NCBI RefSeq assembly: GCF_945873775.1
Contig: NZ_CAMCEC010000001.1
Span: forward strand, 62,001-126,000
Source: an uncultured Treponema sp.
GTDB lineage: Bacteria > Spirochaetota > Spirochaetia > Treponematales > Treponemataceae
Length of the DNA: 64,000 nt
Direction of reading: 5' to 3'
Under the pieces are notes generated by a model that was given only the letters and a program-made list of their open reading frames with translations, ran no database searches and was not told the origin of the DNA. Made by a program: the position numbers and the translations under genes. Of the stretch, positions 1 to 64,000 are shown piece after piece (the stretch's first letter is position 1; each line of letters opens with the position of its first letter).

Positions 1-19
1 TCCTAAAAGAACCTTCTAT

Positions 20-104
20 GTCATTATCGGGCTTGACCCTGCGATGTTTCTGAAAGAAACTCGATTGATAATCTAGGATTGCCGTATCAAGTACGGCAAT
101 GACA
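20..104. repeat. Composite dispersed hairpin repeat, copy 1
   Basis: Two units of the window's dispersed repeat family stand next to each other. The left unit (20-74) begins GTCATTATCGGGCTTGACCC and is the long variant, with an internal GTTTCT/AGAAAC hairpin. The right unit (77-104) is a clean hairpin, with GCCGTA and TACGGC arms around TCAAG, ending AATGACA. Both carry the family flanks GTCATT and AATCT/GATT. The element lies 3' of cysK and could also end transcripts, but its right arm has no long T tract. Confidence 0.8.
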
Positions 105-170
105 AACTGCATATCACGACAACGACACTTAGACTTTATTAGACATCCCTGTTATGGTAAAATTTTTAGA

Positions 171-1106
171 TTAGTCGGCAAACAATGGTGTTGAAAGATA
201 GCGGTCTCCAGAATCTGGAAGAAGAGCCACAATAACTTTTCCTTTGTTTTCAGGGCGCTGGGCAAGAATCTTTGCAGCCTTTAGAGCAGCTCCGCTTGAA
301 ATTCCAACAAGAATTCCTTCTGACCGCGCAAAAGCTTTTCCTTCCGCAAAAGCGTCATCATTTTCTATGGCAATAATCTCGTCATAAATCTTTGTGTCAA
401 GCGTTTCAGGAACAAATCCTGCGCCGATTCCCTGAATTTTATGAGAGCCGGCAGTTCCTTTTGAAAGAACAGGGCTTGAAGCAGGCTCAACAGCAACAAC
501 TTTTACAGCAGGATTCTTCGACTTTAGGAATTCACCTACGCCGGAAACAGTTCCACCAGTGCCTACGCCCGCAACGAAAATATCAACTTTTCCATCTGTC
601 TGGCTCCAAATTTCAGGACCTGTAGTTTCACGGTGCGCTTTAGGATTTGCCGGATTTACAAACTGCCCGAGAATAACAGAGCCTGGAATTGACTCTTTAA
701 GCTCTTCTGCCTTTGCAATAGCGCCTTTCATTCCTTTAGAACCTTCGGTAAGAACAAGCTCAGCCCCGTAAGCCTTTAAAAGATTGCGGCGTTCAACACT
801 CATTGTTTCAGGCAAAGTCAAAATAGCCTTGTATCCTTTTGCGGCGGCAACAGCGGCAAGTCCGATTCCTGTGTTTCCAGAAGTAGGTTCAATTATAGAA
901 GCTCCAGGCTTTAGAATGCCTTTTTTTTCTGCGTCTTCAATCATTGCAAGGGCTATTCTGTCTTTTACGCTTCCGGCCGGATTCAGATATTCCAGCTTTG
1001 CAAGCAGAGTTGCGTTTTCAATACCGCTAGCCTTTGAATAATTGTTGAGCTTTAGAATCGGTGTGTTTCCAATCAGTTCTACTACGCTTTCCTTAATGTC
1101 TGCCAT
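171..1106 (-). CDS. cysK: Cysteine synthase A (O-acetylserine sulfhydrylase)
   Basis: PLP enzyme that makes L-cysteine from O-acetylserine and sulfide in the cytoplasm. The 311-residue length is normal for CysK. The PLP lysine is K48 in NPAGSVKDR, the substrate-binding loop is PTSGNTG at about 74-80, and the phosphate loop is [17 protein letters not shown] and LPDSGDRY are further family blocks. ATG at 1106 is preceded by an AGGAGG Shine-Dalgarno. It lies downstream of an Rrf2-family regulator on the same strand, 188 bp away, with its own promoter and a sequence motif shared with the regulator's promoter. Cysteine-dependent control by the neighbour is therefore likely (inference). Identification is secure. 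Confidence 0.97.
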
Positions 1107-1160
1107 ATCCGGCCTCCTGCTAGTTTATATTCCTACTTAAAATATAGGTTTTATGCAATA

Positions 1161-1189
1161 ATACTAACCTTTATTTCCTATCAAGTCAA
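1161..1189 (-). promoter_or_regulatory. cysK promoter with candidate Rrf2 operator
   Basis: On the minus strand TTGACT (1184-1189) and TAGTAT (1161-1166) are 17 bp apart. The plus-strand stretch 1165-1182 (TAACCTTTATTTCCTATC) fills the spacer. It matches the start of the Rrf2 regulator gene's own promoter, where the same two blocks TAACCT and TTATTT-TCCTATC occur. An inverted CCTAT/ATAGG pair covers the -35 box. Confidence 0.6.
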
Positions 1190-1239
1190 TAGGGTTTTAT
1201 AATTTATTATTATTTTTTGCCACACGGATTGAATGAAGA

Positions 1240-1268
1240 GTCATTCCTGTGCCTCGACACAGGAATCT
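1240..1268. repeat. Dispersed hairpin repeat, single unit
   Basis: One unit with the standard flanks GTCATT and AATCT. The arms are ATTCCTGTG and CACAGGAAT around CCTCGA. It lies between the Rrf2 regulator gene and cysK, 3' of the regulator, where a folded RNA hairpin could attenuate read-through. Confidence 0.75.
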
Positions 1269-1294
1269 GTTGAATATAGAAGCTAATAAGATAT

Positions 1295-1723
1295 TTATAT
1301 TACCCAGTCGCTTACACTTTCAGGCTTTAAAAGGTCGGAAATTTTTACGCTGTATAGATAGTTGGAAATTATAGTGTCCAGTTTTTCCCACATGGGGAGC
1401 GTCTTGCATTCTGCGGAACGTGGACAGGTTTCAGCGTTTTCTTCAAGGCAAGTAACAGGGGCTAAAGTTCCTTCCGTAAGTTTTAGGATTTCTCCAACGG
1501 AATATTCGTCAGCATCTTTTGTAAGCCTGTAGCCGCCTTTTTTTCCGCGCAAGCCTTCTACAAGACCAGCCTTAACCAAAAGAGCCACAATGCTTTCAAG
1601 ATATTTTAGCGACACATCCTGATTCTCAGCAATGACATTCAATGGAACAAACTCGTCCTTTCCGTGCGAACAAAGCTCTATTATAACACGAAGTGCATAA
1701 CGCCCTCTTGTTGAAATCAGCAT
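1295..1723 (-). CDS. Rrf2/IscR-family transcriptional regulator
   Basis: 142-residue winged-helix regulator of the Rrf2 family. The N-terminal MLISTRGRYALR and the recognition region SLKYLESIVALLVKAGLV are typical. Three cysteines, C92, C100 and C106, sit where IscR carries its Fe-S ligands, so iron-sulfur binding or redox sensing is plausible. Its position directly upstream of cysK also recalls CymR, the Rrf2 repressor of cysteine metabolism in Firmicutes, although CymR-type regulation usually does not depend on such a cysteine cluster. No isc/suf genes are nearby. ATG at 1723 has an AGAGG Shine-Dalgarno. I expect it to control itself and cysK, because both promoters share a motif. The family is certain; the exact signal is not. 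Confidence 0.9.
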   Translation of the reverse strand: MLISTRGRYALRVIIELCSHGKDEFVPLNVIAENQDVSLKYLESIVALLVKAGLVEGLRGKKGGYRLTKDADEYSVGEILKLTEGTLAPVTCLEENAETCPRSAECKTLPMWEKLDTIISNYLYSVKISDLLKPESVSDWVI

Positions 1724-1739
1724 AAACCGTAACCTCTTT

Positions 1740-1779
1740 TTTATTTTCCTATCTTATCACAAGGATTTTTAATTTTCAA
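1740..1779 (-). promoter_or_regulatory. Promoter and candidate operator of the Rrf2 regulator
   Basis: Minus-strand TTGAAA (1774-1779) and TAAGAT (1751-1756) are separated by 17 bp. Overlapping the -10 box, the plus-strand stretch 1740-1753 reads TTTATTTTCCTATC. A nearly identical block (TTTATTTCCTATC) lies in the cysK promoter spacer, which suggests autoregulation and co-regulation. Confidence 0.55.
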
Positions 1780-1832
1780 TGCGATTTTTTTAAGGAAAGA
1801 CATTCTTCCACCTCTTAAATTGCCCTTTAAAT

Positions 1833-1945
1833 ACTGCACTAAATGCCTCCTTATTAGTGCGCTCATCAACACCCATTTAGTGCAGTAATTGCCTCATTAT
1901 TAGCGTACTAATCAACACCTTATTACTGTAGTAATTGCACTGATA
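1833..1945. repeat. 46-bp imperfect tandem repeat with internal palindromes
   Basis: Just over two copies of a 46-bp unit: TGC(A)-TAA-TGCCTC starts at 1835 and 1881, ATCAACACC at 1865 and 1911, and a third partial copy starts near 1928. The ends of copy 1 form a perfect 13-bp inverted repeat, 1833-1845 against 1874-1886. A second palindrome, ATTACTGTAGTAAT, lies at 1923-1936. It occupies the divergent gap between the Rrf2 regulator and the SGNH hydrolase. The rest of the gap (1780-1832 and 2047-2110) shows nothing I can name. Confidence 0.7.
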
Positions 1946-1973
1946 GTATTAGGCAAAATTTGACAGCAAGACT

Positions 1974-2046
1974 GTCATTGCCGTGCTTGACACTGCAATC
2001 TTGCTAAAAAAACACAAGGAATTATCGGATCAAGCCTGACAATGAC
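1974..2046. repeat. Dispersed hairpin repeat, degenerate pair
   Basis: TGTCATTGCCGTGCTTGACACTG with AATCT at 1974-2003, then an inverted partner at 2020-2046 ending AATGAC. The stems contain mismatches (GTG/CAC followed by C/T), so this copy looks decayed. It is upstream of the SGNH hydrolase gene. Confidence 0.65.
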
Positions 2047-2126
2047 TAGAAATTTCAAGAAATCCTAAAATTCGACATTCGACCTAAAAAATGAAACTTA
2101 ACGGCGTGAAATGTGTCTAACAAGGC

Positions 2127-2834
2127 ATGGAAAACGGAATTAACACAGTCTCTGTATATGGAGATTCAATTTTAAAGGGCGCAGTTACAGGAACAGGAAG
2201 CGGGCACCTCTTTGACATAACAAAGAATGACAGCCTTTCACTTGCAGCTGCAAAACTAGGATTTAAGCTGAACAACCAAAGCGTATTCGGAAACATAATC
2301 ACCAAAAGCTACAAGAGGTTTTTGCGTGATGCTGAGCGGAATGCGCTTGGCGACCTTGCAATAATAGAATCCGGCGGAAACGACTGCGACTATGACTGGG
2401 CGCAAGTATGCTCCGGGGAAAACACAAATCCACGTGTAGGCATAGACGAATTTATAAGCACGATAGACAAAATGGCAAAAACCTGCCGACAAAACGGAAC
2501 AACGCCGCTCATTATGACAATGCCGCCTCTTGTTCCAGACCGATGGCTTTTGCACATTTGCCGAGGATATGACGAACAAAAAGTAAAGGCGTTTGTGAAC
2601 TCGGACATTATGACGCTGTACCAAAACCACGAAACATACAATGCGCATCTTGTTAAATACAGTTTTCAAAACAACGTGCAGATTGTGGATATGAGGCTTG
2701 CATTTCTTGAGTCCAAAAAAGACAAAGAGCTTATGTGCCAGGACGGAATCCACCCAAACGAAGCCGGCTACAGATTCATGGCGGAAATCTGGGAAAAAGA
2801 GCTTCCAAAAATCAAAAACGAGTTTCCAAAATAG
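2127..2834 (+). CDS. SGNH/GDSL-family hydrolase
   Basis: 235-residue SGNH-fold esterase/lipase-like enzyme. Block I is YGDSILKG, with nucleophile S14. The oxyanion residues lie in ESGGND (G84, N85), and the C-terminal catalytic pair is DGIHPNEAGY (D206, H209). There is no signal peptide, so it probably acts in the cytoplasm. The substrate cannot be told: relatives act on acyl esters, acetylated sugars or lysophospholipids. The start has only a weak AAGG upstream. No operon partner is evident: a strong promoter for the next gene begins 50 bp after the stop. Confidence 0.85.
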   Translation: MENGINTVSVYGDSILKGAVTGTGSGHLFDITKNDSLSLAAAKLGFKLNNQSVFGNIITKSYKRFLRDAERNALGDLAIIESGGNDCDYDWAQVCSGENTNPRVGIDEFISTIDKMAKTCRQNGTTPLIMTMPPLVPDRWLLHICRGYDEQKVKAFVNSDIMTLYQNHETYNAHLVKYSFQNNVQIVDMRLAFLESKKDKELMCQDGIHPNEAGYRFMAEIWEKELPKIKNEFPK

Positions 2835-2881
2835 TGAAATTTAAGTTTTTTGTTAATTTAAGCTAATCACTGTTCATTTTC

Positions 2882-2910
2882 TTGACTTTTTGAAATTGTT
2901 GCTTTATCAT
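2882..2910 (+). promoter_or_regulatory. Sigma-70-type promoter of the DUF3015 gene
   Basis: TTGACT at 2882-2887, a 17-bp spacer and TATCAT at 2905-2910. Transcription would begin near 2917, giving a leader of about 60 nt before the ATG at 2979. Confidence 0.75.
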
Positions 2911-2978
2911 TTATAAAACTAAAAGGAGAAACAAAAACTTTATGGCTTTGTTTTTCTGAAAAAACATTGGAGGCTCTT

Positions 2979-3422
2979 ATGTTTAAGGGTAAATTGGCTG
3001 CTGCAGTAGCTGTTGTATCATTGGCACTTGCTTCTAGCGCATTTGCTACAAAGGTTGGACCTGGTCTTGGTTATGTTGTTTTCGGAGATCAGAACGGACC
3101 TGTTTATGACTTGCTTGCCGCAACAACAAACGGCACATTCTGTTCACAGGGATTCGCTATTACATTCGGAACTTCTGGATATAGCGGAGGACTTATCGGA
3201 ATGGAAGAAACAGACAAGTTCATCGCAGACAACATGGATGCACTTGCAACAGACATCGCTATGGGCGAAGGCGAATATGTTGACACACTTTCAACAATGC
3301 TCAACGTTTCTGACAGTGTAGCTTTCAAAGCTGCTCTTCAGGCGAACTTTGACAACATCTTCTCTTCTTCAGACGTATCTGCAACTGAAGTAAGCGGAAA
3401 GATCTACTCACTTGTTGGCTAA
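2979..3422 (+). CDS. DUF3015-family exported protein
   Basis: 147-residue protein with a clear signal peptide (FKGKLAAAVAVVSLALASSAFA, cleaved before TKV). The mature part has the DUF3015 pattern: GPGLGYVVF, LLAATTNGT, ITFGTSGYSG, then a helical half with FIADNMDALATDIAMGEGEYV. ATG at 2979 is favoured over the upstream in-frame TTG at 2967, because GGAGG at 2969-2973 sits 5 nt before it. The promoter is strong and a terminator hairpin follows within 60 nt of the stop, so it may be abundant. The function is unknown. DUF3015 genes often adjoin DUF4105 genes in proteobacteria, as here. Confidence 0.85.
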   Translation: MFKGKLAAAVAVVSLALASSAFATKVGPGLGYVVFGDQNGPVYDLLAATTNGTFCSQGFAITFGTSGYSGGLIGMEETDKFIADNMDALATDIAMGEGEYVDTLSTMLNVSDSVAFKAALQANFDNIFSSSDVSATEVSGKIYSLVG

Positions 3423-5445
3423 GTTGGACTTTTCGTCTAAAAGAACAGGGTACGGCCGCAAAGTCGTACCCTGTTTGTTTTTACTCGCAGCTTCGTTTTT
3501 CCTGCCAGTATTTGCAGATGAAAACAGCCCCGCAAAAGGAACTGCGGACGCCGTTAACTTTTCAGGAAAACTAGAAGCAATTTCAAAGCTAGCCCCTACA
3601 GAGCCAGCTCCCGGCTACGAAAAAAAAGCACAGGAAGCTGTGGACAAAGCATTTTCCATGGAGCTTTATAACGCGCCATATTGGAAAACACTTCTTCATT
3701 ACAAGCCTTCTCCATTCCACAAAAACAAAAGCCTTGTGGACGACCCGATGTTTTTCTGTGCAAAAAAAGGCAAGACAAATCCAAAGGCAGAGCTAGAAGG
3801 TACTATAAAAGCATTCTTTTCTCCTGCGCCCGGCAAAGATGAACGGCACGCAATTGAGCGTTTTCCTGGCAGATTTAAATGGATTTGCGACCAGCTGAAT
3901 CTTTCAAAAGAGGATTTTCCTTATGATGGAGACGCATATTATCAGTCGATTGTGCGGAAAGTAAATCCCGGGGACGTTTACCTTATATTCCCGGCAGGCT
4001 TTCTAAAAAATCCGGCTTCAGTTTTCGGACATACATTTTTGCTCATGGAATCCAAAGAACAGTCGCGTCTTCTTGCAAGCTCTATAAACTATGGAGCTGT
4101 TACAAATATAACAGGCGGCGCGATGTACGCAATTCTAGGTCTTGTTGGAGGATTCCGGGGATATTTTGGATTCGTGCCTTACTATGAAAAAATCAAGCAG
4201 TACGCCAATATGGATATGCGCGATATATGGGAATACCGCTTAAACTTTTCAGAAGAAGAAAAAGACAGAATGCTGCGCCATGTTTTTGACCTTTCAGGTA
4301 TTTACTCGCGTTACTTTTTTATAAGCGAAAACTGCTCATACAACCTTTTATTTCTTATAGAAGCCGCAAAGCCAGAAACAGACATAACGAATATTTTAAG
4401 CGGCGTTGTAGAGCCAATAGAAACTGTAAAGACCATCTGCGAAACAGGACTTGCAGATAAAACTGACTACAGACCTTCCGTGTACTCAAAACTGGAATTT
4501 CAAAAGACACAGCTTACACGGAAGCAAAACAAATATGTAAAAGACGTTTGTTACGGGAAAAAGACAGCACAGGACTTCCCATTCGGCGACTTGCCAAAAG
4601 AAAAACAGGCTGAAATTTGGGAACAGGCATCCGACTATCTTACTTCCCTCTTGAACAGCCGGAAAATTTCATCAGATGAATACAGACCGCGGTTTGTTTC
4701 AGTTCTTTCGGAGCGTAGAAAGCTAGGCAAGATAGAATCCAGCACAAAAATAACAGAGCCTCCGCATCCGGAAAAAGCACATGGCTCCAAAAAGATTTCC
4801 ATTCACGGCGGAAAAGACATAGAAGGCGCATACACAGGCTTGGAATTTCGTCTTACAGCGCACGAACAGCTTGAAAATCCTGCAGGATACGCTTCAAATT
4901 CAGAACTTGTGTTCGGTGAAATTGACCTTAGAGTGCATCCGCAGGAAACAGACTTCTACTTAAAGAAAGCCTTGATTGCCTCGGTAATCTCGCTGCCGGT
5001 TTCAGACTTGTACTTTTTTAACAGTGCAATGAATATTGTTGTCGGACTTGACTCCAACCCGAATGAATATAAAGAAGAAGCTCTTGCATTCAGGCTAAAA
5101 GCAATGTTCGGAACAAGCATAAAGCCAGCTTATTGGATTCAGCCTTACTTTCTTGCAGGATTTGACGCTTATGCTTCTCCAAAGTATGAAAGGAAGCATT
5201 TTTATGCAGATCCGCTTATTGGCGCAGAAGTCGGCTTTATAACAACGGCAGGAATCTGGAAAAACAAGATTGCGGCAAGCGCGCTTCAGTCGCCGTTCGA
5301 CAAAAAACATTTAAGAATTCAGGCTAGCGTAAACGAAGGCTTTAATATTGCCCAAAACATTTCGCTTAAAGGCGGCTACTCTTTCAATATGGACTGGGAC
5401 GAGAGATGGCATGAGTTCACGGTTTCGTTCAACGCATATTTTTAA
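3412..5445 (+). CDS. DUF4105 (Lnb N-terminal periplasmic domain) envelope protein
   Basis: 677-residue exported protein. Residues 17-35 form a signal-peptide core (VVPCLFLLAASFFLPVFA, then DENS). The DUF4105 domain spans about 80-330, with the invariant GDVYLIFPAGF, VFGHTFLL (H207) and ENCSYNLL (N307, C308). These are thought to form a cysteine-protease-like active site. The C-terminal 200 residues alternate short polar and apolar stretches and end in SFNAYF, which suggests a beta-rich domain. The chosen start is TTG at 3412, overlapping the previous gene by 11 bp; TTG at 3415 or 3424 is possible, and no strong Shine-Dalgarno decides. The signal-peptide codons overlap a terminator-like hairpin. 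Role unknown; probably envelope. Confidence 0.85.
   Translation: MLAKLDFSSKRTGYGRKVVPCLFLLAASFFLPVFADENSPAKGTADAVNFSGKLEAISKLAPTEPAPGYEKKAQEAVDKAFSMELYNAPYWKTLLHYKPSPFHKNKSLVDDPMFFCAKKGKTNPKAELEGTIKAFFSPAPGKDERHAIERFPGRFKWICDQLNLSKEDFPYDGDAYYQSIVRKVNPGDVYLIFPAGFLKNPASVFGHTFLLMESKEQSRLLASSINYGAVTNITGGAMYAILGLVGGFRGYFGFVPYYEKIKQYANMDMRDIWEYRLNFSEEEKDRMLRHVFDLSGIYSRYFFISENCSYNLLFLIEAAKPETDITNILSGVVEPIETVKTICETGLADKTDYRPSVYSKLEFQKTQLTRKQNKYVKDVCYGKKTAQDFPFGDLPKEKQAEIWEQASDYLTSLLNSRKISSDEYRPRFVSVLSERRKLGKIESSTKITEPPHPEKAHGSKKISIHGGKDIEGAYTGLEFRLTAHEQLENPAGYASNSELVFGEIDLRVHPQETDFYLKKALIASVISLPVSDLYFFNSAMNIVVGLDSNPNEYKEEALAFRLKAMFGTSIKPAYWIQPYFLAGFDAYASPKYERKHFYADPLIGAEVGFITTAGIWKNKIAASALQSPFDKKHLRIQASVNEGFNIAQNISLKGGYSFNMDWDERWHEFTVSFNAYF
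3444..3482 (+). terminator. Intrinsic terminator inside the start of the DUF4105 gene
   Basis: The 11-bp arms AACAGGGTACG (3444-3454) and CGTACCCTGTT (3465-3475) are perfectly complementary with a 10-nt loop, and a T-rich tail TTTGTTTTT follows. It lies 22 nt after the DUF3015 stop but within codons 11-24 of the DUF4105 frame. It probably reduces expression of the second gene relative to the first. Confidence 0.8.
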
Positions 5446-5446
5446 A

Positions 5447-5757
5447 GATTGTCAACCAAGTTTCTTTAGAAACATCGCAGTATTAAGCATGATAATGATA
5501 TTGTGCTTATACTCGCAGGAGATTATCCGGTCAAGCCGGATAATGACATGACAATACGTCTGGTCAAGCTGGATAATGGCATGGCATAAATTCCTGCTTG
5601 CTTTTGGTCATTTCTGCGATTGCTTTTATATCTATTCCTCTGTTTGCTTTTGTTTGTGCTATTTATGTGCTTGCTTTTGGGTCATTCCCGTGCTTGACAC
5701 GGGAATCTCATAATTCTAATGCCATACAGATTCCTGTGTCGTAGCACAGGAATGACA
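5447..5757. repeat. Cluster of dispersed hairpin repeat units
   Basis: This fills most of the 392-bp gap before the HTH gene. Unit a (5447-5495) is a decayed long variant with GTTTCTTTAGAAAC. Unit b (5521-5548) is clean, ATCCGG/CCGGAT around TCAAG. Unit c (about 5559-5582) is degenerate. Unit d (5681-5708) is clean, TTCCCGTG/CACGGGAA. Unit e (5728-5757) is clean and inverted to d, TTCCTGTG/CACAGGAA. Between c and d there are two TGCTTGCTTTTGG stretches and T/G-rich filler. A last fragment, AAGGAATGACATGACA, is at 5784-5799. No gene is visible. Confidence 0.8.
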
Positions 5758-5837
5758 TAACAATAATATTACCTGAGCAAATCAAGGAATGACATGACAT
5801 AAGCTTTCCTGACAAATCAGAGGGAACGGCAAGAAGA

Positions 5838-6044
5838 CTATTCTTCGTACTTTAGGATGTCTCCGGGCTGGCAGTGGAGTATGCGGCACAAGGCTTCAAG
5901 CGTGGAAAAGCGCACTGCCGTTACCCTGTTGTTTTTTATCTTGGAAAGGTTCACGTTGGTAATTCCCACTTTTTCCGCAAGGTCATTCAATGAAATCTTA
6001 CGCTCAACCATTACGCGGTCAAGATGCAATACAATATTTCCCAT
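5838..6044 (-). CDS. XRE/Cro-type small HTH regulator
   Basis: 68-residue DNA-binding protein consisting only of a Cro/C1-type helix-turn-helix (LNDLAEKVGITNVNLSKIKNNRVTAVRFSTLEALCRIL). It belongs to the small YozG-like group that is habitually encoded beside DUF2975 membrane proteins, as here. ATG at 6044 is 12 bp after the DUF2975 stop, and GGACGGAG in that gap serves as the Shine-Dalgarno. The two genes are thus co-transcribed. It probably controls its own operon through the paired direct repeats upstream of the first gene (inference). Confidence 0.9.
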   Translation of the reverse strand: MGNIVLHLDRVMVERKISLNDLAEKVGITNVNLSKIKNNRVTAVRFSTLEALCRILHCQPGDILKYEE

Positions 6045-6056
6045 AATACTCCGTCC

Positions 6057-6632
6057 TTAGATAAGCCCTTCGACTTCTTCTTCAAGCTTTATTCCGTAAG
6101 CAAAAATGCGCGAAAAGCAAATCATTGCAATTCCCATGGCGATTCCTACAATCTGAACGCTGGTTTCGCAAAAATCCGCGCCTATCGTAAGACGGGCAAC
6201 AAGGCTAAGAACAAGTCCAGTCATAGGAATCATTATGCTGAAAATGCCTATTTCACGAACCATTCTAACAACGTCCTTTTGGAACGGAGTTTTTCCCTTG
6301 CTGAACCAAGTGCGCCCTTCGCAAGTTTTGATTATCAGATAAATGTTTCTAAAAATCATTGTCATGCAAAGCATTGTAAAGATTCCGGCGAAAGTAAAGA
6401 TTCTGACTGCGCCAACAATAGGCTCTCCGTTTGGCGCTACAATCATAATCTGGAATCCATTTGTGGCGATTGTGCCGTTGTCAATGTTGGCAAGAAGGAA
6501 TGCTCCAAGCATCTGGGGACGCGCAAAAGAAAGAATTGCGGCAACAACCATTAGAATGGAACACACAAAGAAAACAATTTCAAAAAACTTTGAAACGACC
6601 TTTGCAAGAATATTAAAATTTTTACTGGACAT
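6057..6632 (-). CDS. DUF2975-family four-helix membrane protein
   Basis: 191 residues with four predicted transmembrane helices: about 16-38, 78-103, 125-148 and 158-183. DUF2975 proteins are of unknown function and are nearly always paired with a small XRE regulator. The pair may act as a membrane-linked switch. ATG at 6632 is preceded by AGGAG seven nt upstream, but that Shine-Dalgarno is buried in the 3' arm of a stable hairpin, so translation is probably restrained unless the hairpin opens. Confidence 0.85.
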   Translation of the reverse strand: MSSKNFNILAKVVSKFFEIVFFVCSILMVVAAILSFARPQMLGAFLLANIDNGTIATNGFQIMIVAPNGEPIVGAVRIFTFAGIFTMLCMTMIFRNIYLIIKTCEGRTWFSKGKTPFQKDVVRMVREIGIFSIMIPMTGLVLSLVARLTIGADFCETSVQIVGIAMGIAMICFSRIFAYGIKLEEEVEGLI

Positions 6633-6667
6633 AAAAAAGCTCCTGTAGAATACTCTACAAGAGCTTT
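6633..6667 (-). terminator. Terminator-like hairpin that also hides the DUF2975 Shine-Dalgarno
   Basis: Read on the minus strand, the arms AAAGCTC-TGTAGA and TCTACA-GAGCTTT pair with one mismatch and a 4-nt loop, followed by six T. It can end the chemoreceptor transcript (stop at 6733). The 3' arm contains AGGAG, and the T run is followed directly by the ATG of the DUF2975 gene. Confidence 0.75.
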
Positions 6668-6669
6668 AC

Positions 6670-6722
6670 TTGTTTGTCAACAATTTTTTATCGTATTATA
6701 ACAACAATAAATTGTTTGTCGA
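6670..6722 (-). promoter_or_regulatory. Promoter and paired direct repeats of the DUF2975-HTH operon
   Basis: Minus-strand TCGACA (6717-6722), a 16-bp spacer and TATAAT (6695-6700). Two copies of TTGTTTGTC (plus strand, 6670-6678 and 6712-6720) lie exactly 42 bp apart, about four helical turns. Each is followed by a similar A/T-rich stretch. They flank the -10 box and are good candidates for binding by the operon's own XRE protein. Confidence 0.55.
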
Positions 6723-6732
6723 TAAATTTTTA

Positions 6733-8841
6733 TTAAACTCTAAAGCGGTCAATCTGGTCTGCAATATTCGAAATAGAGCCTTTTACCTTTGAAGAAATCT
6801 CGCTTAAGGCGGCACCAGTTTCGTTTATTTTCTTTGCGCCAACCGCCATTTCATCCATGCTTTCCTTCATAACCATTGTGGCATCCTGAAGCCGTTTTAC
6901 TTCCTCAAGAATCGCCTGATTTCCGGCTGACATTTCAGAAGAGGCGTTGCGAACTTCGGAAGAACTGTCGTTCATGGAATGAAGAGCCTCGTTTATCTGC
7001 TTAGAGCCTTCGGTCTGTTCTTCCATTGCCGACTTAATCTGAACAACAAGCTGGTCTGTATCCTTGATTTTCTTGGAAACATTTTCAAAAGCCGAACTTG
7101 ATTCCGCGGAAGAAGCAACAACTTCATCGATAGATTCACGGATATTGTTAAGCTGGTCGCCGATTGTCTTTGACTGCGAAGTGGAAGTTTCTGAAAGCTT
7201 GCGGATTTCGTCTGCTACAACACTGAATCCTTTTCCGGCTTCGCCTGCGTGGGCTGCTTCGATTGCGGCGTTCATGGCAAGAAGGTTTGTCTGGCTTGCA
7301 ATTGAAGAAATGGCGGCGTTTGCCTCCTGAAGCATTGCGGACTGCTTTTCAATTTTTTCTATCTGCTCGTTTACGACTTGCTGCTTAGAAAATCCGTTCT
7401 GCGCGTCAGACTGAAGCTCGCTGAATGAAGAAGCCATTTTGTCAACGGACTGATTTACAGAAGAAATGTTTCCAATCATCTGCTCAACGGCAGCGGAAGC
7501 CTGGCTTACACCTGCGGTCTGGTTTTCAATCATTCTTTCAAGCGAAGAAATATTTGAAGCGATTTCATTTACAGCCCCGGCGGTTTCTTCAACACTTGAG
7601 CTTTGGCTTACAATCTGGTTTCTTACACTGTCAATGTTTGCAAGAATCTGCGTGATTGCACTGGAAGTATTTTGAGTGCTTTCTTCAAGAACTTCTCCTG
7701 CACTAGAAAGCTCATTCTTAGAATTTTTTACATCGGAAATAATTTCCTGCAATTTGCCAACAAATTTATTGAATCCTTTTACAACAACGCCGATTTCGTT
7801 GTTGGAATTTATTTCAATTCTTTGTGTAAGGTCGGCGTTGCCTGAAGCGATTTTTGTTATTGCGTAGTCAAGTTTATTCAATGGCTTTATTGCGCGGTAC
7901 ATAAGGAAGCCTGCTATGCTTACAAGAAGAATCGCGCTTATAATAGAAAGCCAAGTCATCTGCCCCATCATTGAAGTAATTGAAGAATAGATTTCACTCT
8001 GAAGAACAAAAATTCCAATAGACCAATGTGTGCCTTGAATAGGCGTAAAACTTACAAATTCAAGAGCCTCAGAGAATCCTTTTATCCAGGCAGTTCCTGT
8101 TTTACCTGCAACCATTTGCTTTGCAAGCTCGCCCATGTCTTCATGGCCTTTTGAATATCCGGTAAGAAAGTTGCGTTTCATGACCCAATCTTTGTTTGGA
8201 TGGGAAAGAACTGTTCCATCATCTGAAAGAATAACTGCATATCCAGTTTTTCCAACTTTTATTGAAGTTGCAACATCATCAAGGTGTTTTACATCAACTA
8301 TACCTGCAAAAAGACCTATAGTTTTTCCATTATGAACAATGGCATGAGCAATATGAATAATAGTTTTTCCTGTTGTTTTGGAAACTAAAGGATCTGCAAC
8401 AAATTTTGTTTTTCCTTCTTGCATAATAGCTTTGAAGTATGAACGGTCAGAAATATCTGCAGTGGGTCCTGTGTCAGTTGTGCAAATGCCATCTGGTCCC
8501 ACAACCAGTACATAGTCAAAGAGTTCTGAACGCTCGCCTTCATGAGCAAGAAGCCATTTTTTTATTGCGTCAATGTTTCCTGTAGAAACGACATCCGCTC
8601 TTAGGTAATAATCTAATTCTGAAAAATAAACATTCATTTTTTCCTGAAATAGTTGCGAATAGGCAGATGCAATAACTGCATAATCTTCGGCAGTATCAGA
8701 AAGCACAGACTTTTTTGTGATTTTTCCTGTTACAATAATTTGCAGGAAGTTAAAAAATATAATTGAAAGTCCTACAAAAAGAACAAGCCTGAACACAAGG
8801 CTCTTGCGTTTTTCGGTATTTGATGAAGCATTTTCTCCCAT
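6733..8841 (-). CDS. Methyl-accepting chemotaxis protein with dCache-type sensor
   Basis: 702-residue chemoreceptor. TM1 is at about 15-37. A PAS-like dCache ligand domain covers 40-290 (core [16 protein letters not shown] and DRSYFKAIM). TM2 is at 296-316, then HAMP to about 370 and a long coiled-coil signalling domain with the conserved tip ([16 protein letters not shown]). It should feed the CheA/CheW arrays encoded at 47-51 kb. The ligand is unknown; dCache receptors often bind amino acids or carboxylates. ATG at 8841 is preceded by AGGAGG at 8853-8858, so the in-frame extension to 8892 is rejected. A near-consensus promoter with a G10 tract upstream lies 5'. Confidence 0.95.
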
Positions 8842-8898
8842 AATAATAAATTCCTCCTTAAAAATAAAAACCAGAGAATGTTTCAAAAGCATCTTTTA

Positions 8899-8984
8899 TG
8901 TCATTTTCGGGCTCGACCCGAAAATCTAAAAAAAATATATATTACAATCATTTAGAGATTGTCGTATCAAGTACGACAATGACA
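8899..8984. repeat. Two-hairpin dispersed repeat, intact copy
   Basis: TGTCATT-TTCGGG-CTCGA-CCCGAAA-ATCT (8899-8927) and its inverted partner AGATT-GTCGTA-TCAAG-TACGAC-AATGACA (8956-8984). An almost identical element in the opposite orientation is at 46236-46318, so this is a complete unit of about 86 bp. It lies inside the predicted leader of the chemoreceptor mRNA. With the promoter, the G10 tract and the single unit at 9103, it accounts for most of the 301-bp gap 8842-9142. Confidence 0.85.
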
Positions 8985-9034
8985 TTTTAAACTTATTGAG
9001 TATTCTCCAATTCTTAACAATACACTTGGTTTAA

Positions 9035-9062
9035 ATTATATAACAAAATCTTCATCTGTCAA
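9035..9062 (-). promoter_or_regulatory. Near-consensus chemoreceptor promoter
   Basis: Minus-strand TTGACA (9057-9062), a 16-bp spacer and TATAAT (9035-9040). An A7 run on the coding strand lies just upstream of the -35 box, and the G10 tract begins 15 bp upstream of it. The leader would be about 187 nt and includes the two-hairpin repeat. Confidence 0.8.
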
Positions 9063-9077
9063 CTTTTTTTACAAGTA

Positions 9078-9087
9078 CCCCCCCCCC
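9078..9087. repeat. C10/G10 homopolymer upstream of the chemoreceptor promoter
   Basis: Ten consecutive C on the plus strand, or ten G on the chemoreceptor coding strand. It sits 15 bp upstream of the -35 box. No other G/C run of this length is seen in the window. It is a likely slipped-strand site. Confidence 0.9.
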
Positions 9088-9102
9088 GTCTAATATTTTT
9101 TA

Positions 9103-9131
9103 AGATTCCCGTGTCAAGCACGAGTATGACA
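9103..9131. repeat. Dispersed hairpin repeat, single unit
   Basis: AGATTCCCGTGTCAAGCACG followed by AGTATGACA. One arm has a small decay (AGTA instead of GGAA). It lies 3' of the secreted-protein gene ending at 9143. Confidence 0.65.
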
Positions 9132-9142
9132 TATTTGCAAGT

Positions 9143-10228
9143 TTATTTTCCGTGATCAAGGACGCGGCGGTTCCAGTCTTTTGGAGGGTCTTCAATTATG
9201 CTCCAGTCAAAGTCAAGAATTCCATGCGGAGGAAAAAGAGGCTGTGGTGGCGGATGATTTTTTTTCAGATTTTCAGCAAGAATTTCTTCAAGAGATTTTC
9301 CATTTTCAAGCGTCAAATAAGGCTCGCCGAATGCGCAGATTGTTGAGTAAACAGACTCCTGAGGAACTTGAATTCCATTTAAATCATTTGAAGATTTTAT
9401 TTTTAAAACTGAATTAAAAGTACAGTCAGCAGGAAAAGAAGAAATTTTTTTCACACTGCGGATTTTGGTTCTGCGCCCTGTAACGCAAGTAAAAATTTGC
9501 CCGGCTACAACAAGATGCTTTGGAACAGAATATTCACTTCCTGCGTCGGAAAAAAAAGCCTGGGCGGAACTGTCGTATTCCATGTCGGTTTTCCAGTAGC
9601 GAATCTGGTAAACTGCTGAATCCGTGGCAAAATAAGACAAAAGCTCCTTGCTTGAAACTGGCGGACTTATTAAAATTCCAGAAGCGTTTCCTGAATCTTT
9701 CCAAAATCCAGCGCGCCCTGCTTCCCCGCTCTGCCTTATGACAAATTTCAGAAAAAGCTTGTCGCCAATTACAGCAACTGGAACATTGTAAATTTCTTTT
9801 CTATTCGGATATTTTATTTCAAGATTCCAGGCGCCAGAAGGAATTCCGTTCGCATAAAGAATTCCGCCGTCATTCTGCAAAACGCCGTTTCCATCTGCCT
9901 GCGAAAAAAGCTCATCGGCAAGCGGAACATATTTTATGCTGATTTCCTGTGCAGGGCTTTTTGAAGTTGTGTTGTTTACGTCCCGCGGATTTTTTTCTGA
10001 ATAAAGGCTGCTTTCTGCCGCGCGGTCATCGTACCAAGTGTAAAAAGTTCTAAGCACAGCTTGGGGAATTGCGCCGCCGTCATCAGAAACGTAGCCTGAA
10101 TCAAAGACAAAGTAGCGGCTGGAATTTTTCCATACGCCTTTTAAAAGCTGAGGAACTTCTTCCTGTGAAAAAATTTTAACTGAGAAAAGTAAAAAAACAA
10201 ATGCTAGAAGTTTTCTTTTAAAGACCAT
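9143..10228 (-). CDS. Secreted protein of unknown function
   Basis: 361 residues with a signal peptide (MVFKRKLLAFVFLLFSVKIFS, cleaved near QEE). I do not recognise a named domain. The mature protein mixes short beta-type segments (RYFVFDSGYV, NLEIKYPNRKEIYNVPVAVI) with a proline-rich end (NHPPPQPLFPPHG) and no membrane helix, which suggests a periplasmic or surface location. The ATG at 10228 lies 25 bp inside the end of thiI, after GGGGAA, so it is translationally coupled to thiI. It is the last gene of a run that begins with two predicted beta-barrels. Confidence 0.75.
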   Translation of the reverse strand: MVFKRKLLAFVFLLFSVKIFSQEEVPQLLKGVWKNSSRYFVFDSGYVSDDGGAIPQAVLRTFYTWYDDRAAESSLYSEKNPRDVNNTTSKSPAQEISIKYVPLADELFSQADGNGVLQNDGGILYANGIPSGAWNLEIKYPNRKEIYNVPVAVIGDKLFLKFVIRQSGEAGRAGFWKDSGNASGILISPPVSSKELLSYFATDSAVYQIRYWKTDMEYDSSAQAFFSDAGSEYSVPKHLVVAGQIFTCVTGRRTKIRSVKKISSFPADCTFNSVLKIKSSNDLNGIQVPQESVYSTICAFGEPYLTLENGKSLEEILAENLKKNHPPPQPLFPPHGILDFDWSIIEDPPKDWNRRVLDHGK

Positions 10229-11433
10229 TTTTCCCCGATAACGTCTCTTATTGAGTATCGGAAAATTTGACGCTCATCAAAAGATTTTTGAATAAGAGAA
10301 TCAATTTCCATGGAATCGTAAATTTTCTTTGCTTCTTCTATAGTGGCTCTCAAAACAGGATGCTTTGGGCTGAACAAAACGCAGCAGTCTTCATACGGAA
10401 GAATTGAAGTTTCGTAAGTTCCTATGAAATTCGCTGTGTCCATGATTTCCTCTTTGTCCAAGCCAATCAGCGGACGAACCAAAGGCTTTTCTGCAAAGCT
10501 TTCTGTAACCGCAAGATTTTCAATTGTCTGGCTTGCAACCTGCCCCAAACTTTCGCCTGTTATTATGCAGTCGCAGTTAATCCGCTCGGCAAGCATATTG
10601 GCGGCTTTCATCATGCAAAGACGGAGCATCAATGTTGAATAGGCTTCCGGCGCTTTTTGCTTTATTTTCATCTGAACTTCTGTAAATGAAATTACATTAA
10701 GGTGAGTGTCGTTTCCGTACTGCGCGATAATCTTTGCAAGGTCCTGAACTTTTTGCTGGGCTTCTTCCGAAGTGTATGGATAAGAATGAAAATAAACACA
10801 TTCAACTTTCATTCCGCGTCGCATCATTCTGTAGCCTGCAACTGGACTGTCAATTCCGCCTGAAAGAAGCAAAAGACCTTTTCCGCTCACGCCAACTGGA
10901 AGACCACGGCAAGTTTTTTTCTGGGAACAGTAAACATAGCATTTTTCGCGCACTTCAATATTAATGGAAACGTCCGGCTTGTGAACATCAACATCAAGAG
11001 TTCCGTCATCAAAAAGAACTCCGGCAACTTCCGTGGCAATCTCGTAGGAATTAAGCGGAAAATCTTTGTCTTCACGGCGCGCTTCAATTTTAAAAGTTTT
11101 TGCTCCGTTTGATTTTGCAACTTTTCCTTCTTTTCTGACTGCAATTTTTATAGCTTCAAGATTTTTTTCAACAGCCTGAACTTTTGCCCAGCCGGTAATT
11201 CCAATCAAATGGTCAAGCGCATACTCAACTGCGCCGCAAGAATTTTTTGTGCAGTAAATGTAAAGCCGCCCGGAAAGAAGTTTTACTTTTGCCTCGACAG
11301 TCTCCAAAGCAAGCCGGATATTGCACAAAAGCTGTTTTTCAAAAATACGGATATTTCCGCCTTTAAGTGTAAGCTCGCCAAGCTTTCCAAGATAAGTTTC
11401 TGTATAAAAAGTTGTGTCGATTTCAGTTTTCAT
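10204..11433 (-). CDS. thiI: tRNA 4-thiouridine synthase ThiI
   Basis: 409 residues. Activates U8 of tRNA with ATP and inserts sulfur taken from a cysteine-desulfurase persulfide. It may also serve thiamine synthesis where a rhodanese domain exists. An N-terminal ferredoxin-like plus THUMP part spans about 1-165, then the PP-loop ATP pyrophosphatase domain with LLLLSGGIDSPVAG (S191-S196). The C-terminal EDCCVLFSPKHP corresponds to the conserved Cys region of the family. There is no C-terminal rhodanese domain, so it is the short type. It sits 11 bp after a beta-barrel gene and overlaps the next secreted-protein gene. Confidence 0.95.
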   Translation of the reverse strand: MKTEIDTTFYTETYLGKLGELTLKGGNIRIFEKQLLCNIRLALETVEAKVKLLSGRLYIYCTKNSCGAVEYALDHLIGITGWAKVQAVEKNLEAIKIAVRKEGKVAKSNGAKTFKIEARREDKDFPLNSYEIATEVAGVLFDDGTLDVDVHKPDVSINIEVREKCYVYCSQKKTCRGLPVGVSGKGLLLLSGGIDSPVAGYRMMRRGMKVECVYFHSYPYTSEEAQQKVQDLAKIIAQYGNDTHLNVISFTEVQMKIKQKAPEAYSTLMLRLCMMKAANMLAERINCDCIITGESLGQVASQTIENLAVTESFAEKPLVRPLIGLDKEEIMDTANFIGTYETSILPYEDCCVLFSPKHPVLRATIEEAKKIYDSMEIDSLIQKSFDERQIFRYSIRDVIGEKWSLKENF

Positions 11434-11444
11434 TTTTTAAGCCG

Positions 11445-13328
11445 TTAAAATCTTATTGTTACGCCAAAGTTAAAGAAAAGATTAAGTTTGTTTGTAAGTT
11501 GAGAAATCCAGGCATCTTTAAATCCGTCCACAATTGCTTTTGCCTCAGCTGAATCCAAATCGTATTTTTCTCCGTTCTTTGATTTGCGGAATCCAATGAT
11601 GTCGCCAGTTCCGCCGCCGTTTCCGTCATCATCTTTTTCGTAAACTGGAATTATGTCTTCATTTCCACCTGGAAACATCTGGTTTGAAACTCCATAATTG
11701 TGAATGTATTCAAATGTGCAGCCGGCATTCAAGGAAACGCGCGTTCCTTTTTTTGTAGGCTTAAAATCGTACTTTACATTCAACGAAGACTGAAGCGTAA
11801 ACTGAACGTGCTTTTGGTTCAGCCAGTTCATGGAATCCCAAGCGGAAGAAACGTGGTTGCCGGAATTTGAATTATTTGCGGCAAACATCGAATGAGTGTA
11901 AACCGAGCCGTCTGTTGAATAAACATTTTTGTCTGCGCAAAGATAAATCATGGCTTCTTCTGTGTCCAAAGTTTCGCAGACATTTCCGTGGCGTGAATAA
12001 GTTGTTCCCATTGACAAAGTGAGCTGCTTAAAAGGCTTTATGTCAACGGAAAATTTTACAGCGTCTGAGTTCGGTTCATACTGCGAGCCAATCAAAACAC
12101 CGGCATTTGTACAGTTCTGATAGTTTATTGTTGAAGATGAAATTGAAGCCAAACTGTCGCTGTCATACTGCCAGTGGCTGTAAGTATACGGAAGCACAAA
12201 AGTGTAGTTAAAATCCAGCCGGTCAAGGAATGAATTTGCCGGAGTGTAGATAAGCCCGGTTTTTGCAGCAAGCCTGTACTTTGAATCGAAATTCAATTTA
12301 AAGAAATCTTCCGCCGGAAAATCATCGCACATAACGTCAGTTTCCCACAAAACCCCAGGAGCAGGCCTTATGTCGATTAAAAGTCCCATCGCAAGATTGT
12401 CGCTCGCACCTCCAACACCCTGAGCAACCATATAAGGAACCGGCAAAATGTAAGAAAGATCAAGGCGGTTTCCGTAGACTGCACTTTCATAGAATGAAAC
12501 TTTCAAAAAATCAAAAGGCTCATATCCAATTGCATGGAACGCCATTATTTTATCTGGAGCCAAAGTTGAAAGGTCGCCGTCATAAGATGAAGTTGCGCCA
12601 ATCATTGAAAGTTCCTGAACATAAGAAAGTTTGTCGTGCAAATATGTGAGCGAAAGGTTTCCTGAATGATAGCTTGTGTCGTTAAGCGAAAGTCCTTCAT
12701 TTATAAATGCTGAATATCCGCTTCTGTAAATTCCGCCCTGAACAAAAAGATTTTTGTAGCCAAGCGCAATGATACTATTCACGTCAAGGTACATTTCAAT
12801 CGGGCCGACTTCAGTGGCATCAAAAATAGAATCGTGGAATGAATTTGAATACTGCGGCATAAAGTCTATATCAGTCGCATTCGAAACCGCAAAGCCCGCT
12901 CCGTATCCAAGCGAAACAAAATCATCTTTAAACCCCAAGTCGCCTTTTATTGCAGGATAAAGCGCAAGCATTTTTGAAGTGCTAAAGGACTGCTTTTCGT
13001 TCTTTTCGTCCTTTTCTTCCATTTCATGCTTAATGAAAAAATCAGTTTCAAAAGTTATGTGGTAAGGCTTGCCGGTTACGCGCTCATAAATTTCAGTTGC
13101 AATTTCCTTGTCTTTTTCGCAGCCGGTTTCAATTACTTCCTGAAGAATCGACTTTACATTTGCAAGCGGATAAGGACGGATTGGAGGCACATTTGAAACA
13201 AGCCCGCGGTTTTCCCAAATTAATGCGTACTTATAAAATTCGTCTGACGGGTCAACAGAAACTTGAGAAAAACAAAAAGCTCCAGCAAAAGCAAAAACAG
13301 CGGCAAAAAAAAGTTTTCTTAACTTCAT
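11445..13328 (-). CDS. Predicted outer-membrane beta-barrel protein
   Basis: 627 residues with a signal peptide (MKLRKLFFAAVFAFAGAFCFS). An N-terminal globular part (about 22-90, helices ALIWENRGLVS and SILQEVIETG) precedes a long stretch of alternating residues rich in Tyr, Ser and Asn. The final NKLNLFFNFGVTIRF, ending in Phe, is typical of barrel C-termini. I cannot name the family. ATG at 13328 is preferred to the upstream TTG at 13343, because AAGGAAA lies 8 nt before it. It follows a similar barrel gene by 19 bp and precedes thiI by 11 bp. The pair may be related, since both begin with a short secreted helical part. Confidence 0.8.
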   Translation of the reverse strand: MKLRKLFFAAVFAFAGAFCFSQVSVDPSDEFYKYALIWENRGLVSNVPPIRPYPLANVKSILQEVIETGCEKDKEIATEIYERVTGKPYHITFETDFFIKHEMEEKDEKNEKQSFSTSKMLALYPAIKGDLGFKDDFVSLGYGAGFAVSNATDIDFMPQYSNSFHDSIFDATEVGPIEMYLDVNSIIALGYKNLFVQGGIYRSGYSAFINEGLSLNDTSYHSGNLSLTYLHDKLSYVQELSMIGATSSYDGDLSTLAPDKIMAFHAIGYEPFDFLKVSFYESAVYGNRLDLSYILPVPYMVAQGVGGASDNLAMGLLIDIRPAPGVLWETDVMCDDFPAEDFFKLNFDSKYRLAAKTGLIYTPANSFLDRLDFNYTFVLPYTYSHWQYDSDSLASISSSTINYQNCTNAGVLIGSQYEPNSDAVKFSVDIKPFKQLTLSMGTTYSRHGNVCETLDTEEAMIYLCADKNVYSTDGSVYTHSMFAANNSNSGNHVSSAWDSMNWLNQKHVQFTLQSSLNVKYDFKPTKKGTRVSLNAGCTFEYIHNYGVSNQMFPGGNEDIIPVYEKDDDGNGGGTGDIIGFRKSKNGEKYDLDSAEAKAIVDGFKDAWISQLTNKLNLFFNFGVTIRF

Positions 13329-13347
13329 TAATATTTCCTTCAATTAA

Positions 13348-15039
13348 TTACAAAATTTTTATATTCGCGGCAAAAGCAACTTCAAATCCATTTTCATTTC
13401 TGCCGCTTTCATTATTGTAATTTATAATAAACGTATATGACGGCTGAAACACAAAAGTTATATTTTCCTTAGGGCTGAAAGTTCCGCGCAAAGAAACAAC
13501 ATTCACATATTCGTTAGTTCCAGACGGCGTAGAAGCTTTCTGTCTTTTTTTTGCCTCATCGCTTCCTTGAGAATCAGAATCCGGGAAAATCCAGTTCTCG
13601 CGGTTTTTCTTGCCATCATCGCTGTCGTCAATTACGTATTCATTTCCTTCGTGCCAACCAAGATTCTTGAAAATTTTTGTGCCGGAATTTTTTCCGCAAG
13701 CCTTTAAAAGATAAGACGCGCCCAAAGACCATTTTGCAGGCTTTTCATATTCAATGCTCAGCTTGCCGGAAACAGTATCCGGACCAAAGGGAGTCCCAAT
13801 CCATTCATAGAAAACATATTTTGTGTCGCCAAGATTTTCGCGGTAGTTGCGCACCATGCTCCAGTCAGGGCTTTCCTTTATGTACATATATGCGTCTGTG
13901 TAAGTTCCTTCAAGCCAAAAGTGAAAATATCCGTCATTGCAAGGAACAAAGGATTCGATTCCGCCTTGAAAAGCAAGTCCGTTCGGCGTTGTGTCGTCTT
14001 TAAAGTTTGAAGTTTCATATACAGTCTGAAACTGCGTCATTGCAAATTCGCCGTACAGCCTCAAAAATTTTACAGGCGTGTATGCAAGCTTTAAAGCAAG
14101 ATAATCGCAAGTATTGCTTTCGTTGCTTCCGTAGTCGCGCCAAGCCGCAAATCCGTGGTAAATTGTCCAAGGATTCAAATAGCGAAGCTCCATCGGCGCA
14201 AAAACAAGCAAAGATTCCCTTGCGGTAAACTGAAGTTTCTTAAAAAAGCGGAAATTGATTTCGTGCGAGTAAAGATATTTGTCCACATTGAACTGATTTA
14301 CATTCATGGAATACCTGAAATTCGGCGTGTAAAAGCCAAGTTCCAAATAGCTAGAGCCTGTAAAATATCTGCTTTGCACAATGCTTCCAGTCAGCGAGCG
14401 GGTAAAATCAGAGGCTCCTCTTCCAATCTGAAAAGTCAAAGCCGCGTTTTCTGTAAAATTATGGCTTGTGCTGAAATATCCTGTGTCCGGGAAATTTATG
14501 TCGATTTCATCAGCCGCAAGTGGAACGCTCAAAAAATTATCATTATCTTCTTTTGTGTTTTTATTCAGCGCGAGTTTTCCTTCAAACATCATTGTAAAAT
14601 AATCCGCGCCTTCAATTTTTACAGGAATATAAAGGAAGTCGCCTTTATCATAGCGTCCGTAGTTCCACTCCAAATCATCGTTCTGCTTGTAATAGCCTTC
14701 CGCATTGAGTTCAACTTCAAAGCCAAGCTTTATAAAATCCGGCCCGAACTCAAAAGATTCCTGCGAACAATAATTTTTTATTCTGTCATACTGAAGTTTT
14801 CCGGCGGAACTCAAAGAGCTGTATTCGGCTTCATCAAGGAAAAAAAGAATTTCTCCAACACTCAAAGGCGATCGGTCTGTAAAATCAAGCCTGCCCTCTT
14901 CCATTGAAACAGCGGCAAGGGCGTCATAAATCCAGTGTCCGTTTTTTACAAGTTCATTTTTTCCGCGTGCAAAAGAAAAGAACGGCACGTAAAGCAAAAC
15001 AATCCAAAGAAATTTTTTAAATGAACTTAAAATTTTCAT
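13348..15039 (-). CDS. Predicted outer-membrane beta-barrel protein
   Basis: 563 residues. The signal sequence MKILSSFKKFLWIVLLYVPFFSFA is followed by a helical segment (YDALAAVSMEEGRLDF..SVGEILFFLDEAEYSSLSSAGKLQYDRI). The rest looks like many amphipathic strands, with alternating aromatic positions (YSMNVNQFNVDKYLYSHEINFRFF). Family unknown. It ends FAANIKIL without a terminal aromatic. ATG at 15039 has no Shine-Dalgarno, but a -10 box TAAAAT lies 8 nt upstream. The mRNA is therefore predicted to be leaderless, which rules against the TTG at 15048. First gene of a four-gene minus-strand run. Confidence 0.78.
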   Translation of the reverse strand: MKILSSFKKFLWIVLLYVPFFSFARGKNELVKNGHWIYDALAAVSMEEGRLDFTDRSPLSVGEILFFLDEAEYSSLSSAGKLQYDRIKNYCSQESFEFGPDFIKLGFEVELNAEGYYKQNDDLEWNYGRYDKGDFLYIPVKIEGADYFTMMFEGKLALNKNTKEDNDNFLSVPLAADEIDINFPDTGYFSTSHNFTENAALTFQIGRGASDFTRSLTGSIVQSRYFTGSSYLELGFYTPNFRYSMNVNQFNVDKYLYSHEINFRFFKKLQFTARESLLVFAPMELRYLNPWTIYHGFAAWRDYGSNESNTCDYLALKLAYTPVKFLRLYGEFAMTQFQTVYETSNFKDDTTPNGLAFQGGIESFVPCNDGYFHFWLEGTYTDAYMYIKESPDWSMVRNYRENLGDTKYVFYEWIGTPFGPDTVSGKLSIEYEKPAKWSLGASYLLKACGKNSGTKIFKNLGWHEGNEYVIDDSDDGKKNRENWIFPDSDSQGSDEAKKRQKASTPSGTNEYVNVVSLRGTFSPKENITFVFQPSYTFIINYNNESGRNENGFEVAFAANIKIL

Positions 15040-15047
15040 AGAAACCA

Positions 15048-15090
15048 ATTTTACTTGATTCTTGCAGAAAGTACAAGTATAGAGTAAAAT
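15048..15090. promoter_or_regulatory. Overlapping divergent leaderless promoters
   Basis: Minus strand: TTGTAC (15071-15076), 17 bp, TAAAAT (15048-15053), then 8 nt to ATG. Plus strand: TTGCAG (15062-15067), 17 bp, TAAAAT (15085-15090), then 9 nt to ATG. The two -35 boxes are interleaved within 15 bp, and 60 bp separate the start codons. The two polymerases cannot bind together. Confidence 0.7.
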
Positions 15091-15099
15091 CGATAGAAT

Positions 15100-16326
15100 A
15101 TGAAAATCGCGATGTTTACAGACGCATACTTTCCGCGCATAAACGGAGTTACAGTTTCAGTCCAGTCTTTTGCGGAAGGACTTTGCAAGCTTGGACACGA
15201 AGTCTGTGTTGTCTGCCTTGAATATACAGAAGAACAGCAAAAAAGTTCTTTTTTTGACGAAAAAACAAATGACGAGAAGTCGCCGTTTAAAATTTTAAGA
15301 GTTCCGTCTGCTTGGATTGCATTTTCAAAAGAAGACAGAATGATGCGGCTGGACAAATGGCATCTAGTAAAAAAATCCATGGACGAATTTCAGCCTGACG
15401 TAATCCATATTAATTCAGAATGGACAATCGGATATTTTGGAGCAATTTACTGCCGCCATCGCCATGTTCCTTTTGTATTCACATTCCACACGCTTTGGGA
15501 AGATTATCTTGCAAACTACATAAACTTTGTTCCTGCCCGCGGACTAAAAAAAATCGGAATGGAAGTCGTTCGCTTTTATTTAAAGAGAGCCGACGTGATT
15601 ATCGCTCCGACAAAGCGGATTGCAGAAGTCGTGGAAAGATACGGAATAAAACGCCAAGTGAACATTCTTCCAACAGGAATTCCAGACAGCAAGCTTGAGT
15701 ACGATGAAAAAAAATCAAATGAAGTTTACGCAACGCTTTTCAAAAAGTTTCCAGAATTAAAGGAAAGAAAAATCCTTCTTTTTGTAGGACGCATTGTAAA
15801 GGAAAAAAACCTTCCGTTTCTTTTTGATGTCTTGGAAAAAGTTCAGGAATCTCGGCCGGACACTGCGCTTTTGTTTGTGGGCGGCGGACCGTTTTTGAGC
15901 GAGCTGAAGGAATGCGTAAAATCGCGCGGACTTGAAAAATCAGTTTTCTTTACAGGATATATCAACGGAAACGATTTGATTTACTTTTACAAGATGGCTT
16001 CGGTCTTTACTTTTCCGAGCAAAACAGAAACACAGGGGCTTGTAACAGTTGAAGCTATGCTTTCCGGGCTGCCGGTTGTAGCAATCGGGGAAATGGGAAC
16101 AGTGGACGTTATGCAGGGAGACAACGGCGGCTTTATGGTAAAAGATGACGTGGAGGAATTTTCCAAAAAGACGCTGGAACTTCTGCAGAATGAATCCCTT
16201 CACAAGGAAAAATCAAAGCAGGCCTTGGAATGGGGAAGCAAATGGAAAATTTCTTCTCTTACGCCCAAGCTGACCGAATGCTACCGAAAAGCAATCGACA
16301 TCTGCAAAGAAAGGGAAAGCAAGTGA
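15100..16326 (+). CDS. Family 4 (GT-B) glycosyltransferase
   Basis: 408 residues in two Rossmann halves. The N-terminal MKIAMFTDAYFPRINGVTVSVQSFAEGL, with its conserved PRINGV acceptor loop, is typical of the diacylglycerol-glucosyl/mannosyltransferase branch of GT4. The C-terminal donor site has VGRIVKEKNLPFL and the E-x7-E motif TETQGLVTVEAM. It probably adds a hexose to a membrane lipid from a nucleotide sugar at the inner face of the membrane. The substrate is inferred, not shown. ATG at 15100 lacks a Shine-Dalgarno and lies 9 nt after a -10 box. The stop overlaps the GTG of the next gene. Confidence 0.9.
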   Translation: MKIAMFTDAYFPRINGVTVSVQSFAEGLCKLGHEVCVVCLEYTEEQQKSSFFDEKTNDEKSPFKILRVPSAWIAFSKEDRMMRLDKWHLVKKSMDEFQPDVIHINSEWTIGYFGAIYCRHRHVPFVFTFHTLWEDYLANYINFVPARGLKKIGMEVVRFYLKRADVIIAPTKRIAEVVERYGIKRQVNILPTGIPDSKLEYDEKKSNEVYATLFKKFPELKERKILLFVGRIVKEKNLPFLFDVLEKVQESRPDTALLFVGGGPFLSELKECVKSRGLEKSVFFTGYINGNDLIYFYKMASVFTFPSKTETQGLVTVEAMLSGLPVVAIGEMGTVDVMQGDNGGFMVKDDVEEFSKKTLELLQNESLHKEKSKQALEWGSKWKISSLTPKLTECYRKAIDICKERESK

Positions 16327-17147
16327 CGGCGGAAGAAAAAAGCAAAGTCTACGATTTTCTAAAAACAGCCTCTTCTTGGAGCTACGGTTATCCGTCGCCG
16401 GATTTTAAGGAAACTCCCGTATTTGAAGACGACATAGAAATTCCAAAAGAGCAAGAAGAAATAAAAGCGCAAGAACCAGTTCAAGCCCAGCCGCAAATTT
16501 CACAAACTCCTCCAGAACAAGCTTCAACTGAAAAAGTTCCAGTTCAAGGCGTAACACTCGAATCAATTGCGGAAAAAATCGCTTCGTGCAAAAACTGCGT
16601 TCTATGCAAGGCAAGGACAAACACTGTTCCGGGCGAAGGAGTTGAAAATCCTTATGTAATGGTAATAGGCGAAGGTCCAGGCGAAGACGAAGACAAAACA
16701 GGACGACCTTTTGTTGGAAAAGCCGGTCAGCTTCTTGACAAAATGCTTGCGGCAATTTCTCTTGGACGCACAGCAAACTGCTACATTGCAAACATTGTAA
16801 AATGCCGCCCGCCAATGAACAGAACACCAATGCCAGACGAAGCCCACGCCTGCTCAGGGTATCTTCAGGCGCAGATTCACATTTTAAAGCCAAAGTACAT
16901 TCTTGCAATGGGACGCACGGCAGTTCAGAATCTTTTGGACACACAGCAGGGAATAAATTCTCTCCGCGGAAAATGGCTTGAATACAGCCTTGGCGAAACA
17001 AAAATACCGCTGCTTGCAACTTACCATCCAAGCGCGCTTTTACGAAACGAAAGCCTCAAGCGTCCTGCCTGGGAAGATTTAAAAGTTTTCAAATCCCGCA
17101 TCTTAAAAGAAATCCCGAACTACGCGGAAAAATTCTATGCAGAATGA
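16323..17147 (+). CDS. Family 4 uracil-DNA glycosylase (4Fe-4S)
   Basis: 274 residues. Removes uracil from DNA in base-excision repair. After a variable charged linker (about 1-80, rich in Glu, Gln and Pro) comes the family 4 core: CKNCVLCKARTNTVPGEG, the catalytic GEGPGEDEDKTGRPFVGKAGQLLD, and the second cysteine pair in KCRPPMNR and HACSGYL. Together these supply the four cluster cysteines. The terminal motif YHPSALLRN is also present. I chose GTG at 16323: it overlaps the glycosyltransferase stop as GTGA, and GGGAAAG lies just before it. The upstream ATG at 16230 would run 97 bp into the glycosyltransferase gene. Coupled to priA downstream. Confidence 0.93.
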   Translation: MTAEEKSKVYDFLKTASSWSYGYPSPDFKETPVFEDDIEIPKEQEEIKAQEPVQAQPQISQTPPEQASTEKVPVQGVTLESIAEKIASCKNCVLCKARTNTVPGEGVENPYVMVIGEGPGEDEDKTGRPFVGKAGQLLDKMLAAISLGRTANCYIANIVKCRPPMNRTPMPDEAHACSGYLQAQIHILKPKYILAMGRTAVQNLLDTQQGINSLRGKWLEYSLGETKIPLLATYHPSALLRNESLKRPAWEDLKVFKSRILKEIPNYAEKFYAE

Positions 17148-19146
17148 TTCTCCCGCCATGAATTCAGCGTACATCGACGTAATTCTGAACGTTCCGCTGA
17201 ACCAGACTTTCACCTACAAAATACCGGAAGGCACACAGAACATTGAAAATCCGTTCGGGCTGCGTGTTGAAGTAAAATTCGGAAACAGAAAAACTTCAGG
17301 CTTTGTAGCCGCCGTCCACAAGACTCTGCCGCCAAACTGCGCTGTTTCAGAAGAAAAAATCCGCACAGCAATTCGCTACATAGACCAAATTCCGCTTTTG
17401 ACAAAAGAGCTTTTGGAGCTTGCGGAATTTATGAGCGGCTACTATATTGCGTCAATCGGAGAATGCGTGTTTGCGATGATTCCTTCAGGCAAGCGCGAAA
17501 CTGAAATTCCAGGACTTTCTTTTTCGGAAGATGAATCTGGATTTAAAAGAAAAGACCTGAGCGAAGAACAAAAAAACGCAGTGAACGGAATTCTTTCTTC
17601 AACTGAAAAATTCCACTACCTTTACGGAACAACAGGAAGCGGCAAAACAGAAGTATTTTTAAGCGCGGCGGAAAAAATCATGGAATCAGGCAAAGGCGTA
17701 ATTTATCTTGTGCCGGAAATCGGACTTACGCCGCAAGTTGTAAAAGCTGTACAAAAAAGATTCGGAAGCACAGTCGCAGTTCTTCATTCCGCGCTCACGC
17801 CAAGCCAGCGTCTCGGAGAATGGAAGCGAATTCTAAGCCGGGAAGCACGCATTGTCGTAGGAGCAAGAAGCGCAGTTTTTGCCCCGGTCCCCCAGCTCGG
17901 ACTTATAATAATTGACGAGGAGCACGACTCTTCATATAAATCAGGCTCTTCCCCGCGCTACCATGCACGGCAGATTGCAATGCTTAGGTGCAAAAAAAAT
18001 TCCATTCCGCTTGTAATGGGAAGCGCGACACCTTCTGTTGAATCCTGGCATTCAATGCAAAACGGAACAATAATCAAGCACACACTCACAAAAAGACTTG
18101 CCGGAGGCGAAAAGCCGCAAATCAGCTGCGTAAACCTAAGCCTTGAAGCCGACAAGGAAAGCTGCATTTCAAAGCCGCTTCAAAATGAAATTCAGTCAGC
18201 CCTTTCAGAAAAAAAACAGACGATTCTATTTTTGAACCGAAGAGGATTCACGCATTTTTTTAGATGCTCAAGCTGCGGATATGAATTAAAGTGCAAAAAC
18301 TGCTCTGTTTCCATGACATACCACAAAAGCGAAAACCGCCTAAGATGCCACTACTGCGGATATTCACTTCCGCCGCCACAGCAATGCCCGAAATGCGGCT
18401 CGCTTGACATAGGATATTCAGGATTCGGAACAGAATACATAGAAGCAGAAGTAAAGGCAAAGTTTCCAAATGCAAAAGTCGTGCGCATAGACACAGACTC
18501 GCTGCATCACAAAGGAGAATTGCAAGAAAAGCTTGATTCATTCAGAAAAGGCGAATACGACATTCTCCTTGGAACGCAGATGGTTGCAAAAGGCCTGAAT
18601 TTTCCGAACCTAAAGCTTGCAGGAGTTGTTCTTGCAGATACCGCTCTCCATTTGCCGGATTTTCGTGCGCAGGAAAAGACATTCGCTCTTATAACTCAAG
18701 TTGCAGGAAGAGCCGGAAGATTTTTCCCCGGAGGAAAAGTTATCGTGCAAAGCTACAGCCCAGACCGCGACGCAATAAACTACGCTGTAAAAGGACTTAC
18801 AGAAGAATTCTACAAGAATGAGCTTGAAGCGCGCCAAATTCTTAACTTTCCGCCCTTTTCACGGCTTTTGCGACTTGTGTTCCGCTCGCAGAAACCAGAC
18901 GCAGCCCAGAATGCAGCCCAAAGCGCGTACAACATCCTTTGCAAGTGCCGTCCGCAGGGAGTTGATATTCTTGGACCTGCAGAATGCCCGCTTGAAATGG
19001 TAAACGGAAGCCACCGCCATCAGATTCTTCTGCGCGCAAAGCAAATCCGCCCGCTTCAGGAAATGGCGAAGAAACTTGTGTGGGGATTCAAGCCTCCAAA
19101 GGATGTCTATATAGAAACAGACACAGATCCTGTAAGTCTTCTATAA
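17137..19146 (+). CDS. priA: Primosomal protein N' (replication restart helicase PriA)
   Basis: 669-residue superfamily 2 3'-5' DNA helicase that reloads the replisome at repaired forks. The N-terminal DNA-binding domain is at about 10-110. Walker A is GTTGSGKT (164-171) and Walker B is DEEHD. The zinc-binding insert has eight cysteines in CSSCGYELKCKNC...CHYCGY...CPKCG. Helicase motifs GTQMVAKGLNFPNLKLAGVV and QVAGRAGR follow. It is somewhat shorter than the 730-residue E. coli protein. The start overlaps the glycosylase gene by 11 bp; a second ATG at 17158 is possible. Last gene of the plus-strand run. Confidence 0.95.
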   Translation: MQNDSPAMNSAYIDVILNVPLNQTFTYKIPEGTQNIENPFGLRVEVKFGNRKTSGFVAAVHKTLPPNCAVSEEKIRTAIRYIDQIPLLTKELLELAEFMSGYYIASIGECVFAMIPSGKRETEIPGLSFSEDESGFKRKDLSEEQKNAVNGILSSTEKFHYLYGTTGSGKTEVFLSAAEKIMESGKGVIYLVPEIGLTPQVVKAVQKRFGSTVAVLHSALTPSQRLGEWKRILSREARIVVGARSAVFAPVPQLGLIIIDEEHDSSYKSGSSPRYHARQIAMLRCKKNSIPLVMGSATPSVESWHSMQNGTIIKHTLTKRLAGGEKPQISCVNLSLEADKESCISKPLQNEIQSALSEKKQTILFLNRRGFTHFFRCSSCGYELKCKNCSVSMTYHKSENRLRCHYCGYSLPPPQQCPKCGSLDIGYSGFGTEYIEAEVKAKFPNAKVVRIDTDSLHHKGELQEKLDSFRKGEYDILLGTQMVAKGLNFPNLKLAGVVLADTALHLPDFRAQEKTFALITQVAGRAGRFFPGGKVIVQSYSPDRDAINYAVKGLTEEFYKNELEARQILNFPPFSRLLRLVFRSQKPDAAQNAAQSAYNILCKCRPQGVDILGPAECPLEMVNGSHRHQILLRAKQIRPLQEMAKKLVWGFKPPKDVYIETDTDPVSLL

Positions 19147-19191
19147 AGAAGACATTTGGAAGCCTGCCGAAGTCTCCCGGAACAATCAAAA

Positions 19192-19226
19192 GCCGCCAGA
19201 TTAGCATTTTTCGCTAAAATGACGGC
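19192..19226. terminator. Bidirectional hairpin between convergent genes
   Basis: GCCGCCA (19192-19198) and TGACGGC (19220-19226) pair with one mismatch, with an inner AGC/GCT. A-rich sequence lies before it and AGTTTTA after it. It lies between the ends of priA and the acyl-CoA synthetase gene and could end both transcripts. Confidence 0.55.
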
Positions 19227-19250
19227 AGTTTTAGAAGTTCTTTGTACGAT

Positions 19251-20945
19251 TTAGAATTCCTGCTTAACCTTGTCCACGTCTACACCGGCATCCTTTTCGC
19301 GGATTTCCACACGGCGGATTTTTCCGCTGATTGTCTTTGGAAGCTCGTGCACAAACTCAATTATTCTAGGACACTTGAAAAGCGCAGTCTCGTGCTTTAC
19401 AAAGTCAAAAAGCTCATGCTCAAGCTCTTCGGAAGCCTCGTATCCCGGAGAAAGAACGATTGTAGCCTTTACAGCCTGTCCTCTTTTTTCATCAGGAACG
19501 CCTGTAACAGCGCATTCCATTACAGCCGGATGCTGCTGAAGAACAGACTCAACTTCAAACGGACTGATTCTGAATCCAGAAGACTTAATGATGTCGTCTT
19601 TTCTTCCAACGAACCAAACGTATCCATCCTCATCCATATAGACAGTGTCTCCCGTATGGTAAACACCTCCGTCAAAAGCATTCGCGGTAAGGGCAACATC
19701 GCGGTAGTATCCAGAAAGAAGTCCGAACGGATGTCCTTTGTCCAAGTGAATTACAAGCTCACCTACTTCACCTGCAGGAACTGGCTTTCCGCTGGCATTT
19801 ACAACAGAAACGTCATAAACAGGAGACGGACGACCCATTGAGCCAGGACGAACAACAGCGTCAAGGAAGTTTCCGCAGATAATCGTGGATTCAGTCTGAC
19901 CGTAGCCTTCATAGATTTTCTTTCCTGTCTGCTCTATAAACTTGTTGTAGACTTCGCCGTTGAGAGCTTCTCCCGCAGTTGCAAAGCGCACTACGCTGCT
20001 GATGTCGTACTTTGAAAGGTCTTGCCTGATAAGGTAGCGGTAAACAGTTGGAGGCGCGCAGAAAGTTGTAATTCCGTACTTTGCGATTTTCTGGAGCATC
20101 TTGTCCGGCTTAAAACTGTGCATATCGTAGACGAATACCGCGCTTCCGCAGATCCACTGGCCGTAGAGCTTGCCCCAGACAGCTTTTCCCCAGCCTGTTT
20201 CAGAAACAGCAAGGTGAAGTCCGTTGTCCTGAACGCCGTGCCAGTATTTTGCAGTTATAAGGTGTCCGATTGGATAAAGGAAGTTGTGCAGAACCATTTT
20301 TGGATAGCCTGAAGTTCCTGACGTAAAGTAAAGAAGCATCGGATCTTCGCTGTGGACGGCGGCATCTCCTACCGGGCGCGGAAATTCCGGGACGCACTTG
20401 TCAACTTCAGCATGGAAGTCAATCCAGCCCTCGCGTGAAGGTCCTACAGTTACAAGTTTTTTTACAGTCGGGGAATTCGGAAGAGCCTTTTCAATTTCAG
20501 ACTGAACAGCCGGATTGTCATAGGAAATAATCATCTTGATTTCAGCGGCGTTTGTGCGGTACTCGATGTCTTTTTGAAGCAGCTGGTCTGTAGCCGGAAC
20601 TGCAATCGCCCCGATTCTATGAAGTGCCATCATCACCCACCACCATTCGTAGCGGCGGCGCAAAATCATCATAACGGCATCGCCTTTTTTTATTCCCTGG
20701 GAAGCAAGAAAATATGCAGTCCGTTTTGAATCAGCTGAAATCTGCTCAAATGTCCAAGTATGTTCTTCACCGTCGTCATCGCACCACACAAGGGCTCTTT
20801 TTCCCGGCTCTGTAACAGTGTAGCGGTCTACAATGTCATAGGCAAAATTGAAATTTTCCGGAGCCTTCAAGCGGCAATGCGCCTTCAAGTCCTCGTAGGA
20901 AGTAAACTCTCTGTCTTCAACTAAAAAATCATGATAAAGTGCCAT
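19251..20945 (-). CDS. Acyl-CoA synthetase (AMP-forming, ACSM-like)
   Basis: 564-residue member of the ANL superfamily that activates a carboxylic acid to an acyl-CoA through an acyl-adenylate. The AMP-binding loop is LLYFTSGTSGYPKMV. Other blocks are YGQTEST, the YHTGD ribose-binding motif, the hinge FVGRKDDIIKSSGFRI and the C-terminal catalytic lysine in LPKTISGKIRR. It resembles medium-chain and ACSM-type enzymes more than acetyl-CoA synthetase, which is longer, but the acid used cannot be read from the sequence. AGAGGAA precedes the ATG. Monocistronic. Confidence 0.9.
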   Translation of the reverse strand: MALYHDFLVEDREFTSYEDLKAHCRLKAPENFNFAYDIVDRYTVTEPGKRALVWCDDDGEEHTWTFEQISADSKRTAYFLASQGIKKGDAVMMILRRRYEWWWVMMALHRIGAIAVPATDQLLQKDIEYRTNAAEIKMIISYDNPAVQSEIEKALPNSPTVKKLVTVGPSREGWIDFHAEVDKCVPEFPRPVGDAAVHSEDPMLLYFTSGTSGYPKMVLHNFLYPIGHLITAKYWHGVQDNGLHLAVSETGWGKAVWGKLYGQWICGSAVFVYDMHSFKPDKMLQKIAKYGITTFCAPPTVYRYLIRQDLSKYDISSVVRFATAGEALNGEVYNKFIEQTGKKIYEGYGQTESTIICGNFLDAVVRPGSMGRPSPVYDVSVVNASGKPVPAGEVGELVIHLDKGHPFGLLSGYYRDVALTANAFDGGVYHTGDTVYMDEDGYVWFVGRKDDIIKSSGFRISPFEVESVLQQHPAVMECAVTGVPDEKRGQAVKATIVLSPGYEASEELEHELFDFVKHETALFKCPRIIEFVHELPKTISGKIRRVEIREKDAGVDVDKVKQEF

Positions 20946-21082
20946 ATATTCCTCTTAAAAACAGTGTGGTTAAAAGTTTTTCTGACATTTTAATACAAAA
21001 TGTCATTCATTTCAAGCGAAATACTTCCACCTAAAATGAACTTCAAATCACTATAGACTTAGACACCCGGATTTTCAGAAAG

Positions 21083-21111
21083 TTGCAAATATATAGAAAA
21101 TTTTATATATT
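21083..21111 (+). promoter_or_regulatory. secA promoter, predicted leaderless
   Basis: TTGCAA (21083-21088), 17 bp, TATATT (21106-21111), then only 9 nt to the ATG at 21121. No Shine-Dalgarno is present. Transcription would start at or within 3 nt of the start codon. Confidence 0.65.
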
Positions 21112-21120
21112 TACTGCATT

Positions 21121-23862
21121 ATGTTTGACAAATTATTAACAATTATTTTCGGTTCGGCAAATGACCGCGCTGTAAAAGCACTTAAGCCTGTTGTTGCGCA
21201 GATTGAAGCTAGAGAAAGCTGGGCACAGGCATTTTCTGACGAGCAGTTTCCTGAACAGACAAAAATCCTAAAAGAGCGTCTTGCAAAGGGCGAGACTCTC
21301 GATGATATTCTTGTGGACGCATTCGCATTGGCAAGAGAAGCGGCAAAAAGGGTTCTTGGAGAGCGCGCTTATCCATGCCAGCTCATGGGTTCTCTTGTGC
21401 TTCATTCAGGCAGAATAACAGAAATGAAGACTGGTGAAGGTAAAACTCTCATGTGCGTTTGCGCCGCCTACTTGAATTCTCTTAGCGGAAAAGGCGTTCA
21501 CATCGTTACTGTAAACGATTACCTTGCAGAGCGCGACAGCCAGTGGATGGGACGCATTTACAGATTCCTAGGCCAGACTGTAGGCTGCATTTTAAGCAAT
21601 ATGGACAACGACGCAAGAAAAGCCGCTTACAACTGCGACTTGACTTACGGAACAAACAACGAATTCGGATTCGACTATTTGCGCGACAACATGCAGATTG
21701 ATGCTTCCCGCAAAGTTCAGCGCGGATTCAACTTCTGTATTGTGGACGAAATCGACTCCATTCTTATCGATGAAGCAAGAACTCCGCTCATTATTTCAGG
21801 ACAAGGCGAAGACGACACTTTCAAATTCCACGAAGTTGACAAATACATTGGAATGTTCACGGAAGTCAAAAAAGATCCAAAGACAAACGACTATCCGGAC
21901 GAAGTTGAAATGACTCCAGAACAGAGAGCAGCTCTCGAAGGCGACTACAAGCTGGACGAAAAAAGCAAGCGCGTTTCATTTACAGACAAGGGAATGAACA
22001 AAATCAACGACATTCTTCTTTCCCACAATCTTATTGAGCCGGGAACAACTGTTTTTGACGAGCAGAATTTTGAATTCGTTCATTATTTTACACAGGCATT
22101 GAGGGCTCACACGCTTTATCACCCTGATGTTGACTACGTTGTAAAAGACGGACAAGTTCAGATTGTTGATGAATTCACAGGACGCATTCTTGAAGGAAGA
22201 CGATACGGAGACGGACTTCATCAGGCAATAGAAGCAAAAGAGCATTTAAAGATTGCCCAGCGCAACAGAACTCTTGCGACAATCACGTTCCAAAATTTCT
22301 TCAGAATGTACGACAAGCTTTCTGGAATGACAGGAACCGCCGCAACAGAAGCCGTGGAATTCGACAAAATCTACAATCTTGATGTTGTTGTAATTCCAAC
22401 AAACAAGCCAGTTGCCCGCATTGATGAAGATGATGAAGTTTACTTGAACGAAAGCGACAAATGGATTGCAATTTCAAAAGAAGTTGAAGAAGCGCACAAA
22501 AAAGGACAGCCAGTTTTAATCGGAACTGTTTCCGTAGAAAAATCAGAGCATCTTTCGGCAATTCTCACAAGAAAAGGAATCCGCCACGAAGTTCTTAACG
22601 CAAAAAACCATGCGCGTGAAGCTTTGATTATAGCCGAAGCTGGAGCAAAAGGAGCTGTAACAGTCGCAACAAACATGGCAGGACGCGGTACAGACATCAA
22701 GCTCGGCGGAAGTCCTGAAACCAGAGCAAGAAAAAAGGTCGGAACAGAAGCTTCTCAGGAGCAGTTTGACGAAGCTCTCAAAATTGAAAAAGAGCAATGG
22801 AAAAAAGACTACGAGGAAGTGAAAAATCTTGGCGGACTTTACGTAATCGGTTCTGAACGCCATGAAAGCCGCCGTATTGACAATCAGCTTCGCGGACGTT
22901 CTGGACGTCAGGGAGATCCAGGAAGAAGCAAATTCTACATTTCAATGGACGATGATCTTATGAGACTGTTTGGCGGCGAAAAGATGAAAGCCATTATGAG
23001 CAGAATCGGAATGCAGCCAGGCGAGCCAATAAATCACCCGATGCTTAACCGCTCAATTGAAAAAGCCCAGAAAAAAGTAGAAGAAAGAAACTTTGAAATA
23101 AGAAAAAATCTTCTTGACTACGACGATGTTTTGAATCAGCAGAGAAAATTTATTTACGACCAGCGTGACGAAATTCTTGTAGACGAAGACTTGAGCGGCA
23201 GAGTTATGAATAATGCAAAAGAAACTGTCTCTGAGATTTTCGAAGAATTCAAGCATGAAAGAAATCCATCGCAAAGCGCGCTTGCAGACAAAATCTACAA
23301 CACATTCGGCCAGCAGCTTTCTTACGATCAGCTTACAGAAGAAGGTGTTGATGCTGCTCTTCAAAATGACTTGACACAAAAGGAAATGCTTGCCGGAAAA
23401 CAAAGCCTGAATATGTTTATCCGCTATCAGTATATTCAGATGATTGACAAAAAATGGCTTGATCAGCTTGAATTCCTTGACGGATTAAGAGAAGCCGTTC
23501 ACTTGCGTTCTTACGGAAGCAAAAATCCGCTCACAGAATATAAAATTGACGGATTCAATCAGTTTGATGAAATGCTTGACAGCATAAGAGATTCTGTAAC
23601 AAGCAGAGTTTTCAAAGTAAAAGTTCAAGTCGGCTCACAGCCTCAACGCCAGCAGCAGCCTCGCCAAATGAATGCCCAGCATCAGGAAGCGCAGTCAATG
23701 GCAAGAAGCGCGCAGCAGGCAGCCCAGAATTCAGCAATGAAAAGCGGAAGACAAGGACAGAGTGTAACAGTAACTAGATCAGTTCCAAAAGTAGGCAGAA
23801 ATGATCCATGCCCTTGCGGAAGCGGGAAAAAATACAAAAACTGCTGTGGAAGAAATTCCTAA
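21121..23862 (+). CDS. secA: Preprotein translocase ATPase SecA
   Basis: 913-residue motor that pushes unfolded preproteins through SecYEG. NBD1 has MKTGEGKT (G105-T109), Walker [21 protein letters not shown], a preprotein cross-linking domain, NBD2 with [14 protein letters not shown] and [10 protein letters not shown], and the helical scaffold and wing. The C-terminal SEC-C zinc motif is [17 protein letters not shown], which usually binds SecB and lipids. A Gln-rich linker lies at about 835-890. The N-terminus [16 protein letters not shown] is canonical, so the start is certain even without a Shine-Dalgarno. Monocistronic, with a terminator directly after it. Confidence 0.98.
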
Positions 23863-23885
23863 GTAATATTCAAACTAAAAAAATG

Positions 23886-23925
23886 AAGGACTTGGTTCTG
23901 CAAAACAGTTCCAAGTCCTTTTTTG
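23886..23925. terminator. Intrinsic terminator shared by secA and hslU
   Basis: A 10-bp perfect stem, AAGGACTTGG (23886-23895) with CCAAGTCCTT (23911-23920), followed by a run of T on the plus strand; A residues lie upstream. It lies between the convergent secA and hslU stops. Confidence 0.85.
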
Positions 23926-23945
23926 TTTGCTTTAGAATAAAAAAG

Positions 23946-25469
23946 CTAGAGTATGTAACGCTCCAGATTCTGGTTTTGAATTACGCCGTTCAGTTTTTCA
24001 TCAACATATTTGCTGTCAATTGTTATTGTTTCTCCTGCATGGCGGTCAGCATCAAAGCTCAATTCTTCAAGAACAGTTTCCATTATAGTGTGAAGACGGC
24101 GCGCGCCTATATTTTCACTGTGAGAATTTACATCTTCTGCAATAAAACTCATGCGGTCAATAGCTTCGTCTGCAAACTTTAAAGTTACGCCTTCAGTGGC
24201 AAGAAGCGCTTCATACTGCTTTACAAGGGCATTTTTTGGCTCGGTAAGAATGCGTTTAAAATCTTCTTTTTTGAGCGGCTCCAGTTCAACGCGAAGAGGA
24301 AATCTGCCTTGAAGTTCTGGAATAAGATCGCTAGGGGCAGACACGCTGAACGCTCCAGCTCCAATAAACAAAATATGCGTTGTGTTTACCACGCCCCATT
24401 TTGTATTCACGTCGCTTCCTTCAACAATAGGAAGAATATCACGCTGAACACCTTCCCTGCTGACTGCCTGACGATCGCCTTCGCCGCCATGAGTCGCAAT
24501 CTTGTCTATTTCATCTATAAAAATAATTCCGCTTTGCTCTACCCTTTTTTTTGCCTCATCAGCAGCCTTGTCGCTGTCCGTATTCCGCTCAAGAGTATCC
24601 GCCATAAGAATCTGCCGCGCTTCCCGAACAGTCACATTGCGCCGCTTTGACCTTCCGCCTGAAAGAAGCTCCTGAAGCCCGTTTATGCTTTCCTCAAGGT
24701 CTTCTGGGTTGCTTGCTCCCATCATGTTCATGCTGAACGAAGGCTGACGGTGAACGGTTATTTCCACGATGCGGTCTTCAAGTTTTCCTTCACGGAGCAT
24801 TGTCCTGAATTTCTCACGTGTAGAAGCCATGTCCTCGCGGGCTGAAGTTTCTTCTTCGTTTTCTTCCTGCGGCTCTTCCTGAACAGGATTTTCTTTTGGA
24901 ATATCAACTTGAATCAAACTTCCCTGAATCGGGCTTGATTCTCCAAATATATTTCCAAGCACATGGACATCTCTTTTTGGTGAGGAATCCTTGCGCTTCT
25001 TCTTGCCAGAACTTCCAGGCAAAAGCAAATCAAGCAGCTGGTCTTCCACCATGGGAATGCATTTTTCACGCAGTTTTTCCTGCATTTCAGCTTTTACCAT
25101 ATTGTAGCCAACCGCCATAAGATCGCGGACCATGCTTTCAACATCGCGGCCCACATAGCCAACTTCAGTGTATTTTGTAGCTTCCACTTTCAAGAACGGC
25201 GCTCCGCAAAGTTTTGCAAGTCGGCGTGCAATTTCGGTTTTTCCGACTCCAGTTGGTCCCATCATCAAAATGTTCTTAGGCGCAACTTCGTCCCGGATTT
25301 CTTCTGGAAGCTTTATTCTGCGCTGGCGGTTTCGCAAAGCAACTGCGACAAAACGTTTTGCCTTTTGCTGCCCGATTATGTAATTGTCAAGTTTTTCAAC
25401 AATCTGCGCTGGAGTAAGTCCGTCTGGAATTCCTGCTGAATTCGACTGCGCCTTGATTTCTTCAGTCAT
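23946..25469 (-). CDS. hslU: HslU, ATPase of the HslUV protease
   Basis: 507-residue AAA+ unfoldase that feeds substrates into HslV. Walker A is GPTGVGKT (71-78), with the intermediate I-domain at about 120-240. Walker B is IIFIDEIDKIA, and the C-terminal helix ends RYIL, the tail that inserts into HslV pockets. ATG at 25469 is 1 bp after the hslV stop, with GAGGAG in the last hslV codons. The upstream TTG at 25484 is rejected. Last gene of the 15-gene mraZ-hslU run. In Borrelia, and I believe in treponemes, flagellar rod genes normally follow hslU, but here secA follows in convergent orientation. Confidence 0.97.
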   Translation of the reverse strand: MTEEIKAQSNSAGIPDGLTPAQIVEKLDNYIIGQQKAKRFVAVALRNRQRRIKLPEEIRDEVAPKNILMMGPTGVGKTEIARRLAKLCGAPFLKVEATKYTEVGYVGRDVESMVRDLMAVGYNMVKAEMQEKLREKCIPMVEDQLLDLLLPGSSGKKKRKDSSPKRDVHVLGNIFGESSPIQGSLIQVDIPKENPVQEEPQEENEEETSAREDMASTREKFRTMLREGKLEDRIVEITVHRQPSFSMNMMGASNPEDLEESINGLQELLSGGRSKRRNVTVREARQILMADTLERNTDSDKAADEAKKRVEQSGIIFIDEIDKIATHGGEGDRQAVSREGVQRDILPIVEGSDVNTKWGVVNTTHILFIGAGAFSVSAPSDLIPELQGRFPLRVELEPLKKEDFKRILTEPKNALVKQYEALLATEGVTLKFADEAIDRMSFIAEDVNSHSENIGARRLHTIMETVLEELSFDADRHAGETITIDSKYVDEKLNGVIQNQNLERYIL

Positions 25470-25470
25470 A

Positions 25471-26013
25471 TTAAAGCTCCTCAACTACAACGTTGCTGTT
25501 AGTATAAATGCATATTTGTCCTGCGATTGCAAGCGACTTTTGGGCAATTTCTTTTGCGGAAAGCTGAGAAGATTCCATATAAGCCATTGCAGCCGCATAA
25601 GCATAGTTTCCTCCAGAACCGATTGCAAGAATGTCGTTTTCAGGCTCGATGACATCTCCGCTTCCTGAAATCAAAAGAATTTTATTTGAATCAGCCACAA
25701 GTAAAAGCGCTTCAAGTTTGCTCATTGAGCGTTCTGTGCGCCAAAGTTTTGCAAGTTCAACTGCGGCTCTTGTAAGGTCTCCGTTAAATGTCTTTAGTTT
25801 TTCTTCAAACTTGTCAAAAAGAGTAAAAGCGTCTGCGGTTGCTCCGGCAAATCCTGTAAGAACTTTGCCATCATAAATGCGACGCACTTTTTTTGCATTG
25901 CCCTTCATCACTGTGTTTCCCATAGTAACTTGACCGTCTCCAGCCATGGCAACTTTTCCGTTTCTCCTTACAGCAATTACAGTGGTGCTGCGGATTTTAT
26001 TTTCATTTTCCAT
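25471..26013 (-). CDS. hslV: HslV, peptidase subunit of the HslUV protease
   Basis: 180-residue proteasome-beta-like threonine peptidase. The family start [23 protein letters not shown] is preceded by nine residues (MENENKIRS), so the catalytic threonine (T10 or T11) must be exposed by processing. Many HslV lose only Met; a short leader also occurs in Cod[12 protein letters not shown] and [12 protein letters not shown] complete the fold. The start is supported by AGGAG. Between xerC and hslU in the order known from Bacillus cod genes. Confidence 0.96.
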
Positions 26014-26046
26014 AATTTGTATTCTCCTTAGCAGACAGTTTCTATT

Positions 26047-26970
26047 TCAGTCTTTTTTTCCTGAATGCGGAAACGCCTGGCTGTATACTTTTTTTAAACG
26101 TTCCAAAGTTACATGAGTATAACGCTGGGTTGTGCTTATGCTCGAATGCCCAAGAAGCTCCTGAACAATTCTTATGTCCGCGCCGGAATTAAGCATTCCC
26201 GTAGCAAATGTGTGCCTAAAAGCATGAGGCGAAACATGGCTGCCAGTTCCTTCAATTCCTGTGTAGCGGCTTACGATATACCAAATTCCATGAGCCGAAA
26301 GCGCAGTTCCTTTTTGGCTTAAAAAAATTCTGCTTACTTCGCCAGCGCATCCTTTTTCAGCCTGCGGAAATCTTGCGTTTCTTTCCTTTAGATAAAGCAT
26401 AAGAGCGTTTCTTGCGTCCTGCTCAAAATAAACACGGCGATCTTTTTTTCCTTTTCCAGTAACAACCGCGCTTCTAAAATCACTTGTGAAATCCTGAAAC
26501 TTCAACGAAGCAAGCTCGCTCACACGGCATCCAGAAGAATACATCATTTCAAAAATCGCCTTGTCCCTTGATGCCCACAAAAGCTCTTTTTTTTCAGGCT
26601 GACGGCAAACATTGTCAATTTCAGTCTGAGACATAAAGCGCGGAAGTGTTTTTGACTGACGAAGACATTTTAACTCGTAAGAAACGTTTTTAGAAATATA
26701 ACCAAATTTCTTTAAATATGCAAACAATCCTCTGACTGCGGAAATAATTCTATTTATAGAAGCCACTGAATATTTTTTGCGGCTCAATTCTCCAACAAAA
26801 AGCCTCAAGTCTTCCAGCGTAAGTTCTTCTGGCAATTTTTCGTTTCCAAAGAATTCGCAAAAATGAGCCAAATCCTGCTGGTAAGACAAAACTGTATTTT
26901 CTGACAAACCTCGGACGCTTCCAAGGTAAACCAAAAATTCTTCGGAGCATTCAAAGAGAGTTTCAGGCAT
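26047..26970 (-). CDS. xerC: Tyrosine recombinase XerC (CodV-like)
   Basis: 307-residue site-specific recombinase. It has an N-terminal core-binding domain, then the catalytic residues R (SGCRVSELASL), K (TGKGKKDRRV), H-x-x-R (HAFRHTFATGML), H (LGHSSISTTQ) and the nucleophile Tyr in RYTH. It resolves chromosome dimers at dif together with XerD. ATG at 26970 overlaps the topA stop by 8 bp; the longer frame back to 27048 would lie inside topA. The order topA-xerC-hslV-hslU matches topA/codV/codW/codX of Firmicutes, which supports XerC. It is not an integrase of a mobile element. Confidence 0.9.
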   Translation of the reverse strand: MPETLFECSEEFLVYLGSVRGLSENTVLSYQQDLAHFCEFFGNEKLPEELTLEDLRLFVGELSRKKYSVASINRIISAVRGLFAYLKKFGYISKNVSYELKCLRQSKTLPRFMSQTEIDNVCRQPEKKELLWASRDKAIFEMMYSSGCRVSELASLKFQDFTSDFRSAVVTGKGKKDRRVYFEQDARNALMLYLKERNARFPQAEKGCAGEVSRIFLSQKGTALSAHGIWYIVSRYTGIEGTGSHVSPHAFRHTFATGMLNSGADIRIVQELLGHSSISTTQRYTHVTLERLKKVYSQAFPHSGKKD

Positions 26971-29158
26971 TTTGGGATTCTTTTGACTCTTTATCAGCTT
27001 TGTTCGCCTTTGCAAATTCTCCAGCCGCTTCTGCTGCAACAGCCTCATCCGCAGAATGGAGATAGTCGCAGTCAGGATTTATGCAGCTTTTATACGAGCC
27101 GTTTTTCTTGTCGTATTTTTCAACAAGAAACCAGCCGCACTTAGGGCAATAAACGTCAATCGGCTTAAAATGCGAAATAAATGTGCATTCAGGATAATTT
27201 GTGCATCCGTAGAATTCTTTTCCGCGGCCTTTTGTTTTTCTTGCGACAATATGCCCATCACAGCCTTTGCGCGGACATTTTGCAAGCGGAACACTTTTTG
27301 TATTGTGGCACTCAGGAAATCCAGAACAAGCAAGAAAATATCCGAAGCGTCCAAGTTTTTTTACCATTGGCTTTCCGCACTTCTCGCAAATTTCATCAGT
27401 AGGCTCATCAAGAGTTCCTTTTAAGCTTTCCTGATTTTCCATGACTTCTTCAACGCGATTTTTAAACGGTCCAAAGAAATCCGCAATCATATTGTTCCAG
27501 ACAAGCTCATTCTGCTCCACTTTGTCAAGATCATTTTCAACTTCCGAAGTAAACTGCTCATTTATAACATCAGGAAATGATTCAACAAGAATCTTGCAGA
27601 TAATTTTTCCGAGCATCGTGGGAACAAGCTGCTTGTTATTTCGTGTTACATAATAGCGGTCAAGCAAAACTGAAATTATAGGCGCATAAGTTGACGGGCG
27701 GCCGATTCCTTTTTCCTCCAAAGTTTTTACCATTGAAGCGTCAGTGTAGCGGGCCGGTCCTTGAGTAAAATGCTGCTCAGGATAAAATTTTCCGCTTGAA
27801 AGAATTTCACCAATCTTAAGCGAAGGAAGACTTCCCGTTACATCTTCTTTTGAAGAAAGCGTCTTTATAACGTTATAAAAACCTTTGTGGCTTAGCTTGC
27901 TTGCACTCACACGGAACAAAGCGTCTCCAGCCTGAATGTCAACGCTGGTTGTCTTTGATTTTGCATTGTTCATCTGGCTCGAAACAAAACGTTCCCAAAT
28001 AATTGAGTACAAACGAAGTTCTTCACGAGTCAAATATTCCTTTACACTGTCTGGAGTATACTTTACATAAGTCGGACGGATTGCTTCATGAGCATCCTGC
28101 GCGCTTTTTCCAACTGCATATTCAATTTTTTCAGCAGGAAGATCCTCCGGGAAATTTTTTCCAATCCAGTCTCTTACATCGTTTATAGCAGTCTGGCTTA
28201 TGCGGACAGAATCGGTACGCATATAGGTAATAAGTCCAACGCGAGTGCTTCCAATCTGCACACCTTCATAAAGACGCTGGGCAATCTGCATTGTTTTTCT
28301 TGAAGTAAAGCTGAGCCTGTTTGCCGCTGCCTGCTGAAGCTTTGAAGTTGTAAAAGGCGGCTTAGGTCGTACTGTCTTTTCAGTTTCCTTTATATCTAAA
28401 ACTTTACACTCGCTGTTTTGAATTTCCTTTATAATGTCATTAACAGCATTTTCATTTTTCAGTTCAGGCTTTGTTCCTTTGTACTGGACAAGCTGAGCCG
28501 TAAATTTATTTTTTCCCTTTGCAAAATCCACATCAAGAGACCAATATTCTTCAGGAATAAAATCTTCAACTTCTTTTTCACGCTCGCAAATAAGGCGCAA
28601 CGCAACAGACTGAACACGACCGGCGCTAAGTCCATTTTTTACTTTTTTCCAAAGAAGCGGACTCAAATTGTAGCCAACAAGCCTGTCAAGAACACGGCGG
28701 GCTTTTTGCGCATTTACTTTTGCTTCGTCTATTTCACGCGGATTTTTTACAGATTCCTTTATTGCAACTGGAGTAATTTCGTTAAACACAATGCGCTGTA
28801 TAGAAGCATTTGTTTTTTCCTTGAGCGCATTATTCAAATGCCAAGCAATCGCTTCACCTTCGCGGTCATTATCCGATGCAAGCAAAACACCAGAAGAATT
28901 CTTTGCATCTTTTTGCAGTTCCTTTAGAAGCTTTGCGCGCCCGCGGACAGTTATATATTCCGGCTGAAAATTATTGTTTACATCGATTGCGATGCGGCTT
29001 TTAGGCAAATCAATAAGATGTCCCATAGAAGCCTTTACCGTGTAGCCAGTTCCAAGATAATGCTCAATTGTCTTTGCTTTCGCAGGAGACTCAACAATAA
29101 TCAGAGTGTTCTTTTTTGTCTCTTTTTTCGATGTTTTTTTAGCAGTTTTTTCAGCCAT
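26963..29158 (-). CDS. topA: DNA topoisomerase I
   Basis: 731-residue type IA enzyme that relaxes negative supercoils. After a Lys-rich tip comes the Toprim domain (TLIIVESPAKAKTIEHYLG..ASDNDREGEAIAWHL), then the active-site tyrosine in GLITYMRTDSVRIS. Three C-terminal zinc ribbons follow (CEKCGKPM..CSGFPEC, CPRKGCDG..CTNYPEC, CPKCGW..CINPDC), and the tail is Lys/Glu-rich. ATG at 29158 is preceded by AGGTGGA; the frame back to 29257 is rejected. Ten bp after dprA. Confidence 0.97.
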   Translation of the reverse strand: MAEKTAKKTSKKETKKNTLIIVESPAKAKTIEHYLGTGYTVKASMGHLIDLPKSRIAIDVNNNFQPEYITVRGRAKLLKELQKDAKNSSGVLLASDNDREGEAIAWHLNNALKEKTNASIQRIVFNEITPVAIKESVKNPREIDEAKVNAQKARRVLDRLVGYNLSPLLWKKVKNGLSAGRVQSVALRLICEREKEVEDFIPEEYWSLDVDFAKGKNKFTAQLVQYKGTKPELKNENAVNDIIKEIQNSECKVLDIKETEKTVRPKPPFTTSKLQQAAANRLSFTSRKTMQIAQRLYEGVQIGSTRVGLITYMRTDSVRISQTAINDVRDWIGKNFPEDLPAEKIEYAVGKSAQDAHEAIRPTYVKYTPDSVKEYLTREELRLYSIIWERFVSSQMNNAKSKTTSVDIQAGDALFRVSASKLSHKGFYNVIKTLSSKEDVTGSLPSLKIGEILSSGKFYPEQHFTQGPARYTDASMVKTLEEKGIGRPSTYAPIISVLLDRYYVTRNNKQLVPTMLGKIICKILVESFPDVINEQFTSEVENDLDKVEQNELVWNNMIADFFGPFKNRVEEVMENQESLKGTLDEPTDEICEKCGKPMVKKLGRFGYFLACSGFPECHNTKSVPLAKCPRKGCDGHIVARKTKGRGKEFYGCTNYPECTFISHFKPIDVYCPKCGWFLVEKYDKKNGSYKSCINPDCDYLHSADEAVAAEAAGEFAKANKADKESKESQNA

Positions 29159-29168
29159 AATCCACCTG

Positions 29169-30125
29169 TCAGCATGAATCAAAAAATTCAAGCTGTCCTT
29201 TATTTTTACAGACTTTAAATCCCGGAGCATTTTTTCTGACCGCGACAAAATCCGCATAGTTTTCTATAACTGGAGCTCCTTCCTCAATAAATTTTTCAGA
29301 AGTACGGACATTTTTCTTTCCGACGCATCCATTTTTTTCAGCCTCATTGCAGAATCCAGCCGAATGAAAAACAACATCGCGGTTGTAATCAAGGGCAAAA
29401 TCAGCAGTAATAAGAGCGCCACTTCCAGCAGGAGCATGAACAACGACAGTGCATGAAGACAATGCCGCCACAAGCCTGTTCCGCTGAACAAATCTCCAAG
29501 GCTCAGCAGGAATGCCGGGAACATACTCACTTGCAATAAAACCGCCGCTTTTTACAATCTGCTGAGCAAGGCTTCTGTTTCCATACGGAACAACAGTATC
29601 TATTCCGCACGGAAGAATCGCCGCAGTTGACTGCAAAATTCCGCTGGCAAGAGCGCCTTTATGAGCAAAACTGTCAATTCCGTTTGCAAGCCCGGAAATA
29701 ACAGTCTGGCCACAAAAAGCAGCTTCCTTTGCAAAGCCAAAAGCCGCACGCGCAGTTTTTTCGCAAACACGTCTTGTTCCCACAACAGAAACACAAGGCT
29801 TTTTCAAGGCTTCTAAAGTTCCGCGGTAAAAAAATGCGTAAGGCGGATCTGGAATAGTTCTAAGCATGGCAGGAAATTCCGATTCATAATAAAAAACAGA
29901 ATTTATTCCTTTTGATTCTGCAAGGCTAAAACTTTTTTCAGCTAAAGCCCTGCACGCTTTTCCATTCCAAACCGCCCTTCCCAAACTTCTGCCTATAATA
30001 GTAGAAAGCTCTTCTATAGACAGTAACGCAAGATTATCCATGCTGTCAATATTTTTCTTTAAAAGAATTTTTTCTTTGGCAGAAAGGAATGTTATTGATG
30101 AAATTGCAATGTCTAAAATATTCAC
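29169..30125 (-). CDS. dprA: DNA processing protein DprA (Smf)
   Basis: 318 residues. Binds single-stranded DNA and loads RecA during uptake or recombination. An N-terminal helix-hairpin-helix-like region (about 1-65) precedes the Rossmann-like DprA domain: VSVVGTRRV, ISGLANGIDSFAHKGAL, ILPCGIDTVVPYGN, EPWRFVQRNRLVAALS and VVHAPAGSGALITA. There is no C-terminal winged helix, so it is the short form. The start codon is GTG at 30125. No Shine-Dalgarno is seen, but TATATC lies 8 nt upstream, so an internal leaderless promoter is possible. DprA is widespread outside naturally competent species. Confidence 0.93.
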   Translation of the reverse strand: MNILDIAISSITFLSAKEKILLKKNIDSMDNLALLSIEELSTIIGRSLGRAVWNGKACRALAEKSFSLAESKGINSVFYYESEFPAMLRTIPDPPYAFFYRGTLEALKKPCVSVVGTRRVCEKTARAAFGFAKEAAFCGQTVISGLANGIDSFAHKGALASGILQSTAAILPCGIDTVVPYGNRSLAQQIVKSGGFIASEYVPGIPAEPWRFVQRNRLVAALSSCTVVVHAPAGSGALITADFALDYNRDVVFHSAGFCNEAEKNGCVGKKNVRTSEKFIEEGAPVIENYADFVAVRKNAPGFKVCKNKGQLEFFDSC

Positions 30126-30163
30126 AAGAAAAAGATATAAAAATTTGTTATAAAATGCAAATT

Positions 30164-30898
30164 TTATTTATACTGAAGCTCAAGACACTTCTTTTTGTTT
30201 TCCTGCGCAGCCTGAACTTTTTCTGCATTGGGTTTTAGCTCAATAATTTTGTCGTAAAGTTCAATCGCCTTGTCAAACTGATATGTTAGATAATATGCGC
30301 CTGCAAGAGCAAACATTGCATTTGTATCTCTAGTCTGAACAGAAAGGAATTTTTCAAGATAAGGAATCGCCTTGTCGCCCTGCCCGAATTCAAAAACATA
30401 AAGAATTCCAAGTCCGTACAAAACACGGTAATAATTCGGGTCGATTTTCAATGCCTGAAGATAAGAATTTTCAGCAAGACGAAGATAATTCATTTTTTTT
30501 ATTGCGCCGCTAGAAGAAGTTCCATTCGCCTCAAAATCAAGGCTGGCATTAGCCATGTGGCCTGCACAGCTTCCTACGTAATAATAAAGATTCGCGTTGT
30601 CTGGATAATAAGACAGAGCCTTTTGGAAACACTCCAATGCTTTTCCGTACATCTGCTGATCAATATAACGAGTTCCAAGAATTTTATACCAAATTCCAAT
30701 CTGGCCTTCTGTAAGAGCCAAATCCATTGCGCGGGCATCGTATTTTTTTATAGCTTCCTCAAGTTCTTCTTTTGTCGTAGGATTTGAAACGCCCTCTTCA
30801 ATTCGCTGCATCCGTTTTACAGAATTATAAGAAGGAGAACAGGAAATCGCCGCAAAAGAAATCAAAAGCGCAAACGAAATTTTGATAATTTTTTTCAT
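30164..30898 (-). CDS. TPR-repeat lipoprotein
   Basis: 244-residue predicted lipoprotein. The signal sequence ends in the lipobox FAAISC (C20). Four to five tetratricopeptide repeats cover about 65-235, for example YGKALECFQKALSYYPDNANLYYYVG and AENSYLQALKIDPNYYRVLYGLG. It should sit on a membrane facing the periplasm and act as a binding scaffold. Its place between xerD and dprA at the end of the division genes suggests an envelope role (inference). GGAGG precedes the ATG. Confidence 0.85.
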   Translation of the reverse strand: MKKIIKISFALLISFAAISCSPSYNSVKRMQRIEEGVSNPTTKEELEEAIKKYDARAMDLALTEGQIGIWYKILGTRYIDQQMYGKALECFQKALSYYPDNANLYYYVGSCAGHMANASLDFEANGTSSSGAIKKMNYLRLAENSYLQALKIDPNYYRVLYGLGILYVFEFGQGDKAIPYLEKFLSVQTRDTNAMFALAGAYYLTYQFDKAIELYDKIIELKPNAEKVQAAQENKKKCLELQYK

Positions 30899-30915
30899 AC
30901 AAATCCTCCGTTGTT

Positions 30916-31809
30916 TTATTCAGTTTTATGTCCGGGAAAAAAATCCCTGTGGCTTTCTTCAAGCCTTGAATCCTCTATGTGCGTATAAATCTGCGTTGTG
31001 GACAAATCCGAATGTCCCAAAAGCTCCTGCACAGATCTTAAATCCGCCCCGCCCGAAAGCAAATGAGTTGCAAAGGAATGGCGCAAAGTGTGGACTTTAG
31101 CTTCAATTCCAGTTTTCTTTCCCATCAATTTGAAATTTTTCCAAATTCCTTTTCTTGAAATAGGATTTCCTTTAGAATTTACAAAAACTTCGGGAATAAT
31201 TCTACTTCCAACAAATCCGGGACGAATTTCAAAAATCCATTTTTTAAGCCAAAACGCCGCATCCTCGCCAAACGGAACAAGCCGCTCCTTGCTGCCTTTT
31301 CCGCGCACAAGAATCAGATTCTCGTCAAAATGAACATTCGAAATCAAAAGTGAACAAGCCTCGCTTATCCGAAGTCCGCAGCTGTAAATAACTTCATACA
31401 ACGCGCGGTCTCTTATTCCAAGCGGCTTTTCCACATCGATTGAAGCCAAAAGACTGTCAACTTGCTCAACTTCCAAAACTTTTGGCAAAGCTCTTGAAAC
31501 TTTCGGCTTTCCGATTTCATGCGCAAAATTTTCAATCCAAATTTTTTTTCGGACTAAAAACGAACCAAAAATTCTAAGCGCAGACAAATCTTTTGCAAGA
31601 GTAATTTCTTTTCTTCCGGAAGTTTTTCTAAAAGCCGCATAATAAAGCAAAGTCTGAACTGAAACTTTTTCTAGCGGCGTTTCATTTTTTTCCAGATAAT
31701 CAAGAAATTCCTGAACGCAAATCAAATAAGTTTCCGCCGTCAGTTTTCCGTGATTTTCCACAAAAAGAAGATCACTGTAAAATTCCTGAAGCAGAGATTT
31801 TCTTTCCAT
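30916..31809 (-). CDS. xerD: Tyrosine recombinase XerD
   Basis: 297 residues, with SAM-like N-terminal domain and catalytic residues R (SCGLRISEACSL), K (VRGKGSKERLVPFG), HTLRHSFATHLL, LGHSDLSTTQ and Tyr in IYTH. Family assignment is certain. I call it XerD because the other copy has the CodV/XerC neighbourhood, but the two could be exchanged. It begins 3 bp after the ftsZ stop without a Shine-Dalgarno, so it is read by coupling to ftsZ. Confidence 0.88.
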   Translation of the reverse strand: MERKSLLQEFYSDLLFVENHGKLTAETYLICVQEFLDYLEKNETPLEKVSVQTLLYYAAFRKTSGRKEITLAKDLSALRIFGSFLVRKKIWIENFAHEIGKPKVSRALPKVLEVEQVDSLLASIDVEKPLGIRDRALYEVIYSCGLRISEACSLLISNVHFDENLILVRGKGSKERLVPFGEDAAFWLKKWIFEIRPGFVGSRIIPEVFVNSKGNPISRKGIWKNFKLMGKKTGIEAKVHTLRHSFATHLLSGGADLRSVQELLGHSDLSTTQIYTHIEDSRLEESHRDFFPGHKTE

Positions 31810-31812
31810 AAA

Positions 31813-33300
31813 TCAAAGCTGCGTCAAATCTATGGAGCGCGAAAGTCCGTTCAGGCGTTTTCTATAAATTGCCGGCTGATTTATGTCGTTCGGATCAATT
31901 TTTATTCCCGCAGGAAGCTTGTGCCCGGAAAACGGTCTTTTTTCATCTGTAGAATTTTTTTCTTCAGGCTGATTTTCAACAAGAGAGACAGTTTCCCGCT
32001 CGCCAAGAGATTCCGCCGGAGCAAATGAAGTTTCATCATTTTCTTTTGAAGCGGAATTTTCAACTGAAGAATTTTTAAAATCAATAGAACTAAAATGCTC
32101 TGAAGGCTTTGCTGGCTTTGAGTCCGATTCAGTTTTTCCGCCCAAGGCACGGATGAACTCGCCATAGTCAGCAACAGAATCATCCTTTTCGTCTTCTTCC
32201 AAAGGAACAGAAGTTGCAAAATCTTCATTGCCGCTAAAATCGGTTGCAATTACAGTAACGGAAACTTCGTCGTCTTCCATTGCGGAATTTTCTGAAAGTC
32301 CAAAAATTATTTCCGCTTCTTTGCTTGCTGAATGCTTGATTAAATTCACAATATCCTGAGTTTCTTCCAAATCCAAATTTCCATTGCTCGTTATGTTAAT
32401 GAGAATTTTTCTTGCGCCGTCAATCTGGCGGTTTTCAAGCAGAGGATTTGCAATTGCGCCTTCAACAGCTTCGTTGACTCTGTTTTCGCCCTTGCCTTTT
32501 CCAACTCCAAGAATTGAATCGCCTGAACCGTACATTATTTTTCTTACATCGGCAAAATCAAGATTTATGTCTCCAGGCTGAGTAATGAGTTCTGTAATTC
32601 CCTTTACGCCAGCGCACAAAAGTCCGTCCGCAAATTTGAACTGCTCTCTAAAAGTCATGCGGTGGTCAACATTTTCAACGGCTTTAAAAATCAAATCATT
32701 CGGAAGAACAATCAGGCTATCTACATTCTGCCGGAGTTTTTCAAGTCCTTCCATAGCGTTGTCCATGCGGACTTTTCCTTCAAATTCAAAAGGAGTTGTA
32801 ACAACAGCAATCGTAAGAATTCCAGCATTGTGAGAAAGCTCCGCAACAACAGGCGCAGAACCAGTTCCAGTTCCTCCGCCCATTCCGGCAGTTATTATAA
32901 CCATGTTTGCGCCGGAAATAATTCTTGAAATACGCTCAGCATCTTCTTTTGCAGCATTTTCACCGACAGCAGGATTTCCGCCCGCCCCAAGTCCGCCTGT
33001 TATTTTCTGCCCAATTGGAACTCTTAGCTGCGCAGTTGATTTATGCAAAGCCTGCTTATCTGTATTTAAAACAATAAACTGAACACCGGAAACTCCGTCT
33101 TCAATCATGCGCTGAACCGCACTGGATCCGCCGCCGCCACAGCCAATAATTTTTATAACAGTAGGATTTATATCACCAAGCTCATCATCAAAATTCAACG
33201 GCTCGTCATTTGCAACATTTGAAACTGGCTGCAAAACAGAACCATTCAGCGGCGCATTCATTTTTTGAGAAGACGTGTCTTCAACATTTGTAAATTCCAT
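31813..33300 (-). CDS. ftsZ: Cell division protein FtsZ
   Basis: 495-residue tubulin homologue that forms the division ring. An unusual N-terminal extension of about 46 residues precedes the GTPase core (IKIIGCGGGGSSAV, signature GGGTGTGSAP, T7 loop with NLDFADVR). A long acidic, Ser-rich linker of about 120 residues follows. The end has QPAIYRKR, the usual FtsA/SepF-binding peptide, then a further LNGLSRSIDLTQL. Most FtsZ are 350-400 residues, so linker and N-terminal tail account for the extra length. GGAGG precedes the ATG. A 75-bp gap separates it from ftsA. Confidence 0.97.
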   Translation of the reverse strand: MEFTNVEDTSSQKMNAPLNGSVLQPVSNVANDEPLNFDDELGDINPTVIKIIGCGGGGSSAVQRMIEDGVSGVQFIVLNTDKQALHKSTAQLRVPIGQKITGGLGAGGNPAVGENAAKEDAERISRIISGANMVIITAGMGGGTGTGSAPVVAELSHNAGILTIAVVTTPFEFEGKVRMDNAMEGLEKLRQNVDSLIVLPNDLIFKAVENVDHRMTFREQFKFADGLLCAGVKGITELITQPGDINLDFADVRKIMYGSGDSILGVGKGKGENRVNEAVEGAIANPLLENRQIDGARKILINITSNGNLDLEETQDIVNLIKHSASKEAEIIFGLSENSAMEDDEVSVTVIATDFSGNEDFATSVPLEEDEKDDSVADYGEFIRALGGKTESDSKPAKPSEHFSSIDFKNSSVENSASKENDETSFAPAESLGERETVSLVENQPEEKNSTDEKRPFSGHKLPAGIKIDPNDINQPAIYRKRLNGLSRSIDLTQL

Positions 33301-33375
33301 AATTTCCTCCCGACCCGCGCATTCTGTTTCTTAATCCCCATTAAAAGCAGAGCGCATCCAAAAATATTTAATTTA

Positions 33376-34632
33376 TCAGTTTATCTTTTTTAGCAAGTTT
33401 TTAAACCAGCTGGACTTTGAATCCTGCTTTTGCTTTTTTGAAACTTTGCGGGAAACTGCCGCAGAAGAATCATCATTTTTATTCGCAAGAACCAGTCCAA
33501 CAGCAGTTGCAAAATCCGCATTTCTATAAGAATCATCAGTTCCGCCAAAATCCGCGCAGCATCCGATTCTAACAGCCGTAGTTTTCCAAACTTCCTGCGC
33601 AAGAGTTTCAATTCCAGGCATAAGAGCGCCACCGCCAGTAAGAACAATTGTTCCCCTAAGTTCCGTAAGACCAGAGCGTCTGACAACTTCCTTTTTTGCG
33701 GAAACAAGAATTTCTTCAACACGCGCCGTTATAATTTCACTTAAAGCGGCTTTGTTTGTAAGTTCAGGCGGAAGTCCACCAACACCAGGAATTATAACTT
33801 CCTCATTTTCTTCGCCTTCATTAAGCCAGCAAGTGCCGTATTTTATTTTTAATTCTTCAGCTACAGAAAAAGGAACGCCCATTACTTCAGAAATATCATT
33901 TGTAACTCGGTTTCCGCCAGCCGGAATTGAAGTTGTAAAAACCGGAGCGTCTTTGTTCAGAACAATTACATCCGTAGAACCGCCGCCCAAATCAATTAGA
34001 ATAGAACCAAGGTCGCGCTCGTCTTCTCTCAAAGTCGCATAGGCTGCAGCCAAAGTTTTCAGCGTAATTCTTCTAAGCTGATATTCTGCGCGCATTATGC
34101 ATTCATTTATATTCGCATAGGCTGAAGTTGAAACTTTTAAAAGCAAAGTTTTTACTTCAAGGCGCACACCTTTTATTCCAATCGGATTCGCATATTCGCG
34201 TCCGTCAACAAGATATTCCTGCGGAAGAATGTGAAGAAGAATTTCGTTCAGCGGAATTGAAACAGCCTGGGCGCAATCCAATGCACGGCTCTTTGCTTCC
34301 ATTTTGATTTCAACTTCACGGTTGCCGCCTTTAGGATCTGCGCCGACAACGCCAGTAGAAGGAAGACTTGTAACTTGAGAACCGCCAATCGAAGTATAAA
34401 CTTCAACAACTGTTGTTCCTGCGCTGATTTCGGCAGTTTCAATTGTTTCTTTTATTACATTTTTTGTTGCATCAATATTGACGATTATTCCGTTTCTAAC
34501 TCCCTGAGACGGCTTTTTTGAAATTCCTATTATTTCAATTTCGTCATTTGCATTTACTTCTGCAATAACTGTCCTGATCCAGCAAGTGCCAATGTCAAGA
34601 CCAACAATCGTCCGAGCCAAAATATTCCTCAC
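33376..34632 (-). CDS. ftsA: Cell division protein FtsA
   Basis: 418-residue actin-like protein that tethers FtsZ to the membrane. The phosphate loop is VGLDIGTCWIR, with the SHS2 (1C) domain at about 85-165, DLGGGSTDVIVL, and GGGALMPGIETLAQE. It ends in an amphipathic, basic SSWFKNLLKKIN, the membrane-targeting helix. The start is given as the GTG directly after the ftsQ stop. TTG at 34620, with GAGG six nt before it, would give the more typical N-terminus MARTIVGLDIG and may be the real one. Confidence 0.95.
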   Translation of the reverse strand: MRNILARTIVGLDIGTCWIRTVIAEVNANDEIEIIGISKKPSQGVRNGIIVNIDATKNVIKETIETAEISAGTTVVEVYTSIGGSQVTSLPSTGVVGADPKGGNREVEIKMEAKSRALDCAQAVSIPLNEILLHILPQEYLVDGREYANPIGIKGVRLEVKTLLLKVSTSAYANINECIMRAEYQLRRITLKTLAAAYATLREDERDLGSILIDLGGGSTDVIVLNKDAPVFTTSIPAGGNRVTNDISEVMGVPFSVAEELKIKYGTCWLNEGEENEEVIIPGVGGLPPELTNKAALSEIITARVEEILVSAKKEVVRRSGLTELRGTIVLTGGGALMPGIETLAQEVWKTTAVRIGCCADFGGTDDSYRNADFATAVGLVLANKNDDSSAAVSRKVSKKQKQDSKSSWFKNLLKKIN

Positions 34633-35475
34633 TCAACGGCATCTGTATGAAAGCGAATCGTATCGCAAATCAACTTCCACAACATCCGGTTCAATAGAAT
34701 TTACAACGTCAAGAACAACCATCATGTACTTCAGCGCGTCTTCAGTCAAAGAGCGGTCGGTAAGAACTCTAACCTTTGCCTGCGTAGGATAAAGAACAAG
34801 CTCGTAGTTTCCATACTCTTTAGGCACAACCTGAATTTCTGAAATCGCGGCAAAATATTTCTGAGGCAAACTTCTTATCGCTGAAATTTGCTCCATAAGC
34901 ACACGGTACTTTGCCGGAAGCCTCATTCCTTCCTGAAGATTTTCAATAGGAAGCCCTGAAATAAGAGGAATAGAACTGTCCTGCAAAATGGAATCTGACT
35001 GTATGCTGAATAGTACACAATTTTCGTCAATTTGAACAGACTTTGACACGCCATTTACAGAAAGAATAGTTTTTGCAACAGGAGCTCTTTCTTTTACTGA
35101 AATAAAAATTTTATCTGGAAAACGCTTGTCAACGGAAACTCTTTCAATATAAGAAACGTTGCTCAAAATTGAAGCCGCACGGTCTGTGTCAAATCCTGTC
35201 CAAGACGAATTTGAAAGCGGCGCAAGTCGTTCCGCAATATCTTTTCGCGCAAAAGAATCCAAGCCTGAATAAATTATAGCCGGATGTCCAAAGCAAGGAA
35301 GAACAAAAGCATAGATAATTCCTTCAACAAAAAGAAAAAATCCAAGCACAAAAACAACAATTTTGAGAACAATATATTTTTTTTCACTTGTTTTCTGGTC
35401 TGCTTTTTCAGAAGTTTTTACAGCTTCAAAAGAACCAAAAAATTCGTCAAAATCAGAAATCGCCGCATCACTCAT
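34633..35475 (-). CDS. ftsQ: Cell division protein FtsQ/DivIB
   Basis: 280-residue bitopic protein. A cytoplasmic tail of about 45 residues, one membrane helix (IVLKIVVFVLGFFLFVEGIIYAFVL), then the POTRA domain (GLDSFARKDIAERLAPLSNSSWTGFD..RFPDKIFISVKERAPVA) and the beta domain. It organises the septal FtsL/FtsW complex. ATG at 35475 overlaps the ftsW stop by 8 bp; the TTG at 35481 is less likely. No separate FtsB-like gene is seen nearby. Confidence 0.9.
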   Translation of the reverse strand: MSDAAISDFDEFFGSFEAVKTSEKADQKTSEKKYIVLKIVVFVLGFFLFVEGIIYAFVLPCFGHPAIIYSGLDSFARKDIAERLAPLSNSSWTGFDTDRAASILSNVSYIERVSVDKRFPDKIFISVKERAPVAKTILSVNGVSKSVQIDENCVLFSIQSDSILQDSSIPLISGLPIENLQEGMRLPAKYRVLMEQISAIRSLPQKYFAAISEIQVVPKEYGNYELVLYPTQAKVRVLTDRSLTEDALKYMMVVLDVVNSIEPDVVEVDLRYDSLSYRCR

Positions 35476-36676
35476 ATTCAACTACAACTCCCCCGATTGT
35501 TTCAATATTATCAAATTTATTTTTCAAAGTTTGCCCTGATTCTTTATCGGCATCGCAGTGGGAAGCGTTTATAATAAATCCGCACATGCAAAGCGTTATT
35601 ATAAGGGACGAGCCTCCTGAAGAAAAAAAAGGCAAAGGAATTCCAGTTGTAGGAGAAGCTCCGCAGACAACGGCGCAGTTAAAAATCGACTGGCAAAAAA
35701 TGCAAAGCGTGCACCCAAACGAACCGTAAGCCGCAAACCTATCCGGGCAGTTAAGCGCAATCTTAAATCCACGGCAGGCAAAAACTATAAGCAAAATAAA
35801 ATAAGACGTTACGCCAAAAAGTCCCATCATTGTAGCCCAGCCTGCAAATATATAGTCAGTCTGAATTTCTGGAATCGAAGAAATTTTTTCAAGCCCGTCG
35901 CCAATTCCAGTTCCCCAAATTCCTCCTGCGCCAATCGCCCTTTCAGATGCTGAAGTTTGGTAGCCTGCCGTAAGCCTGAATTTTTCAGGAAAAAGATACG
36001 CAAGAATTCTCATTAATCGATATTCTTCCATGGAAACCAAAATCACTGCGGCGGGAATTGCAAGAATAGAAAACGGAATAAGCCATTTTAAAGACGCGCC
36101 AGACAAAATGAACATCGCCACGCCAAGTGCAAAAACAAAAATTCCAGTAGATAAATTTCTCTGGCAAAAAATCACAACAACAAAAAGCAAAAGAGCAACA
36201 ACAGGATAAATAAATTCTCTGGAGCTTTCCTCGTATTCAGAAGAATGGGCATCAAACATGTGCGCCAAGTACATTACAATTGCAAACTTTACAAATTCCG
36301 ACGGCTGAAAAGAAAATAAATGCGGAATCACAATCCATCTTGAAGCGCCTTTTCTTTCGCTTCCAATTCCAGGAAGAAACGCAAGAATGCAAAGAACAAA
36401 AGAAATCACGGCAAACATAAAAACAAATTTTCGAATTCTCTTTACTGGAACAACTGCAAAAAAAATCAATCCGGCAAAACCCACTACAGAAGAAACAATC
36501 TGCCTATTTAAAAAATAATTTTTATTTCCAAAGAACCGCTCGCCAACTCCAGGAGAACAAACGTAAAGTGTAAAAATTCCAAGTCCCCACAAAAGCAAAG
36601 TGCAGACAATAAAAACTGAATCACTTTTTCTATAATTTGACACAGGACGGTCGGGAAAAAATCTGTACTCTCCCAT
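35468..36676 (-). CDS. ftsW: Septal peptidoglycan polymerase FtsW (SEDS)
   Basis: 402-residue SEDS-family glycosyltransferase with about ten membrane helices. FQPSEFVKFAIVMYLA carries the SEDS-conserved acidic region, ERAIGAGGIWGTGIGDG is the long loop, and GIPLPFFSSGGSSLI is the C-terminal signature. It polymerises lipid II at the septum, normally with an FtsI-type transpeptidase, which is not in this cluster. Its position inside the division genes favours FtsW over RodA. ATG at 36676 is preferred; GTG at 36682 overlaps the murF stop and is possible. Confidence 0.95.
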   Translation of the reverse strand: MGEYRFFPDRPVSNYRKSDSVFIVCTLLLWGLGIFTLYVCSPGVGERFFGNKNYFLNRQIVSSVVGFAGLIFFAVVPVKRIRKFVFMFAVISFVLCILAFLPGIGSERKGASRWIVIPHLFSFQPSEFVKFAIVMYLAHMFDAHSSEYEESSREFIYPVVALLLFVVVIFCQRNLSTGIFVFALGVAMFILSGASLKWLIPFSILAIPAAVILVSMEEYRLMRILAYLFPEKFRLTAGYQTSASERAIGAGGIWGTGIGDGLEKISSIPEIQTDYIFAGWATMMGLFGVTSYFILLIVFACRGFKIALNCPDRFAAYGSFGCTLCIFCQSIFNCAVVCGASPTTGIPLPFFSSGGSSLIITLCMCGFIINASHCDADKESGQTLKNKFDNIETIGGVVVEYE

Positions 36677-36678
36677 AA

Positions 36679-38112
36679 TCACTCGTCTCCGCCAAGCAAA
36701 ATTTTTGAAATCCGCTCAAGTCCCATTCCTCTTGAACCTTTTATAAATACAATTGAATTTGAACTTCCGCGCAAAACATTTTTTATTTCCAAAGCAGCAT
36801 TTTCCATTGCATCTTGAGAATTTCCTGCAATAAAAATAATATTTTTTTCAGAAGAATTTTTTATCTTTTCAAAAGCAGATTTCATTTCTGTTCCAATAAA
36901 AATCACAAGGTCAGCGTCAGAATTTGATGCAAGAACTCCAGTTTTTTCATGTGCGGATTTTGAATCAGAGCCAAGCTCAAGCATATCGCCAAGAACAAAA
37001 ATTTTTTTTGCGCCCGCCTCTTTTTTTACAGAGCCTATAAATTCAATAGCTTTTTCCATTGAATCAGGATTTGCATTGTAGCAGTCCTGCATAATAAAAA
37101 AATTTTTTCCGTCAAGAATTTCAGAGCGTCCGGACAACGGCTTTAAACTTGAAATTCCATCTGAAATTTGCCGGGAAGAAAGTCCAAGCACTTGAGCAAG
37201 AGCAATCGCGCCCAAAGCATTTTTGTAGTTGTATTTTCCTGGAAGCGGCAAAACTGTTTCAATTCCGTCTATGCTGAATTTTGTTCCTTTCAATCCCAAG
37301 TCGCAAATATATTTTACAGAGTCAGTGTCGTTTCCGTAGAACACAACTTTTCCATCAATTTCATTTTTTAGAAAATCAGAAAAATCATCGTCAATCGGAA
37401 TTACGCCAGTTCCAAATCCGCCGAAATAACTGAAAATTTTTGCTTTCTCTTTCGCAATGTTTTCACGGCTTCCAAGAATTCCAATATGCGCCGTGCCTAT
37501 ATTTGTTACAATGGCAAAACGAGGTTTAAGAACAGAAGCGATTTCTCCGATTTCATTTTCACGGTTCATGCCCATTTCAAAAACTCCGCACTCATGCTCG
37601 GCTTTTATATTAAACACGGAAAGCGGAAGTCCTGTCTCGCTGTTTAAATTTCCTTTGTTATAAACAACATTGTATTTTTGCGAAAGTATTGAAACTAGAA
37701 TTTCCTTTGTTGTGGTTTTTCCGCTTGAGCCTGTAACGCCAATTTTTATAAGATGCGGAAATTTTTCCACATAACGGGCAGCGGCTTTCTGCAAAGCTTC
37801 AAGAGTATTTTCTACAGCAATAAAAATTACAGAAGGATTTTTTTCATGAAGCTGAACAAAATAATTTCCGTTACCTTCAAAATTTTTCATGCGGATAAAA
37901 ACTGCGCTTGCACCTTTTTCAATTGCCTGAGGAATATAAGAATGCCCGTCCTGATTTTCACCAATGAGCGGAACAAAAAGAGTATCTTTTTCAACTAAGC
38001 GGCTGTCTGTCTGAACAGACTTTATGCAGAGCGGACCGTTTCCAAAAACGTGCACGCCATAAACAGCCTCAAGTATTTCTTCCAGCGACAAAAGCGAATC
38101 ATTTTCGTTCAT
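36679..38112 (-). CDS. murF: UDP-MurNAc-tripeptide--D-Ala-D-Ala ligase MurF
   Basis: 477-residue ATP-dependent Mur ligase that adds D-Ala-D-Ala to the UDP-MurNAc tripeptide, the last cytoplasmic step of precursor synthesis. The N-terminal uridine-binding domain has TDSRLVEKDTLFVPLIGENQDGHSYI. The ATP loop is GVTGSSGKTTTKE, followed by NKGNLNSETGLPLSVF, EMGMNRENEIGEIA and DCYNANPDSM. It overlaps the ftsL-like gene by 14 bp. No other mur ligase gene is in the cluster. Confidence 0.96.
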   Translation of the reverse strand: MNENDSLLSLEEILEAVYGVHVFGNGPLCIKSVQTDSRLVEKDTLFVPLIGENQDGHSYIPQAIEKGASAVFIRMKNFEGNGNYFVQLHEKNPSVIFIAVENTLEALQKAAARYVEKFPHLIKIGVTGSSGKTTTKEILVSILSQKYNVVYNKGNLNSETGLPLSVFNIKAEHECGVFEMGMNRENEIGEIASVLKPRFAIVTNIGTAHIGILGSRENIAKEKAKIFSYFGGFGTGVIPIDDDFSDFLKNEIDGKVVFYGNDTDSVKYICDLGLKGTKFSIDGIETVLPLPGKYNYKNALGAIALAQVLGLSSRQISDGISSLKPLSGRSEILDGKNFFIMQDCYNANPDSMEKAIEFIGSVKKEAGAKKIFVLGDMLELGSDSKSAHEKTGVLASNSDADLVIFIGTEMKSAFEKIKNSSEKNIIFIAGNSQDAMENAALEIKNVLRGSSNSIVFIKGSRGMGLERISKILLGGDE

Positions 38113-38398
38113 TTTTTCTCATCTCCACGCGCACAATTTCTTCAGTTTCAGCTTTTCTCATGCCCAAATCATTTTCAGCAATAGTTTCAATTCTGTCTGA
38201 ACTCGAAAGCACGCTTATGTCCGTTATAAGTTTTTTATTTTCTTCTATAAGTTTTTCCTGTTTTTTTTCAAGCTCCGAAACTTCTTTTTTTAGCTCGCGG
38301 TATTTGCTTGACTGAATTCCATTTAAAATCAAAAGCCCAGGAATTCCCAAAGCAAACACAACAAGGCAAAAATTTTTCAGCAAAGTTTTTATTTTCAT
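38099..38398 (-). CDS. ftsL: FtsL-like septum protein
   Basis: 99-residue small bitopic protein with a basic start (MKIKTLLKNF), one membrane helix (CLVVFALGIPGLLILNGI) and a periplasmic leucine-zipper-like coiled coil (KYRELKKEVSELEKKQEKLIEENKKLITDISVL). This layout and the position between rsmH and murF are those of FtsL, which recruits the septal synthase with FtsB/FtsQ. Sequence conservation in this family is weak. The ATG overlaps the rsmH stop (TAATG). Confidence 0.82.
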   Translation of the reverse strand: MKIKTLLKNFCLVVFALGIPGLLILNGIQSSKYRELKKEVSELEKKQEKLIEENKKLITDISVLSSSDRIETIAENDLGMRKAETEEIVRVEMRKNERK

Positions 38399-39411
38399 TA
38401 CAAAGCCTCCACTCCATAAAGCCGAAGCTTGTCTGCATCCCGAAGTTTTCGCACAACACGGAGTTTTGCGCTTCTGGAAGGAGAATTCGTTTTGATTTCT
38501 TCTTCGGAAGGCTCAACAGGTTTTCTTGTTAAAATTTCCGCGCATGGAGTTCCGCCGCAAACACATTCTGGAAATTCCGGCGGACAAACACATTGCTTTC
38601 CAAGATTGCGAAAATAATTTTTTACAATTCTGTCTTCAAGAGAATGGAATGTTATAACGCCCATTTTTCCGCCCGGAGCAAGAACATTGAACGCAGCGTG
38701 AATTGCTTCCGGCAGCCTTTTTAGCTCGCTGTTTACAAGAATTCTTAAAGCCTGAAACGTTCTTGTCGCAGGATGAATATTTCCGTATTTATATTTTGAA
38801 GGAACGGCATTGAAAATTATATCGGCAAGAGTTTTTGTTGAAACAATTTTCTGAGACTTTCTTGCAGAAACAATCGCGCTTGCAATCCGCCTTGAATATT
38901 TTTCATCTGAATAAAGATAAATCATATTTGCAAGCTCAGCTTCAGGCATTTCGTTGACGATGTCGGCGGCGCTTTCTTTTGTGTTTGGATTCAGCCTCAT
39001 GTCAAGCTCTTCATCATGACGAAACGAAAATCCTCTGCCGCTTTTTTCATAATGAAAAACGCTGATTCCCAAATCAAACAAAATCAAATCAGGCTTTCTT
39101 TCTTCAGAATAATTGCAGTAAAAATCGTTGAACCAGCCGTTGTAAAACTTCATCCGCTCCCCGAATTCCGCAAGCCTTTCTTTCGCCCTAGCCTGAATAA
39201 CGCTGTCAGCATCAAGCCCAAGAATTTTTAAAGTTGGAAATTTTTTTAAAAAATTAAACGAATGTCCGCCCTCTCCCAAAGTGGAATCAATCATAAAAGC
39301 GTCTTTTTCAAACGGTTCGCCCGTTGGAGAAAGAAATTTGAGACATTCATTTAGCAATACAGGAGTATGAACAATTTCCACTTTTTTCCAGCCTGATTTT
39401 TTGAGCGGCAA
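38398..39411 (-). CDS. rsmH: 16S rRNA (cytosine1402-N4)-methyltransferase RsmH
   Basis: 337-residue SAM-dependent methyltransferase (formerly MraW). It has HTPVLLNECLKFL, the SAM loop DSTLGEGGHSF, LFDLGISVFHYEKSGRGFSF, the inserted helical domain with THPATRTFQALRILVN-type sequence (HPATRTFQALRI), and VITFHSLEDRIVKNYFR. A cysteine pair (CVCPPEFPECVCGG) lies near the C-terminus. The start is taken as TTG at 39411; GTG at 39378 is an alternative, and neither has a strong Shine-Dalgarno. Four bp after mraZ. Confidence 0.95.
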   Translation of the reverse strand: MPLKKSGWKKVEIVHTPVLLNECLKFLSPTGEPFEKDAFMIDSTLGEGGHSFNFLKKFPTLKILGLDADSVIQARAKERLAEFGERMKFYNGWFNDFYCNYSEERKPDLILFDLGISVFHYEKSGRGFSFRHDEELDMRLNPNTKESAADIVNEMPEAELANMIYLYSDEKYSRRIASAIVSARKSQKIVSTKTLADIIFNAVPSKYKYGNIHPATRTFQALRILVNSELKRLPEAIHAAFNVLAPGGKMGVITFHSLEDRIVKNYFRNLGKQCVCPPEFPECVCGGTPCAEILTRKPVEPSEEEIKTNSPSRSAKLRVVRKLRDADKLRLYGVEAL

Positions 39412-39414
39412 AAC

Positions 39415-39858
39415 TCACATCAAAATATCACCCATAGTTTCCGCAGCCTTAAGGAACGAATCTTCAGTTTCATCAAGGTAAGCTCTGTACTTTTCAGAAT
39501 CCCAAAGCTCCATGTACTTGTTGATTCCAAGAATCGTACATTCACCTTTAAGTCCTGCGTAATCTCTAAGCGTCTGGGGAATAGAAAGACGGCCGGATTT
39601 ATCAAAGTCCAATTTTTGTGCAGGCGCAATAAAGCGTCGCATAACAAGGCGTTTCTGATCATTGAACAAAGACGCCGAGTCCACAATTTTTTTATTAAGA
39701 GAAGTCCATTCATCAATGGAGAAAATCATAAGACAGCGGTCGAGCCCCTGAGTTACAACAAGACTTTCCTGCTGCAAAACAGAGCGCAACTTCGCCGGAA
39801 ACTGAATTCTTCCTTTGTCATCCAGCGTGTTGTTGTACTCGCCAAAAAGCATTTCCAT
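39415..39858 (-). CDS. mraZ: Transcriptional regulator MraZ
   Basis: 147-residue AbrB-like protein with two MraZ repeats, each with D-x-x-x-R (LDDKGRIQFPAKLR and FDKSGRLSIPQTLRDY). It forms rings and represses its own operon by binding phased repeats before its gene. ATG at 39858 abuts the fourth of four AGTGG boxes; ATG at 39852 is an alternative. It heads the division cluster and probably controls much of the 15-gene run. Confidence 0.95.
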   Translation of the reverse strand: MEMLFGEYNNTLDDKGRIQFPAKLRSVLQQESLVVTQGLDRCLMIFSIDEWTSLNKKIVDSASLFNDQKRLVMRRFIAPAQKLDFDKSGRLSIPQTLRDYAGLKGECTILGINKYMELWDSEKYRAYLDETEDSFLKAAETMGDILM

Positions 39859-39859
39859 G

Positions 39860-39894
39860 CCACTATCCACCACTTTACCCCACTATTTCCCACT
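39860..39894 (-). promoter_or_regulatory. Four phased MraZ-binding boxes
   Basis: Minus-strand AGTGG occurs at 39890-39894, 39880-39884, 39870-39874 and 39860-39864, exactly 10 bp apart. The context is (A)AGTGGG/T with A/T-rich filler. This matches the known MraZ operator type, GTGG/G-containing direct repeats with 10-bp phasing. The boxes begin at the expected transcription start and run to the start codon. Confidence 0.85.
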
Positions 39895-39902
39895 TATTAA
39901 AT

Positions 39903-39930
39903 ATTTTATCAAAAAAAAACGTAATGTCAA
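39903..39930 (-). promoter_or_regulatory. mraZ (division cluster) promoter
   Basis: Minus-strand TTGACA (39925-39930), a 16-bp spacer containing a T9 run, and TAAAAT (39903-39908). The transcription start near 39896 falls at the first MraZ box, and the leader is about 38 nt. Confidence 0.8.
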
Positions 39931-40043
39931 TGCAAAAACTCTCCGATAACCTGATTTTTATAGCTGAAAATTCAGCCGGACTTTAAAACTGTATAGTTGA
40001 GAATCTTTTTTATATCTGCTAAAAATCCGCAGGCTGCAAGAAA

Positions 40044-40781
40044 ATGATAAACACACTGAATGAAACAAGCCTTCACAAGTCGCTAAAAGCCATTTACAGA
40101 ATCCAATGCGACGGAAAATCGGAAGTAAAAGTCGGCGCGTACATTGCAGACATTCTTTGTCCTGACGACGGAATCATAGAAATTCAAACTGGAACACTTG
40201 GAAAATTGCTCAATAAAACTGAATTCTTTTTATCCGAAAAACGAAAAATAAAAATTGTCTATCCGCTTGCAACCATAAAATACATAGAAACAAAAGACGC
40301 CGCTACAGGAAAAATCACAAGGCGAAAAAGCCCTTTAAAAAAGAACATATATTCAGTTTTCAAGGAAATAACAGCTCTTGTTCCCGTTCTGCTCGAAAAA
40401 AAATTCACGCTGGAAGTAATCGAAGCTGAAATAACAGAAGAACGCACAAAAACGGAAGAGCCGGTCCAGTCAAAAAACAAAAGGCGAAGATTCAAAAGAA
40501 ACTGGCAAAAAACAGGAAAGCGGCTTGAGCAGACAGGAAAAATTTTTACTCTGCACGGAAAATCATCTTATAAGAAACTGCTTCCAAAAAATCTTCCTGC
40601 CACATTTACTTCAAAAGATTTTTTTGAGCTTTTAAAGAAAGATGTTCCGCTTGTAAAAAGAAGCGATGCAAACCTTATGCTTTGGGTTCTTTCAAAAATA
40701 GAAATTATAAATACAGCCGGAAAAAAAGGAAACGCCAAAATTTATTCTATGCAGACAAAGTGCTGTGAAAATGCGTTATAG
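40044..40781 (+). CDS. Unknown protein with PD-(D/E)XK-like N-terminal motif
   Basis: 245 residues, basic, no signal peptide. Residues 11-50 read HKSLKAIYRI..GAYIADIL..GIIEIQTG. D36 and E46-I-Q48 follow a hydrophobic strand, as in the D-(X)n-E-X-K/Q core of restriction-like nucleases, with Q in place of K. A Lys/Arg-rich linker (about 140-165) leads to a C-terminal part (TFTSKDFFELLKKDVPLVKRSDANLMLWVLSKIEIINTAG) that looks like a winged helix. It is divergent from mraZ and overlaps the end of ruvC by 35 bp on the other strand. No Shine-Dalgarno is clear. Real gene: good codon structure and conserved-looking motifs. Function inferred only. Confidence 0.72.
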   Translation: MINTLNETSLHKSLKAIYRIQCDGKSEVKVGAYIADILCPDDGIIEIQTGTLGKLLNKTEFFLSEKRKIKIVYPLATIKYIETKDAATGKITRRKSPLKKNIYSVFKEITALVPVLLEKKFTLEVIEAEITEERTKTEEPVQSKNKRRRFKRNWQKTGKRLEQTGKIFTLHGKSSYKKLLPKNLPATFTSKDFFELLKKDVPLVKRSDANLMLWVLSKIEIINTAGKKGNAKIYSMQTKCCENAL

Positions 40782-41232
40782 CTCCAGCAAGTGCGTCCGC
40801 GGCATGATCTGGACGAGGCGGCGACTTTAAATTCAACAGAAGCTGAACATACCGAGCAACCGTATCTTTATCTGCGCTTTTTGTTCCTGTAACTGCGCTT
40901 TTTATCTGATTCGGAGCATACATAAAAATGGGAATTGCCTGCTGAACAAGGCACAAACTCACAACGCCTTTTGCTTCCGCCACTGCAAGCGCGCTAGTTG
41001 TATTGCGGGCAAAAAACAAAGTTTCCATTTCAGCTTCTGTAGGACGAAACTCATTTAAAATCGCCAAAAGCTTATTGTAAATATAAAGCAAACGCACTTC
41101 ATGCGAATCATTGCTTGAAGTTTCTATAACTCCATAACTTACAAGAGAAATTCTGGAATTTTCACAGTCAATTATCCCGAACCCAGTATGCGCCAGCCCG
41201 GGATCTATGCCAATAATCCGGCGTTTTTTCAT
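40747..41232 (-). CDS. ruvC: Holliday junction resolvase RuvC
   Basis: 161-residue endonuclease that cuts four-way junctions with RuvAB. The four acidic residues are in IIGIDPGLAHTGFGIID (D of GIDPG), EMETLFFARN (E), and the pair in RPDHAADALAGAI. APNQIKSAVTG is a further family block. ATG at 41232 lies 8 nt after the T run of the yebC terminator and has no Shine-Dalgarno; how it is expressed is unclear. ruvA and ruvB are not in the window. Confidence 0.96.
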   Translation of the reverse strand: MKKRRIIGIDPGLAHTGFGIIDCENSRISLVSYGVIETSSNDSHEVRLLYIYNKLLAILNEFRPTEAEMETLFFARNTTSALAVAEAKGVVSLCLVQQAIPIFMYAPNQIKSAVTGTKSADKDTVARYVQLLLNLKSPPRPDHAADALAGAITHFHSTLSA

Positions 41233-41240
41233 CTATGCTG

Positions 41241-41289
41241 AAAAAAAAACAAGGCACTTGGACGAAACAAAATTCCGCACCAAATGCCT
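41241..41289 (-). terminator. Intrinsic terminator of yebC
   Basis: Minus-strand arms AGGCATTTGG and CCAAGTGCCT (41280-41289 and 41252-41261) pair with one G-T. They are followed by a run of nine T (41241-41249), directly before ruvC. Confidence 0.85.
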
Positions 41290-41313
41290 GCATAAAAACT
41301 AAAAAGTCAAAAC

Positions 41314-42057
41314 TTAAGCTTCAGGATCGAAGTCTTCTGGATATTCAACAGTTGAATAAACGTTCTGAACATCATCATTTTCTTCGAGCTTGTCCAAAAG
41401 CTTCTGAACTTTCTTTGCAGTTTCAGCATCAACCGCTGTATAGTTAAACGGAACCATAGAAACAGCAGCAGAAAGTGTTTCCCATTCTTTAGCCTGAAGA
41501 GCTTCAAGAACTGCGTCAAATGAAGCTGGATCTGTTGTTACAGTAATAACTCCGTCTTCATTTACAACATCTTCTGCGCCAGCTTCAACAGCAACGCTCA
41601 TAACATCGTCTTCACTTACTTTTTCTGCATCGTATTCGATAACGCCTTTGCGCTCAAACATACGGCTTGTAGAACCAGTTGTTCCAAGGTTTCCGCCGTT
41701 TTTATTGAAAATATTGCGAACATCAGCAGCTGCGCGGTTCTTGTTGTCTGTAAGAACATCTACGAGAACTGCAACTCCGCCTGGAGCATATCCTTCATAA
41801 ACAAGCTCTTCATAAGAAACTGCGCCAAGTTCGCCAGTTCCTTTCTTTATAGCACGCTCAATGTTGTCTTTTGGCATAGAAGCAGCTTTTGCCTTGAGCA
41901 TAGCAGTTCTAAGGCGAGGGTTAGAATCAGGATCTCCTCCACCCATTTTTGCTGCAATAGAAATTTCCTTTATGAATTTTGTGAAAAGCGCTCCACGTTT
42001 TGCATCAGCAATACCCTTTGCGTGTTTAATGGTTGACCATTTACTGTGTCCTGACAT
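41314..42057 (-). CDS. yebC: YebC/PmpR-family protein
   Basis: 247 residues of the YebC/TACO1 family, with the hallmark [32 protein letters not shown] and the three-domain length. Family members bind the ribosome or DNA. In bacteria some act as transcription regulators (PmpR) and some help translate proline-rich stretches. It lies next to ruvC, a common neighbourhood of yebC. AGGAG precedes the ATG. It ends in the acidic YPEDFDPEA. Confidence 0.95.
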
Positions 42058-42135
42058 ACGGAACTCCTATAAATAATAACGAATAAGTATAATATAGTAC
42101 CATAAAACAAATAAATACGTCAATAACGAAACCTG

Positions 42136-42807
42136 TTATTGGCTGTTCAATGTATTTTTGATATGTTCAGGAAGCGGAATTTCAAAAGTCTGCATTTTAC
42201 CGTCAACAGGCAAAGAAAGTTTTACAGACGCAAGATGAAGTTTCTTAATTCCGATTTTTCTTGCAAGCTTATTCTTTTTAAAATCTCCATGCTTGTCGTC
42301 TCCTGCAATCGGACAAGAAGCCTTTGCAAGCTGAATTCTTATCTGGTGCATACGGCCTGTTCCCAAAGCAAGCTTCAAAAAACTAAGCTCAAGATCTTCT
42401 TTCGTCTCTGGAAGTTTTACATTCCAAACCGATTCAACTTTGAAAAAAGTTTTTGCATTTTGAGTTCTTCCGTGGGCTTCAACAGTTCCTTCCAAAACGC
42501 CTGAATAGCATTTTTTTCCGTTCACAATAGGAATTCCAAAGCAAACCGCAACATATTCTTTTTTTACTTTTCCGCCTGAAATCAAGTTTGTCCACTTTGC
42601 AGCAGCCTGCGCGTTTTTTGCAACAACAAGAATGCCGGAAGTTTCTTTGTCCAGACGATGAACAAGAAAAATTTTGTATCCAAGCTGAATGGAAAGCTCT
42701 TCATCAAGCGGATGAGCAATTCCGGATCCGCCCTGAACAGAAACGCCAGCTTCCTTATTCACAAGAAGAATTTCATCGTTTTCAAAAATTATAGAAAAAG
42801 TTTTCAT
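42136..42807 (-). CDS. RluA-family pseudouridine synthase
   Basis: 223 residues without an S4 domain. The catalytic aspartate lies in VHRLDKETSGILVVAKN. GTGRMHQIRIQLAKASCPIAGDDKHGD and LHLASVKLSLP complete the RluA domain. It isomerises uridine in rRNA or tRNA. The short length resembles the RluA/RluC catalytic core, but the target base cannot be told. No Shine-Dalgarno precedes ATG 42807. Confidence 0.9.
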   Translation of the reverse strand: MKTFSIIFENDEILLVNKEAGVSVQGGSGIAHPLDEELSIQLGYKIFLVHRLDKETSGILVVAKNAQAAAKWTNLISGGKVKKEYVAVCFGIPIVNGKKCYSGVLEGTVEAHGRTQNAKTFFKVESVWNVKLPETKEDLELSFLKLALGTGRMHQIRIQLAKASCPIAGDDKHGDFKKNKLARKIGIKKLHLASVKLSLPVDGKMQTFEIPLPEHIKNTLNSQ

Positions 42808-42901
42808 TTGCCGAAAATAAAAATAGAAAGAGTTTCAATAGCAAAAAACTTTTGAAACCAGCTCAATATTTAGAGTTCTATCTTAATTGAGGTTTGTAAA
42901 A

Positions 42902-44059
42902 ATGACAAGCATTGCAAAAAAAACGGCCGCTCTTGCAGTTCTGCTTTTTATTTCAATAGAAATTTTTGCGCACAGAGTTTCATTTGAAGGATTTTCAAAT
43001 TCAGTCTTTATTGATTTGCCTGAAGAATTTGCGCTCGTTCAGTCTCAAGGCGAAGATTCATTTCTTCTGCAAAGCAAAATTGCGCCGGTAAATTCCATAG
43101 TTAAAATTTACAAAAAGGAAAAATTCACTTCAGCGCAAGAAGCACTTGAAAGCACAATCAAAAAACTAAACCTCAAAACTCTTGAATCAAAAACTGCGCA
43201 ATGGAGAAATAACGAAGCCTGCATTGCGGCGTTCAAGGGAAAAATTTCCGGAGTAGAAACACAAGGCTACGCGGCAGCTTCTGTAATTCCAGAAAACAAA
43301 AGCATTGCGGTTCTCGTTTCCTGGTGCGGCGCGGAATATTTTAAAAACACGGATTTTCTCATTGAAAGTTTTATCGATTCGCTTTGTGTTGATTCAGAAA
43401 GCTGTTTTTCACCGGGACTTTTTACATCGCTGTATCATCCTGCTTCCGGCAAGGAACAGCCGCTGAATCTCTTCATAGACAAAAAGAAAATTTCCACACA
43501 AATCGATTCGCTTGACTGCAAAAATTCAGAATATCTTATTGAGCGCGAATACAAAGTTCTTCAAATGTACATGAACAGTCCGCTTTGGAAAGAAGCTTGG
43601 CAACGTTACTACAGAATGATTTTTAAAGATTCGTGCAAGCGGCTTCAAAAAGTTTCATTTGACATTTACGGAGCTCTTGCGCCTGACTGCAAGGACGAAA
43701 CTGATTTTGCGCAAAAACTTTTGTCATGGACTCAAGAATTCAAATACGAAAGAGAAAAAACTGCAAGCGACTTTGCTTCTCTTCCGTCTATAATTTCTGG
43801 CGGCGGAAGCGACTGCGACTCAAGATCCATGCTGATTGCAGTAATTCTTCAAAGTATGAACATAGATTCCATAATTTTTGTAAGCAGCGAATTTCATCAC
43901 GCAGTTGCAGGACTTGTTTCGTCCCACCCAGGATTCGGCTTTTCAGTTGAAAGCAAAACCTATCTTACAGGAGAAACAACAGTGCCGGGATTAACTTGGG
44001 GAATTATTGACAAAAACCAAAGCGATTTTTCAAAATGGATTTCCGTAATGCTTCCATGA
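42902..44059 (+). CDS. Exported transglutaminase-like protein
   Basis: 385 residues. The signal peptide (TSIAKKTAALAVLLFISIEIFA) is followed by an N-terminal beta-rich part (about 25-140) with no name I can give. The C-terminal third has the papain-like triad layout: ISGGGSDCDSRSMLIAVIL (Cys), FVSSEFHHAVAG (His) and the aspartate in TWGIID. It may cleave or cross-link peptides in the periplasm. ATG at 42902 has GAGG nine nt upstream; the TTG at 42887 is rejected. Monocistronic, convergent with the HTH-PtsN gene. Confidence 0.8.
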   Translation: MTSIAKKTAALAVLLFISIEIFAHRVSFEGFSNSVFIDLPEEFALVQSQGEDSFLLQSKIAPVNSIVKIYKKEKFTSAQEALESTIKKLNLKTLESKTAQWRNNEACIAAFKGKISGVETQGYAAASVIPENKSIAVLVSWCGAEYFKNTDFLIESFIDSLCVDSESCFSPGLFTSLYHPASGKEQPLNLFIDKKKISTQIDSLDCKNSEYLIEREYKVLQMYMNSPLWKEAWQRYYRMIFKDSCKRLQKVSFDIYGALAPDCKDETDFAQKLLSWTQEFKYEREKTASDFASLPSIISGGGSDCDSRSMLIAVILQSMNIDSIIFVSSEFHHAVAGLVSSHPGFGFSVESKTYLTGETTVPGLTWGIIDKNQSDFSKWISVMLP

Positions 44060-44089
44060 GCATTTTAAGCGCAAGGAAGCAATGCGGTT

Positions 44090-44737
44090 TTATTTTATAA
44101 GAAGATTGTAAGCATCCATAGGAGATTCCGAATTAAGAAGAGCTTCCCTCAAAGATGCGTCCTTTAGTTTTGCGCTAAAGAATGAAAGTGTCTTTAAATA
44201 ATAGCTGTGCTGATTGTACGCCGCCGCAATCATAAAAAGAATTCTTACAGGAATTTCATCAACAGGCTGAAAACCAATTATGTCGCATTTTGAAATTCCT
44301 ACGGACATAACAAGGTCAGTAACACTTGAAAGGCGCACATGGGGAATCGCAAGACCTCTGCCAATAGAAGTTGACATAAGCTCTTCCCGCTTGAGAATTT
44401 CAGCTTCTAGTTCTTTTGCGTCTTTTACCTGAGGCGCCGTAGCAAGATTCTGCGCAAGGCGGACAAGAGAATCATGCTTTGTCTGATGATTCATAAAAAC
44501 AATCCGCTCTGGAGAAAGTATATTTTTTACCTGAACAACAATTTCAGAATCATTTGACTTTCCGCTAGAAGAAAGCCGCTCGTTTACCCATTTTTCAATT
44601 TCAGATTTTTTAAATCTCCAGACAGTTCCAATTTTTCCGCTTGGAATTTCGCCTTTCTGAGCCCAGTCATATACAGTACGCTCGCTTACACGAAGATATT
44701 TTGCAACTTCTTCAATTGTAAGAATATCATCTTCCAT
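44090..44737 (-). CDS. HTH-PTS EIIA(Ntr) fusion regulator
   Basis: 215 residues. Residues 1-56 form an excisionase-type winged helix (LTIEEVAKYLRVSERTVYDWAQKGEIPSGKIGTVWRFKKSEIEKW). Residues 65-215 form a PtsN-like EIIA domain with the phospho-histidine H133 in GRGLAIPHVR. It has no EIIB/EIIC partner, so it should be regulatory: phosphorylation by EI-Ntr/HPr would alter DNA binding (inference). GAGG precedes the ATG. A second, stand-alone EIIA is at 62.8 kb. Confidence 0.9.
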   Translation of the reverse strand: MEDDILTIEEVAKYLRVSERTVYDWAQKGEIPSGKIGTVWRFKKSEIEKWVNERLSSSGKSNDSEIVVQVKNILSPERIVFMNHQTKHDSLVRLAQNLATAPQVKDAKELEAEILKREELMSTSIGRGLAIPHVRLSSVTDLVMSVGISKCDIIGFQPVDEIPVRILFMIAAAYNQHSYYLKTLSFFSAKLKDASLREALLNSESPMDAYNLLIK

Positions 44738-44850
44738 AGATTATGGCCTCTTATTTTTATTAAATTTCAACAATTGTATATATTGCGTCATTTTGCAATC
44801 TTTACGCTTTTTTGTCAATATTCGCAGAAACAAAACAACAATGTAAAAAT

Positions 44851-45675
44851 TTAGGCTTTATTTTCTTTCCATGGAAAAAAGAAACCTTTTAATGTTCTTG
44901 GCCCCAAAAGTTTCCTGTCTTTAGCAAGCAAATCGCTCCAAGGCACATTCTTGCGTTCCTTCGCAGAAAGTCCCGGATTTACTTCAATCCAATCGTATTT
45001 ATAAAGAAGAATACGAAGCGCATTTGTATTGGTAATCACAATTCCTGTCATTCCCGGATAAAGTCCAAAAGTAAAAACCGTAAGCAAAAGATTCAGCAAG
45101 TTGACAAAAGAAAGCGCAAACGTAAAACCAATATTGTCGAAAAAAATTATGTACGATTTTTTTAGGCACTTTTTAAATCCATTGTTCATAAGGCTTCTTA
45201 CAGGCAAAAACCACTGGAGCGCAAAGAAAGTTGTGACTAAAAACCAAAATATCAAAACCATAAAAACAAACCAAACGTAGCTTCCGCTTGATTTCCACAT
45301 TCTGAAATAAAAAGGCAAACTCACAGCCGCAATACAAATCAATGCGCCGGCAAACAGTCCGAACAATGCGCCGCTTTTAAATGAAGCCAAGAATTCCTTA
45401 AAAAAATCACTGTATCTTGGAGCATTAAAATTTGAAATTTTAGCGGCATTTTTTCCAGCGGCAAATCCCGTGGAGCAAATCAAAATGCAGCAAACCATCA
45501 CAGAAGCAAAAATCAACGCCGTCCTAAATTCACCAGAAAAAGGCGAACTATAGGCAAACATAAAAATCAGATATGAAACAAAAAGCGCAATCAGTGAAAA
45601 AAAATTGCAGACAACAACATAAAAAAGATTGTCCCAGACATCGCATAAATTCTTTTTAAAGAAAAATCCAAACAT
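44851..45675 (-). CDS. Multi-pass membrane protein of unknown function
   Basis: 274 residues with about six hydrophobic helices (for example NLFYVVVCNFFSLIALFVSYLIFMFAY, ALIFASVMVCCILICSTGF and WFVFMVLIFWFLVTTFFALQWFL). The soluble tail ends in FFPWKENKA. I do not recognise the family with confidence; the layout is loosely like DUF624/YesL proteins. The real start is taken as ATG 45675: a promoter (TTGCAA-17-TACTAT) ends 7 nt before it and there is no Shine-Dalgarno. The frame back to 45711 would begin inside that promoter. Divergent from the MarR gene with 60 bp between starts. Confidence 0.75.
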   Translation of the reverse strand: MFGFFFKKNLCDVWDNLFYVVVCNFFSLIALFVSYLIFMFAYSSPFSGEFRTALIFASVMVCCILICSTGFAAGKNAAKISNFNAPRYSDFFKEFLASFKSGALFGLFAGALICIAAVSLPFYFRMWKSSGSYVWFVFMVLIFWFLVTTFFALQWFLPVRSLMNNGFKKCLKKSYIIFFDNIGFTFALSFVNLLNLLLTVFTFGLYPGMTGIVITNTNALRILLYKYDWIEVNPGLSAKERKNVPWSDLLAKDRKLLGPRTLKGFFFPWKENKA

Positions 45676-45682
45676 GGAAAAA

Positions 45683-45726
45683 ATAGTAATATAATTGCTG
45701 ACAATTTGCAACGCTGATGATAAAAT
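45683..45726. promoter_or_regulatory. Overlapping divergent leaderless promoters
   Basis: Minus strand: TTGCAA (45706-45711), 17 bp, TACTAT (45683-45688), 7 nt, ATG. Plus strand: CTGACA (45698-45703), 17 bp, TAAAAT (45721-45726), 9 nt, ATG. The -35 regions overlap, as in the 15.05 kb pair. MarR is the obvious candidate to act here. Confidence 0.65.
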
Positions 45727-45735
45727 TAGAAAAAT

Positions 45736-46176
45736 ATGAAATACAATGTCAATTCTGTAATTTCGCTTATCTCAAGAATCCACATGCAAACCGCAGAATT
45801 TACAAACAAAATGCTTTCAAGCCACAATTTTGTTTCTTCCCACGGATTTATACTTTTTCTTTTATCTGAAAACGCAGAAATGTCCATGGGTGAAATTGCA
45901 AAGAAAATAAACAGAGACAAAAGCACCACAACAGTTTTAATTAGAAAATTGATTGATGAAAAACTCGTAAAGTCCGCGTCAAGCAGCAAAGACAGCCGGA
46001 AAAAAATAATTTCATTAACAGCTGAAGGAAAAAAATACAACAACTTTACAAGCGAAATTTCAAGCAAACTTCTTTCAATTTGCTATAAAAACTTTTCCGC
46101 GGAAGAAAAAGAAACGCTTCTAAATCTCTTAGAAAAAATGAGCGCAAACCTCGAAACAGAAGAAGCTAAAGCATGA
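45736..46176 (+). CDS. MarR-family transcriptional regulator
   Basis: 146-residue winged-helix dimer. The recognition region is MSMGEIAKKINRDKSTTTVLIRKLIDEKLV, and the wing is SSSKDSRKKIISLTAEGKK. MarR proteins usually repress a divergent gene and release it on ligand binding, so the membrane protein at 44.9 kb is the likely target. No Shine-Dalgarno precedes the ATG; the -10 box is 9 nt upstream. Confidence 0.92.
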   Translation: MKYNVNSVISLISRIHMQTAEFTNKMLSSHNFVSSHGFILFLLSENAEMSMGEIAKKINRDKSTTTVLIRKLIDEKLVKSASSSKDSRKKIISLTAEGKKYNNFTSEISSKLLSICYKNFSAEEKETLLNLLEKMSANLETEEAKA

Positions 46177-46235
46177 CACATGTATTCTTCATAAAAATAC
46201 ACAACACAAAAAGAAACCGTCCAATAAGTTCCAAA

Positions 46236-46318
46236 TGTCATTGTCGTACTTGATACGACAATCTCTAAATGATTACAATACATACATTTAGATTTTCGGG
46301 TCAAGCCCGAAAATGACA
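46236..46318. repeat. Two-hairpin dispersed repeat, intact inverted copy
   Basis: TGTCATT-GTCGTA-CTTGA-TACGAC-AATCT (46236-46264) and AGATT-TTCGGG-TCAAG-CCCGAA-AATGACA (46290-46318). It is the reverse complement of the element at 8899-8984, with both stems and part of the spacer preserved. It lies between the convergent MarR and cheY genes and may serve as a transcript end. Confidence 0.85.
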
Positions 46319-46371
46319 TAAACGATACTTACGGAACAGCCCCTTTTCTATTCAAGACAAATTTTATAGTT

Positions 46372-46806
46372 CTATTTTAAAGCCGCGCTTATGCGTTCCA
46401 GTACTTTTTTGCGGTCCAAAGGTTTTACAATATAGTTTTTTGCACCGCTAAGAAGAGATTTTTTTACAAGCTCTTCTTTTCCAAGCGCACTGACCATTAC
46501 AACCTTGGCATTTTTGTCAAAAGCAATAATCTGCTCAAGAGCTGTAATTCCGTCCATGCGAGGCATTGTTATATCCATTGTTACCAAGTCAACATTTGGA
46601 CAAAGCTCTTTATATTTGTCAACGCCTTCTTTTCCGTCCTGAGCTGTAGCAACGATTTCATAACCATCACTAGAAAGAATCTGAGTGAGCTGTTTTGCAA
46701 CAAACATAGAATCGTCTACAACTAGCACGCGGTACTTTGTGCCGTCAAGTTTTTCACCTTCAGGCGGACGCTCATTAATAGATGGAAAATCCTGTTTTGT
46801 TTTCAT
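46372..46806 (-). CDS. cheY: Chemotaxis response regulator CheY
   Basis: 144-residue single receiver domain. It has an acidic pair in VLVVDDSM (31-32), phospho-acceptor D78 in TMDITMPRMDG, a conserved serine in VMVSALGK and K128 in YIVKPLD. An N-terminal extension of about 25 residues is unusual. CheY-P should bind the flagellar switch. Last gene of cheA-cheW/R-cheX-cheY. Confidence 0.95.
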   Translation of the reverse strand: MKTKQDFPSINERPPEGEKLDGTKYRVLVVDDSMFVAKQLTQILSSDGYEIVATAQDGKEGVDKYKELCPNVDLVTMDITMPRMDGITALEQIIAFDKNAKVVMVSALGKEELVKKSLLSGAKNYIVKPLDRKKVLERISAALK

Positions 46807-46821
46807 TCTAAACTCCTTATA

Positions 46822-47304
46822 TTATGTGCGCTCGCGGATTGCGACGTTAACTTCAATTTTGCCATAGTCAGTAATAAGAGGAACAATGAGAGCTTCTACA
46901 TTGTCTGTTGTTCCGCCCAATGCCGCTATTTCCATTTTTTCACCTGCAAACAAGGCAGGAGGTGTAAGGTCAAATTTAAAACCAAGATCATGCAGTTTTG
47001 TAACAGACTGAGCCGTAATCAAATTTGCAAGCTCACTGATAGTAGCCTTTGCTAAGTCGTCAAAAGCCGGCAATTTTTCCTCATTCATCTTGGAAGCAAT
47101 GTTCAATGCAGTTTCAAAAGTCATGTCGAAAAGGACACGGCCTTCAACATCTCCTGCAAGACCAACAAGAGCCGCAACACCCATTACAGGCATAGCAGTT
47201 GACTTTAAATACAAGTCGCCTCTTTTTACTTCTGCCCCGCCCAAAACTTCTTTCAACACACGGTAAGAAGTTTCAACAAATGGATTAATATACTCTACTC
47301 TCAT
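46822..47304 (-). CDS. cheX: CheY-P phosphatase CheX
   Basis: 160-residue CheC/CheX-family phosphatase that resets CheY-P; spirochetes use CheX in place of CheZ. The active-site helix motif E-x2-N lies in ATISELANLITAQSV. GVAALVGLAGDVEGRVLFDM and AEMEIAALGG-like strands make up the rest. GGGG precedes the ATG. Directly upstream of cheY. Confidence 0.93.
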   Translation of the reverse strand: MRVEYINPFVETSYRVLKEVLGGAEVKRGDLYLKSTAMPVMGVAALVGLAGDVEGRVLFDMTFETALNIASKMNEEKLPAFDDLAKATISELANLITAQSVTKLHDLGFKFDLTPPALFAGEKMEIAALGGTTDNVEALIVPLITDYGKIEVNVAIRERT

Positions 47305-47337
47305 TAATAACCCCCTGAAAAAAACATATTTTCTAGC

Positions 47338-48747
47338 CTATTTTTTATATACTGAAATATTTTCCGGCGCATTTACCTTGTTCCAACCTGGAATCTGAAT
47401 ATTTTCATTGTCTCCAACTATGATAACGCCATTGCCTTTAGTTTTTTCACTAAACTCAGACAAAAGAGTATTCCTTGAAGCATCAGGCAAGAACGCAAGC
47501 AAATCTCTCGCAAACACAATATCTATAGGAGGAAGATTATTTGTGTTTACGCAGTCATGGTATTCAAACATTATAGAATCTTTTATGTCCTTGTTAAACG
47601 CATACTCGCCGCTTACAGTCCGCACGGTATAAGGCTGATACCAACTGTTGCTAGCTTCATCCGAAAGCGTCATAAGAGGAGCATTTGAAACGCTAAGCAA
47701 ATCAATATCATGGCCATAAATTCTAATTTTTGCAGACGGATATTTTTTTCTCAATATGCACGCCAAAGAATAAGATTCGTAGCCTTTTCCGCAGCCCGGA
47801 TTCCAAACAACAATATTTTTTGCGCTGTTGTCTGGAAGCATTTTTTCCACAGCATCCGCATATTCTTCTGTCCACCAGTTTCCTGTGCATTTTGAATAGA
47901 ACGGATTCAAGAACAAATCCGCATCGGTTTCATTTTGAAGCTGAGTTTTTCCTTCGCCGCGCTCATTGCTCCATTCTGCATATCTTTTTTCAGTCCAATC
48001 TTTTGTAATTTCACTTACGTAGAATTTTTTGAAATTTTTAAGCGAATCAGCTATGAAATTTAAATCCTGAACTGAATTCTTTTCTTTTTCAGCAGGCTTT
48101 TCTGTTTCAGGAACAGACTTTTCAGGAGAAGCAGCAGATTCTGCAAGTTCAGCTTCCTGCCTTAATTTCGCCTGATTCTGGGCAGTTTCTGCAAGCTCTT
48201 TTTCTTCTTCCGGAGTTCTGTGGCCAAAAATTCTGTCAATGTCCAAAAGAACATAAAGATTATTTTCGGATTCAACAACGCCGTAAATGTACTTTATGTT
48301 TATATCGCCAAACAAAGGATGCGGTGGCTGAATAGAACTTTTTTGAATTCCAACAACCTTGTCAATTTCGTCAACTACAATTCCAAATGTCTGCTCGCCA
48401 ACTGAAACAATCAGCAAATTTTCAAGGTAATCGTCATCATGCTCTTGAACTTCACTGTTGAAAAAAAGGCGCAAGTCAATAATCGGAATAATATCGCCGC
48501 GCAAATTGTAGACACCGCGGACAAAAGGAAGCGCATTCGGAACATAAGTAAAACGTCCGGCTTTTGCAATTTCCTTTACTTTCATAATATCAATGGCATA
48601 ATCTTTTCCAGACAAAGAAAAAGTAACCATTTTGAAATCTACAACAGTAATCTTGTTTTTTTCTTCTGCAAGCTGTTCCGAAGACAAGCCTTCAGCTCTG
48701 TCCATTGTATTTGCAAGCACACTAAGTCTTTCTTGAATTGTCGCCAT
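47338..48747 (-). CDS. cheW: CheW-CheR-like fusion coupling protein
   Basis: 469 residues. A CheW domain at about 35-190 (VTFSLSGKDYAIDIMKVKEIAKAG..GVYNLRGDIIPIIDLRLFF) and a Glu/Lys-rich linker lead to a CheR-like methyltransferase fold (about 235-469). In that fold VWNPGCGKGYESYSLACIL stands for the CheR loop AGCSTGEEPYSLA, and IVFARDLLAFLPD for IFCRNVLIYF. Such a fusion has been described in Treponema chemotaxis arrays. Whether the CheR part is active is unclear. It lies 3 bp after cheA and couples receptors to the kinase. Confidence 0.9.
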   Translation of the reverse strand: MATIQERLSVLANTMDRAEGLSSEQLAEEKNKITVVDFKMVTFSLSGKDYAIDIMKVKEIAKAGRFTYVPNALPFVRGVYNLRGDIIPIIDLRLFFNSEVQEHDDDYLENLLIVSVGEQTFGIVVDEIDKVVGIQKSSIQPPHPLFGDINIKYIYGVVESENNLYVLLDIDRIFGHRTPEEEKELAETAQNQAKLRQEAELAESAASPEKSVPETEKPAEKEKNSVQDLNFIADSLKNFKKFYVSEITKDWTEKRYAEWSNERGEGKTQLQNETDADLFLNPFYSKCTGNWWTEEYADAVEKMLPDNSAKNIVVWNPGCGKGYESYSLACILRKKYPSAKIRIYGHDIDLLSVSNAPLMTLSDEASNSWYQPYTVRTVSGEYAFNKDIKDSIMFEYHDCVNTNNLPPIDIVFARDLLAFLPDASRNTLLSEFSEKTKGNGVIIVGDNENIQIPGWNKVNAPENISVYKK

Positions 48748-48750
48748 ACA

Positions 48751-51189
48751 CTAACCTCTTGCCGCAGCTGATTTTATAGCTTCCGCTTCACGTACTTGCT
48801 GTGCATCAAGCTCCTGCTTTACACCAAGCTCAAGAAGCTGGTTCACATCAATAATAAGAGAAACTGAACCATCTCCAAGCACTGTCGCGCCAGCAATTCC
48901 AGGAGAAGAAGTAAACTGATCCTGAAGCGGTTTTATTACAACATCCTCTTCGCCAATAAGAGCGTCAACCATAACGCCGATTTTCTTTTCCTGAGAACCA
49001 ACAATAACAATAAAGCAATATTCATCATTGTCTGTCTTGCGGATATTAAAGAGTCGTCCAAGACGCAGAATCGAAATAACTTCATTGCGCACATTCAAAA
49101 CTTCATAGTTGTCAATTGTATTTATTGTGTCAAGTTTTACACGCTGGCTTTCAATAACATTGGCAACAGGAATAGAGTAAACTTCTTTTCCAACACGAAC
49201 CAAAAGTCCCTGAATAATTGCAAGTGTAAGCGGAAGTCTTATAGAAAACTTCGAGCCTTTTCCTCTTTCGCTTGTAACATTGATTGTTCCTTTTAGTTTT
49301 TCAACCATTGTCTTTACAACATCAAGACCTACACCACGCCCAGAAACACTGCTGATTTTGTCGCTTGTAGAAAATCCCGGAAGGAAAATAAGATTATAGG
49401 CATCTTGATTTGAAAGAATTTTATTAGGACTTATAAGACCTTTCTTGATTGCCTTTTCTCTGACTTTATCAACTTCAATTCCAGTACCGTCATCAATTAT
49501 ATCAATGACAATCATGTTGCCTTCATTTGCAGCGCGCAAAGTCAAAGTTCCAGTTTCGTCTTTTCCGCTTGCCTTTCTTTGCTCCGGCGGCTCAATTCCG
49601 TGGTCAACAGAATTTCTTACACAGTGCATGATCGGATCCAGCAAATCATCAACAACAGTTTTATCAAGTTCTGTATCTTCACCTTCAATAACAAGGTTGA
49701 CTTTTCTGCCCAAATCACGGCTCAAATCACGGACAACGCGCGGAAATCTGTTGAAAATAGTTCCAATAGGAACCATTCGGATTTTCATAACGCCTTCCTG
49801 AAGCTCGCCTGTAATGCGTCCAAGATTCTGCGTTGTAGAACGGTATTTTGTAGAAGAAGACTTGAATTCATTTTCAAAAGCATCGAACCATGAGGACATA
49901 GAACCAAATTCTTCTGTCATCTTCTGCATAATTTCTTTCATTTGAACGCCATTTTGAAGCTCTTCAATATACTTTGGCATACATTCCATAAGACGGCGAT
50001 GCTTTTCTTTGAAAGAAAGATTCAAATTCTGAAGTTTTACCTGCAAGTCCGCCATGTGGAGTCCGTTCTGGTTAAACGCGGCTTTTGTAATAACAGTTTC
50101 AGAAACAAGATTCATAAGATTGTCAACACGCTTTGAATCAACTCTTAAAATTGAAGACTGATTTACAGCATGGCCAGCAGCAGGCTTTTTTGCAGGCTGC
50201 GCATTATTCTGTGCAGGCTCAGTTTTATTTTCTTCTGCCGGCGAAGCAACTGGAGTTCCCGCAGCTTTAGGCTGTTCTTCAGCAGCAGGCGCAGAATCTT
50301 TAACTTTTTCCGGCGCAGGAGTCTGAACTGAAGGAGACGCAACAGCAGAAGAAGCACCAGAAACTGTCTGGGCATCAACAGCAAGAGTTACATCATCCAA
50401 GAAAGCCGCATCTTCAAGAGCAGAGCCTTCATTTGCAGAAGAAACATAGTAAACAACTTGCGGATGGAACTCATCCTCGTAAAGCTCTTCAAAATCAGGA
50501 ACAGTCTTTAAAACAGTTCCGCAGTTCTTTAGAGCCGCAAAAACCTGAATTCCGCCAACGCTGTTCATTGGATTTGATTCATCAAAAGTAACATTCACAG
50601 ACCAAAGCTTCTGGCCTTCTGGAACTGCATTTTTAAGTTCTGTATATTCGTCATCAGATAACGGCGGAACAGGCGGCATTCCATTGGAAGGCTGAACCGC
50701 TGGCTTTGGCTCACTGACAGCCGGTTTTTCAGCAGGAGCAGCACCAAGCATTCCAGACGGAAGTTTTACGTGCGCGCTCTTCTTTGGAGCTTTTGCCGGT
50801 ATAAATGAATTGATTTTCTGGACAATAGGAGTTATATCTTCCTGATAAACAGAACCATTGCTTCTTGCATCAAGCATAGCTTTTATAGTATCTATAGAAG
50901 ACAATAAAACATCTACAATAGGCTCAGAAACTGCAACAAGACCGCCTCTAAGCGCATCAAGCAAATCTTCCACATCATGACAGAATGTTGCAAGTTCATT
51001 CATTTCCACAGTAGCCGAACCGCCTTTCAACGTATGCGCCGCTCGGAAAATTTCATCTATGGCATCATGATTTGAAGGATCATTCTCTATTACAAGAATG
51101 TTGCTTTCAAGAGTCTCTACCTGCTGTTCAGCTTCCGAAAAAAAATCCTTCAGAAGCTCTTCATTATTGGCATCAAGATAATCACTCAT
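48751..51189 (-). CDS. cheA: Chemotaxis histidine kinase CheA
   Basis: 812 residues. HPt domain with H52 in AAHTLKGGSA, a P2-like CheY-binding region (about 180-260), an Ala/Pro/Glu linker, the P3 dimerisation helices (about 345-470), and the HATPase domain (N box HCVRNSVDHGIE, DDGTGI, GRGVGLDVV). The CheW-like P5 domain ends at about 780. Phosphorylates CheY in response to receptors. ATG at 51189 has no Shine-Dalgarno; TAAAAT ends 7 nt upstream. First gene of the operon. Confidence 0.97.
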   Translation of the reverse strand: MSDYLDANNEELLKDFFSEAEQQVETLESNILVIENDPSNHDAIDEIFRAAHTLKGGSATVEMNELATFCHDVEDLLDALRGGLVAVSEPIVDVLLSSIDTIKAMLDARSNGSVYQEDITPIVQKINSFIPAKAPKKSAHVKLPSGMLGAAPAEKPAVSEPKPAVQPSNGMPPVPPLSDDEYTELKNAVPEGQKLWSVNVTFDESNPMNSVGGIQVFAALKNCGTVLKTVPDFEELYEDEFHPQVVYYVSSANEGSALEDAAFLDDVTLAVDAQTVSGASSAVASPSVQTPAPEKVKDSAPAAEEQPKAAGTPVASPAEENKTEPAQNNAQPAKKPAAGHAVNQSSILRVDSKRVDNLMNLVSETVITKAAFNQNGLHMADLQVKLQNLNLSFKEKHRRLMECMPKYIEELQNGVQMKEIMQKMTEEFGSMSSWFDAFENEFKSSSTKYRSTTQNLGRITGELQEGVMKIRMVPIGTIFNRFPRVVRDLSRDLGRKVNLVIEGEDTELDKTVVDDLLDPIMHCVRNSVDHGIEPPEQRKASGKDETGTLTLRAANEGNMIVIDIIDDGTGIEVDKVREKAIKKGLISPNKILSNQDAYNLIFLPGFSTSDKISSVSGRGVGLDVVKTMVEKLKGTINVTSERGKGSKFSIRLPLTLAIIQGLLVRVGKEVYSIPVANVIESQRVKLDTINTIDNYEVLNVRNEVISILRLGRLFNIRKTDNDEYCFIVIVGSQEKKIGVMVDALIGEEDVVIKPLQDQFTSSPGIAGATVLGDGSVSLIIDVNQLLELGVKQELDAQQVREAEAIKSAAARG

Positions 51190-51196
51190 AGAATAT

Positions 51197-51224
51197 ATTT
51201 TAATCGAATATAATAAAAAATCAA
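51197..51224 (-). promoter_or_regulatory. cheA operon promoter, predicted leaderless
   Basis: Minus-strand TTGATT (51219-51224), 16 bp, TAAAAT (51197-51202), then 7 nt to the ATG at 51189. Confidence 0.6.
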
Positions 51225-51286
51225 GTAAAGTTTAATCTTTTTTATTGGAACATCTTAAAAAATCCAAATGTTAAGTTTTTTTCTAT

Positions 51287-51318
51287 TCTTCCGAAAATCA
51301 AAGGACGGAAGATTTTTT
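51287..51318 (+). terminator. Orphan terminator hairpin upstream of the barrel gene
   Basis: TCTTCCG (51287-51293) and CGGAAGA (51306-51312) form a 7-bp stem with a 12-nt loop, followed by six T. No plus-strand gene precedes it, so it is either a leader attenuator of the next gene or the end of a small RNA. Confidence 0.55.
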
Positions 51319-51358
51319 CTTTATTTCTTGCACTGAAATTTTCCGCACGGAGGACTAA

Positions 51359-52603
51359 TTGAAACGAATTCTTTGCGCAGCCGCCATTTCAATTTCAGCA
51401 GCTTTAAATTTATTTGCATTCGAAAGTCCGTATTTTAACGGATACACAGGATTTCTTGCCGGAATCCAAAATGAATACGACTCTGAAAAATTTGATCCGG
51501 CTTTTACAGGAGAAACTTTTTTTGCAGGCCAGATTGACTTTGGCGGAAAACTTTTCCTAAGAGGCGAATTCTACGCCAAGGCAAACGACATATTTGAATA
51601 CGACTCTTTGAACGGAGACACTCCAAATTCATATCTTAGAGTGGAAGAAGTTTCAGCAACATACACAGTCAATTCGGCGCACGCCTCTCATTACATAAGC
51701 CTTTACTACGGAAATTTTGAACCGGTCGGCTCAGATTTGTTTCTTCAGCGGCAGTTCGGAATAAAGCCAATCCGCTCTTCATTTACAGAAAGTTTCCGCG
51801 GACTTGCAGGTGCCAGTTACTACCCTCTTTATGCGCAGGGAATCGGCTACACATTTCATCCGGAAGGAACTTTTGCGGCGGGAATAAATCTTTACAAAAA
51901 CAAAGCTGCAGAAGATGAAAATCAGGATGACGTTCTGAACCTTGACTTGAGGCTCGCATCTCTTGTTGGAATTTCAACAATTGATTTTTCAGCCGGGCTT
52001 GCACTTCCTTCCGAAGTAAACAGCGAAGATAATGACGCGCTTGTGTACATAAAAGAGCTTCAGCTTCACGGCGGACTGAATTTTCTTATAGGAAACAGAA
52101 ACACAACTTCTCTTTTGCTTCAGGGCGGCGTAAACAAATATATTTTAAGAAAAGGCAACAGCGATTCTGATTCAGACAAACTGGAAATAAAAGATGTCTG
52201 GGCATTTATTGAGCCAAGAGCGCAGGGCAAATATATTTCTATTGATACTTCTGGATTTATTTTTCCGGCGGAAGCTGCAGAAGATATGATTTTCCTTAGA
52301 AATATAATAAGAAGATACCCTGGAACTGAAAATGTTTTTGGAATGAATTTAAATATCCACACAGACAGGCTTTACGCAGGAGCAACAAGACTTTCTGTTG
52401 GAGCTCACACAACTTTTGCAGTTTCGCGGATTGATCCAGACGGAGATGACGAGCAAGAAAACAGCCTTTGCATTTCGCCTTATGCAGGAATAGAAATTCT
52501 TGGAGGAACATTAAATGCATCACTTTCTGTAAATTTGCTGGATCTTAAAAGTGATCCGGAAAAAAGCTATTCAGCTACAATCGGATTCAAAACAAAATTC
52601 TAA
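51359..52603 (+). CDS. Predicted outer-membrane beta-barrel protein
   Basis: 414 residues. The signal peptide is KRILCAAAISISAALNLFAF. After it, alternating strands run through the whole length (for example GGKLFLRGEFYAKAND, GGLNFLIGNRNTTSLLLQGGVNKYILR), ending SYSATIGFKTKF with a terminal Phe as in barrels. No family is recognised. TTG at 51359 is the start: GGAGG ends 5 nt before it and no in-frame ATG fits. No clear promoter is seen. It ends 3 bp from the convergent regulator gene. Confidence 0.82.
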   Translation: MKRILCAAAISISAALNLFAFESPYFNGYTGFLAGIQNEYDSEKFDPAFTGETFFAGQIDFGGKLFLRGEFYAKANDIFEYDSLNGDTPNSYLRVEEVSATYTVNSAHASHYISLYYGNFEPVGSDLFLQRQFGIKPIRSSFTESFRGLAGASYYPLYAQGIGYTFHPEGTFAAGINLYKNKAAEDENQDDVLNLDLRLASLVGISTIDFSAGLALPSEVNSEDNDALVYIKELQLHGGLNFLIGNRNTTSLLLQGGVNKYILRKGNSDSDSDKLEIKDVWAFIEPRAQGKYISIDTSGFIFPAEAAEDMIFLRNIIRRYPGTENVFGMNLNIHTDRLYAGATRLSVGAHTTFAVSRIDPDGDDEQENSLCISPYAGIEILGGTLNASLSVNLLDLKSDPEKSYSATIGFKTKF

Positions 52604-52606
52604 AAG

Positions 52607-53284
52607 CTAAGAAATTTCCTCCAAGGAGTAGCCTATGCCGCGCGCAGTTCTTATCCGTGCGTTGACATTGAGCTGATCCATTTTTTTTCTGATAAAGGAA
52701 ATATAAACTTCAACGTTGTTATATTCAGCCGCACTGTTTCCGCCCCAAATCTTTTCTATAATAAGCTCTTTTTTTACAATCTGATGCGGAAACTCAAATA
52801 AAAGCGTAAGAATCAAAAGTTCCTTTAAAGAAATTTTCATAGATTCGCCACTGGAATTTTGAATTTCGCATGAATTTTTATCCAGCAGAAAATTTCCCAT
52901 TGAAACTGTGCTCGACTTGAATTCACCTTTTCGTCTTGTAAGAGCTTTTATCCTTGCAAGAAATTCTTCAAATGAAAAAGGCCGTCTTATATAATCGTCC
53001 GCGCCTGAATCAAGGCCTTCAACAATTTCATCAACAGAAGGATTTTCGGACATAAGAAGAACCGGAACAAAATTTTTTTTCTCACGGAGAATTTTTACCG
53101 CCTCAAGTCCGCCTATTTTCGGAAGAGCAGTTTCAATGACAAGCGCGTCATAAATTTCAGAAGAGGCATATTCAATAATTTCTGTTCCCGTGTAAACTGT
53201 GTCAGTTCCAAAATGATTTTTTTGCAAGAACTCAGCCAAGGCCTGTGAATTTCTTACATTGTCATCGGCAAGTAAAATTCGCAT
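52607..53284 (-). CDS. OmpR-type regulator lacking the phospho-acceptor aspartate
   Basis: 225 residues: receiver domain 1-115 and OmpR/PhoB winged helix 125-225 (LKELLILTLLFEFPHQIVKKELIIEKIWG, RIRTARGIGYSLE). The acidic pair D7-D8 is present, but the acceptor position is glutamate (VIE51TALPKIGG, usually D), and the conserved lysine is arginine (DYIRR101PF). It is thus an atypical receiver, possibly locked in an active-like state or controlled by something other than phosphorylation. No histidine kinase is nearby. ATG 53284 has no Shine-Dalgarno; TATAAT lies 7 nt upstream. The frame back to 53344 is rejected. Confidence 0.9.
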   Translation of the reverse strand: MRILLADDNVRNSQALAEFLQKNHFGTDTVYTGTEIIEYASSEIYDALVIETALPKIGGLEAVKILREKKNFVPVLLMSENPSVDEIVEGLDSGADDYIRRPFSFEEFLARIKALTRRKGEFKSSTVSMGNFLLDKNSCEIQNSSGESMKISLKELLILTLLFEFPHQIVKKELIIEKIWGGNSAAEYNNVEVYISFIRKKMDQLNVNARIRTARGIGYSLEEIS

Positions 53285-53291
53285 AAAGTTT

Positions 53292-53320
53292 ATTATAAGA
53301 CAAATTTTCAGTAAACAAAA
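53292..53320 (-). promoter_or_regulatory. Promoter of the atypical regulator, predicted leaderless
   Basis: Minus-strand consensus TATAAT (53292-53297), 7 nt before the ATG. The -35 box is poor: TTGTTT at 15 bp or TTTTGT at 17 bp. Confidence 0.55.
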
Positions 53321-53369
53321 GGGCAAATATAGTCTGAATATCAAGTTTTGATAAAAACAACTACTTTAG

Positions 53370-53471
53370 TGTCATTCCCATGCTACGACATGGGAATCTA
53401 TTGTAAAATTCTAATAGATTATCAACCGAGTTTCTTTTAGAAACATCGCAGAATCTAGCCCGATAATGACA
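53370..53471. repeat. Dispersed hairpin repeat pair, one long variant
   Basis: A clean unit TGTCATTCCCATG..CATGGGAATCT (53370-53399), then an inverted long variant (53416-53471) with the inner hairpin GTTTCTTTTAGAAAC. It matches the units at 20-74 and 5447-5495. It lies 3' of the UspA-like gene and upstream of the regulator gene. Confidence 0.8.
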
Positions 53472-53520
53472 TTAAATTATAAAATCGAATTTCAGACAGT
53501 TCAAAGCATTCTATAAGAAA

Positions 53521-54018
53521 TTAAACAAGCTTGAATTTCTGCTCAACATAAGGCTCGCGGACAACCATTACAGAACAGTGCGCACTTCCAATTATTTCGC
53601 TGTCTTGAGAAGAAATCACATCGCGTGAAAGTGAAGAAAGATGGTCAAGGTTTTTTGCGCCGCCCAAAAGAATGAGATCAGCTTTAAATTCATCTGCGGC
53701 TGTAATAATTTCAGACCAAACTGCGCCTTTGCGGATTTCAGTTTCAATCTTTACACCTTTTGATTTTGCAAGGTCAGTCACGTAATCCAAATTTTTTTCG
53801 CTGTCAGATTCCAGGCTTTTTGCAATAGACTCGCCTTCCTGCGAAACCATAAATTTCTGCAAAGTAAGATACTTTATGGAAGCAGTGTCTACAACGCTCA
53901 CAACTTTTACCGCGCACTTGTAAACTTTTGCCATAAGAATTGCGTACAAAACTGTATGAAGAGAAGAGCGGGAGCCATTGTAGCCAACCACAACCCGCTG
54001 AAAAAGAGGTTTTATCAT
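53521..54018 (-). CDS. Universal stress protein (UspA-like)
   Basis: 165-residue single Usp domain (FQRVVVGYNGSRSSLHTVLYAI at the start, GSAHCSVMVVREP at the end). The usual ATP-binding signature G-x2-G-x9-G-S/T is not clean: LLGGAKNLDHLSSLSRDVISSQDSEIIGSAHC has lost the spacing, so it may not bind ATP. The ATG overlaps the stop of atpD (ATGA), so it is the last gene of the V/A-ATPase operon. Confidence 0.88.
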   Translation of the reverse strand: MIKPLFQRVVVGYNGSRSSLHTVLYAILMAKVYKCAVKVVSVVDTASIKYLTLQKFMVSQEGESIAKSLESDSEKNLDYVTDLAKSKGVKIETEIRKGAVWSEIITAADEFKADLILLGGAKNLDHLSSLSRDVISSQDSEIIGSAHCSVMVVREPYVEQKFKLV

Positions 54019-54638
54019 TTTTCACCCTGCCTTTTTTTTAAAGACTTCATAACGAAAACATTGTCACGTTCCCGTTCCTCAAGAACACCTTCAATATACT
54101 TCACAGTTTCCTTGTCCTGCGGAATAACCGTTTTATCCAAAGCATTTACGCGCCGCTGGGTTTTCTTGACTTCAAGAGCAAGTCTCCAGGCGACAGTTCT
54201 TATGCTCGCCATTTTTGTAAGAAGTGTCAAAAGCTCAAAAAAATCCGCCATGACTTCATCACTGTCTGCAAAAGTTCCCATAAAAGAAGAAAACAATCTT
54301 CTCTGCGGAAGATTCACATCGATTGTTGTAAAAGACATTCCTGCAATGACAGCTGGCTTTTTTGTAATTTCAAAGTTGTAGTCAATTCCGTGCGCAATCC
54401 GCTCAACGCGGTCGCCGCCAACAGATACAAGCATTTTTTTCAGCGCAGGATAGGCTTTCTGAATGCACTTGTCAATCTGATTTTCCAGAAGCTTAACCTG
54501 CTCAACAATTCGCATAAGCTCCATTACAAGAATCTCACGCTTTTGCTCAAGCAAGTCATAGCCTTCAGTACTGATTGCCAGCTGCTCTTTTATTGCGAGA
54601 AGATTCGATTTTGTCGGAGCAATATTCAGTTTCGCCAT
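54015..54638 (-). CDS. atpD: V/A-type ATPase subunit D
   Basis: 207-residue coiled-coil central rotor axle linking the A3B3 head to the membrane ring. The N-terminal IAPTKSNLLAIKEQLAISTEGYDLLEQKREILV and the C-terminal LALEVKKTQRRVNALDKTVIPQ are the two long helices typical of the subunit. It lies 2 bp after atpB. Confidence 0.95.
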   Translation of the reverse strand: MAKLNIAPTKSNLLAIKEQLAISTEGYDLLEQKREILVMELMRIVEQVKLLENQIDKCIQKAYPALKKMLVSVGGDRVERIAHGIDYNFEITKKPAVIAGMSFTTIDVNLPQRRLFSSFMGTFADSDEVMADFFELLTLLTKMASIRTVAWRLALEVKKTQRRVNALDKTVIPQDKETVKYIEGVLEERERDNVFVMKSLKKRQGEK

Positions 54639-54640
54639 AG

Positions 54641-56026
54641 TCAGTTCTCTAAAGCTTTCGGAAGATACTTATCAATCATCTCATTCTTGATTCTGTAAAG
54701 TTCTTCGCGCGGAAGAATACTTAGCATTTTCCAGCCCAAGTCAAGAGTCTGATCTATTGAGCGGTCTTCGTATTCGCCTTGGGTAAAGAATTTCGCTTCA
54801 AGCTCGTTTCCGAATTTCAAATAGCACTGGTCAAGCTCAGAAAGTTCCTCTTCACCAATAATTGAAGCAAGGTTTCGGATTGATTTTACTTTGCTGTAAG
54901 CGGCAAAAAGCTGGCTTGAAACAGGAGCGTGGTCTTCGCGGGTCATGCCTTCTCCAATTCCGTCCTTCATAAGGCGGCTTAAGCTAGGAAGCCCTGATAC
55001 CGGCGGATACATTCCCTTCTGGCTCATTTCGCGGTCAAGAACAATCTGGCCTTCCGTAATATATCCTGTAAGGTCAGGAATCGGATGCGAAATATCATCA
55101 TTCGGCATAGAAAGAATAGGAATCTGCGTAATTGAACCTGTGCTTCCCTGAATTTTTCCTGCGCGCTCATAAAGCTCAGCCAAATTTGAGTAAAGATAGC
55201 CCGGATAGCCTTTTCTTCCAGGAACTTCACCGCGTGTTGTTGAAATTTCACGCAAGGCTTCGCAATAGTTCGTCATGTCTGTCATAACAACAAGAACGTG
55301 CATATTGCATTCGTAAGCAAGATATTCAGCGGCAGTAAGAGCGCATCTCGGCGTAATAATACGTTCAATAGAAGGAGCATCAGCCAAAGACTGGAACATT
55401 ACAACTTTTGACAAAACTCCAGATTCTTCAAAAGTATGCTTAAAGAACTGCGCAACATCGTATTTTATTCCCATTCCGGCAAAAACCATAACAAATTCTT
55501 CATTGCTATTAAGAATTTTAGCCTGGCGAATAATCTGTGCGGCAAGCTTGTTGTGTGGAAGTCCGTTTCCAGAGAAAATCGGAAGCTTTTGTCCGCGGAT
55601 AAGCGTGTTCATTCCGTCAATTGAAGAAATTCCAGTCTGAATAAAATCGCGCGGATAAACACGGGCATAAGGATTTATCGGGTTTCCATTTACATTTACT
55701 TTTTTGTCTGAAATAATCTGCGGATAGCCGTCTATAGGCTCGCCAAGTCCGTTGAAAATGCGTCCAAGAAGTCCTTTTCCAACACGCAGCTCCATCGGCT
55801 CTTCAAGGAATTCCACAGTTGTATTTTCCAAGTCAAGACCAGTCGTGCTTCCGAAAATCTGAACAATCGCAGTTTTTTCATTCAAATCGATAATGCGTCC
55901 AGTCTTTTTTTCACCGTTTTTATCGCGGACATAAACAACTTCGTCATAAGATGAATTTTCACTGCGTTTTACAGCTACAATCGGTCCGTCAACAGAAGTC
56001 AATCCTGTATATTCAATTCCTTTCAT
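54641..56026 (-). CDS. atpB: V/A-type ATPase subunit B
   Basis: 461-residue non-catalytic subunit of the A3B3 head. It has [15 protein letters not shown] and [16 protein letters not shown], the degenerate loop lacking the P-loop lysine. [32 protein letters not shown] and [32 protein letters not shown] are classic B-subunit blocks. It overlaps atpA by 4 bp. Confidence 0.97.
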
Positions 56027-57813
56027 AGTGCAACATCCTTGCGGTACATTCTTTCAAGTTCCGCCATCTGGTCATCAAGGTGATTTTGAATAGTTGTAAG
56101 CTCATCAAGCTTGTCGTTTGGAATTTCGCTTTTTGCCCTGATTATTTCATTGCGGACAGGAAGCTCGGTAACTTTCAAAAGCGGACATCCAGATTTTATA
56201 ACTTTTAATGCTTTTTCATAGAAAGTCATCATAAGCAAAAGTATATTCACTTGTTTTTCCGGAACTGCATAAGCATCGATTGAATCAAACGCATTCTGCT
56301 GCAAAAATCCGTTTTTAATCATTTCACAGACAGTAAGAATAAGACGGTCGCTGTCCGGCAAAGCATCAGCTCCAATCAAGCGGACAATCTGCTGAAGACG
56401 CTGTTCACGTTTAAGCAAATCCAAAGCCTGAACACGGATTGCAGACCATCGAGGATCAAATTTGTCCCACCAGCCTTTAATTTCCGCGGCATATTCTGAA
56501 TATGAATCAATCCAGCCAATAGCAGGATAATGGCGCGCATTTGCAAGTTCCCGATCCAATGCCCAGAAACAGCGGATAAAACGCTTTGTGTGCTGGGTTA
56601 CAGGTTCAGAAAAGTCGCCGCCCGCAGGAGAAACAGCTCCAATAACAGAAACGGAGCCTTCCTTTCCGCAAAGAGAATTAACACGGCCGGCACGCTCGTA
56701 GAATTCAGCAAGGCGAGTTGGAAGATATGCAGGATAACCTTCTTCCGCAGGCATTTCCTCCATACGGCCAGAAAGCTCACGCAAAGCCTCCGCCCATCTT
56801 GAAGTCGAGTCCGCCATGATTGCAACGTGCATTCCCATGTCGCGGTAATATTCAGCAAGAGTGATTCCCGAATAAAGAGAAACTTCGCGCGCCGCAACCG
56901 GCATATTTGAAGTATTTGCAATCAAAATCGTGCGTTCCATAAGAGAACGTCCAGTACGCGGGTCAATCAAAGTCGGAAATTCTGTTAGAACGTCTGTCAT
57001 TTCGTTTCCGCGCTCACCGCAGCCAATGTAGACAATCAAGTCGGCATCGCACCATTTTGCAATCGCGTGCTGGGTCATTGTTTTTCCAGTACCGAATCCG
57101 CCTGGAATCGCAGCAGTTCCACCCTTTGAAAGCGGAAAGAAAACGTCAATTACACGAAGACCTGTAACAAGCGGCTGGCTTACTTCAAGTTTTTGTGCAA
57201 AAGGGCGAGGCTTGCGCAAAGGCCAGTACTGGCTCATAGAAATATTTTCACCAAGCTCTGTAGTAGCAATTGTCTCATCAATTGTATAAGAGCCTTTTCC
57301 GGCAAAAGTCTTTAAAACACGTCCGCGGATTGTCGGAGGAACCATTATCTTGTGGACAATAGAACCAGTTTCCTGAACAGTTCCTAAAACCATTCCCGGA
57401 GCAATGGAAAGTCCTTCGCACATTTCTTTTCCGTCGGAAGGATGAACGGCAGGAATAAATTCCCATTTCTTTTTATTGTCGATAGGTTCTGTGCGCTGGC
57501 CAGGAAGCAGGAAAACTCCGCCGTCTTCATACATTTCTTTTAAAGGACGCTGAATTCCATCGTAAATTGTGCCTACAAGTCCAGGACCAAGCTTAAGTGA
57601 AAGAGGACGCTCGCTAGAAACAACCTGTTCGCCAACGTGCATTCCAGTAACGTCTTCGTAAACCTGAATTGTCGCTTTTCCTTCACTCTGACGGATTATT
57701 TCACCAATAAGCTTCTTTTCGCCAACATCAACAACATCGTAAAGTCCGCATTTTTCAAGACCTTCAGCATAGACTATAGGACCTGAAATTCGGGTTATTT
57801 TTCCAGTAATCAT
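56023..57813 (-). CDS. atpA: V/A-type ATPase subunit A (catalytic)
   Basis: 596-residue catalytic subunit. The P-loop is [10 protein letters not shown], with the glycine-rich non-homologous region at about 110-190, then [31 protein letters not shown]. Length and blocks are standard. The ATG overlaps the atpE stop. Ion specificity cannot be read from this subunit. Confidence 0.97.
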
Positions 57814-58448
57814 TCAGGCAACCTCCCGCCAAAAAGAGTCTGTGCAAGAACTCCTCTTTTTTCGTCCAAAATTTTCTTTATTTTTTCATCAAGCGTCAAA
57901 CGGCAAGTAACAGAACCGTCCAAAGCCTTCAGTATAATTCCCTCTTTTAAATTGAATCCTTCAAGACTTTCGCGGGAAACAAGCTGAACATCTCCTGCCT
58001 CGCAAGAAGAAATATTCTGCGGAAAAACTTCTTTCAGCATAGATTCAGCGTCAGAAAGATTGAATCCAACAACAACCGCTGAAATTTTCTTTTCCTGAAT
58101 TGCTTTTTTTGCACGCTCGCAAAGGCTTTTTATAACAAGAAGACGTTTTTTGTCTCCGATAGATTCAAAATATTTATCCATAGCTTCTATAATAGAGCCG
58201 TAAATATAAGAAACCAGATAACGCTGCTTTTCAAGAGGAAGCGACGCATTTATATTTTTTTCATAAACAGCAATTCCTTCCGCGGAGATTTTTTCTGCGT
58301 CTGACTTCGCCTTTTCAACGCGGTCTTGAACTCCGTCAATGAGCTGCTTTGCGCTTTCGTCTGCTTTTGCAAGAATTTTTTCTGCTTTTTTTACACTGTC
58401 AGAACGAATTTCTTTGTCCAGAACTTCCGTTGAACGTAATTCTTCCAT
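57810..58448 (-). CDS. atpE: V/A-type ATPase subunit E
   Basis: 212-residue peripheral-stalk subunit with an N-terminal Lys/Glu-rich helix ([34 protein letters not shown]) and a C-terminal globular half ending [32 protein letters not shown] at 58448 is preceded by GGAAGA; the frame back to 58535 is an unsupported extension. A 160-bp gap separates it from atpF. Confidence 0.9.
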
Positions 58449-58608
58449 AAAAAGTCTTCCTTGTATGGTTTCGGTATGAACCTTCCGCACAAAATGTTTA
58501 GTTTTATAAGCCCTAAAATTCAGAACAACTAGCAATTTTTCTGCTTTCTCAAAACCTTGCCTCTGGATTTTTTAGGTTTGCTTAAAATCCTAAATTGATG
58601 AATAAAAA
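58449..58608 (-). other. 160-bp intercistronic gap inside the ATPase operon
   Basis: The largest gap in the operon. On the minus strand GGATTTT and AAAATCC can pair shortly after the atpF stop, around 58561-58590. No promoter is convincing. It may be an RNA-processing or attenuation site that sets different levels for the membrane and head subunits. Confidence 0.35.
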
Positions 58609-58938
58609 TTAAACTTGAATTCCAACAGCTTCCCGGATTGAATCAGTAAGAGTTTTTCTTCCCTGAATATGTCCCTGAAGCCCAGGAATTTCCACAATAA
58701 GAGGAGCCTTTCCGTGCATCTGCCAAGACTGAATTTCCTTGGACAGCATATCGGCTATGTCTTCCGTAAGAATGAGAACCTTTGGTATGTCGCCAACGGA
58801 GCCTACGGAAGAATTTTGTCCGGTTGCCTTGTTAAAAGCATCCAAAGCTTCCTGTCTGTTAGAAACAGCCTTGCCTTTTACGCCCGCAAGCATAAAGCCA
58901 AGAATCAGTTCCCGTTCTCCAATTACAAAATATTCCAT
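58609..58938 (-). CDS. atpF: V/A-type ATPase subunit F
   Basis: 109-residue small central-stalk subunit (FVIGERELILGFMLAGVKGKAV, then KVLILTEDIADML and PLIVEIPGLQG), a CheY-like fold that binds D. Common in length and blocks. Confidence 0.93.
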   Translation of the reverse strand: MEYFVIGERELILGFMLAGVKGKAVSNRQEALDAFNKATGQNSSVGSVGDIPKVLILTEDIADMLSKEIQSWQMHGKAPLIVEIPGLQGHIQGRKTLTDSIREAVGIQV

Positions 58939-59013
58939 GACTTTGCTTTTATGCCAGACTGAATTTTAAGCAGAAAGAACCTCCCAAAATTCAGCCTTTA
59001 GCAAAAAATTTTA

Positions 59014-59340
59014 TTACATTATCATAATGAACAAAGCAACAAGGAATCCCCAAAGACAAATACCTTCAGCAAGACCTACGAAAGGAAGCGCCTTTCCTGA
59101 AAGCTCTGCGTTTTCGCTCATTGCGCCCATAGCAGCTGAACCAATTTTTCCAACAGCAGAACCGCCGCCAATACAAGCGATTCCAACAGCAAGTGCAGCA
59201 GCTACATATTTTATAGCTCCAGCATTAGAAGACGCCTGTTCTACAGCCTGCTCTTCAGGAACAGAAGAAGCCTGCGCAAAAACACCTGCAACAGCAACCA
59301 AAAGCATCATTGAGAGAGCAACCAAAAATTTCTTGTTCAT
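59014..59340 (-). CDS. atpK: V/A-type ATPase membrane ring subunit K (c subunit)
   Basis: 108 residues, one helical hairpin. Residues 1-22 look like a cleavable signal peptide (LVALSMMLLVAVAGVFA, then QAS), followed by an acidic spacer and two helices (AIKYVAAALAVGIACIGGG and LPFVGLAEGICLWGFLVALFIMIM). The ion-binding acid is E92. Many V-type K subunits are double hairpins of about 155 residues, so this is the short, F-type-like form. AGAGG precedes the ATG. Confidence 0.93.
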   Translation of the reverse strand: MNKKFLVALSMMLLVAVAGVFAQASSVPEEQAVEQASSNAGAIKYVAAALAVGIACIGGGSAVGKIGSAAMGAMSENAELSGKALPFVGLAEGICLWGFLVALFIMIM

Positions 59341-59401
59341 AATAAAAACCTCTTGTTCTAAAAATTCTATAAATAAACTGCCAAAAGCAGCTGTCTACAA
59401 A

Positions 59402-61390
59402 CTAAACTGTCTCTTTATAAACAAAAGAGAACGGCTTGAATTCCCGTCCTGTCTCGCTAAAGAATTTCGAGAAGAACTCGTAATACTGAAGGCGCACAAC
59501 CTGAATTGCAACAATCATTCCTTCAAGAACTACAACAATAGCATTTCCCAGAACGGCTACAGCAATTCCGCCTGCGCCAGGGGCAAGCTCAACAAAAGTG
59601 TTGATAATGTATCCCAAAACTGCGTGGGCAAGAGCAAATGCGCCTACACGAACAAAGCTAACTGTATTTGAAAGATATGAAGAAATAACTTCGATAATTT
59701 CAACAACCGCGCCAATAACCGCGCTAAAAAGACCGTTTTCCAAAATAGGACGCTCACCGTCAACAAGTCTTTGGAATATTTCGGAGCAAGCAGTCAAAAA
59801 CAGCGAAACAGATATTACAATCCAGTCATAAGCGGCAGGAGTATGCTTAAACAGCGCAACTCTAACCGCAAAGACAATCACGTACCAGAAGAAAACCGCG
59901 CCTGAAATTCCAGTTTTTCCAAACAACGCCTTTCCAATCCGGCGCAAAGAAAACTGGTTTATTATATTTATTACAAGTCCGCAGCTATTGATTATAAATC
60001 CTATTGAAATCGTAAAGCCAAAGAACGTAAACATTCTTGTTATAGAAGCCGGATCGCTTGAAGGCATCATGTGCAGAATTGGAGCGCGCGGAGTTCCAAA
60101 AAGTCCCGTAACCCACAAAGCAAACGGACGCAGCAAAGTTTCATTTGCAAAAAACTCGCCGGTAAGAAGTCCCATAATCGTGCTGCTCACTCCTATGCAA
60201 CAGAAAATTCCACCGAATTTTTCCCATCCTGAAATCTTGATTTTTTTAAGGCAGCAAAGAATTCCTATTATAAGGAAGCACAATCCCTGGCCTGCGTCTC
60301 CAAACATAATTCCAAAAAGAACCGTAAAGAACAAAGCCACAAACGGAGTCGGGTCAACAGTTCCGTACAAAGGCGAACCGTAACTGAAAATCATGCGCTC
60401 AAAGTTAGAAACAATTTTTCCATGCTTAACCTGAACTGGAACTTTTTCCTGCCCAGAAACAACAGAAGGAACTTCGGTTGGCAAAAATTCACGGATTCCA
60501 GCGCGGCTTTGTGTAAGCTCGTCCAAATCCTTCATTACTTTTCTAATAAGATAAGCCGGAATCCAACCTGTTATTCTGTATACAAATTCCGTGGATTCAA
60601 GAGAATTTTCCACAGAATAAATTTGGCTTCCAATTGAATAAATCTGCAAAAGCCTGTAAAGCTCATCCTTATGAGTTTCCGCAAAATTACGGCGTTCAGT
60701 CTGAATTTCCTCAAGGGCAGCGGCGGCTTCAGTTTTATTCCGCTCCAAAGTAAGCAGAACTTCATCTGGAATTCCCTTAAAATCTTTTGGAACCTGAAGC
60801 TCTGTAAATCCTGCCTCCTTAAGCTCCCCGTCCAATGCAAAGCGGGCTTTTTTTGACGAAGCCGCAAGAATTCTTGAATCATCATCGCCAAGCCTTACAA
60901 TAATTCCACGTGAGCCAAGCCGGGCCTTTAAATCATCAATTTTTTCAGGATCTATTTTTCCGATTCGCAAAGTAAGAAAAGAAAGCGACTCAAGGTCCGA
61001 ATAAGAAACTTTCAAATTTGCAAAAGCCAAAGCTTCTCTATATGCGGAAACAGCTCTTTTTTCCTCGTCAACGGCAGTAAGCTCTTTTTTGTGAATATCT
61101 TCAACTGAATCAATAATTTTTGTCGCGCTTTCAAAATCTGCGTCAGAAGGAAGCGGAACAGAACCTTTGTATCCGTCCAAGTCAGGCAAATCCAAAGCCG
61201 CCCTAACCTGCTGAAGCCGCTCAAAAACGGAAGCGTCAGGATTAAGCCTTTTTGCAGAATCGGAAGAATCAGAGGCAAATTCCTGCTGGAACTGAAATTC
61301 GCCCAGCTCGCCAAGGTATTTAAGAACAGAATGTATGTCTTCCCGCAAAACCATAAGCTCAATAAGACGCATTGTGGTTGTTCTAGCCAT
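59402..61390 (-). CDS. atpI: V/A-type ATPase subunit I (a subunit)
   Basis: 662-residue stator. A large cytoplasmic half (about 1-330, coiled coils) is followed by about eight membrane helices (FVALFFTVLFGIMFGDAGQGL and SFVRVGAFALAHAVLGYI). The essential arginine lies in SNTVSFVRVGAFALAHA. It forms the ion half-channels against the K ring. It overlaps the atpC stop by 8 bp; GGAGG precedes the ATG. Confidence 0.95.
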   Translation of the reverse strand: MARTTTMRLIELMVLREDIHSVLKYLGELGEFQFQQEFASDSSDSAKRLNPDASVFERLQQVRAALDLPDLDGYKGSVPLPSDADFESATKIIDSVEDIHKKELTAVDEEKRAVSAYREALAFANLKVSYSDLESLSFLTLRIGKIDPEKIDDLKARLGSRGIIVRLGDDDSRILAASSKKARFALDGELKEAGFTELQVPKDFKGIPDEVLLTLERNKTEAAAALEEIQTERRNFAETHKDELYRLLQIYSIGSQIYSVENSLESTEFVYRITGWIPAYLIRKVMKDLDELTQSRAGIREFLPTEVPSVVSGQEKVPVQVKHGKIVSNFERMIFSYGSPLYGTVDPTPFVALFFTVLFGIMFGDAGQGLCFLIIGILCCLKKIKISGWEKFGGIFCCIGVSSTIMGLLTGEFFANETLLRPFALWVTGLFGTPRAPILHMMPSSDPASITRMFTFFGFTISIGFIINSCGLVINIINQFSLRRIGKALFGKTGISGAVFFWYVIVFAVRVALFKHTPAAYDWIVISVSLFLTACSEIFQRLVDGERPILENGLFSAVIGAVVEIIEVISSYLSNTVSFVRVGAFALAHAVLGYIINTFVELAPGAGGIAVAVLGNAIVVVLEGMIVAIQVVRLQYYEFFSKFFSETGREFKPFSFVYKETV

Positions 61391-62414
61391 TTATTACCTC
61401 CAAGGCTCCAGTCATCTGCATAGCCTGCGATGAGTCAATGCTAAGCCGCAGACTTTCAGAAGCCGTGCGGATATTGTCAAGTTCGTTTCTTTTTATGATA
61501 AACCAGCAGACAATCGAGCAAGCCGTAAACGGATATTTATGGAAAAGTTTGTACGCTTTTTTTACATAAAGACTTTTATATGAGTTTGAAATCCATCTAG
61601 GATCTATTGTCCATATAACGCCTTCTTCATGCGGATTCAAAAGCCTGCTATATTTCCAGTTTTTCCAGGCATCGTAATTGTCCAGTTCCCAGTCCAGCGT
61701 TCTTATAGCTTCATAGGCAAGCGGATCTGAACTTTCCTTTTTTTCTGATGAATATGCCAAAAGCGGAATAATTTCTTCTTTTTGCATTTTATAGTAAAAA
61801 CGAAGCCGGATTGCCCAGACAATATTGTCTATTCTGATTTTTTCACCAATCAGCTTAAGAATTTCTTCCCTGCAAGACGAATGAACCTGCTTAGCGGCAT
61901 TCCAAATCGACATAATATAATGGCAGTCAAGCTTGTAATTCGCCAAATGCTGCTCGGAAACAGGAGGAATATTATTGTACCAAGAAAGCGGTCCGCCAAA
62001 AGTAATCGAAGCAATGTCCGGCCATTTATCGTAATTTATTATATTGAAAGGAGTTATTTTTTGAATATCAGGAATTTTCTTTTCTCCAAGTGAAAGAGAA
62101 GCTGAAATGTCCTTTAAATTCTCATAGTCAAAACTTCTAAGCAAAGTTAAAACAATGCCGTCCGGCTCTGAATAGTTTCCGACAAGTTTTTTGTAATCGT
62201 AAATAAAACGTTCAAAGGCTTCCTGCTCCAAGGCATGGGCTAAAAGAGTTTCTGGAACAACAGGAACTTCTTTCTTGAACAAAAAAGCCCATAATTCCTG
62301 CAATGTGTGAAAAGAAAACAACTGCCTTGCGCGTTCCCCGACATAAGAGCGGGCAAGCATACCGCTGGCTTTTGCATAAACATAAGAATCAGCGGCGGAC
62401 TTATCCATTGCCAT
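61383..62414 (-). CDS. atpC: V/A-type ATPase subunit C
   Basis: 343 residues, mostly helical, the funnel that joins the central stalk to the K ring. Sequence is weakly conserved, but YVYAKASGMLARSYVGERARQLF, the length and the neighbours (coiled-coil subunit before, I subunit after) fit subunit C. AGGAG is 6 nt before ATG 62414. Confidence 0.85.
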   Translation of the reverse strand: MAMDKSAADSYVYAKASGMLARSYVGERARQLFSFHTLQELWAFLFKKEVPVVPETLLAHALEQEAFERFIYDYKKLVGNYSEPDGIVLTLLRSFDYENLKDISASLSLGEKKIPDIQKITPFNIINYDKWPDIASITFGGPLSWYNNIPPVSEQHLANYKLDCHYIMSIWNAAKQVHSSCREEILKLIGEKIRIDNIVWAIRLRFYYKMQKEEIIPLLAYSSEKKESSDPLAYEAIRTLDWELDNYDAWKNWKYSRLLNPHEEGVIWTIDPRWISNSYKSLYVKKAYKLFHKYPFTACSIVCWFIIKRNELDNIRTASESLRLSIDSSQAMQMTGALEVING

Positions 62415-62423
62415 ATCGCTCTC

Positions 62424-62732
62424 CTATGAAAAAAGAATTTTATCCATAAGAGCGTTAAAAGACGAATAATCCTTTTCGCTTGAATTCAAATTCTGTTTAT
62501 AAGATTCTAGGTCTGCGGAATGCTTTTTTTCTATAGCGGATTTTGTATCTTTTTCTTTCTGCTCAATTTCTGAAACGACAGAGGAATACTTGGTCTTGAA
62601 TTCAGATTCAGCCTGAGCGCGTGCAGCTGCAATTTTTTCATCTGCCCTTTTTTGCGCGTCAAGCACTGTTGTAGAAGCTTCTTTTTCTACATCAAGAAGA
62701 TGTGTAATAATATCAATTTCTTCAGCAGCCAT
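62424..62732 (-). CDS. V/A-type ATPase G/H-like stalk subunit
   Basis: 102 residues, almost entirely a coiled coil (ASTTVLDAQKRADEKIAAARAQAESEFKTKYSSVVSEIEQKEKDTKSAIEKK). This is the form of the peripheral-stalk partner of subunit E, called G or H. ATG at 62732 has GGAG 7 nt before it; TTG at 62744 is rejected. Confidence 0.82.
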   Translation of the reverse strand: MAAEEIDIITHLLDVEKEASTTVLDAQKRADEKIAAARAQAESEFKTKYSSVVSEIEQKEKDTKSAIEKKHSADLESYKQNLNSSEKDYSSFNALMDKILFS

Positions 62733-62764
62733 TATGTACTCCAAACAAAAGTTTTACACTTACT

Positions 62765-63223
62765 CTATTGAGATTCAGCCTCACACAAAGCATCGAAGAC
62801 TTCCTGCGGTGAAGTTTTTTCAAAAAGTTTTGTTATAAACAGAGGATCTTGCAGAACAACGGCAAGCTCTTTTAAAATCTCAAGAAGAAGATTGTTGTCA
62901 TTCGGACCGCACAAAAGCATAAATACAAGGTTTACAGGAGAACCGTCCAAAGCGTCATAATCAATACCTTTGCGGCTTATTCCTATTGCTCCGACACAGC
63001 CTTTTACAGAACTGCAAATTCCATGCGGAACAGCAACACCATGCATTATGCCAGTGCTCATCTGAGCTTCACGTGCATGAAGAACTGCAAGCGCATCGTC
63101 CCTGCCTACTTCCGGATGTTCAGAATGGATAACTTGCACCATTTCCTCAAAAAGCTCGTCTTTATCTTCGCTTTCAAGGTTTACAATTATGCTTTTAGGA
63201 GAGAATATTTTTGCAAAAACCAT
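62765..63223 (-). CDS. PTS EIIA(Ntr)-like regulatory protein
   Basis: 152-residue single EIIA domain of the PtsN/fructose type. The phospho-histidine is H67 in HGVAVPHGICS; the N-terminus is IFSPKSIIVNLES. No EIIB, EIIC or sugar genes accompany it, so a regulatory role is expected. It lies between secG and the first ATPase gene, 32 bp before the coiled-coil subunit, so it is probably co-transcribed with the ATPase. Confidence 0.92.
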   Translation of the reverse strand: MVFAKIFSPKSIIVNLESEDKDELFEEMVQVIHSEHPEVGRDDALAVLHAREAQMSTGIMHGVAVPHGICSSVKGCVGAIGISRKGIDYDALDGSPVNLVFMLLCGPNDNNLLLEILKELAVVLQDPLFITKLFEKTSPQEVFDALCEAESQ

Positions 63224-63264
63224 ATTACCATCCTTAACAATAGAGCCGCCAAAAACAAGCAGCT

Positions 63265-63606
63265 TTATTTTTCAGCCGGGCTAAGCTCCTCCTGAAGCCA
63301 GCTTCCGTTATCCTCAGAAGAAGTCTTTTCTCCCTGAATTTCCTTTACAGTGGAAGACAAGTCTTCTTTTGCAGGAGCTTTGTTCAAAAGTGAAATTCCA
63401 AAAGCAGTTACAAAGAACAATGCGGCAAGAACACCAGTTGTCTTTGTAAGAACACTCGCTGAGCGGGCGCCAAAAGCTGTAGACTGTCCGCCGCCAAAAG
63501 CGCTTCCCATGCCATTATTTTCTTCATTCTGAACAAGAACAAGAAGAACTAAAAGCACACAAATAATTACAAACGCAATGAGAAGGATTGTTTTTAAAAC
63601 AGCCAT
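63265..63606 (-). CDS. secG: Preprotein translocase subunit SecG
   Basis: 113 residues with two membrane helices (LLIAFVIICVLLVLLVLVQ and VLAALFFVTAFGISLL) around the SecG loop NNGMGSAFGGGQSTAFGARSASVLTKTT. A charged C-terminal tail of about 35 residues follows. It assists SecYE. GGAG precedes the ATG. It heads the EIIA-ATPase run. Confidence 0.95.
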   Translation of the reverse strand: MAVLKTILLIAFVIICVLLVLLVLVQNEENNGMGSAFGGGQSTAFGARSASVLTKTTGVLAALFFVTAFGISLLNKAPAKEDLSSTVKEIQGEKTSSEDNGSWLQEELSPAEK

Positions 63607-63658
63607 TTTTTACTCCAAACACCGGACATTCCCGGTAAAATTCATTTTTAGTCTCATT

Positions 63659-63687
63659 ATAATAATGAAATATTTCCGTTAGGTCAA
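63659..63687 (-). promoter_or_regulatory. Promoter of the secG-EIIA-ATPase run
   Basis: Minus-strand TTGACC (63682-63687), a 17-bp spacer and TATTAT (63659-63664). A second -10-like TATAAT overlaps at 63656-63661. The leader is about 45 nt and has a small CCGGGA/TCCGG-type hairpin near 63621-63635. The rest of the 63607-63829 gap shows no gene. Confidence 0.65.
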
Positions 63688-63829
63688 TTAAGAATCATAA
63701 AAACAATAGATTCCACGCAGCAAGGTTGAATCAGCCATTAAAGGAAATTATTCCTAATCTAACGATTTCTTAATCAGGATTTTACAAAGTGAATTTAATT
63801 TTTTTCCAGATTAAATCAAAGAGGTTTCT

Positions 63830-64000
63830 ATGAAAAGACAATTATTTTATGCGTTGGCTGCAACGGCCGCATTATTGCTGATTTCCTGCGCTTCAACATC
63901 AAAGGCGGGAACAACTGCAAATTCAGCGTTTGAAAAAGTCGGCTTGAACGGAAGCAAAGTTCCTTACACTGTTCTTGCAAAAACATCAGACGGCGTGGAA
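63830..64000 (+). CDS. Lipoprotein, 5' end only
   Basis: Fifty-seven codons run into the window edge. MKRQLFYALAATAALLLISC is a lipoprotein signal sequence with lipobox LISC (C20), followed by ASTSKAGTTANSAF. GAGG at 63821-63824 is the Shine-Dalgarno. The product class cannot be told from the fragment. Confidence 0.85.
   Translation, partial: MKRQLFYALAATAALLLISCASTSKAGTTANSAFEKVGLNGSKVPYTVLAKTSDGVE

Follow-up and report, generated by a model that had tools for sequence, protein, structure and literature searches.

Poly-G phase variation is already known for surface proteins of Treponema pallidum, in which tracts lie at the promoters of tp0126/OmpW and of tprE, G, J and L, with a further tract upstream of fliG1 (PMC7864442, PMC3373638). 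The tp0126 tract forms the spacer between the −35 and −10 hexamers, a length of 17 nt giving the best expression (PMC7864442), and the tprL tract overlaps the −10 region. Neisseria meningitidis porA and fetA also carry a homopolymer between −35 and −10 and vary by slippage at the promoter. At N. meningitidis nadA, the contacts of the RNA polymerase alpha subunit at −43 to −76 overlap a repeat that precedes the core promoter, and expression changes stepwise (PMC2791445). This repeat is built of TAAA tetranucleotides and needs NadR operators and IHF flanking it. In Helicobacter pylori, the chemoreceptor gene tlpB has a variable G-repeat close upstream, located in the mRNA leader, which works through the small RNA RepG and yields graded output (PMC8295292). 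Searches of an open-access library found no description of such promoters from gut Treponema.

The locus described here, a G10 tract at a chemoreceptor promoter, shares several properties with the T. pallidum loci, namely the bacterial order, coding-strand poly-G of ~8–11 near promoters and many length-variable tracts per genome (PMC7864442, PMC3373638). It differs in having its tract ahead of the −35 hexamer, neither within the spacer nor at the −10, and in targeting a chemoreceptor rather than an outer-membrane protein. Unlike in porA and fetA, the tract is outside the spacer, and the hexamers stay 16 nt apart at any tract length. Its position in the RNA polymerase alpha zone resembles that of the nadA repeat, from which graded output would be expected (PMC2791445), whereas no conserved upstream operator is seen beside it. 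With tlpB it shares the type of target gene and a G-repeat close upstream, although the tract lies upstream of the consensus promoter, where the tlpB repeat is in the leader.

The G10 tract and its promoter

The window, meaning the whole stretch of 64,000 nucleotides that was analysed, belongs to a genome of 2.59 Mb in 49 contigs (G000), which was covered by sequence searches and by the surroundings of its tracts and genes. It was compared with two close relatives, G062 (MAG S8M_St_45, the same genome as G108) and the nearly closed G169. The closest MAG matches were labelled Treponema or Spirochaetales and several came from ruminant samples, so this Treponema was taken as host-associated. The features of the site are as follows.

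6733–8841, minus strand: chemoreceptor gene (MCP), 702 aa, with dCache_1, HAMP and MCPsignal domains (Pfam); orthologues in G062 and G169
8898–8987 (within 8866–8998), no strand: two REP-like inverted repeats, located in the leader after the promoter and ahead of the start codon (sequence)
9035–9040, minus strand: −10 hexamer TATAAT, separated from the −35 by 16 nt (promoter scan), common to three species
9057–9062, minus strand: −35 hexamer TTGACA (promoter scan), common to three species
9064–9070, minus strand: A7 tract (sequence); an A-tract is also present in G062 and G169
9078–9087, minus strand: G10 tract, C10 on the plus strand (sequence); same place in G062 (G10) and G169 (G8)
9104–9132, no strand: REP-like inverted repeat directly upstream of the tract (sequence), missing in G062
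9143–10228, minus strand: upstream gene for a protein of 361 aa that matches no Pfam family, ending 55 bp ahead of the tract

Read 5' to 3' on the minus strand, the site runs from GGGGGGGGGG (9087–9078) through the 15-nt TACTTGTAAAAAAAG to TTGACA (9062–9057) and, after 16 nt, TATAAT (9040–9035). An earlier note on this DNA had placed G10 on the coding strand 15 bp from TTGACA-16-TATAAT, and its sequence and coordinates were right. It had also called this a near-consensus chemoreceptor promoter; the match is perfect (12/12), and this conserved promoter stands shortly before the dCache_1-HAMP-MCPsignal gene. The window holds no other 12/12 promoter of the form TTGACA-N16–18-TATAAT, and shuffled sequences predict 0.02. 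The G10 tract is the longest G/C run in the 64 kb, followed by a run of 5, and order-2/3 Markov models predict ~1e-4 runs of at least 10 per window. It is a homopolymer well beyond chance length, as in a contingency locus, and its place ahead of the core promoter is that of a distal repeat of the nadA type. Transcription would begin near 9028, which would place the tract at about −50 to −59. The A7 tract presumably resembles a proximal UP-element subsite.

The on/off variation of the chemoreceptor that the earlier note envisaged does not fit this layout. In porA and tp0126 the tract is the spacer, whereas here it stops 15 bp short of the −35, outside a promoter that is perfect already, and the hexamer spacing is fixed at 16 nt. 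A spacer-length switch cannot operate from that position, and on/off switching by spacer length is unsupported at this site. We also rejected a further same-strand promoter with the tract as its spacer; the TACTTGT after the tract does not make a −10, and nothing 15–19 nt upstream of it would serve as a −35.

The same site in related genomes

The corresponding site in G062 reads G10-TACTTGTAAAAAATG-TTGACA-16-TATAAT, and in G169 it reads G8-TACAAAAAAATG-TTGACA-16-TATAAT, ~110 nt ahead of the chemoreceptor ATG. The G062 contig breaks off ahead of the chemoreceptor, the orthologue of which opens another contig. Alignment showed that the tract, the A-tract and the promoter were kept together in three species, with the 16-nt spacing in all three. 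The DNA upstream of the tract contained nothing common to the three, consisting of a REP element, the end of the upstream gene or an inserted element. The upstream gene (9143–10228) is itself 93–94% identical to its G169 and G062 counterparts.

The inserted element of G169 (L222) is ~370 bp long with inverted ends (GCAGGGCAAACGCATTATAAATA...) and lies directly upstream of the G8 tract. Its far side bears TATTAGACAGGGGGACTTG, which is similar to the sequence around the window's tract.

These flanks bear on the possibility that tract length sets the distance from the promoter to a regulator bound farther upstream, as at nadA, where the repeat likewise lies outside the core promoter (PMC2791445). 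Since the three species have unrelated DNA there, no common operator is evident on which a change in spacing could act, and we regard this explanation as improbable. The tract might instead act in RNA reading through from the upstream gene, as a G-repeat target or structure. The G-repeat that regulates the chemoreceptor gene tlpB from its leader (PMC8295292) offers a precedent, and the G062 tract starts only 10 nt past the upstream gene's stop codon. However, the consensus promoter, the sole one in the window, lies downstream of the tract, so that the main chemoreceptor mRNA would exclude it; we consider a role in RNA improbable.

We searched 146 genomes for a G-run 6–24 nt upstream of a TTGACA promoter. 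The search recovered this locus in the three species, with a control count of 0, and single matches in two further genomes that were apparently coincidence. By these matches, the arrangement of a tract upstream of a predicted promoter is rare and specific to this locus. At the loci inspected in more distant relatives, the upstream gene was kept, often next to thiI, with no tract-bearing chemoreceptor after it, and the more distant chemoreceptor homologues had no G/C run of at least 7 within 400 bp upstream.

Poly-G tracts across the genome and the genus

The genome of the window contains 60 G/C runs of at least 8, 27 of at least 9 and 6 of at least 10. Models trained on the window minus the tract predict ~0.35 (order-2/3) or ~7 (order-1) runs of at least 8 genome-wide. 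On reading the 60 tract sites, we recognised two main functional layouts, with the tract either as a promoter spacer or within coding sequence. The first comprises about ten sites (L012, L017, L019, L020, L027, L038, L069, L070, L075 and L089) at which the G-run separates −35 from −10, as in TTGACA-AATCCC-G9-TACAAT, often 35–60 nt ahead of a small lipoprotein-like gene. The tp0126 layout is thereby reproduced exactly at other loci of this genome, and the design is also that of porA and fetA.

The spacer layout extends beyond this genome. A genus-wide search for TTGAC-N-G7-N-TANNAT gave matches in 55 of 146 genomes, or 30 of the 64 good ones, against 2 matches to the reversed pattern. Spacer tracts of the form TTGACA-N-G8..10-TANNAT numbered up to 12 per genome, chiefly before small lipoprotein-like genes, and the hexamers were 14–19 nt apart at 92% of 143 tabulated genus sites. 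Judged by sequence, these genus-wide putative promoters are of the porA/tp0126 design. We consider them a bigger finding than the window's own site; the data indicate that poly-G phase variation would be a broad strategy of the genus, extending to chemoreceptors.

This class also bears on the plus strand of the window, where C10 could be read as the spacer of a promoter (TTTACA-17-TAATAT, 9068–9096) that would transcribe the upstream gene in antisense, in a phase-variable manner. Its 9/12 matches in the promoter scan and its optimal 17-nt spacing speak for it. Against this, the −10 hexamer is weak and has become CAATAT in G062, while G169 no longer has the arrangement, which is not conserved; the spacer class of this genome also carries G rather than C on the strand of its promoters. 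We give this reading hardly any credence.

The second layout includes a lipoprotein-like family with a shared ...GG-V-FDELEPGTYT... motif, in which G8 is in frame (L009, L022, L088) and G9 out of frame (L026, L085). Members of this family are likely to undergo frameshift phase variation. A repeated unit, PLEPSEQE..NARLRARI- followed by G8 or G9 and then TAGTGGAATGG, was observed at L014, L018, L021, L086, L087 and L090, where a short open frame ends in the tract. Tracts at L080, L091 and L095 lie in intergenic DNA with no apparent promoter or gene link, so the position of a tract is by itself no proof of function.

To compare lengths, orthologous tracts were paired by their flanks in G108 and G169. 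Of the 52 pairs, 25 differed in tract length (G108, 9 of 27; G169, 16 of 25); the searches listed only tracts of at least 8, so shorter orthologues were missed. Strict criteria (the same immediate context, and flanks of at least 600 bp with at least 93% identity) left 15 pairs, of which 7 differed, compared with 0.2 expected from the indel rate of the flanks. The clearest change was at L022, G8 versus G10 within 1000 bp of identical flanking sequence. The lengths are those of the assembly consensus and may include some error, and the excess of differences is nonetheless large. Across the repertoire, length thus changed much faster than the flanks did, as is typical of contingency loci, and the G10 tract is by its sequence a member of this genome-wide set of putatively slippery poly-G loci. 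At the site itself the lengths were G10, G10 and G8 across three species, the two nearest species both having G10, and this difference is no more than suggestive of instability.

Chemoreceptors as targets and the possible effect of the tract

The genome encodes 15 MCP genes (16 matches, two within one gene), three of which have a sense-strand tract of at least 8 close upstream. With 30–40 genes bearing such a tract, chance gives p ~0.001, for a total of 2300 genes that is assumed from genome size and with genes called by simple ORF rules. Poly-G tracts are over-represented upstream of chemoreceptor genes. Besides the window gene, the targets are the MCP gene at L017/L358, with G9 within the spacer of TTGACA-18-TATTAT, and that at L076/L356, where G8 adjoins TAGATAAT 22 nt from the start and no clear −35 is seen. 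The comparison with T. pallidum made in the earlier note therefore holds in part; a repertoire that varies in length between relatives and the three of 15 chemoreceptors agree with it, and the tp0126 spacer layout is not found at the window's site. Likewise, the changes in length that it had supposed are seen between close relatives for the repertoire, while this tract was compared between species only (10, 10 and 8).

The general idea of a putatively slippery poly-G tract at a chemoreceptor promoter is well supported by the comparisons. For its effect, we favour graded tuning of the promoter through the alpha-CTD (UP) region, with a probability of roughly 0.45. Slipped-strand mispairing would keep shifting the length of the G10 tract within a population, and gain or loss of G beside the A-tract would alter alpha-CTD contacts or local DNA shape. 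Chemoreceptor transcription would then rise or fall stepwise. The position of −35 relative to −10 would be unaffected by tract length, so the tract would act as a dimmer rather than an on/off switch, and the amount of one chemoreceptor would differ from cell to cell. Against tuning, a consensus promoter in principle needs no upstream help, and the nadA effect depends largely on a repressor, an equivalent operator for which was not seen at the window site.

The main rival is that the tract is a hypermutable repeat without effect on the chemoreceptor, carried along upstream of a self-sufficient promoter. The promoter is already perfect at 12/12, and several other tracts lie in seemingly unlinked intergenic DNA (the three loci named above), both as this explanation would have it. 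A neutral repeat fits less well with a tract that stays beside the promoter in three species despite replaced or rearranged DNA upstream, or with the over-representation of MCP genes among tract targets. We take it as a serious possibility, though not a favoured one. The site also raises the question of whether a homopolymer is able, by itself, to tune a promoter from a position outside the spacer.

The chemoreceptor itself has diverged unevenly. It is 82% identical overall to the G062 and G169 orthologues, with 98–99% identity in the signalling half and just 57–60% in the periplasmic region (residues 45–300). Between G000 and G169, 172 of 175 fourfold-degenerate sites are the same in residues 301–702, against 40 of 70 in residues 45–300. 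Because synonymous sites diverge too, replacement of the ligand-binding region by recombination, beyond amino-acid selection alone, would account for the pattern, which points to exchange of the sensor domain. If chemoreceptors vary by poly-G, the choice of taxis signal would be partly random, and individual cells may differ by chance in the targets of their swimming. Chemotaxis in host-associated Treponema could then be a contingency system, in which several chemoreceptor genes have slippery poly-G promoters of differing geometry (spacer, −10 edge, UP region), at least one also swaps its ligand-binding domain by recombination, and a clonal population bet-hedges its taxis targets; we consider this broader picture possible but less likely than not.

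The chemoreceptor start is best set at 8841 (AAGGAGGAATTTATTATTATG), giving a leader of ~187 nt. The leader in G169 is without the two REP-like inverted repeats, and the REP-like stretch of the window's leader matches dozens of sites in its own genome and in relatives.
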